In this document: positions 1-39,492 of the stretch, in pieces | Position numbering within the stretch: position 1 is the stretch's first letter | How the letters are laid out: each line of letters begins with the position of its first letter | Source: Bifidobacteriaceae bacterium | Lineage (GTDB): Bacteria > Actinomycetota > Actinomycetes > Actinomycetales > Bifidobacteriaceae | DNA: 39,492 nt | Reading direction: 5' to 3' | NCBI GenBank assembly: GCA_022649925.1 | Contig: JALCOX010000010.1 | Span: 1 to 39,492, forward strand | Translations under genes and position numbers: made by a program | The notes under the pieces: model-generated | Told to the model about the DNA's origin: nothing | The model's input: the letters and a program-made list of their open reading frames with translations, nothing else | The model's database searches: none

Positions 1-1
1 C

Positions 2-2689
2 ATGAATCTCACGACTATCGGTCGTCAACTCTCCCGTTTGCCCATCGACGTGCGCCTGGGCCGCATGATCGTCGAAGCCCACCGTGCCGCCGACGAAAAC
101 ACTCTGGCCTGCATCCTCGTCATCGTCTCCTTCCTCAGCCTTCAGGACCCCCGCGAGCGCCCCGAGGAGAAGCGCGACGAGGCGGACACTCTCCACCGGC
201 GCTACGTCGACGAATCCTCGGACTTTCTCACGATTCTCAATCTGTGGGACGCGCTCTTCCAAGCGGACGGAACCCTCAGCAACTCCGCGCTCCGCCGCCG
301 CTGCCAAGCCGAGTTCATCAACTATTTGCGCGTGCGCCAATGGCATGACCTCTACGGCCAACTTCGGCAGATGTGCCGGGAGTTGCGATTTAAAGTGGGA
401 ACCCCCGAACCGGGTTCACGCCAAGATCTCGCTGTGCGCCAACTACCCGCAAAGCAACAGGCGGCGCATTCGCTCATCGCCTCGTGGGACAGCGAGTCGA
501 TTCATCGCACCATGATGGCCGGACTCCTCTCCAACCTCGGCATGCAGGTGGTGCGCGAGCCGAAGGCCTCAGATTTCGCCGGATTGAGCGGACCTGCGCG
601 CGCCAAGGCGATCAAGCGCGCCAAGAAAACCTCTCGAAATGATTATCAAGGCGCCCGCGGCACGCATTTTGCCATCTTCCCCGCATCCGGAGTGGCCAAA
701 GCAACTCCCCCATGGATCATGGCGACCGATCTCATGGAAACGTCGCGCCTGTGGGCGCGCATGGCCGCCGCGATCGAACCGACCTGGGCCGAGAAGCTCG
801 CCCGAGGACTCACCAAGACCGTGTATTCAGAGCCACACTGGTCGGCCGCACGTGGATCCGCTGTGGCCAACGAGAAGGTGCTGCTCTACGGTCTGCCAAT
901 TGTTGCGGAGCGCCCGGTGCAATGGGGACGCATCAGCCCTGTACAGGCACGTGAATTCCTCATCCGCCAGGGTCTGGTCGAGGGTGAAATTCACCAGCGT
1001 TTCAGCCATGACGAGTTCATTGAGGCGAACCGCAGCAAGCTCGAGGAATCACAAGAGGACACCAAGCGGACACGGCATGTCAGCGAAGCAGTCAACGACG
1101 AGGATCTCTTCCAGTTTTACGACGCTGTTATCCCCGCAGAGGCTACCTCACTCGCGGCGCTCGCCAACTGGTGGAAGAAGCATCGCGATGAGAATTCCGC
1201 CCTGTTCGACTTCGACCCAGATTCCATTCAGCGCATCGCTGAAGCCGATCACGCCAGCCTTGATGACTACCCCAGCGAGTGGAAGACGCACGGGACGGAC
1301 GGTTCGGACATCGATCTCAAGCTCACCTACCTCTACGAGCCAGGAGATACGGACGACGGCATCACCGTTCACGTGCCGCTCAAATACCTCATGAGACTCA
1401 AGCCCGCCGAATTCACGTGGCTCGTTCCCGGTTTCCGCGACGAGCTGGTCCTCGGAATCATCCGCTCTCTTCCCAAGGCCCTGCGCGTTCAGTTCGTTCC
1501 GGCACCCGACACCGCTGCGCAAATCGGGGAGTGGATTGACGCCCATGCGGCGACAATTCCCGGCATCGAACGGACGGGGAACGAGTCGGAGGAAAGTGCG
1601 TCCGGCGACTCCTTCTGGGAAATCTTTATGCAGGCCGCCATCGCCACCCGCGGCGCTCAGCTGCACCCCGACCTCTTTGACTCCAAGCAACTGAGTCGCC
1701 TGCCCGATCACCTCCGGGTCACCTTCAGCGTGGAGGAGCCGCAGAAGGGCGGCCATCACTCACGCCATGGAAGAAAACCCGCGCACGGTAGCACTACTCA
1801 CGACAACGTCCTCGCGAAGTCGAAGTCGCTCGTCGAGTTGCAGAACCAGCTGGAAGACAGGGCCGTCGCTGCAGCGCGGTCTTCGGTGAGCAAGAAGGCC
1901 AAAGCCGCACGGGAGAACGGTAATCCTCTGAAGTCGGCAACGCTACTGCATCAGGCGGGCGCAACGTCGCAGTCGCGCGACGAAATGCTCTGGAATGTGG
2001 CATACGACCGACTCAAACTACCTGCGGCGCGCGTTTCGTCGCGCTGGCTGAGTCGAGAGGCGCTGGTGCTGGCCGGCGCGCCTTACAAGGACAAGTCCGC
2101 GCTCATCGCTGATCTGCAAATGGCGGCAGTGAAGAGACTCATGCCCACCATCGACACTCTGGAGCACGACTCCGACCTTGAGCAGGTGTGTGCACAGAGC
2201 GAGGACGCATTTGAGGATACCGTCTACGCCGTCGCCAAGGATGTGATCGCGACGCTCGCTGCATACGGCGAGGCGGAGAACGAGGTGTCGGGTACCGCGC
2301 AGCTTCCCTTGCTGGCGGTGCTGCAATCGATTCGCGAGCACCTCTCCACCTTGGTGTACCCGGGATTCATCGCGGCCGTTCCGCCCTCCGTACTTCCTCA
2401 GCTGCCTCGCTACATCTCCGCTGATGAAGTCCGGCTGCGCAAGGCGAAGGCCGACAAGACTCGCGACGTGAAGTGGGCGTGGGAGGCGCACGAAGCGCAG
2501 CAGGTCGTCGACGCCGCCAAAGCTCAACTCGATAACCTCCCGACCGGCCCCGCTCATGACGCTTTGCGCAAGCGTGTTTCTCAGATGCGGTGGATGTACG
2601 AGGAATTCCTCGTGTCCCTCTGGGCGCAGGAGCTCGGGACGCAATACCCCGCGAGCCTGCAGCGGCTCAAGAAACTCGCGGAGGGATAG
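2..2689 (+). CDS. hrpA: ATP-dependent RNA helicase HrpA, C-terminal part (5' end outside window)
   Basis: This is the C-terminal two thirds of a DEAH-box helicase of the HrpA family. These proteins are usually about 1,300 residues, and 895 residues are visible here. The reading frame is already open at the left edge, so the ATG at base 2 is an internal methionine. The N-terminal helicase motifs lie upstream. The visible part starts in the helicase-associated region (TTIGRQLSRLPIDVRLGRM, the usual text after the second RecA domain) and continues through the long HrpA-specific C-terminal domain (DUF3418). HrpA unwinds RNA; in E. coli it has been linked to mRNA processing and rescue of stalled ribosomes. 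It converges on glnA, with a repeat-rich junction between them. The family call is firm, but a specific role here is not shown by the sequence. Confidence 0.9.
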   Translation: MNLTTIGRQLSRLPIDVRLGRMIVEAHRAADENTLACILVIVSFLSLQDPRERPEEKRDEADTLHRRYVDESSDFLTILNLWDALFQADGTLSNSALRRRCQAEFINYLRVRQWHDLYGQLRQMCRELRFKVGTPEPGSRQDLAVRQLPAKQQAAHSLIASWDSESIHRTMMAGLLSNLGMQVVREPKASDFAGLSGPARAKAIKRAKKTSRNDYQGARGTHFAIFPASGVAKATPPWIMATDLMETSRLWARMAAAIEPTWAEKLARGLTKTVYSEPHWSAARGSAVANEKVLLYGLPIVAERPVQWGRISPVQAREFLIRQGLVEGEIHQRFSHDEFIEANRSKLEESQEDTKRTRHVSEAVNDEDLFQFYDAVIPAEATSLAALANWWKKHRDENSALFDFDPDSIQRIAEADHASLDDYPSEWKTHGTDGSDIDLKLTYLYEPGDTDDGITVHVPLKYLMRLKPAEFTWLVPGFRDELVLGIIRSLPKALRVQFVPAPDTAAQIGEWIDAHAATIPGIERTGNESEESASGDSFWEIFMQAAIATRGAQLHPDLFDSKQLSRLPDHLRVTFSVEEPQKGGHHSRHGRKPAHGSTTHDNVLAKSKSLVELQNQLEDRAVAAARSSVSKKAKAARENGNPLKSATLLHQAGATSQSRDEMLWNVAYDRLKLPAARVSSRWLSREALVLAGAPYKDKSALIADLQMAAVKRLMPTIDTLEHDSDLEQVCAQSEDAFEDTVYAVAKDVIATLAAYGEAENEVSGTAQLPLLAVLQSIREHLSTLVYPGFIAAVPPSVLPQLPRYISADEVRLRKAKADKTRDVKWAWEAHEAQQVVDAAKAQLDNLPTGPAHDALRKRVSQMRWMYEEFLVSLWAQELGTQYPASLQRLKKLAEG

Positions 2690-2715
2690 ACGGGGTCTCA
2701 ATGAACACTGTTCCT

Positions 2716-2798
2716 GGATCGTGACCTCTTTTTCGGATCGTGACCTCAATTCTTGGATCGTGACCTCCCAAAATGGCCATTCTTGGAGGTCACGATCC
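2716..2798. repeat. three direct and one inverted copy of a 13-base word
   Basis: The word GGATCGTGACCTC occurs at 2716-2728, 2735-2747 and 2755-2767, with a period of 19-20 bases. Its exact reverse complement is at 2786-2798. A degenerate inverted copy (GTGCACGATTCC) follows near 2809-2820. It fills the junction between the convergent hrpA and glnA ends. No coding potential is seen. Confidence 0.9.
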
Positions 2799-2800
2799 AA
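2753..2800. repeat. 16-bp perfect inverted repeat between convergent hrpA and glnA
   Basis: The arms TTGGATCGTGACCTCC (2753-2768) and GGAGGTCACGATCCAA (2785-2800) are perfectly complementary. They enclose 16 bases that contain the palindrome AATGGCCATT, so nearly the whole segment can fold on itself. There is no run of T after either arm, so it is not a classical intrinsic terminator. It could still end or protect transcripts from both sides. Confidence 0.85.
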
Positions 2801-2930
2801 AAATAAGGTGCACGATTCCCGGACGTCATCACCACCATTCCAGGAAGAGCAGAGCGACGAAAGGCAGACACGCAAAAGGGACCTTGAGAATAAATCTCAA
2901 AGCCCCTCGAACATCTCAAAAAACTGGTGC

Positions 2931-4268
2931 CTACAGCCGTGGCAAATAGTGCAGCAACTCGTACGGAGTGACTTGAAGACGATAGTCGTCCCACTCCTGG
3001 CGCTTGTTGCGCAAGAAGTAACTGAAAACATGCTCGCCGAGAACGTCCGCCACAAAGTCGGACTTCTCCATGATCTGCAGTGCAGAGTCGAGCGAATCCG
3101 GGAGGGGCTTAATGCCCATCGCCTGACGCTCGGCGTCGGTGAGCTCCCACACGTCATCACTGGTGGGCTCTTCCAGTTCGAGCTGGCGTTCAACGCCGTC
3201 GAGCCCTGCAGCGAGCAACAGCGAGTATGCGAGGTAAGGATTGACGACTGGGTCGAGGGCGCGGAACTCCATGCGCGCGGAATTGTCCTTGCCGGGCTTG
3301 TACTGCGGAATGCGCAGCAGCGCGGAACGATTGTTGTGACCCCAGCACACGTAGCTGGGAGCCTCTGCCCCACCCCACAAGCGCTTGTAAGAGTTCACGT
3401 ACTGGTTGGTCACCGCCGTGATCTCGGCCGCGTGATCGAGAATTCCCGCAGCGAACTGGCGTGCGGTCTGGCTCATGTTGAACTCTTCGCCGGCCTCATA
3501 GAAGGCGTTTGCATCTCCCTCGAACAGGCTCAAGTGCGTGTGCATGCCGGAGCCGGGTTCGTTGGAGAGCGGCTTGGGCATGAAGCTCGCCTGGATGCCC
3601 CGCTCGAGACTGATTTCCTTGACGACCGTCCGGAACGTCATGATGTTGTCGGCGGTGGTGAGCGCATCCGCATAACGAAGATCGATTTCGTTCTGCCCTG
3701 GCCCGGCCTCGTGGTGAGAATACTCGACAGAGATTCCCATCTGCTCAAGCATGTTGACTGACGCCCGACGGAAATCCATGCCCGAGCTGCGCGGAACATG
3801 GTCAAAATAGCCGCCATGATCAATAGGAACGGGGGGTTGAGAGTAGTCGGACTGCTGCTCGAAGAGGTAGAACTCAATCTCCGGGTGCACGTAGAAGGTG
3901 AAGCCCTTCTCCTTGGCCTTGGCCAGTGTGCGCTTCATGATGTATCGCGGATCGCCAAGCGAGGGCTGGCCGTCGGGAGTCAAAACATCGCAGAACATGC
4001 GCGCGGTTCCCTGCGGGCCTCCTCGCCACGGCAGCATTTGGAAGGTCGAAGGATCCGGCTTCACGATCATGTCGTCCTCCGACACGCGCGTGAGCCCTTC
4101 AATGGAGGAACCATCGAAGCCCAAGCCCTCCTCGAATGCTGCTTCCAACTCCGCCGGAGCAATCGCCACCGACTTCAACATTCCCAACACATCGGTGAAC
4201 CAGAGACGAATGAAACGAACGTCGCGTTCCTCTACAGTGCGCAACGCAAATTCTTGCTGCCTATCCAT
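2931..4268 (-). CDS. glnA: glutamine synthetase, type I (GlnA2-like)
   Basis: It makes glutamine from glutamate, ammonia and ATP in the cytoplasm. Family signatures in order are FDGSSIEG, HPEIEFYLF, GPGQNEIDLRY (metal and glutamate site), HTHLSLF (nucleotide loop), NSYKRL with EAP, NRSALLRIP, and RxExRxxDxxxNPYLAYS near the C-terminus. The N-terminus MDRQQEFALRTVEERD closely matches actinobacterial GlnA2. At the usual adenylylation site (NLY in enterobacterial enzymes) this protein reads DVWEL, so the modifiable tyrosine is replaced by tryptophan and GlnE control is unlikely. I chose the ATG at 4268 (445 aa), with AGAGG upstream, over in-frame ATGs at 4277 and 4298. It lies downstream of the his genes on the same strand, after a 174-base gap. 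Glutamine is also the nitrogen donor for HisH. Some actinobacterial paralogues act on polyamines, so the substrate is inferred. Confidence 0.93.
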   Translation of the reverse strand: MDRQQEFALRTVEERDVRFIRLWFTDVLGMLKSVAIAPAELEAAFEEGLGFDGSSIEGLTRVSEDDMIVKPDPSTFQMLPWRGGPQGTARMFCDVLTPDGQPSLGDPRYIMKRTLAKAKEKGFTFYVHPEIEFYLFEQQSDYSQPPVPIDHGGYFDHVPRSSGMDFRRASVNMLEQMGISVEYSHHEAGPGQNEIDLRYADALTTADNIMTFRTVVKEISLERGIQASFMPKPLSNEPGSGMHTHLSLFEGDANAFYEAGEEFNMSQTARQFAAGILDHAAEITAVTNQYVNSYKRLWGGAEAPSYVCWGHNNRSALLRIPQYKPGKDNSARMEFRALDPVVNPYLAYSLLLAAGLDGVERQLELEEPTSDDVWELTDAERQAMGIKPLPDSLDSALQIMEKSDFVADVLGEHVFSYFLRNKRQEWDDYRLQVTPYELLHYLPRL

Positions 4269-4401
4269 GTGCCCCATCCTCTCACGAAAATATTTCAACC
4301 ATGAGCCCTCTTACAGCGATCTTCCGCTTTCTGCGCCGCAATCCGGGCTTGCGCTCACTCAAGTCTATCTGAGCATCGACACCCTGTCTGTAAAGTTTCG
4401 A

Positions 4402-4435
4402 TGACCGAACCGACCGAACTTGACCGAACCGACCG
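4402..4435. repeat. 15-base tandem repeat upstream of glnA
   Basis: TGACCGAACCGACCG occurs at 4402-4416 and again at 4421-4435, separated by AACT. Each copy holds GACCGAAC-type half units, spaced about 9-10 bases apart overall, close to one helical turn. It lies between the hisA stop and the glnA start, about 135 bases upstream of glnA. It could be a regulator-binding array, but no known operator is recognised. Confidence 0.75.
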
Positions 4436-4442
4436 CAAACCG

Positions 4443-5180
4443 TCAGTGCGCGACCTCAAGCGCCTCCTGCAGCGTGAAGGCGCGCGCGTAGAGCGACTTG
4501 CCCAGAATGGCGGCGTCGACCCCCTGCCCCGTCAGCTTGCGGATTGCGCGGAGATCGTCCAACGAAGAAATGCCACCCGAAGCGGTGACCTTAGCGGAAG
4601 TGCGCGCCGCCACCTCGGAAAGCAGCTCAAGATTCGGCCCCGACATCATGCCGTCGCGCGCGACATCGGTGACCACGTACCGAGAGCAACCCACCTTGTT
4701 GAGAAACTCAAGCGTCTCGAAAAGCTCTCCACCCTCCTTGACCCAGCCGCGAGCTGCGAGAGTGTGACCCCGAACGTCGAGGCCAACGGCGACCTTATCC
4801 CCATACTTGGTGATGGCAGAGGCCGTCCAATCCGGGTCTTCCAAAGCCGCGGTGCCGATGTTGACGCGACTTGCGCCGGAGTCGAGAGCAGCGTCGAGCG
4901 AGTCATCGTCGCGAATGCCGCCGGAGAGCTCGATGTGCACCATGTCGCCCAGGCGCTGGGTGATCTCACGCAAGACGTGACGGTTGTCGCCGGTTCCAAA
5001 GGCGGCGTCGAGATCGACGAGGTGGATCCAGCTGGCACCGGCATCCGCCCAGGCGTAAGCCGCCTCCATAGGACTGCCGTAACTGGTTTCTGAACCGGAG
5101 GCACCCTGCTTGAGGCGCACGGCCTGCCCGCCACGCACGTCAACGGCGGGAAGAAGTGTCAAAGGGGTGGTTTCAGTCAT
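4443..5180 (-). CDS. hisA: HisA/PriA phosphoribosyl isomerase
   Basis: This (beta/alpha)8 isomerase converts ProFAR to PRFAR in histidine synthesis. In many actinobacteria the same enzyme (PriA) also performs the TrpF step of tryptophan synthesis. Visible marks are D14 in [18 protein letters not shown]22, GLDVRGH, R144-G-W146 and D176 in [14 protein letters not shown]. These align with Asp11, Arg19, Arg143, Trp145 and Asp175 of the dual-substrate M. tuberculosis PriA. The 245-residue length is normal. The start overlaps the hisH stop by 8 bases, so translation is probably coupled. Dual specificity is inferred from the Arg/Trp pair; some lineages with a separate trpF have single-function descendants. 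Confidence 0.95.
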
Positions 5181-5826
5181 GGAGGACTCCTATCCAATTG
5201 CGCAAGAGGCGCTGTCCGGCTTGTGCTGATTTCTCTGGGTGAAACTGGGTTCCAAACAGGGCGCCATGCTCGAAGGCGGCCACAAAACGGGAACGACCGT
5301 AGTCGCACCAGGTGAGTCGATTGGGCTGTGAGGCGGTTGCGTTGTCCGCGTCACCTCGCGCAGATTCGTGTGGGTGTGTCACCGCATAAGAGTGCACGAA
5401 GTAGAAGCGCTCATCCTCAACTCCCTGGAACAGCGTGGACTCAGGTGCGGCTTCGACGGTGTTCCAGCCCATGTGCGGCACGATGTCGGCATCGAGTTTC
5501 TCGACGGTTCCTCCCGCATACCCCAGGCCGTCTGAATGCTCCCCACCTTCGACTCCCTGCTCAAACATCACCTGAAGCCCGACGCACACTCCCAGAACGG
5601 GGCGCGATTTGCGGAGTCGGTCGCGGATGACGCGATCTCCACCCACGGATATCAAGCCTTCCACACACGCCTTGAAGGCCCCTACCCCAGGCACGACGAG
5701 ACCGTCCGCCTCGAGCGCCTGACGGTAGTCGGAGGTCAGTGTGACATCGGCGCCAACCTCTTGCAGCGCCCGCACCATAGAGCGCACGTTTCCAAAGCCA
5801 TAGTCAAAAACCACGAGGTTTGTCAT
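5173..5826 (-). CDS. hisH: imidazole glycerol phosphate synthase, glutaminase subunit HisH
   Basis: This class I glutamine amidotransferase releases ammonia from glutamine and passes it to HisF, which forms imidazole glycerol phosphate. The catalytic triad is visible: C81 in GVCVGLQ, then H196 and E198 in FHPEKS. PGVGAF (residues 46-51) is the usual oxyanion-side motif. The length of 217 aa is typical. It overlaps hisA by 8 bases and starts 8 bases after the stop of the unknown gene upstream. Its partner hisF is not in this window. Confidence 0.96.
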
Positions 5827-5834
5827 GCGATTCC

Positions 5835-6506
5835 TTACTCGACGATACCCGTCGTTCCACCGTTTTCACCCGGACGGAACTTCGTGTGGGACGCGATAAC
5901 CTTCAGGGCCTCTCCCCTGGTCATCTCACCGGAGTCAACGATGGTGAGGCCGCTCGTCTTGAGTCCCGCCAGATCTGTGCTGCCAATCATGTAGTCCTCA
6001 ACGAACTCGGCCACGTTCATGAACAGCAACGGGGGTGCGAAATCGGACCCTTGCTCGCCGTTGATCCACAGCTTCGCCTCGAGCTTGTCCGCACGGTTCA
6101 CGGCGAGAACTACGCTCAGGCCCGAGATCACAGTCGTCAAGTCTTTCGCGGCCCCCTCCGGTGAGGAGCCTTCCAAATCCTTGAGCACCGCCACGGCCCC
6201 CTGAGTTGCACCGATGCAATAGGCCGATACACCCGCGAGAACGCAGAACGCCGAGAGTAGCTCTGGCTGCTGAAGTGGCGTGATCAACACGGCAGCTTTG
6301 GCCTTGTTGCCCAGAATCCCCTCGAGCTCGGATTCAAAGGGGTCGACGTCCTTGAGCTCATCGGCTTCAAACCCGTCGAGATCCTTGAAATCCTCCTCAT
6401 AGCCCGCCAAGGCTTTGGCGATGTCTTGATCGCTGAGGTTGTCAGAATTATTCGGCCCCTCGCCAGACCCGTTCTCCGACTTCTTCTCCGACGATTCGTC
6501 GCTCAC
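5835..6506 (-). CDS. conserved-looking unknown protein inside the his operon
   Basis: I do not recognise this 223-residue protein. The first 65 residues are acidic and low-complexity (Ser, Glu, Asp, Asn), probably disordered. The rest looks like a soluble alpha/beta domain, with hydrophobic stretches such as [26 protein letters not shown] and [21 protein letters not shown]. No signal peptide or clear membrane helix is seen. The GTG start overlaps the hisB stop (GTGA), and hisH follows 8 bases after its stop, so it is co-translated with histidine enzymes. Several actinobacteria have an uncharacterised gene between hisB and hisH. A regulatory or accessory role in the pathway is possible but unproven. 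Confidence 0.8.
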
Positions 6507-7102
6507 AGTGCACCCTTCGTGCTCGGAATGCCACTGACGCGGGGGTCGAGCTCCACTGCGTAGCGCAGCGCCCGCGCGAGGGCCTTAAATTCGGCTTCCG
6601 CGATGTGATGGGGATCCCTGCCGGCGAGAACTGTCATGTGCAGGCACATCTCGGCGTGGAAGGCGATGGATTCCATCACGTGGCGCACCAATGAACCGGT
6701 GAAATGACCGCCGATCATCGCATACTCGAAGCCCTCAGGCTCTCCCGTGCACACCGCATAGGGGCGCCCCGAAACATCGACGACGGCCGTGGCGAGAGCC
6801 TCGTCCAAAGGAACGGTGGCATCGGCAAAGCGAACGAGGTGCGCCTTGTCTCCCAACGCCTGCTTGAGCGCCTCGCCGAAGACGATGGCGACGTCCTCGA
6901 CCGTGTGGTGCACGTCGATGTCCGTGTCGCCGTGAGCCTTGATGTCGAGGTCGATGAGCGAGTGCTTACCGAGCGCCGTCATCATGTGGTCATAGAAGGG
7001 CACCGAAGTGTCGATGTTCGTCTTACCAGTCCCGTCGAGGTTGAGACTGAGCTCAACGCTCGACTCAGATGTCGTTCTCTTAATGGTCGCAGTGCGTGTC
7101 AT
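6503..7102 (-). CDS. hisB: imidazoleglycerol-phosphate dehydratase HisB
   Basis: It dehydrates imidazole glycerol phosphate to imidazole acetol phosphate, using manganese. The two metal-binding motifs of the family are present: HHTVED (residues 65-70) and HHIAEAEFK (165-173). The conserved [13 protein letters not shown] segment is at 36-48. At 199 aa it is the monofunctional dehydratase, without the phosphatase domain of enterobacterial HisB. The ATG at 7102 is preferred because the protein then begins [14 protein letters not shown] like its relatives. GGAGG lies only 3 bases ahead of it, which is short, so the in-frame ATG at 7120 cannot be excluded. It sits 33 bases after hisC and overlaps the next gene by 4 bases. 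Confidence 0.95.
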
Positions 7103-7135
7103 AATCCTCCGTCTTAGCATCTCGGCATATCGCGT

Positions 7136-8308
7136 CTATCGGGACTCTACCTCACGCAGTACCTCGGATAGCCCAGTGCGAAATGCTGTCATCTCGTCAT
7201 CGGTTCCCATACAGACTCGCAGCCAACCCTGAGGCCCGACGACGCGGATGAGAATTCCACGGTCCAAGAGCCCCTGGAAAATCGCCTCGCGATCGTCGAA
7301 AACGCCTCCGAAGAGCAGGAAGTTCGACTGGGACTCCGCCACCTTCAGCGGTTCACCCTTGTACGTCTGCCGCTCGAGCCACTGCGCGGTCTCATTGCGC
7401 GTTTCACGCAGGTGTGACACCTGCGCCAACTGGAGATCTGCGTGGTCGAGGGCCGCCATGGCCGCCGCTTGGGTGATGGCGCTGAGGTGGTAGGGCATGC
7501 GCACGATGCGCAGCGAGTCGATGATCGCCGTGCTCGCCGCCACATAACCGACGCGCGCACCTGCGTAGGCGAAGGCCTTCGACAGGGTGCGACTCACCGC
7601 CAGATGGTCGTTGTGTGCGATGAGGGGTGCCAGCGAAGCGACGCCTGGGTTCCTGAATTCGATGTACGCCTCGTCGATGACGACGATGGGATGTGCGGTG
7701 GGATCGGCCCCCGCCACGCTCACCGTCCTGCACTCGTCCAGAATTTCCTGTGCCTGCTCCTGGTCGAGGGGCGTGCCCGTGGGATTATTCGGGCTGGTAA
7801 TGAGCACGATTGCCGGCTTGATGGCGCGAATCGCGTCCAATGCCTTGCGCGTGTCCAGAGTGAAGTCGGCGTTGCGCTTGACTGTCTTCCACTCGGTGAA
7901 GGTGTCTCGGGCGTACTCGGGATACATGGAATAGGTTGGAGCGAAGCCGAGAGCCGTCCTTCCGGGGCCTCCGAACGCTTGAAAGAGCTGCAGCATGATC
8001 TCGTTGCTGCCGTTGGCCGCCCACACCTGCTCGGCGGCGAGCTCCGCCTCGGACTCCTTGCCCAAGTAGTGCGCGAGCTGGGCGCGTAGCTCCATGTGCT
8101 CGCGGTCGGGATATCGATTGAGACCGGACGCGGCAGCACGCACACGCTCGACGATGGAATCGATCACCTCGGGCACGGGTGGATAGGGATTCTCGTTGAC
8201 GTTGAGACATACCGGCACATCGAGCTGCGGAGCACCATAGGGCACCTCTCCGACGAGGTCGTTGCGCAGCGGGATCGAACGTGGAATCGAAGCTGGCGTC
8301 TCGCTCAT
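7136..8308 (-). CDS. hisC: histidinol-phosphate aminotransferase HisC
   Basis: This PLP-dependent class I/II aminotransferase converts imidazole acetol phosphate to histidinol phosphate, with glutamate as amino donor. Key residues are NENPYPP (38-44), SPNNPTG (172-178), D212 in IDEAY, the PLP lysine K244 in SRTLSKAFAYAG, and R252 in ARVGY. The length of 390 aa is slightly above the family norm because of an N-terminal leader of about 20 residues. The ATG overlaps the hisD stop (ATGA), so the two are coupled. Aromatic aminotransferases are close relatives, but the operon context supports HisC. Confidence 0.95.
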   Translation of the reverse strand: MSETPASIPRSIPLRNDLVGEVPYGAPQLDVPVCLNVNENPYPPVPEVIDSIVERVRAAASGLNRYPDREHMELRAQLAHYLGKESEAELAAEQVWAANGSNEIMLQLFQAFGGPGRTALGFAPTYSMYPEYARDTFTEWKTVKRNADFTLDTRKALDAIRAIKPAIVLITSPNNPTGTPLDQEQAQEILDECRTVSVAGADPTAHPIVVIDEAYIEFRNPGVASLAPLIAHNDHLAVSRTLSKAFAYAGARVGYVAASTAIIDSLRIVRMPYHLSAITQAAAMAALDHADLQLAQVSHLRETRNETAQWLERQTYKGEPLKVAESQSNFLLFGGVFDDREAIFQGLLDRGILIRVVGPQGWLRVCMGTDDEMTAFRTGLSEVLREVESR

Positions 8309-9711
8309 TGCAAGCCCGCCTTGGTTTCTTGGGAATCCAAGCTCGCCTTGTCGTAAGGATCCGCAACAAAACGCGACAGAACGGACTCACCATGCGCCGG
8401 AAGATCTTCGGTGACGGCAAATGTGTTGATCTTCGCCGCGATGGCCTTCAAACCTGGCTCCGCGTACTCGATGACTTCGACGGGCTTGAGGAAGGTGTGC
8501 ACACCCAGACCGGAAGTGTAGCGGGCGGTGCCACCCGTGGGAAGAACGTGGTTGGAACCGGACATGTAGTCGCCTAGAGGAACAGGTGAATAGCCGCCGC
8601 GGAAGATTGCGCCGGCGTTGCGAATCTTGGCGATGACAGCATCGTCGTCCGCAGTCTGAATCTCGAGATGTTCCGCCGCGTAAGCGTTGGCGACAGCGAT
8701 CGATTGCGCCACGTCGTCCGTCAACACGATGGCCGACTGCGAGCCTGACAGACTCGTGGTCACACGCTCCGCGTGCTCGGTGCGAGGAACACGGCGGGCC
8801 AGTTCGGCGCGCACATCGCTCGCAAACTCCTCGGAGTCTGTGATGAGAACGGAGCCAGCGAGCTCGTCGTGCTCCGCTTGACCGATGAGGTCGGCGGCGA
8901 CCCAACCGGGATTCGCCGTCGCGTCCGCGAGAATCGCGATTTCCGTGGGACCTGCCTCAGCGTCAATGCCGACGGTTCCCGAAACCAAATGCTTTGCGGT
9001 CGCCACAAAAATATTTCCTGGCCCCGTGATCTTGTCGACCGGATCGCATAGAACGGCCCCATCCTGAGGCTCGGAACCAACCGCGCCGTAGGCAAACATG
9101 GCGATGGCCTGCGCGCCGCCGACTGCGTACACCTCGTCAACTCCCAGAATGGCGCACGTGGCCAGAATGGTGGAATTGGGCAATCCCTCTTCGTTGTCGC
9201 GCGAGGGCGGGGTGGTGACGGCGATGGACTCAACGCCCGCAGCCTGCGCGGGAACAACGTTCATAATGACAGAGCTGGGATACACAGCCTTGCCGCCGGG
9301 AACATAGAGCCCGACGCGCTCCACCGGAATCCAGCGCTGAGCGACGCGCGCACCCTCCGCCAGATCCGTGTGGAAATCAGAGGGACGCTGCGACTGGCTC
9401 ACTTTGCGAATGCGCGCGATCGACTCTTCGATGGCGGCACGGACCTTCGGATCGAGTTCTTCTGCAGCCTTGGCCAGAACAGCCTTGGGGACGCGAAGAT
9501 TCTTAGGGCGAACGTGGTCGAACTTCTCCGCATAGTCGCGCAGAGCTGCCGCTCCATGCTCCTTGACGGCCTCGAGAATGGGCGTGACCAGATCCGAGGC
9601 CTCGCTCACCCCCATCTGCGCTCGCGGCATTGCGTCGAGCAGTTGGGCGCGGTTGAGCTGACGACCACGCAGGTCAATGGTTCCGATGATTGTGTCCTGT
9701 GCTGCACTCAT
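8305..9711 (-). CDS. hisD: histidinol dehydrogenase HisD
   Basis: This zinc enzyme performs the last two NAD-dependent oxidations from histidinol to histidine. It carries VGLYVPGGKAVYPSSVIMN, the KITGPGN segment, and AGPTEIAI. The catalytic Glu-His pair is in EHLE (E347/H348). Likely zinc ligands are Q278, H281 (QAEHDE), D381 (GDYMSG) and H440 (PAHGES). With the ATG at 9711 it is 468 aa; an in-frame ATG at 9753 would add 14 residues. Neither start has a good ribosome-binding site. I prefer 9711 because the conserved IDLRGR segment then begins near residue 12. It is first in the hisD-C-B-X-H-A cluster, 84 bases after the preceding gene, so the operon promoter may lie in that gap or further upstream. 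Confidence 0.94.
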   Translation of the reverse strand: MSAAQDTIIGTIDLRGRQLNRAQLLDAMPRAQMGVSEASDLVTPILEAVKEHGAAALRDYAEKFDHVRPKNLRVPKAVLAKAAEELDPKVRAAIEESIARIRKVSQSQRPSDFHTDLAEGARVAQRWIPVERVGLYVPGGKAVYPSSVIMNVVPAQAAGVESIAVTTPPSRDNEEGLPNSTILATCAILGVDEVYAVGGAQAIAMFAYGAVGSEPQDGAVLCDPVDKITGPGNIFVATAKHLVSGTVGIDAEAGPTEIAILADATANPGWVAADLIGQAEHDELAGSVLITDSEEFASDVRAELARRVPRTEHAERVTTSLSGSQSAIVLTDDVAQSIAVANAYAAEHLEIQTADDDAVIAKIRNAGAIFRGGYSPVPLGDYMSGSNHVLPTGGTARYTSGLGVHTFLKPVEVIEYAEPGLKAIAAKINTFAVTEDLPAHGESVLSRFVADPYDKASLDSQETKAGLQ

Positions 9712-9795
9712 GGCTTTGAGTTTATGGGTGGCGGGCGACGAAAGTGGCGTCATCTCGCGTCTTGTTTACATCGTGAGAACGCGGGAGTCACCCGC

Positions 9796-11097
9796 TCACT
9801 TCTGCTTGGTGAGCTTCCATTCGGAGGAGGCCGTCGTGACCCTCAGATATTGGGAGGAGGCGTCGCTCTTCTTCTGATACAGAACAACGGTCGTATCCTC
9901 GATACCACCGTCGACTCCCCCGGAGGTCAACGACCACGCGGCCACAACCTGTTGACCTGAGGGGGCCGAGATCGCGGAGACTTCGTCATCGCTCAGTCTC
10001 GTCGCGCTCGCATGATGCGACTGCAGCGACGAGGCCGCAAAGGTCATCGTTGTGCCATCAGTGGTCTTCCACGTGCCCACGAGGGCCTTTGGCAGTTCGC
10101 CTTTCGCCCCGCTGCGAAGCTGCGCCTCTTGAGACGCCATCTTCTGGGCCTTCACCACGGCATCGTTGGAGGCCCCCTGCAAGGCGTCATAGGCGGACGT
10201 AAGACTCTTGGAGGTCTGCGACATCTGCATCGCCGTGTTCGCGATGTCGACAGGCAGGCCCTCCTGCGTCGTTTTCAGCAGCTTTGCGCCGGAGTCCATC
10301 GCCGTATCCACGGCGTCGACGAGTGAACTGTCAATGCTCACCTGCGTGGAACTCGGCGCGGAATCCGAATCCGAATTGTCGTCGCTTGCCGAATCCTGTG
10401 TGAGGCTGAATTTGTATTTCTTCTTCTGCGCCTCGTAGGTCTTCATCACCAGCTGCGCCTGCTCCACAGAGGCTTGCAGGCTCGTCTTATTCGACGAGAA
10501 CAGGGCCTTCGCGTCACTCAATCCGGCCGTCTGTGACTGTGTCTCGATCCGCTTGGCCACATTGGTCAGACTCTGGTCATACTCCGCAAGCTGCGAGACA
10601 GCCGCATTCCTCTGGGCATCGTTGTCGGGAGTGGCCGAGAAATAGTGCGGAGGCTTGTCGAGGAGGGACTGCCCCTTCGACCACTCCTGTGAGAAATCCT
10701 CAACCTCAGCAGAAGTGGGAAGCGCCTTGGTGAGCGTGCTCACGGCGTCCTTGGAACTATCAAGGCTCGTCTGTAACGTTGAGCGCCCCTGCTCTGTAGT
10801 GCGCAGAGCGCTGGAATATTTCGCTTCGCTGGAGGAGGCGCGTGAACTCGACACCGCATAATAAACGATGCCGCCGATGAGTGCTGCCGCCACCAGGCAG
10901 ATGATCACCGTGAGGGCGAGCATCCACCGATGATGCCTCCTGCGATGCCGGGAATCGGCAGGGTGCACGTCAGCTTCCTCTTCCTGCGCTGCCGCACGTG
11001 AGTCATCCGAGACGACAACGGGCGGCATGGAAGTCGTGCTCACCGCATCGAGATCATCGAAAAGACTCGTGTCGTCATCTCCACTGCGTTGCGTCAT
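9796..11097 (-). CDS. unrecognised single-pass membrane protein with extracellular helical domain
   Basis: I do not recognise this 433-residue protein. Residues 1-58 are a cytoplasmic tail rich in Asp, Ser and Arg/His (RHRRRHHRW just before the membrane). Residues about 59-83 form one membrane helix (MLALTVIICLVAAALIGGIVYY). The remainder should lie outside the cell. Residues 95-330 are Ser/Gln/Ala-rich and look helical or coiled coil, broken by a low-complexity segment (DSASDDNSDSDSAPSS). The last 100 residues are beta-like (LVGTWKTTDGTTMTF, VVLYQKK, YLRVTT), resembling a small barrel that measures or binds a ligand. It lies between dnaE and hisD on the same strand. A cell-envelope role is likely, but the function is open. 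Confidence 0.8.
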   Translation of the reverse strand: MTQRSGDDDTSLFDDLDAVSTTSMPPVVVSDDSRAAAQEEEADVHPADSRHRRRHHRWMLALTVIICLVAAALIGGIVYYAVSSSRASSSEAKYSSALRTTEQGRSTLQTSLDSSKDAVSTLTKALPTSAEVEDFSQEWSKGQSLLDKPPHYFSATPDNDAQRNAAVSQLAEYDQSLTNVAKRIETQSQTAGLSDAKALFSSNKTSLQASVEQAQLVMKTYEAQKKKYKFSLTQDSASDDNSDSDSAPSSTQVSIDSSLVDAVDTAMDSGAKLLKTTQEGLPVDIANTAMQMSQTSKSLTSAYDALQGASNDAVVKAQKMASQEAQLRSGAKGELPKALVGTWKTTDGTTMTFAASSLQSHHASATRLSDDEVSAISAPSGQQVVAAWSLTSGGVDGGIEDTTVVLYQKKSDASSQYLRVTTASSEWKLTKQK

Positions 11098-11178
11098 ACT
11101 TCAAGAATAAGCGCACCGCCCGCAAGTACCGGACGATGCGCCGTATTCCTTCCGGAACAGACATTTACAGTGCTTTTC

Positions 11179-14100
11179 TCACTTTGTCTCTTCCATGCAC
11201 GAGGGGCCGAAAACGGTCTTGATCTCGGCGAACAACGACGTGTCGCGCGTGATGCGGAAACCGTCGCCGCAGCACAGCTCGATCACCGTTCCGTCAGGCC
11301 GGCTCACGTGAAGCTTCACCTCACAGTAGCCGGGGAAGGTCTTGAGAATCTGCACCAGTTGGCCCACCTTGGGCTTGACGAGTGCGGGCTGGGGAACCGT
11401 GATGACGATGGGACGTTCGTCGGCCGCCTCTACTTGGGCGACCTCCATGCCGTTGGCACGCAGACTGACAGCCTCGTCGCGCTGGTCCACGGTTCCGGTG
11501 ACGCGCACGACCGTGTCAAGGCGCATCTCCTCGACGTGCGCTTGATAGGTTTTGCCGAAGAACAGCGCCTGGACGGAAGACTCGAGGTCCTCAATGGTGA
11601 CGATGGCCCACGGATTTCCCGCTTTCGACACCTTCTTGTCGATGTTGGTGATCATGCCAGCAAGGGTGACGATGGTGCGATCCCCCATCTGGGGAGCCTT
11701 GTCGATGAGCTGAGCGATAGACATGTCGCGCAGGCCCGCCAGCACGGACGACATTCCCGACAGCGGGTGGTCGGAGACGTAGAGACCCAACATTTCGCGC
11801 TCGAAGTTGAGCTTGGTCTTCTTGTCCCACTCGTCCACGTCGGGAACGCTGATGGTGGCATCCCCCAGCGCGTCCGCCTTGTCCTCGGCGCTCGCGTCGG
11901 CGAAGAGGTCGAACTGACCCTCTGCCTCCTTGCGGCGCAGCGGCACGAATTGATCGACTGCGGACTCGTGAATGAGGTAGAGCGCGTGGCGATTCGGGTC
12001 GATCCCGTCGAAGGCGCCACCTTTGATGAGCGCCTCCACCGTCCGCTTGTTGAGGACGGAGATCGGTACGCGACGGATGAAGTCGATGAAGTTGACGAAC
12101 TTGCCCTTCGGAGTCTCGCGCTCCTTGATGATCTCCGCAACGGCCTTGTCTCCGACGTTTCTGATGGCCCCCAGTCCGAAGCGCACCACGTCGCCGACTG
12201 CGGAGTATGCGCCCACGGACTCGTTGACGTCGGGCGGGAGGATCTTGATACCCATCCTGCGCGCTTCGCCCAGGTAGATGGCCGTCTTGTCCTTGTTGGT
12301 GCGTTCGTTCTGCAGCAACGCCGCCATGAACTCGACCGGGTAATGAGTCTTGAGGTAAGCGGTCCAGTACGAAATCAGGCCGTAGGCAGCGGAGTGGGCC
12401 TTGTTAAACGCATATCCGGAGAAGGGAACGAGGATGTCCCAGACGGCCTGCGCCGCCTCCTCGGAGTAGCCGTGATCCTTCATGCCCTGGAAGAATGGAA
12501 TCTTCTCGTGGGCCAACACTTCGGGCTTCTTCTTGCCCATGGCGCGACGCAGAACATCTGCCGCACCCAGCGAATAACCGGCCAGGATTCGGGCGGCGGA
12601 CTGCACCTGCTCCTGGTACACGATGAGACCGTACGTCTCGTCGAGAACCTGCTTGAGTGGCTTTTCCACCTCGGGGTGGATCGGAGTGATCTTCTGCAGA
12701 CCGTTCTTGCGCTTGGCGTAGTTGGTGTGGGAATCCATATCCATGGGGCCGGGGCGATACAGCGCAATGAGTGCGGAAATATCGTTGAAGTTATCGGGCT
12801 TGAGCTGTTTGAGGAGGCTTCTCATGCCGTCGGAATCGAGCTGGAACACGCCGAGCGTGTCGCCGCGGCTCAGGAGTTGGTACGTCTCCGGATCGTCGAG
12901 GGGCACCTTTTCGATGTCGATGGTTCCCTTGCCGTTGCCCTTGACGTTGGCGATGGTATCGCGGATGACGGTGAGATTGGAGAGGCCCAAGAAATCCATC
13001 TTGACCAGGCCGAGCGTTTCACAGGTGTGGTACTCGAAGGCGGTGGTGACGGTGCCGTCGGAGCGTTCCATGAGCGGTGCCGTGTCGGTGATGGGATTGG
13101 CGGCCATGATGGTGGCGCACGCGTGGACTCCAGTTTGGCGGATGATGCCCTCGATGCCGCGCGCGCGATCGGTGATCATGCGGACGTCGGTGTCGGAATC
13201 GTAGAGCTCGCGGAACTCACGGGCCTCCGCGTATCGCTTGGACTTGGGGTCGAAGATGTCGTGGAGCGAGATGTCCTTTCCTCCGGTCTGCGCCGGGGGC
13301 AAGGCCTTCGTGATGCGGTCGCCCATGGAGAACTCGTAGCCCATGATGCGGGCGGAGTCCTTCAGGGCCTGCTTGGTCTTGATGGTTCCGTAGATGACAC
13401 ACTGGGAGACCTTGTCGGTTCCGTATTTCTGGCCGACGTATTCGAGCACCTTCATGCGGCCTTCGGGGTCGAAATCGACGTCGATATCAGGCAGCGACAC
13501 GCGCTCTGGGTTGAGGAATCGCTCGAAGATGAGGCCGTGCTTGAGCGGATCGAGCTCGGTGATGCCCATCGCGTAGGAGACGATGGACCCTGCCGCCGAG
13601 CCTCGCCCGGGCCCCACCATGATGCCGTTCTCCTTGGCCCAGTTGATATAGTCGGACACCACGAGGAAGTATCCGGGGAACTGCATTTGGCAGATGACGC
13701 CGCATTCGTAGTCGGCCTGCTTCATCACCTTGTCGGGCACGCCTTCGGGATAACGCTTCTCGAGCCCCTGCTCCACGTCGTGAAGGAAGAGTGAGGTGGC
13801 ATCCCAACCCTCGGGGCAGTCGAACTCGGGCATGAAGGCCCCGTCTTCGTGATCGTCGAACATGACGTTGCAGCGCTCGGCGATTTCGAGCGTGTTCGTG
13901 ACCGCCTCCGGGAATTCCTTGAAGAGATCACGCATCTCCTGGGCGGACTTGATGTAATAGCCGGAGCCGTCGAATTTGAAACGACCTGGCTCGTCGAGGT
14001 GTGAGCCCGAGTTGATGCACAGGAGTGAATCTTGGGCGTCCGCATCCTCGGCTTTGACGTAGTGAGAATCGTTGGTGGCCACGAGGGGCGCACCGATTTT

Positions 14101-14754
14101 CTTTGCGATGTCGAGGAGTTGGGCGGTGACCCTCTTCTCGATGCTGAGGCCGTGGTCCATCAGCTCGATGTAGTAGTTTTCCTTGCCGAAGATGTCTTGG
14201 AACTCCTGCGCCGCACGCAGAGCCTCGTCGTACTGTCCAAGACGGAGCCTGGTTTGAATGATGCCGGAGGGGCATCCACTCGTCGCGATGACACCCTGGT
14301 GATGGTCCTGCAGAATCTCCTTATCCATGCGAGGCCACTTGCCAAACCTGCCTTCGAGATTGGCACGGGAGGAGGCCTTCAGAAGATTCTTGAGACCCTG
14401 ATCGTCCTGAGCCCACATGGTCATGTGGGTGATGGCTCCACCACCCGAGACGTCGTCGCGGGACTGATCTTTGGTCCCCCAGTGCACGCGAGTCTTGTCG
14501 CCGCGTGCGGTTTCAGGAGTCACATAGGCTTCGATGCCGATGATCGGCTTGACGCCGGCAGACACGGCCGCGCTCCACATCTCGTAGGCACCGTGCATAT
14601 TGCCGTGGTCCGTGATGGCGATGGCCGGCTGCCCCAACTCCTTGACTCTGGCCACCAATTCGTTGATCTTGGAGGCACCGTCAAGCGTCGAGTAATGCGT
14701 GTGTGTATGAAGATGGACAAAACCTGCGTCTGGTTCAATCGTTTCGGAGCTCAC
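11179..14754 (-). CDS. dnaE: DNA polymerase III alpha subunit DnaE
   Basis: This is the catalytic subunit of the main replicative polymerase (C-family). The N-terminal PHP domain opens with FVHLHTHTHYSTLDGAS. The polymerase core shows GPGRGSAAGSIVSYA and the catalytic aspartates in PDIDVDFD (about residues 421-428). The C-terminal part holds the helix-hairpin-helix region and an OB-type domain (RTIVTLAGMITNI). At 1,191 aa it is full length for DnaE1. The start is GTG, 10 bases after the stop of the pseudouridine synthase gene, with no clear ribosome-binding site, so it is probably translated by coupling. Linkage to lspA and the RluA-type synthase is common in actinobacteria. The PHP metal residues are retained, so intrinsic proofreading as described for mycobacterial DnaE1 is plausible. 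Confidence 0.97.
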   Translation of the reverse strand: MSSETIEPDAGFVHLHTHTHYSTLDGASKINELVARVKELGQPAIAITDHGNMHGAYEMWSAAVSAGVKPIIGIEAYVTPETARGDKTRVHWGTKDQSRDDVSGGGAITHMTMWAQDDQGLKNLLKASSRANLEGRFGKWPRMDKEILQDHHQGVIATSGCPSGIIQTRLRLGQYDEALRAAQEFQDIFGKENYYIELMDHGLSIEKRVTAQLLDIAKKIGAPLVATNDSHYVKAEDADAQDSLLCINSGSHLDEPGRFKFDGSGYYIKSAQEMRDLFKEFPEAVTNTLEIAERCNVMFDDHEDGAFMPEFDCPEGWDATSLFLHDVEQGLEKRYPEGVPDKVMKQADYECGVICQMQFPGYFLVVSDYINWAKENGIMVGPGRGSAAGSIVSYAMGITELDPLKHGLIFERFLNPERVSLPDIDVDFDPEGRMKVLEYVGQKYGTDKVSQCVIYGTIKTKQALKDSARIMGYEFSMGDRITKALPPAQTGGKDISLHDIFDPKSKRYAEAREFRELYDSDTDVRMITDRARGIEGIIRQTGVHACATIMAANPITDTAPLMERSDGTVTTAFEYHTCETLGLVKMDFLGLSNLTVIRDTIANVKGNGKGTIDIEKVPLDDPETYQLLSRGDTLGVFQLDSDGMRSLLKQLKPDNFNDISALIALYRPGPMDMDSHTNYAKRKNGLQKITPIHPEVEKPLKQVLDETYGLIVYQEQVQSAARILAGYSLGAADVLRRAMGKKKPEVLAHEKIPFFQGMKDHGYSEEAAQAVWDILVPFSGYAFNKAHSAAYGLISYWTAYLKTHYPVEFMAALLQNERTNKDKTAIYLGEARRMGIKILPPDVNESVGAYSAVGDVVRFGLGAIRNVGDKAVAEIIKERETPKGKFVNFIDFIRRVPISVLNKRTVEALIKGGAFDGIDPNRHALYLIHESAVDQFVPLRRKEAEGQFDLFADASAEDKADALGDATISVPDVDEWDKKTKLNFEREMLGLYVSDHPLSGMSSVLAGLRDMSIAQLIDKAPQMGDRTIVTLAGMITNIDKKVSKAGNPWAIVTIEDLESSVQALFFGKTYQAHVEEMRLDTVVRVTGTVDQRDEAVSLRANGMEVAQVEAADERPIVITVPQPALVKPKVGQLVQILKTFPGYCEVKLHVSRPDGTVIELCCGDGFRITRDTSLFAEIKTVFGPSCMEETK

Positions 14755-14764
14755 GATGTCTAAT

Positions 14765-15712
14765 TTAGCGGTTGCCCAGACTTTCGTTCTGAAGCTGAAC
14801 TCGGTCGCCTCTCAAAATCTCCAACGCCTGTTGCAAATCCGCGGGATAATGAGAATTCACGGTCGTCCATAGGCGTGTCCTGGGATGTTTGAACTCCAGG
14901 CTCATCGCGTGGAGCCACTGGCGCTCAAGCCCCAGGTGTGCTCCGAGGCGCGGATTTGCGCCGTAGAGGGGGTCTCCGACGAGGGGATGGCCGATGGAAC
15001 TGAAATGCACGCGGATCTGATGGGTGCGACCTGTCTCGAGGTTGACCTTGACGAGAGTGGCCTCGTCAAAACGCTCCACCACGTCGTAGTGAGTGATGGC
15101 GGGCTTACCCACGGGAGTCACGGTGAAACGGAAATCCGCGCCCTTTTCTCGCCCGATCGGCGCGTCGATAGTCGCCTTCTCCTGATCGAGATTTCCCTGA
15201 GCGAGTGCGTGATAAATCTTGACAACCTCGTGTTGGGAGAACTGCCTGCGCATCTCCACGTAGGCCAGATCGGACTTGCACACGAGCATGACGCCCGAGG
15301 TGCCGACGTCGAGTCTGCTGACAATTCCGCGCCGATTGGCGGCCCCGAGTTCGGTGATATGCACTCCGCGCTTGAGCAGGCTACCGAGCACGGTCGGGCC
15401 GCTCCATCCAATGGAGGCGTGTGCCGCGACGCCGACGGGTTTGTCGACCACCACCACGTCTTCATCCTCGTAGAGAATCTCCATCTGAGAAGACTCGGGC
15501 TCCTCGGGGGCGGGATGCTCCTCGATGTCGAGGGAAATCATGTCGGTGGCGTTGAGATGCGTCGACTTGTCGAAGGACCTGCCGATGAGCGACACTTCGT
15601 TGTCGGCGATCAAAGTTCCCGCCTTGGCCCGCGACACACCCAGCATTTTGGAAATCGCCACGTCGAAGCGGCGCGACACGAGGGCCTGGGGAACCGAAGA
15701 AACCCTATTCAT
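14765..15712 (-). CDS. rluD: RluA-family 23S rRNA pseudouridine synthase
   Basis: It isomerises uridine to pseudouridine in RNA. An N-terminal S4-like RNA-binding segment (residues about 12-60, RRFDVAISKMLGVSRAKAG) precedes the catalytic domain. The catalytic aspartate is D135 in RLDVGTSG, and GRTHQIRVHFSSIGHPLVGDPLYG is the conserved C-terminal motif. The ATG at 15712 (315 aa) overlaps the lspA stop by 8 bases, and I prefer it over longer in-frame options that would lie inside lspA. RluD is the usual name for this lspA-linked actinobacterial member, but RluC-type target sites cannot be separated by sequence alone. Confidence 0.93.
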   Translation of the reverse strand: MNRVSSVPQALVSRRFDVAISKMLGVSRAKAGTLIADNEVSLIGRSFDKSTHLNATDMISLDIEEHPAPEEPESSQMEILYEDEDVVVVDKPVGVAAHASIGWSGPTVLGSLLKRGVHITELGAANRRGIVSRLDVGTSGVMLVCKSDLAYVEMRRQFSQHEVVKIYHALAQGNLDQEKATIDAPIGREKGADFRFTVTPVGKPAITHYDVVERFDEATLVKVNLETGRTHQIRVHFSSIGHPLVGDPLYGANPRLGAHLGLERQWLHAMSLEFKHPRTRLWTTVNSHYPADLQQALEILRGDRVQLQNESLGNR

Positions 15713-16247
15713 CGGTCGAGCGCTCCTCCCCCGCGTCAGGAGCCTGCAGGAATGGAACCGACATGAGAACGAGGACGACAATGAAAACGGCCGCAATTGT
15801 CAGGTAAGCGTCCGCCACATTGCCGACCGACCACCCGTAGTCGAGGAAGTCGGTGACCTTGCCGTTGAGGAAGCTCGTTGCATGCAGGATGCGGTCCACC
15901 AGGTTACCCGCGGCACCAGCGAAGGCGATGGCGAGAGCGGCACTCCACCGCGTTGAAACCGTCTTTAACGCCAAAACGAGCAGAACGACGCAGGCGATGA
16001 TGGCGGCGACGCTGATGATCCACGTCGACCCCGATCCCAACCCCAGGGTTGCCCCGGGGTTGTACAGCAGTCTGAAAGACAGGACTCGAGGAATGACCGT
16101 GTAGACCTCCCCACCGCTCAGCTTGGCCACGGCGAGGTACTTGGTGAATTGGTCGAACGCGATGAGCACCACAGCGAGGGACACAAAAACGGCTACGCGA
16201 GTGCGTAGCCGTCCTTGAGTGCTCGAAGATGCTTCGGCAGAGCTCAC
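15705..16247 (-). CDS. lspA: lipoprotein signal peptidase LspA
   Basis: This membrane aspartyl protease removes signal peptides from prolipoproteins after lipidation. Four membrane helices are visible, at roughly 16-36, 74-95, 99-118 and 145-166. The catalytic aspartates are D118 in AGAAGNLVDR and D146 in VGNVADAYLT. The YNPGATLG motif at 62-69 is the family's NxGA segment. At 180 aa it is of normal length. The GTG start overlaps the wag31 stop (GTGA), and the stop overlaps the pseudouridine synthase start. A client in this window is the SBP lipoprotein at 34893-35756. Confidence 0.96.
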   Translation of the reverse strand: MSSAEASSSTQGRLRTRVAVFVSLAVVLIAFDQFTKYLAVAKLSGGEVYTVIPRVLSFRLLYNPGATLGLGSGSTWIISVAAIIACVVLLVLALKTVSTRWSAALAIAFAGAAGNLVDRILHATSFLNGKVTDFLDYGWSVGNVADAYLTIAAVFIVVLVLMSVPFLQAPDAGEERSTDE

Positions 16248-17647
16248 TGCTGTTCCTTGGAATCGCCGTCCTGCTCGGTTGAGTCAGAATCCGAAGAGGC
16301 AACGTCGTAGTTGTTGGACTCAGACACCTGAGAAACGAGCTGACCGAGGAAGTCCTTGAGACGGGTGCGGTACTCGCCCTCGAACTTCTTGAGGCCGGAG
16401 ATGTTGCCCTCGATGACCTTCGTGTCCTCGTAGAGCTTGGCCTTGACCTGCTTGGAGTAATCGTCGGCAGCGGTGCGCGTCGAAGTGGAGTATTGATCCG
16501 CGTCGGCGTGAGTCTGCGTGGAATACTGGTCGGCTGCATCGTGGGTCTGCTGCGAGTACTCTTCGGCTGCAGCACGAGTCTGCTTGTCGTAGTCCTGAGC
16601 GTCGGAACGAATCTCGGAGACGTAGTTCTCGGCCTCTGCACGCTGCTGAGCAGTTTCGTTGTCGGTCTTGGTGCGGACGCGGTCGGAGTACTCGTCGGCG
16701 TCAGCGTGGATGCGCTTGGAATATTCGTCAGCCTGTGCAACGGTTTCGTCGTGCTGAGTCTGACCTTCTTGAATGAGCTGTGCGCGAGTCGATTCGCCCT
16801 CAGAAACGAGCTGCGCCTTCTGCGCCTTGCCCTTGTCCACGTACTGATCGTGGAGCTGCATGGCCAGTGCGAGCATCGCCGTGGCGCGCTCCGGCTCGGA
16901 ATTCGCATCCGCACCTGCGCCGGCGATCTTCTTCAGGCTTCCGGTTTCAGTTGAAGGCTCGACCTTCGAGAGTTGTTCTCGCAAATTTTCCTCGCGTTTC
17001 TTGGCGTCGTTGAGTTGCTCGCTCAATGCGGTGACTTGTTCCTTGCTCTGTGCAGCCTCCTGCTGGAGCTGCTCAAGGTTGGTGAGCTGATCGGAGGCCT
17101 GTGCAGCCTGATCGTTCGCCTTGGAGATCTCACCCTTGAGCTGATCGTTCGCCTCCTTGAGGCCGTCACGCTCCTTGGTAAGCTCCTGGAACTGAGTGTT
17201 GAGCTGGTCGAACTGCTGCTTGAGCGCCTCTGCACCGTCGTTGCCCTTGGCAGTCTGTGCAGTGAGTTCGTCAAGCTGAGCATTGAGCTGAGTGACCTGA
17301 GCCTTGAGCTGGTCGTTCTGGGTTCCCAGAGTCTGGACCTGCTCCTGAGCTTCCTTCACCGCGGAATCATCCACGGCAGGTGCCTCAGAGGGCTTCTTCG
17401 CCTCAGCGAGCTGGCGTTCCAGCTCAGCGTTCTTCTCGGTCAACTCCGAGATCTTGCTGTTCGCCGCAGCGGTGTCTGTGCCGAGTGCCTGGGTATTGCC
17501 TCCGCCCAAAGCGTTCGAGCTGAGAGCCTCAACAGTCTCGGTAACTTCGTCCAAGAAGGAATCGACCTCGTCGAGGTCGTAGCCTTCCCGGAACCGCGTG
17601 GTGGTGAACCGGTGGTTCCTGATGTCATTAGGTGTCAGCAATGCCAT
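16244..17647 (-). CDS. wag31: Wag31/DivIVA polar growth protein with hendecad-repeat tail
   Basis: This membrane-curvature-binding coiled-coil scaffold directs polar growth and division in actinobacteria. The N-terminal DivIVA domain is clear (LLTPNDIRNHRF, then REGYDLDEVDSFLDEV, residues 3-36). A long coiled coil at 62-230 is dominated by Gln, Leu and Glu. A second conserved helical part at 250-300 includes ATAMLALAMQLHDQYVDKG. Residues 306-404 consist of nine consecutive 11-residue units of the type ADQYSTQTHAD. An acidic tail follows. The ATG at 17647 (467 aa) has GGAG seven bases upstream; an upstream extension to 17767 lacks homology and is rejected. At 467 aa it is much longer than the roughly 260-aa mycobacterial Wag31. 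It heads a wag31-lspA-rluD-dnaE string with overlaps. Confidence 0.95.
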   Translation of the reverse strand: MALLTPNDIRNHRFTTTRFREGYDLDEVDSFLDEVTETVEALSSNALGGGNTQALGTDTAAANSKISELTEKNAELERQLAEAKKPSEAPAVDDSAVKEAQEQVQTLGTQNDQLKAQVTQLNAQLDELTAQTAKGNDGAEALKQQFDQLNTQFQELTKERDGLKEANDQLKGEISKANDQAAQASDQLTNLEQLQQEAAQSKEQVTALSEQLNDAKKREENLREQLSKVEPSTETGSLKKIAGAGADANSEPERATAMLALAMQLHDQYVDKGKAQKAQLVSEGESTRAQLIQEGQTQHDETVAQADEYSKRIHADADEYSDRVRTKTDNETAQQRAEAENYVSEIRSDAQDYDKQTRAAAEEYSQQTHDAADQYSTQTHADADQYSTSTRTAADDYSKQVKAKLYEDTKVIEGNISGLKKFEGEYRTRLKDFLGQLVSQVSESNNYDVASSDSDSTEQDGDSKEQQ

Positions 17648-17797
17648 AAACTTGCTCCACTTCTCAGTGCCCTGGAGGGCAAAAGAATTCTTTTTCCACA
17701 AAGACTTTATCACGTAGCCTTCACACAACGCTGCAACGAGGCGGATTTTGCTTCCGTATTCGCTCACGGCGCGTCAAGACAGGTGAACTTGCATTTT

Positions 17798-18076
17798 CTA
17801 GAGAATCGCTTGCAGGACGATCAGCACGAAATACAACACGATGAAACTCACGTCAAGCGCAATAGGACCGAGCGGAAGGGCCGGCACATAGCGGCGCAAA
17901 AACCGCAACGGAGGCTCCGTGAGCGCATAGATGACGCGAATAATGTCCGCCACGATTCCCCGTGGGCGCCACGACCGCGCCAGAACGAGAACCCAATCGA
18001 CAATCATGCGCGCGAAGAGCACAGAGATGTAAATCCCAATGATCCACCGTATGATCGCTGCGATGATGGCGAGCAT
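17798..18076 (-). CDS. YggT family membrane protein
   Basis: This 92-residue membrane protein has two hydrophobic helices (about 3-30 and 70-91) flanking a basic loop (TEPPLRFLRRYVPALP). That is the single-repeat YggT layout. The family is almost always found next to sepF and divIVA in Gram-positive bacteria. It has been linked to osmotic tolerance and division, but its biochemical role is not known. AGGAG lies five bases before the ATG. A hairpin terminator separates it from sepF upstream. Confidence 0.93.
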   Translation of the reverse strand: MLAIIAAIIRWIIGIYISVLFARMIVDWVLVLARSWRPRGIVADIIRVIYALTEPPLRFLRRYVPALPLGPIALDVSFIVLYFVLIVLQAIL

Positions 18077-18132
18077 AGAACTCCTTCTGATCCGGGCGAG
18101 CTGTCAGTGTGACAGTCCCGCCCATATTACAA

Positions 18133-18162
18133 AGAAAACTCCCGGATTCCCGGGAGTTTTCT
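18133..18162 (-). terminator. intrinsic terminator or attenuator between sepF and yggT
   Basis: A perfect 13-bp stem, AGAAAACTCCCGG (18133-18145) with CCGGGAGTTTTCT (18150-18162), closes a 4-base loop. Read on the minus strand, the stem ends in TTTTCT followed by TTG. It lies after the sepF stop. It may reduce rather than stop read-through into yggT. Confidence 0.75.
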
Positions 18163-18191
18163 GTACTGTGAATGAACTCCGGCTACTGCTT

Positions 18192-18659
18192 CTAGTCGGC
18201 GAAAAGATCGTGGCTTGCGGCCTGAGGATGCGTGTCCTCGATGCTGATGCTCACCTGCGCGGGGCTCAGGAGGAAAACGCGCGGGGTGACGCGCTCAATC
18301 GAGCCGCGCAGGCCGAAGACCACTCCCGCGGAAAAATCGACGATGCGGTAGGCGACAGATTCGGTGACGTCCGTGAGATTGAGCACCACCGGCACTCCCT
18401 CGCGAATCGCTCGACCCACGGCTTGCGCGTCGTCATACGACTTGGGATGAATCGTCGTGATGCGAGACAGCTGAGCCCGGTTGAAGGACGCCTTGGGGCG
18501 AGAGGCAGGCGCACTGACCGGCTGTGCAGGTGCCGCATTTGAGGTCACACTCGAGTCCGTGTCGAAGGACTCCTGTTGTGTCGACTCCTGTTCCTCGTCG
18601 GCCTCACTCACATCTGCCATACCGAGGTAGGACATTGCGTTCTTGAAAACACCTGCCAT
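18192..18659 (-). CDS. sepF: cell division protein SepF
   Basis: SepF binds FtsZ and anchors it to the membrane; in actinobacteria lacking FtsA it is the main membrane tether. Residues 1-14 (MAGVFKNAMSYLGM) form the amphipathic membrane-binding helix. Residues 15-55 are an acidic and Ala/Pro linker. The SepF core (formerly DUF552) spans 60-147 and includes TTIHPKSYDDAQAVGRAIREGVPVVLNL and RIVDFSAGVVFGLRGSIERV. At 155 aa it is typical. GGAG six bases before the ATG supports the start. It lies directly downstream of ftsZ. Confidence 0.95.
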   Translation of the reverse strand: MAGVFKNAMSYLGMADVSEADEEQESTQQESFDTDSSVTSNAAPAQPVSAPASRPKASFNRAQLSRITTIHPKSYDDAQAVGRAIREGVPVVLNLTDVTESVAYRIVDFSAGVVFGLRGSIERVTPRVFLLSPAQVSISIEDTHPQAASHDLFAD

Positions 18660-18688
18660 GATTGTCTCCTTATTTGCTCTCTCGTACC

Positions 18689-19966
18689 TCAGCGAAGAAA
18701 CGCCGGAATATCAATGTCTCCAGTGGTGTCGTCCTCGTCCGGATTCTGAGGGCCGGGGTGCGGCTGCGCAGGCTGGGCGGGTGCCTTTGGCGTGGGATTG
18801 CTGGCCGGCGCAGCAGCCGTCTTCTGCTCGCTCGGCGCCGCGGCCTTTGCAGCAGCTCCCTCGCCCGTCGCGTTGTTCAGGTGGATAGGGCGAATGGAAG
18901 GTACTTCTACTTTGAGCGGTGCGGCCGGTTGATCTTCCGCTGCGCTCTGGGTCTGGGTAGGCTGTGCGGCCTGAGCGGGACCAGCCGAAGTTCCCGGATT
19001 GTTCGGATTGGGGTCGAAGCCCGCTGCAATGACGGTGACTCGAACGTCGTCGCCGTAAGAATCGTCCAAGGTGAGACCCCAAATGATCTGCGCCTCTGGG
19101 TGCACCGCGTGCTGCACCATTTCGACGGCGGCCTGAGCCTCCTGCATTCCCAGATCGTAGGATCCGGCAATGTTGACGAGCACACCGTGTGCCCCCTCGA
19201 TGCTCTCTTCGAGCAGCGGCGAGCTGATGGCTATCTCTGCGGCCTGCGTAGCGCGATCTTCACCACGAGCGGAGCCGATGCCGAACAACGCGGTGCCGGC
19301 GTCCTTGAGAATCGCAGTGACATCGTTGAAATCAACGTGAATATACGAGTTGGCACTGATGAGATCCGTCACGCCCTGAATCCCAGAGAGCAACGCACCG
19401 TCCGCAGTCTTGAAGGCGTCGATGATTGACATGTTGCGATCAGAGAGATCGAGAAGACGATCGTTGGGAATGATAATGAGCGCATCGACCTCTTTGCGCA
19501 AATTCTCAATTCCGGAATCTGCGGAGGCAGAGCGACGCGGACCTTCGAAGCTGAAGGGACGAGTCACGACGGCGATGGTCAAAGCACCCAACTGACGAGC
19601 GAGACGAGCAACCAGGGGGCTCGCACCCGTACCGGTTCCGCCACCTTCACCCGCTGTGACGAAGACCATGTCGGCGCCCTTGAGCGATTCCTCAATGTCC
19701 GACTGATGATCCTGAGCGGCCTTGGCACCCTTCTCCGGGTCCGCACCCGCTCCCAATCCACGGCTCGAGGAGTCCGAGAGGGAGATCTTGATGTCCGCGT
19801 TGGATCTCAACAGATCCTTGGCGTCCGTATTAACGGCGATAAACTCGACGTCCTTCAGACCTTCATCTACCATTCGGTTGAGGGCATTACCGCCCGCTCC
19901 GCCTACGCCGACGACCTTGATGTTGGTCTTGTCGCTGAAGTTGTCAGTCTGGGCAATCTCGCTCAC
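18689..19966 (-). CDS. ftsZ: cell division GTPase FtsZ
   Basis: This tubulin-like GTPase polymerises into the division ring. The nucleotide-binding tubulin signature GGGTGTG is at 108-114, NTDAKDLL at 46-53, and RPFSFEG at 136-142. The T7 synergy loop reads Y-I-H-V-D-F-N-D-V (208-216). D212 and D215 match the catalytic E. coli D209 and D212, but the residue matching N207 is His210. The C-terminal linker (about 330-410) is Ala/Pro/Gln-rich, and the tail ends DIDIPAFLR, the FtsA/SepF/ZipA-type docking peptide. The start codon is GTG, with AGGAG six bases upstream. At 425 aa it is normal. Its upstream neighbour is dus rather than ftsQ and the mur genes. Confidence 0.97.
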   Translation of the reverse strand: MSEIAQTDNFSDKTNIKVVGVGGAGGNALNRMVDEGLKDVEFIAVNTDAKDLLRSNADIKISLSDSSSRGLGAGADPEKGAKAAQDHQSDIEESLKGADMVFVTAGEGGGTGTGASPLVARLARQLGALTIAVVTRPFSFEGPRRSASADSGIENLRKEVDALIIIPNDRLLDLSDRNMSIIDAFKTADGALLSGIQGVTDLISANSYIHVDFNDVTAILKDAGTALFGIGSARGEDRATQAAEIAISSPLLEESIEGAHGVLVNIAGSYDLGMQEAQAAVEMVQHAVHPEAQIIWGLTLDDSYGDDVRVTVIAAGFDPNPNNPGTSAGPAQAAQPTQTQSAAEDQPAAPLKVEVPSIRPIHLNNATGEGAAAKAAAPSEQKTAAAPASNPTPKAPAQPAQPHPGPQNPDEDDTTGDIDIPAFLR

Positions 19967-20086
19967 CGTTCACTCCTGTTCATCCACACGTGTATCACAC
20001 ACTTTATCGCACTCTGCCTACGAATGTGGTTGATTCTTACATGTACGTAATTTTTCTCGAATCATTGACAACGCCGCCCTTATCCA

Positions 20087-21313
20087 TCAGTACGACGCAT
20101 CCATGGGGTCATCGCCGAAAAGCGCTTCCCTCTGCTCGCTCGTGGTGGTGCGCGATTCCAGCCATCCGTATGGCAAATGAACCTTTTTCGCGTATCTCAC
20201 GCGGCCACGCGGCTTGCTGAGGACCTCTTGAGGAAGCTTGGCCGAGTGGTCGAGATCCGCCATCACATTCTCAAAATCGGAAATCGTCTCCGACTCCATA
20301 AAACGCCGGCGCACCTCTCCGCCCACAGGAAAACCTTTGAGATACCACGCGACGTGCTTGCGCATATCGTGCACTGCCATGCGCTCATCGCCGTCGTAGA
20401 AGTCAACCAGCAGATTCACGTGCTTGAGGATGACTCCGCACACGTGCCCCAAGTCGGGGTTGACGCGCTCGGAGGAACCAGCGAAGGCGTTCTTGATGTC
20501 AGCGAAGAGCCAGGGCCGCCCCTGGCATCCGCGGCCCACCGCCACTCCGTCGCACCCGGTCTGGGCGACCATGCGCTGAGCGTCCTCGGCCGACCAAATA
20601 TCGCCGTTGCCGAAGACCGGCACGCTGAGCTCCTGCTTGAGCTGAGCAATCCGCTCCCAATCCGAATGACCTCCGTAGTATTCTGCCGTGGTGCGCGCAT
20701 GCAGCGTCACCGCAGCAGCACCCTCCTCCTGCGCGATGTGACCCGCCTCGAGAAAACTCTCATGGTCGTGGTCAATGCCGACGCGAATTTTGGCGGTCAC
20801 TGAAATGCCAGCAGGCTCGCACACGGCCACCGTCCGGCGAATAACTTGGGTGAACAAATCCGTCTTCCACGGCAGAGCGGAACCGCCACCTCGCCGGGTG
20901 ACCTTGGGAACCGGGCAGCCGAAGTTGAGATCCACGTGATCCGCCATGTGACCATCCACCACGATGCGCGCTGCTTGCTCGACGATCGAGGGATTCACTC
21001 CGTACAACTGCAAGGAGCGGATCTTCTCGGAGGGGTCGAAGCGGCAGAGGCGAAGTGCCTTGGGATTTCGCGCCACAAGCGCACGCGCCGTAATCATCTC
21101 GGCTACGTAGAGGCCATCGGGGCCGTAGCCCTCACACAGAACGCGGAAGGGCCAATTGGTCACGCCCGCCATGGGCGAGAGTACGACCGGCGTTTGGACG
21201 GTGAGGTTACCTAGCTTGACGGGAGGCAAGGCCGGGGACAAGGAAACGGAGGGGAGGTCCGTGCGAACCTCTCCCCCGTTTGAAATTTCCTGAGAAACCG
21301 TCGTGCTACTCAT
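20087..21313 (-). CDS. dusB: tRNA-dihydrouridine synthase (Dus, NifR3 family)
   Basis: This FMN enzyme reduces uridines in the tRNA D-loop. [11 protein letters not shown] (47-57) is the FMN-binding start of the TIM barrel. The catalytic cysteine is C133 in [19 protein letters not shown], and [11 protein letters not shown] and GRGCQGRPW are also conserved. The ATG at 21313 (408 aa) overlaps the glyS stop by 8 bases, with GGAGG immediately before it. A longer frame to 21385 would lie inside glyS and is not favoured. The N-terminal 30 residues before the barrel look unstructured. The exact target uridine cannot be read from the sequence. Confidence 0.94.
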
Positions 21314-22823
21314 TTCCTCCGGCTTCGGCAACCTTGACGGGTTCGGACTCGTCCGTTCCCTGTTCCTTTGACACGTCAACGCCACCGTCGGCGGCTGCGG
21401 TCCCGACGATGTTCACGGGGCCTTCGGGGTAACGAACGCGGTGGTCGCTGACGCGCTCGGCTACATAGTCGGACACCTTGTCGAGGCTCACGCGCACCTG
21501 CTCCATGGTGTCGCGCTCACGAATGGTGACGGCGTGATCATCGACGGTGTCGAAGTCGACGGTGATGCACAGCGGGGTGCCGATTTCGTCCTCGCGACGG
21601 TATCGGCGCCCGATGGCACCGGCCTCGTCGTAGTCGATATTCCAGTCGTGCTGGCGCAGATCCGCCGCGAGATCGTGGGCGATGCCCTGCAGCTGCGGCT
21701 TCTTGCTGAGCGGCAAGACGGCAGCCTTGACAGGTGCCAGACGCGGATCGAGGCGCAAAACGGTGCGCTTGTCGACGCCGCCCTTCGTGTTGGGAGCCTC
21801 GTCCTCGTCGTAGGCATCCACGAGGAAGGCCATGAGCGAGCGCGTCAGGCCCGCCGCGGGCTCGATCACGAACGGCGTGTAGCGTTCACCCGTTGCCTGG
21901 TCGAAGTAAGACAGATCCTTGCCGGAATGCTCGGAGTGCGCGTTCAGATCGTAATCGGTACGGTTTGCGATGCCTTCCAGCTCACCCCAGTCCGAGCCGG
22001 TGAAGCCGAACTTGTACTCGATGTCCACCGTGCGCTTGGAGTAGTGGGAGAGCTTCTCCTTCGGATGCTCAAAGTGGCGAAGGTTTTCGGGGTTGATGCC
22101 GAGGTCGGTGTACCAGCGCGTGCGGGTGTCGATCCAGTACTGGTGCCAGTCTTCGTCGGTGCCCGGGACCACAAAGAACTCCATTTCCATCTGTTCGAAT
22201 TCACGGGTGCGGAAGATGAAGTTGCCCGGCGTGATCTCGTTGCGGAAGGACTTGCCCATGTTGGCGATGCCGAACGGGGGCTTGCTGCGCGAAGACGTCT
22301 GTACGTTGGCGAAGTCAACGAAAATGCCCTGAGCCGTTTCTGGGCGCAGGTAATGCAGGCTGTTCTCATCTTCGACAGGGCCAAGATGGGTGCGCAGCAT
22401 CATGTTGAAGTCGCGAGGCTCGGTCCACTTGCCAACGGTTCCGCAGTCGGGGCAGACGATGTCGCTCAGGCCAGAGGGTGCATGACCGTGTTTGTGCTCA
22501 TATGCCTCTTCGAGGGTGTCTGCGCGGTGGCGCTTGTGGCAGTTGAGGCACTCGATCAACGGATCGTTGAAAACCTTGACGTGACCTGAGGCCACCCACA
22601 CTTCTGAGGGAAGAATCACGGAGGTGTCCACTCCCACGACGTCACCGCGCGTAATGACCATCGAACGCCACCACTGGTGCTTGATGTTGTCTTTCAACGC
22701 AACGCCAAGGGGGCCATAATCCCATGCCGAACGCGTCCCGCCGTAAATCTCACCTGCAGGAAACACAAATCCTCGGCGCTTCGCCAGAGAGACCACCGCA
22801 TCCAGTTTCGATTCAGCCACCAT
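21306..22823 (-). CDS. glyS: glycyl-tRNA synthetase, dimeric single-chain type
   Basis: This class II synthetase charges tRNA-Gly. It is the alpha2 form found in actinobacteria, archaea and eukaryotes, not the enterobacterial GlyQ/GlyS pair. Motif-1 region: [23 protein letters not shown] zinc-finger insertion has CLNC and CPDC pairs (about 75-115). Motif 2 region: [26 protein letters not shown]. Motif 3 region: [16 protein letters not shown]. The anticodon-binding domain follows. The usual length is about 460 aa; this one is 505 with a negatively charged tail. The ATG at 22823 is chosen; GAGG is only 3 bases away, so the ATG at 22832 remains possible. Confidence 0.95.
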
Positions 22824-22856
22824 GCACCTCATTCTTTAAATTTTTGGGCCATTCCA

Positions 22857-22888
22857 GCCGGCTCACACACAATCATGAATGTGCCGGC
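22857..22888 (-). other. hairpin in the glyS leader region
   Basis: GCCGGC (22857-22862) and GCCGGC (22883-22888) pair, and inner CACA and TGTG extend the stem with one bulge. It lies about 35-65 bases ahead of the glyS start. No T-box consensus (a TGGNACCGCG-like element) was found, so this is not called a T-box. It may be part of the leader or an operator. Confidence 0.4.
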
Positions 22889-23005
22889 GCATGTGCACAG
22901 ACTTTACCTTCATGTTCTGACAGCTGCCCGTTTTCTCCTCTACGTTCCGGCGACTTTTGCTGTGGCCGAGACAGCGCCACGAAGGTTGGCCCGGGCGCAG
23001 AGTAA

Positions 23006-23034
23006 TTTCGTAGTGGATAGTTGACACCACGAAA
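23006..23034 (+). promoter_or_regulatory. inverted repeat covering the ribosome-binding site of the thiamine-binding protein gene
   Basis: TTTCGTAGTG (23006-23015) and CACCACGAAA (23025-23034) form a 10-bp arm pair with one mismatch and a 9-base loop. The right arm runs into AAAGGA, the ribosome-binding site of the gene starting at 23043. It could hide that site in the mRNA or act as a repressor site in DNA. Confidence 0.45.
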
Positions 23035-23042
23035 GGAATGTC

Positions 23043-23390
23043 ATGACAGATTCTTCTCAGTCGCACCTCAATACCCTTGCGGCCCTCGCCATTGCCCCCA
23101 GTGGAGTGGGTGATGAGCTTTCCGAATACGTTGCAGACGTAGTGAAAGTCATCCGAGAATCGGGATTGCACAACGAAACACATTCGATGTTCACCGAAAT
23201 CGAAGGCGATTACGACGATGTCATGGCTGTGGTTCGCAAGGCGACCATGGTGCTTGCCGACAAGGGCTACCGCACTGGAGTCACCTTGAAACTCGACATT
23301 CGCCCCGGATTCGAGCAACAAATGGATCGTAAACCCGCGCTCGTCGACGAAATTCTGGCGAAAAAGGCCAAATCCGGGTCTGAGGACTAG
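23043..23390 (+). CDS. MTH1187-family thiamine-binding protein
   Basis: This 115-residue protein belongs to the MTH1187/YkoF-like family (formerly DUF77), small ferredoxin-like-fold proteins several of which bind thiamine. The pattern includes LAIAPSGVGDELSEYVADVVKVIRESGLHNETHSMFTEIEGDYDDVM, with the conserved Gly-rich start, the E/H segment and the I-EG-D motif. No signal peptide or membrane segment is present. It stands alone on the plus strand, divergent from glyS and convergent with uppS. AAAGGA five bases before the ATG supports the start. No thi gene or recognisable TPP riboswitch is adjacent, so a thiamine role rests on family membership. Confidence 0.88.
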   Translation: MTDSSQSHLNTLAALAIAPSGVGDELSEYVADVVKVIRESGLHNETHSMFTEIEGDYDDVMAVVRKATMVLADKGYRTGVTLKLDIRPGFEQQMDRKPALVDEILAKKAKSGSED

Positions 23391-23405
23391 CCTGCTGGCC
23401 GCCAT

Positions 23406-23516
23406 ACCCGATTTTTGTGAACTTTTTTCCGTCTCAAACGAGAATGCCCATTTTCCACTGTTGGAAAATGGGCATTCTCATTGTTTGCTCCTTCGCGGAG
23501 TTCACAAAAATCGGGT
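23406..23516. repeat. nested pair of 18-bp perfect inverted repeats between convergent genes
   Basis: The outer arms ACCCGATTTTTGTGAACT (23406-23423) and AGTTCACAAAAATCGGGT (23499-23516) are perfectly complementary. Inside them, GAGAATGCCCATTTTCCA (23440-23457) and TGGAAAATGGGCATTCTC (23462-23479) pair perfectly around a CTGT loop. The whole 111-base block can fold into one long interrupted hairpin. It fills the gap between the thiamine-binding protein gene (+) and uppS (-). Confidence 0.92.
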
Positions 23517-23541
23517 GCGAGGCTCCACACCTCCCCGTCGC

Positions 23542-24333
23542 CTACTTCTTTACTCCGCCAAAACGCCGATCGCGATGAACGTAGTCGTCAATCGCACGGA
23601 AAAAGACCTCGCGCCCACAGTCCGGGAACAGCTCTGGCACGAAATCGAGCTCCGAGTATGCGGCCTCCCATGGCAAGAAATTCGAGGTGCGCTGCTCCCC
23701 TGACGTGCGAATCACCAGGTCGGCGTCCGGAATGTCAGGGTTATAGAGGTGCTGAGAAATCATCTTCTCAGTGACCTTCGCACCTTTGATCTCGCCGGAC
23801 GAGATCTTGCGAGCAATCTGCGTGGCAGCGTCCGCAATTTCGGCGCGTCCACCGTAGTTGATGCAGAAAACCACGTCGATCGTCTTGTTGTGCTTGGTCT
23901 TCTCCATCGCAACATCGAGCTCATCAATGACGGATTTCCACAACTTCGGACGCCTGCCCGACCAGCGAACGCGCACACCCCACTCGTTCATCTGATCGAC
24001 TCTGCGGTGGATGATGTCGCGGGAAAATCCCATGAGAAAACGAACCTCTGAGGGGGATCGCTTCCAGTTCTCGGTCGAGAAGGTGTAGAGACTCAGGTAG
24101 CGAACGCCGGACTCAATGGCGGCGGCAATCGTGTCGAACACGACCGGTTCGGCGGCCTTGTGCCCTTCTGTACGAACGAGGCCTCGTGACTGGGCCCAAC
24201 GGCCGTTGCCATCCATGATGACTCCGACGTGTCGGGGAACCTTATTCGCGGGGAAATCCGGCACGTCGTCCGGGTGTGAGAACGGCGCGGCGGGGACGTC
24301 GAGTGACGTGTAATCAACGTTTTCGAAGCTCAT
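23542..24333 (-). CDS. uppS: isoprenyl (undecaprenyl/decaprenyl) diphosphate synthase UppS
   Basis: This cis-prenyltransferase makes the polyprenyl diphosphate carrier for cell-wall precursors. The catalytic aspartate is D41 in VGVIMDGNGRWA. LSLYTFSTENWKRS, VVFCINYGGRAEI and LVIRTSGEQRTSNFLPWEAAYSEL are the other family motifs. The ATG at 24333 gives 263 aa and lies 3 bases past the recO stop. The longer frame to 24393 overlaps recO and adds no conserved sequence. The recO-uppS pair is common in actinobacteria. Whether the product is C50 or C55 cannot be read from the sequence. Confidence 0.95.
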   Translation of the reverse strand: MSFENVDYTSLDVPAAPFSHPDDVPDFPANKVPRHVGVIMDGNGRWAQSRGLVRTEGHKAAEPVVFDTIAAAIESGVRYLSLYTFSTENWKRSPSEVRFLMGFSRDIIHRRVDQMNEWGVRVRWSGRRPKLWKSVIDELDVAMEKTKHNKTIDVVFCINYGGRAEIADAATQIARKISSGEIKGAKVTEKMISQHLYNPDIPDADLVIRTSGEQRTSNFLPWEAAYSELDFVPELFPDCGREVFFRAIDDYVHRDRRFGGVKK

Positions 24334-24335
24334 AT

Positions 24336-25088
24336 TCACGAATGTATCAAGTGTGCCGTTCGCAGAGGCCGCTCCAAATAAAACTGTGCCCACTCCTCCA
24401 CCAATGCTTCAACATGACTCGTCGCCTCATTGTTGCCAGCCCTCTCGGCATCCTCGATGGCCTCGTCGCACTCATCCCACTTACCCATCAACAGAGCGAA
24501 GAGCAGGCTCGCTTCCTCCTGAGGCAAGTGATGGCAGTCGGGCGTGCGGTCGTCAGAGCACACCACTCCGCCCAGCGGAACGGAGAACCACTGCAAGTTG
24601 TCGCGACGCCCGCACACCACGCAGGCATTGAGGCGGGGACTCCACCCGGCGTGATGCAGGGACCGCAGCACGTAGGATTGCCCGATCTGCCACGCCGGAC
24701 GCTCCGCGCGCGACAACGCCGCCAAAGCCGCAATCAAGAGTCGATACTGCTCTCGAACGCTCTCCTCCTCGGAGGTGACCAACTTGTCGGCGGTCTCCAC
24801 AATGAGATTGGCGTTGAGATAGGCGTCGTAGTCCCGGCAGATCACGTCCGCATAAGCACCCACGCACACAGCCTGAGAAACGACGTCAAGCGTGCGGCCT
24901 CGCGCCACCTGAAGCTGGTCGCGCATGAAGGGCTCGAGACGAGCACCGAAGCGCGACTTCGTACGCCGCACGCCCCGCGCGACGGCCCGGATCTTTCCGT
25001 GGTCGCGCGTGAGCAAAGTGATAATGCGATCCGCTTCGCCCAGTTTGGTGGTGCGCAAGACGACGCCCTCATCGGTGTATACCGGCAC
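24336..25088 (-). CDS. recO: DNA repair protein RecO
   Basis: RecO helps RecR load RecA on gapped single-stranded DNA in RecF-pathway repair. The N-terminal OB fold opens with YTDEGVVLRTTKLGEADRIITLLTRDHGKIRAVARGVRRTKSRFGA. A zinc-finger segment follows (LNACVVCGRR then GGVVCSDDR). At 250 aa it is normal. The GTG start at 25088 has GGAGG five bases upstream. uppS follows almost immediately on the same strand. Confidence 0.95.
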   Translation of the reverse strand: MPVYTDEGVVLRTTKLGEADRIITLLTRDHGKIRAVARGVRRTKSRFGARLEPFMRDQLQVARGRTLDVVSQAVCVGAYADVICRDYDAYLNANLIVETADKLVTSEEESVREQYRLLIAALAALSRAERPAWQIGQSYVLRSLHHAGWSPRLNACVVCGRRDNLQWFSVPLGGVVCSDDRTPDCHHLPQEEASLLFALLMGKWDECDEAIEDAERAGNNEATSHVEALVEEWAQFYLERPLRTAHLIHS

Positions 25089-25154
25089 GCACGCCTCCCT
25101 CCACTCTCATCCAATCCCCATTAAGAATCAAACTTCAGGATATCCACCTTTGCC

Positions 25155-26900
25155 TCAGTACAGGAACAATCCCCAGAAAGCGAAAACCAACAGCATGAGC
25201 ATCATGGCAACGGTCACGCAGACAAAGTAGGCAACTCCGAGCCGGCTCGCGGCCACCACCGGGGCGCGGTCCGCATCTTTCACCGCGGCCTTATCGGGTT
25301 CTGGCTCGTGCGCGATGCGGCGCAGCCAGCGGAACCAGCCGCGCTGCATACCCTCCTCGATGAGAACCGCAAAAATGCGAGACCACGCCCACACCACCGC
25401 GACCGTGGAAATCTGAACGACGTACCAACTCCAGTAGATCATGCCCGCCGGCTCGGGAGCCGCTCCCCACACCAGGTTGATCACTCGTATGACGATCTGG
25501 CCGAAGCCCGCAAGGAACAGCAAGCCCGAGGCGAGCGTCGTGATCGAAATGGTGAGCAGCGCCCGGCCGAAACCTTTGACGATCCCCGTGGGATTGGGCC
25601 TGTGTCTGATCCGCGCCACAAATTGGAGGATGAGGACTACCAGCGAGAAGACAATGACGACCAGCAGGGCTATCAGCATGAGCGCGTGGAGAATCGCGCC
25701 ATAGAACGTGAGCGACTTTGACGCCCGAATGTCGTAAGGAAGGCCGATGGACTGATAGATGTCGGCGCCACCCACCTTCGGCGTGGTCTGCGTATCCCCT
25801 CGGACGATGCCCGAGCTCCAGTTCGCGATGTCGTCGAGATAGTTGTCGGCTAAGGCGCCCTCGTGCTCGTCGCCGATGTTGAGGACGTGGTTTGCCAGAG
25901 GGTAGCTGCGGATCACGAATTCCTTGTTGCCCGCCTTGTGCGCCAAATCCATGACGCGGCTTGCCCCTGACACCTGCGACGTCATGACATCCTTGGATCC
26001 ATAGGCCATGAACGTTGGAATGGACAGACTCTGCTTGGTGATCGGGTCGATGTCGACATTGTGCAGGCCAAACGAGGCCATGTCTGCGCTGAAGACCCTG
26101 CGCACAATCCCCTGGTAGCCGGGGTTGGCTCCCACGATCGAGAAGTCCTGCGCCACGAAGAATCCGAGCGTCATGCGAGGGCTGAACAGCATGGGGCTCA
26201 AAAGAATTTGGAAGGCGACACGATGATCGCGCTTCACGAGGTAGGGGGAAATCCACACCGACTCACTCGTCGCATAGATCCCGACCGCCGCGGGATTGAC
26301 GGTGGAAAGACCGCGCAGGTAATTCACCACCTGGTCATAGGCGAGTGCGGAGGCCGGATAGTCCCGGGTCAGCGAATTGGTGGACCACGCAGGCTTGTCG
26401 AGCGTTGCGGCAACAAAGCCCGCCGAAGCCATCTCCGTGGCCACGTCTTTGAAGGAATCAAAGGCGGTTCCGTAGCCGGCGCCGTGCATGAAGACGATCC
26501 CCGGTGCTTTGCCCTTAAAGCCCTGCGGGGACCTAATGAGCACACTGATTCGTTGCTTCTCCCCCGTGCTCGGTCGCACGATGGTCATCCTGACCGTTTT
26601 TTTAGAGACCTTATATGCCCCCCGCTTGGCGCTCGCCCCGCACAGACCTGAGGCGGTCGTTCCGGTGGTGGCGCACAGCGTCGAGTTCTTGGTCGGCTCC
26701 ATTGTGACTGCCGTACTGCCCGTGGTGGCGGCGAGACTTTGATTCGTCGGCTCGTTGTTCCACTCCAGCGAGGTGATGTGGGAGACCGACGACAGCACGC
26801 CCATCAGAATGATGAAGATTGGCAGGCTTGCGAGAATGCGTTTGCGAAAAGACCACGGTTGCACTGGTGAGGGTGAGGAACTCGCGGTCATTTGAGCCAT
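25155..26900 (-). CDS. membrane-anchored alpha/beta hydrolase with C-terminal membrane domain
   Basis: This 581-residue protein joins an extracellular alpha/beta-hydrolase (dienelactone-hydrolase-like) domain to a membrane domain. One N-terminal helix lies at about 22-42. The hydrolase spans about 100-365: the oxyanion motif HGAGYG, the nucleophile elbow GIYATSESVW (an unusual TSES in place of G-x-S-x-G), the acid in AYGSKDV and the histidine in LANHVLNI. Four further hydrophobic helices occupy about 385-575. The substrate is unknown; an ester or acyl group in the envelope is the simplest guess. The ATG at 26900 is used; AAGGAG lies 11 bases upstream, and an alternative ATG at 26891 exists. 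No partner gene is apparent. Confidence 0.82.
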   Translation of the reverse strand: MAQMTASSSPSPVQPWSFRKRILASLPIFIILMGVLSSVSHITSLEWNNEPTNQSLAATTGSTAVTMEPTKNSTLCATTGTTASGLCGASAKRGAYKVSKKTVRMTIVRPSTGEKQRISVLIRSPQGFKGKAPGIVFMHGAGYGTAFDSFKDVATEMASAGFVAATLDKPAWSTNSLTRDYPASALAYDQVVNYLRGLSTVNPAAVGIYATSESVWISPYLVKRDHRVAFQILLSPMLFSPRMTLGFFVAQDFSIVGANPGYQGIVRRVFSADMASFGLHNVDIDPITKQSLSIPTFMAYGSKDVMTSQVSGASRVMDLAHKAGNKEFVIRSYPLANHVLNIGDEHEGALADNYLDDIANWSSGIVRGDTQTTPKVGGADIYQSIGLPYDIRASKSLTFYGAILHALMLIALLVVIVFSLVVLILQFVARIRHRPNPTGIVKGFGRALLTISITTLASGLLFLAGFGQIVIRVINLVWGAAPEPAGMIYWSWYVVQISTVAVVWAWSRIFAVLIEEGMQRGWFRWLRRIAHEPEPDKAAVKDADRAPVVAASRLGVAYFVCVTVAMMLMLLVFAFWGLFLY

Positions 26901-26927
26901 TCTAGAGCGGTCTCCTTGAGCGTAAAC

Positions 26928-26959
26928 GGACCGGTCAAGCCGTGAGAGCTGACCGGTCC
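26928..26959. terminator. 10-bp hairpin between the DivIVA-like gene and the hydrolase gene
   Basis: GGACCGGTCA (26928-26937) and TGACCGGTCC (26950-26959) pair perfectly around a 12-base loop. It is placed to end the minus-strand transcript of the DivIVA-like gene. The following minus-strand text GTTTACG is only weakly T-rich; on the plus strand TTCTTTG follows. It is a probable weak terminator. Confidence 0.55.
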
Positions 26960-27041
26960 TTCTTTGGGCTGTGTACAGATGCCGTAGGCGGCGACCTTAT
27001 TGCTTATATGGGCTCGCCCGCTTCGGCTATATCACTCGTCG

Positions 27042-28433
27042 TCACTCGTCGCTGTTGCCGTTGGAGTGAGAGTCCTTCTTCTCGCCTTTCTGGCTTTCTG
27101 AGTCTGAGGCCGCGCCGAGGTTTTCTCCTGCGTTGCCCCCGTCTTCGCCGAAGGGGAAGGTGAGATTGGGAATTTCGAAGCTACTCGTCTGCACGCTGGT
27201 ATGACTGAGAACCGATGAAATATACTCGTCGGGATTCGCGGTCGCGTCGGCATCGCTCTGCTCGCTGGGGGTAGAGGATTCATTCGGTTTGCTGGGCACG
27301 GGCTCTACAGGAGCCTCGTCCGAGACAGGGGACGCCACAGGTTCATTAGCTGCCGGTTGAGGTGTAGGGCTCACTGGGGCCGTCTGCGCAGGACGTTGCG
27401 CGGCGGGAGTCTGTTCGGATCCTCCTGGGGCGAAGGACGGCGGAACGACTGTGGGCTCCGGAGCTTGCGTGAGGTCCTGTGGCTCGTGTGTGTGTACCAA
27501 ACCGGCGAGTGACGTCGTTTGCGGCGTTTCTGCCTCGTTCGCCGTCACCGACTCCTCGTCGCGCACGGCGGCAGCCTGGAGATCGTCAAGCGGTGAGAAG
27601 GCAACGGTGCGCTCCCCTACAGACTGATCCGAGTCGTGCGAGTCCGTGGGAGGAATAAGTGGCGCGGCGGCCGTTGCCGGCTCTGCGTCGGAGGAATTGT
27701 TGAGCAGCCGCGACAACGTCGGCAGCTCGGTTGAGTCCGCCTCACCTGCCTGCTCAGACTGCGCGGGATTCTCTAACCCGTTGTCGCTACCGGCCGACAC
27801 GCGCACGATTGACTCCATGCGCGTCAAAACCTGGATGATGCGGTTGAGATAGGCATCGACAGAGGCCTCATCGTAGCCGCGCTTTCCCCGACGCTGAGTG
27901 AAGATGACGTTAGAAACCTGAGCCGCGCTCACTTCGTCCGCGCCCTTGACATCTCCGCGCTGCGACGTGGGTAGACCGAGCTCCTTGGAAATATGTGACC
28001 ACGCTTGGTCAACGAGCGAATCGACTTGCTTGCGGTCGTAACTGGCCGTCCGCTTCTCGCCGAGCTTGAAGCGCGACTTCGGCTGGAGCTCAGCACGCTG
28101 CTGAAGAGTCAGTGCGAAGGTGCGCGTTTGCTGATTCCAGACGTCGTGACCCTGGTGCTGCAAATCCCACTCAGTGCGCTTGTCGACAACGGCCTTTTCC
28201 AGCCGAATGAGTGTGGCGTCAACCTGACCGATGATGTAGCCGTTTCGCTCCAAATCGAAGGACTGCAGCTGAATCTCTTCCTGAGTCAACCGCGGTTCGG
28301 GCTGTTCGTATAGATCACGTGCCTGCACCAAGAAATCGTCAACTTGCGAAACCTTGTAGCCCCACTTGCGCTTTCCGGCGAGACCGATGACAGGAGTCTG
28401 CTCCTCAGCCTGTGTTGCCTGCTGTTCGCTCAT
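27042..28433 (-). CDS. DivIVA-domain-like protein with four repeated modules
   Basis: This 463-residue protein resembles the lipid-binding N-terminus of DivIVA repeated four times. The modules are GYKVSQVDDFL (25-35), GYIIGQVDATL (65-75), SYDRKQVDSLV (121-131) and GYDEASVDAYL (176-186). The last is preceded by VIFTQRRGKR, as in true DivIVA domains. Residues about 210-460 are a Pro/Ser/Glu/Asp-rich, probably disordered tail. There is no membrane helix. The ATG at 28433 follows GGAGG at four bases; an extension to 28523 is unlikely. Actinobacteria often carry such DivIVA-domain proteins with unclear roles. A polar or septal localisation is a reasonable guess. Confidence 0.82.
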   Translation of the reverse strand: MSEQQATQAEEQTPVIGLAGKRKWGYKVSQVDDFLVQARDLYEQPEPRLTQEEIQLQSFDLERNGYIIGQVDATLIRLEKAVVDKRTEWDLQHQGHDVWNQQTRTFALTLQQRAELQPKSRFKLGEKRTASYDRKQVDSLVDQAWSHISKELGLPTSQRGDVKGADEVSAAQVSNVIFTQRRGKRGYDEASVDAYLNRIIQVLTRMESIVRVSAGSDNGLENPAQSEQAGEADSTELPTLSRLLNNSSDAEPATAAAPLIPPTDSHDSDQSVGERTVAFSPLDDLQAAAVRDEESVTANEAETPQTTSLAGLVHTHEPQDLTQAPEPTVVPPSFAPGGSEQTPAAQRPAQTAPVSPTPQPAANEPVASPVSDEAPVEPVPSKPNESSTPSEQSDADATANPDEYISSVLSHTSVQTSSFEIPNLTFPFGEDGGNAGENLGAASDSESQKGEKKDSHSNGNSDE

Positions 28434-28465
28434 TGAGCCTCCAAATCCTGTGGACATAGACAATC

Positions 28466-28505
28466 CAACAGTACGCGATAAATCGGACGATTCTGTTGTA
28501 TCGCG
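28466..28505 (-). promoter_or_regulatory. interleaved inverted repeats upstream of the DivIVA-like gene
   Basis: CAACAG (28466-28471) pairs with CTGTTG (28493-28498), and CGCGATA (28474-28480) pairs with TATCGCG (28499-28505). The order a-b-a'-b' is interleaved, so both cannot form as simple hairpins at once. Placed 33-72 bases ahead of the DivIVA-like start, it may be an operator region. Confidence 0.35.
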
Positions 28506-28607
28506 GCCGAGTTCAGCCACCAACGCAAGAATACGGTAAGCGCTGACAGGTGCTGCCGCGCGCCGCGCACACGTTGCAGCACTTCGTGTTGCGCACGTGA
28601 CAGTGTG

Positions 28608-28613
28608 TATTAT
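28608..28613 (+). promoter_or_regulatory. -10 element for tRNA-Arg
   Basis: TATTAT ends ten bases before the first tRNA base, the spacing expected for a -10 box of a stable-RNA promoter. A weak GTGTTG lies 16 bases upstream as a possible -35. Confidence 0.5.
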
Positions 28614-28623
28614 AGAGTCCGTT

Positions 28624-28696
28624 GCCCCGGTAGCTCAGGGGATAGAGCACTTCTCTCCTAAAGAAGGTGTCGTGCGTTCGATTCGCATCCGGGGCA
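28624..28696 (+). tRNA. tRNA-Arg (anticodon CCU)
   Basis: The 73-base cloverleaf folds cleanly. The acceptor arms are GCCCCGG and CCGGGGC with discriminator A. The D stem is GCTC/GAGC. The anticodon stem CTTCT/AGAAG closes the loop CTCCTAA, giving anticodon CCT, which reads AGG. The T arm is GTGCG-TTCGATT-CGCAT with one G-U pair. The CCA end is not encoded (CACT follows). It reads rare AGG arginine codons. It lies at the left edge of the lower-GC D-serine region. Confidence 0.96.
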
Positions 28697-28801
28697 CACT
28701 TTCACTGCTATGAATTCACACCTTCGCCGCGCCGCAACGACTCAAACACCGAGAAGTAAACGGGCCTCAGGTGATGAGATTCGACGGATGTGATGGAATA
28801 T

Positions 28802-28919
28802 GCACACTGGCGCAGTGCCAATCACCACAGACGTGCATTTTCCGTCATTATTATCCTTCTTTGAGCTCATATTTGACGGTTTTTGCACGTACACGCGGTT
28901 TGGATCACGGCCAGTGTGC
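28802..28919. repeat. nested imperfect inverted repeat between tRNA-Arg and the dsd promoter
   Basis: The outer arms GCACACTGGC (28802-28811) and GCCAGTGTGC (28910-28919) pair perfectly. Inner arms ACGTGCATTTTCCGTCA (28831-28847) and TGACGGTTTTTGCACGT (28874-28890) pair in 13 of 17 positions, around a central TTTT/TTTT mismatch. The block takes up much of the 337-base gap between the tRNA and the permease gene. No gene is seen in that gap; its right end holds the promoter described separately. Confidence 0.75.
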
Positions 28920-28957
28920 CTTTCCCGTCAGTCACACAGCCAAAGATCTTCTAGAGT

Positions 28958-28987
28958 TTGACAGAAAATTATTATTGTTGATAAAAT
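28958..28987 (+). promoter_or_regulatory. sigma-70-type promoter of the D-serine operon
   Basis: TTGACA (28958-28963) and TAAAAT (28982-28987) are separated by 18 bases in a strongly AT-rich stretch. They lie 47 bases ahead of the permease ATG. This is the best consensus promoter in the window. Confidence 0.75.
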
Positions 28988-28997
28988 ATTTTCAACA
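28976..28997 (+). promoter_or_regulatory. candidate operator overlapping the -10 box
   Basis: TGTTGA (28976-28981) and TCAACA (28992-28997) form an inverted repeat around a 10-base AT core that includes the palindrome AAAATATTTT. It covers the -10 element, so a bound protein would block initiation. The regulator encoded three genes downstream is the obvious candidate, but no published site for it is recognised. Confidence 0.5.
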
Positions 28998-29033
28998 TTC
29001 TTTTGCTGAATGCACACCGACGAAGGAGTCGAT

Positions 29034-30389
29034 ATGGGCACAGGTCCACTATTGGTGGTGCTACTCATCGCCATCGCATTGATTATTTTCTTGATCATAA
29101 AAATCAAAATGCATGCCTCGATGGCGCTGCTCATTGCAGCCTTCTTCGTGGCATTCGTCACCCAGGTACCACTCGAAAAAATAACTGACACTATCGAAAA
29201 GGGTGTCGGGGACACTCTCGGATTCCTCACTCTCATCATCGGGTTCGGAGCGGTTCTTGGAAAACTCCTGGAGATCTCAGGAGGCGCCCAGCGCCTCGCC
29301 TCCACAATGCTCAAGACCTTCGGAAAGAAACATGCCACAGTCATCATGGCTCTCCTGGGCCTCATCTGCGGCATTCCAGTTTTCGTCGAGGTCGGCTTCG
29401 TTCTCCTTGTTCCTCTCGTTTTCGTGGTGGCCAAAGAGGCGGGAATCTCTCGCATCAAAGTGGGTATTCCCTTGGCGACGGCGCTCATGGTTGTCCATTG
29501 CATCCTCCCTCCCCATCCCGCAGCAACCGCCATTGCTGGAACTCTGCACGCAGACATCGGCATGGTCATTCTGCTCGGTCTGTGCGTCGCCATCCCCTCG
29601 CTGCTCATCGGTGGTCCTTTGTACGCGCACTTCGCTATTCCCACGCTCGACACAGATCTTGAGACTACAAAGGGCGAATCCTCCGAGCTAGCACTTACCT
29701 ACAACGAGAAGGATGAAAAGGATCTACCCGGATTCGGCATCACACTCTTCACTATTCTCCTGCCTTTGCTCATCATGGTGGTTCGCACCATCTGCGAGCG
29801 CACCCTCCCTGCGGACCTCGTTGCGATGAAATGGATCAACGTTATTGGCAACCCGATTACGGCATTGCTCATCTCTGTTCTCTTTGCCTACTTCTCATTG
29901 GGACTCCACCGCGGCATGAAACTCGACGCACTCCAAAAACTCACCGACGGCTCATTTGGCCCCATTGGAGGAATCCTGCTCATCATCGGTGCCGGCGGTG
30001 CCTTCAACGCAGTTCTCACTGCATCCGGTGTGGCTCCCGGTCTTGCTGATGCACTTTCCAATCTGCCGGTGAGTCCTATCATCCTGGCGTGGCTTATCGC
30101 TCTGGTACTCCACTTCGCAGTAGGCTCCGCAACAGTTGCAATGATTAGTGCAGCGGGAATCGTACTGCCAATGCTTTCTGCCAACCCGAGTCTTTCACCA
30201 GAACTGCTCGCATTGGCAATCGGCGCCGGTGCTATTGGCTTCACCCACGTCACCGATTCGCTCTTCTGGATGGTGAAGGAATACCTACACATCAGCGTTC
30301 CACAGGCACTCAAGACGCTGACAGTAGGCACTACCATCACCTCGGTAGTGGCGCTCGGCATGACCCTGCTCCTCAGCATCTTCATCTAG
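29034..30389 (+). CDS. dsdX: GntP-family permease, probable D-serine transporter
   Basis: This 451-residue protein of the GntP (gluconate:H+ symporter) family has about 12-14 hydrophobic segments. Family text includes [68 protein letters not shown] and [16 protein letters not shown]. DsdX, the known D-serine member, belongs to this family. The gene lies 50 bases ahead of D-serine dehydratase on the same strand, so D-serine or a similar D-amino acid is the likely cargo. GGAG five bases before the ATG at 29034 favours this start over the in-frame one at 29010. Gluconate cannot be excluded on sequence alone. Confidence 0.88.
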
Positions 30390-30439
30390 CACACAGAAAA
30401 TCACACTCAACCAATTACCATCATCACAAAGGAGTAACT

Positions 30440-31792
30440 ATGGTAAAACTCATCGCAGGCAAGTCCATCGAAGAATGGACTCAGGAATTCCCGCTCCTCA
30501 CCGATCTCATGAACTGCAAAGAGACCACATGGTTCAACACGAAACTGGAGCCAACGCGCCAAGCACTACCAGATGTGGGTCTCACTGCTAAGGACATTGA
30601 TGGTGCGGCCGACCGTCTCAAGCGCTTTGCACCCCTCATCGAAGAGCTATTTCCCGCCACTAAAGTGACAGAAGGCATTATCGAATCCCCGCTCGTCGCA
30701 GTTCCCGACCAACGCATTGCACTCGGAGAGCGATACGGCTCGACGATGCCCGGTCAACTGTGGGCAAAGTTGGATTCCGAACTGCCGATCTCCGGCTCCA
30801 TCAAAGCTCGTGGCGGCATCTACGAAGTACTCAAACACGCTGAGGACCTTGCAATAGAGGCAGGACTCCTGAGCTTCTCCGACGACTACAGGAAACTCGC
30901 CACTCCCGAAATGAAAAAATTCTTCGGTCAATACAAAATCGCCGTCGGTTCCACCGGTAATCTCGGCCTCTCTATTGGCATCATGAGCGCCGCACTCGGG
31001 TTTGACGCCTCAGTGCATATGTCCGCAGATGCACGTCAATGGAAGAAAGATAAACTGCGCGCAAACGGAGTGCATGTTTTCGAGTATGAGGACGATTATT
31101 CAGTAGCAGTCGCAGCTGGTCGCAAGGAATCTGAATCCGATCCAAACGCCTACTTCGTCGACGACGAGAACTCCCCGACGCTCTTCCTGGGCTATGCCGT
31201 CGCTGCACGTCGCTTGGCAGGTCAACTCAAAACCTACGATATTCGTGTCGACGAAGACAACCCGCTCTTCGTCTATCTGCCCTGCGGCGTTGGCGGCAGT
31301 CCCGGCGGAGTCGCCTTTGGTCTCAAAACCGTCTTCGGCGACAACGTCCACTGCATCTTCCCGGAGCCCACGCACTGCCCCTCAATGTTTATCGGCGTCT
31401 ACACCGGCAAGCACAACGAAGTAAGCGTCAACGACTTCGGTATCGATAACGTCACTGCGGCCGATGGACTCGCCTGCGCGCGTCCCTCACGCTTCGTCGG
31501 GAAAGCCATGGAGCATCTGCTCGACGGTTTCTTCACTATCGATGACGACGAGCTGTACCGCATCGAGGCAAGTCTGCATAACACCACAGGAATTGATATC
31601 GAGCCCTCCTCCGCCGCCGGTTTCGTTGGGCCATGGCGTGTTCTTGCCGATAGAGAATACCGAGAGCGCCTCAACTTAGACGAGCAAAAAATGCGCCATG
31701 CGACACATATCTCCTGGGTAACCGGTGGATCCATGGTTCCCCGCAATGAGATGGCAGCCTATATTGAGAAGGGCAACGCACTACTTCGATAG
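30440..31792 (+). CDS. dsdA: D-serine dehydratase DsdA
   Basis: This PLP enzyme deaminates D-serine to pyruvate and ammonia. The PLP lysine is K122 in SGSIKARGG, matching K118 of E. coli DsdA. The glycine-rich phosphate loop is GSTGNLGLS (170-178). [26 protein letters not shown] and [13 protein letters not shown] are further DsdA-specific stretches. At 450 aa it is close to the 442-aa E. coli enzyme. AAAGGAG lies about five bases before the ATG. It is co-transcribed with the permease. D-serine is toxic to many bacteria, so the pair can serve detoxification or carbon and nitrogen supply. Confidence 0.95.
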
Positions 31793-31824
31793 AGCACTCG
31801 CTTCAGCAGGAAATTGACAAGCAA

Positions 31825-31863
31825 GGAGACGGCTCTTACGAATTCGCGTAGGAAGCCGTCTCC
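31825..31863 (+). other. long hairpin between dsdA and the regulator gene
   Basis: GGAGACGGCT (31825-31834) and AGCCGTCTCC (31854-31863) pair perfectly, and inner TACG/CGTA can extend the stem after a small internal loop. No T-run follows. It starts 32 bases after the dsdA stop. It may stabilise the dsdX-dsdA message or damp read-through into the regulator gene. Confidence 0.6.
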
Positions 31864-31883
31864 GTCTCTATCAGAGGTGACAG

Positions 31884-32666
31884 ATGAGCCCGACCGAAAA
31901 AATGGTAGCGAATAAATGGGAACCTCATGACTTCGCAAACTTCCTCGAATATTATGGTCAAGTGACCACAAAACGATCTTCCTCGTCCCGGGACGAAAAA
32001 AAGAAGGATGCAGAATACATCCGTCAATTCATTCCGTTCGTCAAATTCCTCGGTGAGGTCCTCGGATCTCAAACGGAAGTAGTTCTTCACAACGCTTCAC
32101 AACCAGATAAATCCGTCGTGGCCATCGCCAACGGTCACGTTTCGGGAAGAACTGTCGGGTCTCCCGCTACTGATCTCATGCTCAAGGTCATGAAGGATGG
32201 AATCTCGGCCAATAAGGACTACGTGGTGGGGTACGAGGGGAAAACTCGTCAGAGCAAATACAACCTTCTCTCGTCCACCTACTTTATCCGTCGCAATAAC
32301 CGCATTATTGGAACACTGTGCATCAATTCTGATCAGACACCACTCCACGCTTTACAGCAGGCGGTCAACCTCATTTCGCACTCCTATTTTCCCGAGACCG
32401 AGGAAAACTCGGAGGATGATTCACCCCAGGAAGAAAATCTCATCGCGTCCGTGGAGGACATCGCGACGCAAGTCATTGCGGAAATGAGCACCTGGACCGG
32501 CGTGACTCCAACGAAATTGAGTGCCGAACAGCGTCTCACCGTCATTCGGGAACTGTGCGATCGTGGATATTTCAACTTCAAGGGCGCTATCGCAAAGGTT
32601 GCCAAGCAGCTTAATATATCGGAGTCCACCGCGTACCGATATCTCAGAATGGTTCAGGAAGAGTAG
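31884..32666 (+). CDS. YheO/DauR-type transcriptional regulator
   Basis: This 260-residue protein has a PAS-like YheO domain (about 50-170: IPFVKFLGEVLGSQTEVVLHN, then GNPATD-like GSPATDLML and IIGTLCINSD) and a C-terminal helix-turn-helix. The latter spans about 218-257 (RLTVIRELCDRGYFNFKG, then AKQLNISESTAYRYLRMVQ). This layout is that of DauR, the repressor of D-arginine use in Pseudomonas, and E. coli YheO. It follows dsdA by 91 bases and precedes the deformylase-like gene by 9. AGAGG six bases before the ATG supports this start; an ATG at 31902 is an alternative. It probably controls the D-serine operon, possibly at the inverted repeat near 28986. The ligand is unknown. Confidence 0.87.
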   Translation: MSPTEKMVANKWEPHDFANFLEYYGQVTTKRSSSSRDEKKKDAEYIRQFIPFVKFLGEVLGSQTEVVLHNASQPDKSVVAIANGHVSGRTVGSPATDLMLKVMKDGISANKDYVVGYEGKTRQSKYNLLSSTYFIRRNNRIIGTLCINSDQTPLHALQQAVNLISHSYFPETEENSEDDSPQEENLIASVEDIATQVIAEMSTWTGVTPTKLSAEQRLTVIRELCDRGYFNFKGAIAKVAKQLNISESTAYRYLRMVQEE

Positions 32667-32675
32667 ATCCCTCTC

Positions 32676-33095
32676 ATGCAACGCCCCATCATGACATCAC
32701 CCGCATTTCTATCGCAGAAATCAAGCGCCGCCACGCAGCGCGATATTCCCACTGCCGTCGACCTCGCCGACACACTTGCGGCGCATTCGGATCGCTGCGT
32801 CGGAATGGCGGCGAACATGATCGGCGTCTCCAAACGCATCATCGTCTTCAAGGATGAAACTCAGAACGATCGCACCGCGACGATGTTCAACCCAACGATC
32901 CGCGAAAAATTCGGTCAATATGAGGCCGAAGAAGAATGCCTGTCATTGACCGGTTCACGCACTGTCATGCGATTCCGCCGCATCAGCGTTGAGTATCAGG
33001 ACGAAAAATTCCGTACGCACACACAGACCTACACCGGTTGGACCGCCCAGATCATTCAGCATGAGGTGGATCACTGCGACGGAATTCTCGTCTGA
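32676..33095 (+). CDS. peptide deformylase-like protein
   Basis: This 139-residue protein of the peptide deformylase family keeps the metal site: C88 in EECLS and H129-E-x-x-H133 with catalytic E130 in QHEVDH. The first family motif, normally GxGLAAPQ, reads GMAANM (43-48), so the glutamine that contacts the substrate is a methionine. The glycine of EGCLS is glutamate (E87). It is shorter than a housekeeping enzyme (about 165-200 aa) and ends right after the metal motif (CDGILV). The start follows the regulator stop by 9 bases without a clear ribosome-binding site. It may be a specialised deformylase or act on another N-acyl substrate. Confidence 0.85.
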   Translation: MQRPIMTSPAFLSQKSSAATQRDIPTAVDLADTLAAHSDRCVGMAANMIGVSKRIIVFKDETQNDRTATMFNPTIREKFGQYEAEEECLSLTGSRTVMRFRRISVEYQDEKFRTHTQTYTGWTAQIIQHEVDHCDGILV

Positions 33096-33168
33096 GAAGC
33101 CCCTCGGCCCGCCCTCATCCTGGCCGCAGCCCGCGCCACATTCCACCCACACCCGCCCGCATCTCCCA

Positions 33169-33240
33169 GCTGTGTTCTTAATGACGTTTTGACCCCAAAA
33201 AACGAGTCCGGCGTCCCCAAAACGTCATTAAGAACACAGC
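33169..33240. repeat. 23-bp perfect inverted repeat between convergent genes
   Basis: The left arm 33169-33191 (begins GCTGTGTTCTTAATG, ends ACGTTTTG) and the right arm 33218-33240 are perfectly complementary over 23 bases. They enclose a 26-base spacer rich in CCCC and AAAA runs. It lies between the deformylase-like gene (+) and the ABC ATPase gene (-). There is no T-run typical of an intrinsic terminator after either arm. Confidence 0.93.
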
Positions 33241-33263
33241 GAGAGCAAAACGGCGGAGAACAA

Positions 33264-34019
33264 TCAAATATTCCTAAAGTACGAGAAGAACTCCTGCGTC
33301 TCCTTGCGCATGGAATGGTCCATGACCTCGGCGGGAGTACCGTATTCGGCCACCACGCCGTCCTGGAGCAGCACCACCTTGTCGGCGGCCTTGTGCGCGA
33401 AGCTCATCTCGTGGGTGGCCATGAGAATCGTCGCCCCCTGCTCCTTGATTTCCTCGACCATTCCGAGCACCTCGCCCACGAGCATGGGGTCGAGCGCGGA
33501 GGTGATCTCGTCGAGCAATAGGAGCTCCGGCCCAGTGAGAAGTGCACGCACAATGGCGACGCGCTGCTGCTGACCGCCAGAGAGCTGGTCCGGGTACGCG
33601 CCGGCCTTGGCCTCCATGCCGATGCGCTCCAGCAGCTCCATGGCGCGACTTTTGGCCTTGGCGGCAGGCCAATGGTGCACCTCGGTAGCGGCGAGTGTGA
33701 CGTTTCGCAAAACACTCATGTGCGGGAAGAGGTTGAACTGCTGAAACACCACGCCGATTCGAGAGCGTATGGCGTCCTGATTGGCCTTGGGATCGGTGAT
33801 GTCTGTGTCGCCCAGCCAGATTTGACCGTCGTTGACGCGCTCCAACAGGTTGACGCACTTCATGAGCGTGGACTTGCCCGAACCGGATGGCCCCAAAAGC
33901 GCCACCACCTCGTGCGGCTGAATGTCGAAGGAAACACCCTTCAGCACCGACGGCCCGTTTTTACCGTACGACTTCTTGACGTTATCTACCCGCAGAACCG
34001 GATTCTCACCTGCGCTCAT
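33264..34019 (-). CDS. polar amino acid ABC importer, ATP-binding protein
   Basis: This 251-residue ATPase of the HisP/GlnQ class energises uptake by the permease encoded just upstream. The Walker A is GPSGSGKS (43-50), the Q-loop VFQQFNLFPH (91-100), the signature LSGGQQQR (146-153) and the Walker B LLLLDE (166-171) followed by ITSALDP. MATHEMSFAH contains the H-loop. The ATG overlaps the permease stop (ATGA). It is last in a three-gene importer operon. Substrate class follows from the solute-binding protein; the exact amino acid is not known. Confidence 0.94.
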   Translation of the reverse strand: MSAGENPVLRVDNVKKSYGKNGPSVLKGVSFDIQPHEVVALLGPSGSGKSTLMKCVNLLERVNDGQIWLGDTDITDPKANQDAIRSRIGVVFQQFNLFPHMSVLRNVTLAATEVHHWPAAKAKSRAMELLERIGMEAKAGAYPDQLSGGQQQRVAIVRALLTGPELLLLDEITSALDPMLVGEVLGMVEEIKEQGATILMATHEMSFAHKAADKVVLLQDGVVAEYGTPAEVMDHSMRKETQEFFSYFRNI

Positions 34020-34882
34020 ACCGCACCTCCGCTCAACTCACGCTTGCGCAACCTATCCGAATACCAGTCGTTGAGAATGATGAACGGAATGCTCAGAAGG
34101 ATGAAGAGAACGCTGGCGACGACGTATGGCGTGAAATTGTACGAAGTGGCGACATCGATCTGGGCGGCGCGCACCGCATCGACTGCCCCGAGAACCGAGA
34201 TGAGGCCGACGTCTTTCTGCATGGAGATGAAGTCGTTCATCAGGGCCGGCGCGACTTTGCGGAGGGCTTGGGGAATGATGACGAGGCGCAGGGTTTTGCC
34301 CACCGACAGGCCCAGAGACCTGGCGGAGGCGCGCTGCGAGGGATGAATGCTCTCAAGGCCTGCGCGCAACACTTCGGCAACGTAGGCGGCATAGCCGAGA
34401 ATGATGGCGATCGTGCCGAGAATGGCGGGGTCGATGCGCCCGGGGAAGATTGCGAGGCCGGGGATGCCGAAGCCAATGAGATAGAGAATGACGATCATCG
34501 GGATGCCACGCATCACCGTTGTGTAGAGAATCGCCAGCATTCTCAAGGGAAAGAGGATGGCGGAGCGCGAGGTGCGCAGCAGCGCGATCACGACGGAGAG
34601 GATGGCGACTCCCACGACCGCGTAGAGGAGAACCTGAACGTTGAGCCAGAGTCCAGCCAGCACGTGTGGCAGGGACGACATGAAGTACTGTCCCGAGAAA
34701 AACGACTCGCGAACTCTGGACCAGCCCGGCGACATTCTCAGCCCGACGACGATGACGGCTGCGAGAACGAGCGAGCTGACGATGCTGGTAACGACTGAAC
34801 GGATGCGCTCGTTGCGGCGTGTAGCTCTTCGTTCGAGCTCCACGCCGCTGACGGCGTCGGACGATTCGATGATTTCGCTCAC
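34016..34882 (-). CDS. polar amino acid ABC importer, permease
   Basis: This 288-residue inner-membrane permease is of the HisM/GlnP type. A basic, Arg-rich N-terminal tail precedes one helix at about 29-50. The core holds the family pattern AGLWLNVQVLLYAVVGVAILSVVIALLRTS, RGIPMIVILYLIGFG and the EAA loop AEVLRAGLESIHPSQRASARSLGLSVGKTLRLVIIPQALRKVAPALMNDF. The GTG start lies 10 bases after the binding-protein stop, and the stop overlaps the ATPase start by 4 bases. A single permease gene suggests a homodimeric channel. Confidence 0.94.
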   Translation of the reverse strand: MSEIIESSDAVSGVELERRATRRNERIRSVVTSIVSSLVLAAVIVVGLRMSPGWSRVRESFFSGQYFMSSLPHVLAGLWLNVQVLLYAVVGVAILSVVIALLRTSRSAILFPLRMLAILYTTVMRGIPMIVILYLIGFGIPGLAIFPGRIDPAILGTIAIILGYAAYVAEVLRAGLESIHPSQRASARSLGLSVGKTLRLVIIPQALRKVAPALMNDFISMQKDVGLISVLGAVDAVRAAQIDVATSYNFTPYVVASVLFILLSIPFIILNDWYSDRLRKRELSGGAV

Positions 34883-34892
34883 CCGACTATGT

Positions 34893-35756
34893 TTACTTCA
34901 GCTCAGTGACATCTGTGGTGTACTGGGCGAGCCACTTGTCTTGCAGCTTCTTCAGGCTGCCGTCCTTGCGCATGGAGTCAAGCGCGGCACTGACCTTCTT
35001 GGTGAGCTTGGAGTCCTTGGGCAGGACAATTCCGAGGCCGTCGGGCTCTTCGGATCCGGCGATGCGACCCAGAACCTTGGCGGACTTGACCTGATTGGAA
35101 TCCACGATGTAGACGCTCTCGACAGTGGAGGTGGCGAGCGCGTCGATCTGACCGGCGTCGAGCGCCTGAGCCAGGGCGGCATCGTCATTGAAGGTCTGAA
35201 CATTCTGGTTGATGTGCTTCTTCACCTGCGTATATGCGGGCGTGCCAACCATGGCACCGACGGTTGCGTTCTTGAGGTCCGCGAGGCTCGTCGCGGTGGC
35301 GTACTTAGAGTTCTTCTTCACCACGACGGAGGTGGTGTCGTTGTAATAGCTGGTAGAGAAGTCGACGGCCTTCTTGCGTTCAGGCGTCACGGAGAACTGC
35401 TGGATGTTGAGATCCCAGTCCTTGGCTCCGGGCGCGATGGCGGCATCGAAGGAGGTGCGCGTCCACTTGACGTTCTTCTTTGCGAATCCGAGCTTTTCCG
35501 CAACCTTGTAGGCAATTGCCGCCTCAAAGCCTTCGCCAGTCTCTGGCTTGTTGTTCATCACCCACGGTTCATACGCCGGATTGCCCGTGGCGATGGTCAG
35601 GGTACCTGGGTTCACCGTCTGCTGCGTGACATCGCTCGTGCTGGCGTCGGACGACGTCGGGCCTGAACCGCACGCCGCCACAGACAACGTGAGAGCACCT
35701 GCTGCAACAAGTGCCGCTGCGCCGCGAAGCGCCTTCGTAACCGAATGTGAGAACAT
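34893..35756 (-). CDS. polar amino acid ABC importer, solute-binding lipoprotein
   Basis: This 287-residue binding protein is of the SBP_bac_3 family. A lipoprotein signal (basic SHSVTKALRG, then a hydrophobic run) ends in SVAAC with the lipidated cysteine at C29, and a Ser/Thr-rich linker follows. The mature part shows EGFEAAIAYKVAEKLGF, VDFSTSYYNDTTSVVV and VGTPAYTQVKKHI, as in glutamine/arginine/cystine binders. The ATG at 35756 has GGAGG six bases upstream, so the longer frame to 35819 is rejected. LspA from this window would process it. The ligand is not predictable; the upstream methyl-cycle-like operon makes a sulfur amino acid one guess. Confidence 0.93.
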   Translation of the reverse strand: MFSHSVTKALRGAAALVAAGALTLSVAACGSGPTSSDASTSDVTQQTVNPGTLTIATGNPAYEPWVMNNKPETGEGFEAAIAYKVAEKLGFAKKNVKWTRTSFDAAIAPGAKDWDLNIQQFSVTPERKKAVDFSTSYYNDTTSVVVKKNSKYATATSLADLKNATVGAMVGTPAYTQVKKHINQNVQTFNDDAALAQALDAGQIDALATSTVESVYIVDSNQVKSAKVLGRIAGSEEPDGLGIVLPKDSKLTKKVSAALDSMRKDGSLKKLQDKWLAQYTTDVTELK

Positions 35757-35777
35757 TCCAATCCTCCTCGTAGATTG

Positions 35778-35796
35778 GCGCATCCCGCAGATGCGC
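35778..35796 (-). promoter_or_regulatory. 7-bp inverted repeat in the leader of the importer operon
   Basis: GCGCATC (35778-35784) and GATGCGC (35790-35796) are perfectly complementary around CCGCA, 22 bases ahead of the binding-protein start. It may be an operator or an mRNA hairpin next to the GGAGG. Confidence 0.4.
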
Positions 35797-35879
35797 TCCA
35801 CCACACCATAGCGTGCCACGTATCAGAGCGCACCCCTGTCGTTATCGGAACTGCTGATAGCACGCGATAAAAAATACTG

Positions 35880-36479
35880 CTACTCAAGCGAGAAGCCGTC
35901 GAAAACGAAGCCCGGCGAGACCATACACGACACCAGAGCGTCCGTCTGGCTCGGGATCGTCCGCTGCCACACACCCGCCGGAACAATCGCGTGCCCCGCG
36001 GCTGTGAGATAGCTCACGCCCTCCGTGACCTGTGTGGTCGCCTTTCGCGCGTCTTCGGAATCACGGCCCGCCTGAACGCCCAATTCCACGACGCGCTCAA
36101 GGTGAGGCGCACTCCCCGTTCCACCGAAACCGAGCTTCACTGTACCAGGACCATGCCACAGCCACACTTCGTCAGCGTCCACCTTGTGCCATTCGCTGTA
36201 ATCACCCGCCGGCAACAAGAAGTAGATCAGCGAGGCAAACGGCCGGGCGCCCGTAGCGGAGCCTTGGTCACCGAGTGCGGCGTCCTGCGCCGCGTGCGCC
36301 GTGGTGTGCGGCGACTGCCAGTCCCTGCGGAACCAACCACCCTCGGGATGCGGGGCGAGATTGAGATCTGAGATGGTGGCCCGGGCGTAGTCACTGAGGC
36401 GAGCGTCGGGATGGTGAACCGGAGACGGAAGCGAGTCAAAGTTGTCCGTGGAGCCTTCAGCGTCAGGTGCGTTCGTCAT
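35880..36479 (-). CDS. cupin, DUF985 family
   Basis: This 199-residue single-domain cupin is of the DUF985 (Cupin_5) family. The hallmark NLAPHPEGGWFRRDWQS is near residues 40-56. The metal-binding strands include FASLIYFLLPAGDYSEWHKVDADEVWLWHGPG (two histidines and a glutamate) and HAIVPAGVWQRT. Residues 1-25 look disordered. The ATG overlaps the amidohydrolase stop (ATGA), so it is the third gene of a tight operon. Known relatives bind a metal or sugar-like ligand, but no general function is established. A role in the same pathway as the two enzymes upstream is inferred from coupling. Confidence 0.88.
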   Translation of the reverse strand: MTNAPDAEGSTDNFDSLPSPVHHPDARLSDYARATISDLNLAPHPEGGWFRRDWQSPHTTAHAAQDAALGDQGSATGARPFASLIYFLLPAGDYSEWHKVDADEVWLWHGPGTVKLGFGGTGSAPHLERVVELGVQAGRDSEDARKATTQVTEGVSYLTAAGHAIVPAGVWQRTIPSQTDALVSCMVSPGFVFDGFSLE

Positions 36480-37897
36480 TTTTCATCCTCCACACTCTGC
36501 TCGGCTGGCGACGTCTCAATGTCTTCGAACGCGGCGTCGTTGTAGACGAGCCGGCCCGAGATGACGGTCGCGCGATTCGAGCCACCGCCGTCGCGGACGA
36601 AGCGCTCCAGCGTCTCCTCGATGCCTCCGGGGCTGAGAACGTCCGTGGACACATCGAAAAACGCGAGATCCGCGCGCGCGCCGGCATTGATTTGACCGAT
36701 TCTGTCGGGACCGACATTGAGACCCATGGCCTCCGCTCCCCCGAGGGTGAGCATGCGGATGAGGCGATGGGAAAGATCGGCCTGATCGTAACCCTGTGCG
36801 CGGGCCAGATCGAAGAGCTCGGAGCAGTCGTCGAGAACGTCGAGACTGGGAGAGCTCGAGAGTGAATCGGTTCCGATGGAAACGAGATTGCCCTCGCGCA
36901 GATAATCCGCGATGGGAGCCTCGCTCATCGTCGACGTGATGCGATTCGACCGCGGGCACAGGGCAACGCTGACGCCGCGCTGACGCAGGAGACGACGGTC
37001 CTCCTTGTCTGCGTACACGCCGTGGGCGATATGCACGTCGGGCCCGAGCGCCCCCAGCTGATCGACGAACTGGATGGCGGAGGCTCCGAAGCCGTGCTTC
37101 TTCAAGTCCCTGTAGCTTTGCCACTCGTTGTTCTGCCACTCCACACCCGTGTACGTCGTGAGATCGGCGGGGCGCGTACCTCGCTCAAGTGGAGTTTCAC
37201 CGAGGTGAATGTGCAGACGCATTCCCACGCGTCGGGCGATGTCCGGCATGTCGAGGAAGGGCTCGGATTCCAGGGAATACGGCGCGTGCGGGCTGATGCC
37301 GACGGACTCGAGACCCATGTCCGAGATCGCGGTCAGCCGCTCGACGAGCCTGCGCTTACCCTCGGCGCGCCACTGCTCGTTGGACCAATCCATGATCTCC
37401 CAGTAAGCGACCCCGCGCAGCCCTTGCGAGCGCAACGCCCCAATGGCTTCGATGTTGGTCACCACATCCGCCGCGGCTGTCGTCCCCGCCTCGACGAGCA
37501 TTCGGGCACCTTGATCGGCAGAATCCCTCCAAATGCTCGCCGGCTCACGCACCAACGCATCGTAGACCTTGTTGAAACCGAGCTCCCACCCGCGAAAATC
37601 CGCGTAGTCACCTGCTCCCACACTCGCCATGTTCGTGTACTGCAAATGCGTGTGCGCGTTGACCAGACCGGGCGTCATGATGCCGTCCCAGTGGCGTTCC
37701 ACCAACCGCAGCCGAGGACCGAACTCCTCCTTCAGCGTGGCGATGACCCACTCCCGTGTTCCGATATTGATGACGCGGCCCTCGTACACCGCCACGGAAC
37801 CGTTGGGAATGACCGGAGCGGTGACAGGTATGACGAGGCGCGCCGAATACACAACGACCTGTGCGCCCCACAGTGCCGTTCCGAAAGCCGGATTCAT
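36476..37897 (-). CDS. amidohydrolase, nucleoside/aminofutalosine deaminase-like
   Basis: This 473-residue metal-dependent amidohydrolase belongs to the group with SAH/MTA deaminases, aminodeoxyfutalosine deaminase and TrzN-type enzymes. Metal ligands are H82 and H84 (NAHTHLQY), H229 (HIHLGET, with E234), H292 (AHGVYADKED) and D344 (GTDSLSSSPSLDVL). SPHAPYS (202-208) and CPRSN (314-318) are typical of purine-nucleoside-type deaminases. The ATG overlaps the SAHH-like stop (ATGA), and its own stop overlaps the cupin start. The pairing suggests it deaminates or hydrolyses an adenosyl or deoxyadenosyl compound. The substrate is an inference from family and neighbours; no menaquinone gene is adjacent to support a futalosine role. 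Confidence 0.87.
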   Translation of the reverse strand: MNPAFGTALWGAQVVVYSARLVIPVTAPVIPNGSVAVYEGRVINIGTREWVIATLKEEFGPRLRLVERHWDGIMTPGLVNAHTHLQYTNMASVGAGDYADFRGWELGFNKVYDALVREPASIWRDSADQGARMLVEAGTTAAADVVTNIEAIGALRSQGLRGVAYWEIMDWSNEQWRAEGKRRLVERLTAISDMGLESVGISPHAPYSLESEPFLDMPDIARRVGMRLHIHLGETPLERGTRPADLTTYTGVEWQNNEWQSYRDLKKHGFGASAIQFVDQLGALGPDVHIAHGVYADKEDRRLLRQRGVSVALCPRSNRITSTMSEAPIADYLREGNLVSIGTDSLSSSPSLDVLDDCSELFDLARAQGYDQADLSHRLIRMLTLGGAEAMGLNVGPDRIGQINAGARADLAFFDVSTDVLSPGGIEETLERFVRDGGGSNRATVISGRLVYNDAAFEDIETSPAEQSVEDEK

Positions 37898-39348
37898 GCT
37901 CGCTCCTCCCCCTCGTGTTCGCTCGTCATTTCATCCTCGAATCTGCTCAGCCGCCAATCATAGACCTGCGCGTGAGCTGTTGAGGTTGAACATCCCCGGG
38001 CCTCAAGCGCCACGGAGGCGATGTGTCGGTCCGCATCGGCGTCCAGTTGGAGGAGGTGATTTTCCAGCTTCCCTCGGTGCTCGAGCAGATAACCGATGGC
38101 CATGGTTTGCACACCGAAGCTCAGATCCATCACATCGATGGGGTTGCCATTACCAGCGGTGTAGTTGACGCCGTCGCCGTCACTGAGAAGCCGCAACGTG
38201 GGTCCCTGAGGAATATTGATCTGGCTTAAGGGCGACTCCGTGCGCGCAAAACCTGGGATCTCATCGAGTCCAACCTCGTTGGAAATGCCACCGATGACTC
38301 CCACCAAAGCTCCCGAACGCATCTGCTGCAGCGTGGAGAGCGGTACCGTGTGGCGCACACCCGTCGCCGAGATCACCATGTCAACGTGGGGCGCCACCTC
38401 TGAAAGATCGGCCGTTGCGAAGCCGTCGAAAACCGCGCGCAGACTCGCCACCGGATCCGTGTCACACACGGTGACGTGCGCGCCCACCGCGCGAATTCTG
38501 CGCGCAAAGCCCGCTCCGACTGGGCCGTAACCCACCACGGCAACCGAGGAATTCTCGAAAGCCTCCGCGCCCAGAATCTCAAGCATGGTCGTCACGCACG
38601 TCTCGCCCGTCCCGTGGGCGTTGTCAAAGTTTGTTTTGAGCGCGGAATTGTTGACGGCGATCACGGGGAAGGTCAGCGCCCGGTCGCGGTCCATCGCCTC
38701 GAAGGCGCGCACGCCACTGGTCGTCTCCTCGGCGACACCGATGAGGTTCTTCGCCAATTCGGGCCGCTGACTCATGAGAAGTCGGGCGAAGCTGGCACCG
38801 TCATCAATGAGAATGTCAGGGCGAATGTCGTCGAGCAGCTTGAGCGCCTCGTCGCGGCGCCTGCGCGCGGACCACTCCACCTGGGCGGCAACTTCGATGC
38901 CCCTCTTGCGCAATTCCTCAATCACCCGAGGATCTGTCGACTCCCCGTCACAGTAAATGCCGACGATGGCACCCGCCGCAGCCAGTTCTTCGAGGAACAC
39001 GGCGGTCTTGGGTTCAAGGACGATGCTGATGGCAAAGCGCACACCCGCAAGTCTGCCCGTGCGCGCCAGATCGGCGAGGAGGCGTCGGACTACTGGCATC
39101 CTCTTGCGCGCGTGGTCAATCGCCTGCGCCCCGTTCATGGCAAGCAAGCTCAGGCCATCCTCTTCATCGGACGCGTCGAAGACAAAATCAGCCGCCGCAC
39201 GGTCTGACACAAGAATCATTCCCCACTGTTGAGCCTGACTTTTGACGTCACTCGCGGCCGGAGAATCCGGTGGTACGAAGAGTCTCGCACCCGCCAACGA
39301 ACGATTTGTATCCCGAGATACCACCCGCGCCCACTGTGCAAAACTCAT
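37894..39348 (-). CDS. S-adenosylhomocysteine-hydrolase-like NAD-binding protein lacking key histidines
   Basis: This 484-residue protein aligns with adenosylhomocysteinase. It keeps the NAD site (VVGYGPVGAGFARR, GYGPVG 273-278), EETTSG (207-212), IDDG (181-184), and K238, D242 and N243 in NNSALKTNFDN, matching K186/D190/N191 of mammalian SAHH. The GHFDxE histidine (H301) is G354 in IGGISNE. The GHPSFVM histidine (H353) is N402 in GNPIDVM. The LHMT histidine (H55) is replaced in SIVLEPKT (about V110). The adenosine and catalytic site is therefore altered, and normal SAH hydrolysis is doubtful. The ATG at 39348 follows AGGAG at four bases; an extension to 39381 is unlikely. It is first in a coupled operon with the amidohydrolase and the cupin. 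Confidence 0.85.
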   Translation of the reverse strand: MSFAQWARVVSRDTNRSLAGARLFVPPDSPAASDVKSQAQQWGMILVSDRAAADFVFDASDEEDGLSLLAMNGAQAIDHARKRMPVVRRLLADLARTGRLAGVRFAISIVLEPKTAVFLEELAAAGAIVGIYCDGESTDPRVIEELRKRGIEVAAQVEWSARRRRDEALKLLDDIRPDILIDDGASFARLLMSQRPELAKNLIGVAEETTSGVRAFEAMDRDRALTFPVIAVNNSALKTNFDNAHGTGETCVTTMLEILGAEAFENSSVAVVGYGPVGAGFARRIRAVGAHVTVCDTDPVASLRAVFDGFATADLSEVAPHVDMVISATGVRHTVPLSTLQQMRSGALVGVIGGISNEVGLDEIPGFARTESPLSQINIPQGPTLRLLSDGDGVNYTAGNGNPIDVMDLSFGVQTMAIGYLLEHRGKLENHLLQLDADADRHIASVALEARGCSTSTAHAQVYDWRLSRFEDEMTSEHEGEERA

Positions 39349-39396
39349 ATTGCTCCTCTTCGCTACGGCATTGCCGCGCACCAGCGTAGCAGCAGA

Positions 39397-39492
39397 TCAC
39401 CACACTTTTCGATACCCGCTCCGCCAGATCACCACGGCCGCCGCCACGAGCCCAAGCCCTGCCGCGAGCGCCCACCACGCGAATCCTGGGAT
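39397..39492 (-). CDS. C-terminal end of a membrane protein (rest outside window)
   Basis: Reading the minus strand from the right edge, 31 codons encode a Gly/Ala/Val-rich hydrophobic helix (WWALAAGLGLVAAAVVIW) followed by a short basic tail RSGYRKVW and TGA. That is a typical last membrane segment with a positive cytoplasmic end. The stop lies 48 bases ahead of the SAHH-like start on the same strand, so it may belong to the same transcript. The family cannot be named from this fragment. Confidence 0.5.
   Translation of the reverse strand: MPGFAWWALAAGLGLVAAAVVIWRSGYRKVW

Follow-up and report, generated by a model that had tools for sequence, protein, structure and literature searches.

The minus strand of the window, the whole stretch of 39,492 nucleotides of Bifidobacteriaceae DNA that was analysed, carries a tight operon headed by a gene for a protein resembling S-adenosylhomocysteine hydrolase (SAHH), followed by genes for an amidohydrolase, a Cupin_5 protein and the solute-binding protein, permease and ATPase of an ABC importer (Table 1). 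The SAHH-like reading frame starts with an ATG at 39348, with an AGGAG-type ribosome site just 5' of it, and its stop ends at 37894. Promoter and terminator scans gave no signal above chance, and the matches from a plasmid nucleotide search were limited to the ABC ATPase region.

Table 1. Features of the window referred to in the text
Feature	Position	Strand	Remarks
SAHH-like protein without the three histidines, 484 aa	37894..39348	minus	SAHH substrate and NAD domains
N-terminal extension of the SAHH-like protein	39258-39348	minus	FxxWARxxSQxTNRSLAG-like motif
Amidohydrolase, TRZ/ATZ / 5'-deoxyadenosine and MTA/SAH deaminase group	36476..37897	minus	Overlaps the SAHH-like gene by 4 bases
Cupin_5 (DUF985/YML079w-like) protein	35880..36479	minus	Overlaps the amidohydrolase gene by 4 bases
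Amino-acid-type extracellular solute-binding protein (SBP_bac_3)	34893..35819	minus	
ABC transporter permease, polar amino acid type	34016..34882	minus	
ABC transporter ATP-binding protein, polar amino acid type	33264..34019	minus	
D-serine utilisation locus	29010-32666	plus	GntP/DsdX-type permease, D-serine ammonia-lyase, YheO-like PAS/HTH regulator

The 484-codon product belongs to the SAHH superfamily: the Pfam domains AdoHcyase and AdoHcyase_NAD both score over their cut-offs (77.6 and 73.1 bits), and the glycine-rich NAD motif and the Lys/Asp/Asn trio are present. It reaches 630.5 bits against the NCBIfam model NF004009 'adenosylhomocysteinase' (PRK05476.3-2; cut-off 485) and is thus a member of that family, and it scores 250.4 bits with the TIGR00936 ahcY model, below the cut-off of 497.6. 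The nearest solved structures found with phmmer are archaeal-type SAHH and S-inosylhomocysteine (SIH) hydrolases (5tov, 3x2e, 7r37 and 7r3a; best E 9.4e-60). An AlphaFold2 model built from an alignment of 33 relatives has a mean pLDDT of 93.8 and a pTM of 0.90. The N-terminal extension is conserved in Bifidobacteriaceae and missing from shorter relatives such as that at locus L107. The D-serine locus is also found beside the cassette in a sister genome (L033).

Active-site residues

SAHH is a textbook enzyme whose histidines are regarded as essential and invariant. The initial annotation had proposed that in the window protein the NAD-binding core is intact, with K238, D242 and N243, and that the three histidines read V110, G354 and N402. 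Counted from the ATG at 39348, the trio lies exactly at these numbers and is invariant, and the NAD/redox machinery is intact; phmmer alignments with 5tov, 3x2e and 7r37 return the same three replacements, which confirms the observation.

Correspondence with mouse SAHH was assigned by motif register. In the mouse enzyme, Glu156 and Asp190 bind the 2'-hydroxyl and Thr157 and Lys186 the 3'-hydroxyl, whereas the 5'-hydroxyl, or the water that attacks, is contacted by His55, Asp131 and His301. Of these, His55 serves as the base when water is added and Asp131 exchanges the C4' proton; His353 touches the nucleobase via its main chain (PMC4647836). All of these ligands other than His55 and His301 have counterparts in the window protein (E208, T209, K238, D242 and D183). 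The positions of His55, the gate His301 and the pocket His353 are V or I, G and N, respectively, in 81 of 81 relatives, in which E112, K114, D183, K238, D242 and N243 are invariant; one additional, more distant member outside the 81 has M at the gate position. Since the patterns used for the wider scan contain an EPKTA stretch, the invariance at positions 110–116 is partly selected, and the unbiased evidence consists of positions 354 and 402, which are unaffected, together with 29 Bifidobacteriaceae genomes retrieved by a plain protein search. These 29 copies have V or I at 110, G at 354 and N at 402 throughout, with E112, K114, D183, E207, E208, T209, T210, K238, D242 and N243 all invariant.

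The canonical base-reading motif HxTxE(Q) is replaced in the clade by (V/I)xEPK. This retains, as (V/I)xExK with E112 and K114 invariant, the E and K of the HxExK motif, whose bearers prefer SIH and use the K to bond O6 of hypoxanthine (PMC10978960); the catalytic and gate histidines expected of an SIH hydrolase (EC 3.13.1.9) are absent. The suggestion that the substrate pocket had been remade therefore needs to be narrowed: with an invariant hypoxanthine-reading pair the base pocket is not simply remade, and it is the water-handling site at the 5' end that has changed. The replacement at 402 is a lesser loss than the other two, because the mouse His353 acts through its main chain, and N402 can still provide such contacts. 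H245 and H333, two candidates for replacement histidines, are conserved in the bifidobacterial group but are Y, I, V or G, A elsewhere in the clade and so, by sequence, do not stand in for the missing roles; no other conserved histidine replaces the lost ones, and the idea that others have taken over, which would have undone the initial annotation, finds no support at the sequence level. Considering that the SIH-type E/K reader and the ribose and NAD residues are kept and the His55 and His301 equivalents are lost, the protein has the appearance of an enzyme that binds a 6-oxopurine ribonucleoside and oxidises its C3' but lacks the two side chains that hold the C5' water.

A separate, maintained clade and its conserved neighbours

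Among 121 Bifidobacteriaceae genomes, 29 carry the SAHH-like gene; the other, weak matches cover the NAD-binding region only. The wider scan found relatives in Leucobacter, Schaalia, Mycobacterium, Nocardia, Mycetocola, Propionibacteriaceae, Rhizobiales, Gammaproteobacteria and a Clostridiales MAG, so that the histidine-less clade reaches at least three phyla, and it is common in gut and vaginal Bifidobacteriaceae. A tree including canonical SAHH and histidine-intact HxExK enzymes places all histidine-less sequences on one side of a single branch with 100/100 support; the replacements define a group of their own, a point on which the initial annotation had called for a family tree. The loss of three textbook catalytic-site residues might point to a decaying pseudo-enzyme on its way out, but the frames are intact in nearly all copies, the V/I-G-N pattern is fixed over several phyla, and dN/dS values of 0.09–0.13 in four pairs indicate purifying selection; this explanation was rejected, and we give it practically no credence. 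The histidine-less group is a maintained, separate clade, and the window gene is a new variant inside a known superfamily. No publication on the histidine-less clade or its operon turned up in literature searches.

In all 29 Bifidobacteriaceae genomes the histidine-less gene is the sole SAHH-family (PF05221) gene. A housekeeping role in SAH hydrolysis was rejected for this family because MTAN and LuxS are present for SAH in all 16 genomes tested. Mycobacterium, Nocardia and others carry the gene alongside a separate, full-scoring SAHH. Compared with canonical SAHH (AhcY, EC 3.3.1.1), with which it shares the fold, the NAD domain and the K/D/N trio, the window protein reads the base with E/K instead of T/E(Q), lacks the three histidines, and belongs to a clade that coexists either with that enzyme or with MTAN plus LuxS.

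In Rhizobiales, Gammaproteobacteria, a Roseateles plasmid and one distant actinobacterium, a histidine-intact, HLEAK-type paralogue is followed in tandem by the histidine-less gene, mostly with a 4-base overlap (L107:7991-10461, L111:7739-10209, L120:3916-6413, L136:365-2853, L172:7748-10260 and, on the minus strand, L171:7903-10913). Such a pair may possibly form a heteromer or act in two steps. It also lends some weight to the view that the protein, itself weak in catalysis, partners an active SAHH-type enzyme as a heteromer subunit or regulator, in the manner of AHCYL1 in animals. AHCYL1/IRBIT is an SAHH-fold protein thought not to hydrolyse SAH. The active partner that an IRBIT-like role calls for is found in the same cell in the tandem-pair genomes but in none of the 29 Bifidobacteriaceae genomes, where the residues are equally conserved and the gene is tied to the deaminase. 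The window protein also differs from IRBIT in its bacterial metabolic operon and its different origin. We consider a weak-partner role very unlikely overall, and the regulatory function that had been offered as one option is unlikely in Bifidobacteriaceae, since there is no second SAHH-family gene to regulate and the link to the deaminase is obligatory.

This link is the most consistent feature of the surroundings. Of the 121 Bifidobacteriaceae genomes, exactly the 29 with the SAHH-like gene also have the amidohydrolase gene, and the remaining 92 all lack it (Fisher p about 1e-28, uncorrected for kinship); in the wider set of taxa the two genes lie near each other at 78 of 80 loci. The curated families closest to the amidohydrolase are the TRZ/ATZ hydrolases and the 5'-deoxyadenosine, 8-oxoguanine and aminofutalosine deaminases; its scores fall far below every one of these cut-offs, so any substrate assigned to it is putative. 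The Cupin_5 gene is present in all 29 genomes and in 14 others. Related genes are clustered at the 28 Bifidobacteriaceae loci that were read, with one contig truncated and one cupin gene some kilobases off.

An importer of the polar amino-acid type is encoded at nearly all bifidobacterial loci. At tandem-pair loci it is often of the sugar type with a LacI regulator, and in mycobacteria and Nocardia it is of the ECF type. Since its type differs between loci, the importer is exchangeable, and it is the SAHH-like gene and the deaminase that stay together. For the same reason, and because the cargo of the ABC family concerned includes ordinary amino acids, the substrate cannot be read from the transporter.

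At 16 loci an MTAN-like nucleosidase is encoded on the opposite strand (L066:12650-13501, L083:12363-13226, L098:8035-8874 and 13 others), and a nucleoside hydrolase takes its place in the Roseateles plasmid operon. The catalytic Asp position of MTAN is Asn in all 15 readable cassette nucleosidases. In purine nucleoside phosphorylases, Asn at that position goes with 6-oxopurines and Asp with adenine; a literature search for this base-specificity rule found no source. The Asn suggests that the cassette enzyme is a 6-oxopurine nucleosidase.

NCBIfam models NF004009 and NF004005, both 'equivalog' models named adenosylhomocysteinase, match the histidine-less proteins well over cut-off. The sequence family is thus already recognised by NCBI models, while its functional name is probably misassigned: neither the active-site residues nor the genomic setting support adenosylhomocysteinase, and the naming is likely a systematic misannotation, with automatic labels probably wrong for this clade in many genomes.

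A proposed route and its alternatives

A distinct clade without the water-step histidines, set among deaminase, transporter and sugar-isomerase-like neighbours, most likely breaks down a different, imported nucleoside. More specifically, we propose that the protein is an NAD+-dependent SAHH-superfamily enzyme that serves the import and degradation of a 5'-substituted purine nucleoside and is not part of the cell's own methyl cycle. This is our preferred explanation, although we give it no better than even odds. The substrate is probably a deaminated 5'-substituted, thio-type nucleoside. The original suggestion of a different thioether or nucleoside-like substrate thus survives in that a nucleoside-like, non-SAH substrate fits the operon.

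Judging from the operon, the ABC importer would bring in an adenosine-type compound whose 5' group resembles an amino acid; a thioether, either SAH or something related to it, is the most likely candidate. The amidohydrolase would convert adenine to hypoxanthine before the SAHH-like step, an order suggested by the presence of this partner, by the E/K base reader and by the nucleosidase with its Asn. E112 and K114 would then bind the base and E208, T209, K238 and D242 the ribose hydroxyls of the deaminated nucleoside; C3' would be oxidised with NAD+, D183 would take the C4' proton, and the 5' group would be expelled by beta-elimination. Substrate binding and C3' oxidation can be strongly inferred from the retained residues, and we have moderate confidence in beta-elimination of a 5' thiol without hydration. 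Because the equivalents of His55 and His301 are V/I and G, water would probably be added poorly or not at all. The hydride would be returned and a 4',5'-didehydro-5'-deoxy nucleoside released, or else a reactive keto-sugar passed on; the nucleosidase or nucleoside hydrolase of many such loci would free hypoxanthine, and the Cupin_5 protein, where present, would isomerise the leftover five-carbon sugar. Action of Cupin_5 on such a product is speculative. An enzyme of this kind would be a natural variant in which the oxidation and elimination half of the SAHH mechanism is uncoupled from hydration, and its operon suggests that imported nucleosides are scavenged by a route not yet described.

Normal hydrolysis could still proceed if water were activated by D183 or an unaligned group. 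The protein would then be a diverged SIH hydrolase: the amidohydrolase would deaminate imported or internal SAH, and SIH would be split in the ordinary way into inosine and homocysteine, with D183 or another group activating the water. The E/K base reader is that of SIH-preferring enzymes, a deaminase is at hand, an arrangement of deaminase plus SIH hydrolase that has also been put forward for M. jannaschii and T. maritima (PMC10978960), and an Asn nucleosidase or nucleoside hydrolase is available to use inosine. Yet all characterised SIH hydrolases among the structure matches, and their relatives in this data set, retain all three histidines and the clade has none. In Proteobacteria and one actinobacterium, moreover, a histidine-intact SIHH-type enzyme is encoded next door, which would make mere SIH hydrolysis redundant; we regard this alternative as possible but rather unlikely. 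The histidine-intact neighbour in Proteobacteria fits a two-enzyme or a heteromeric arrangement equally well. Set against the HxExK-type enzymes of M. jannaschii, P. furiosus and T. maritima, the window protein shares the fold, the NAD site, the ribose-binding residues, the hypoxanthine-reading E/K and a pathway deaminase nearby; it differs in the replacement of all three histidines, its separate clade, the operon with Cupin_5 and an importer, and the N-terminal extension of the Bifidobacteriaceae proteins.

The loss of the 5' water and leaving-group ligands from a site whose 3'-redox centre, C4' acid/base and base reader are intact is also what a non-thioether substrate might leave behind. 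Here 3'-oxidation would serve 3' or 4' epimerisation or base expulsion on a nucleoside that stems from damage, an antibiotic or a cofactor, and the varied importers (amino acid, sugar, ECF) would suit such a range. We think this unlikely, since the polar amino-acid importer at nearly all bifidobacterial loci suggests an amino-acid-bearing substrate and many loci have an MTAN-like partner.

Returning to the elimination route, one extension of it is decidedly a long shot. The yeast Cupin_5 protein Cff1 is needed for making MHF, which mimics AI-2 and probably derives from a sugar (PMC8092285). An NAD-dependent 5'-thionucleoside lyase might produce 4',5'-didehydro-5'-deoxyinosine, from which the nucleosidase would form hypoxanthine and 5-deoxy-pentos-4-ulose, and a Cff-like Cupin_5 would turn the latter into MHF or a related furanone. 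This reading draws on the need for Cff1 and on the formula C5H8O4, which 5-deoxy-pentos-4-ulose shares with its isomer DPD, the precursor of AI-2; on paper the atoms balance. If true, bifidobacteria and Gardnerella would be able to reach AI-2-type molecules from a thionucleoside without LuxS. Cff1/YML079w belongs to the same family as the product of the operon's third gene, and the activity of the bacterial protein is putative.

An importer is also linked to an SAHH-type enzyme in haloarchaea: on a Natronosalvus halobius plasmid (L176:5136-10224), a histidine-intact SAHH relative (HLEQK) adjoins a complete ECF transporter with a QueT-family S component.
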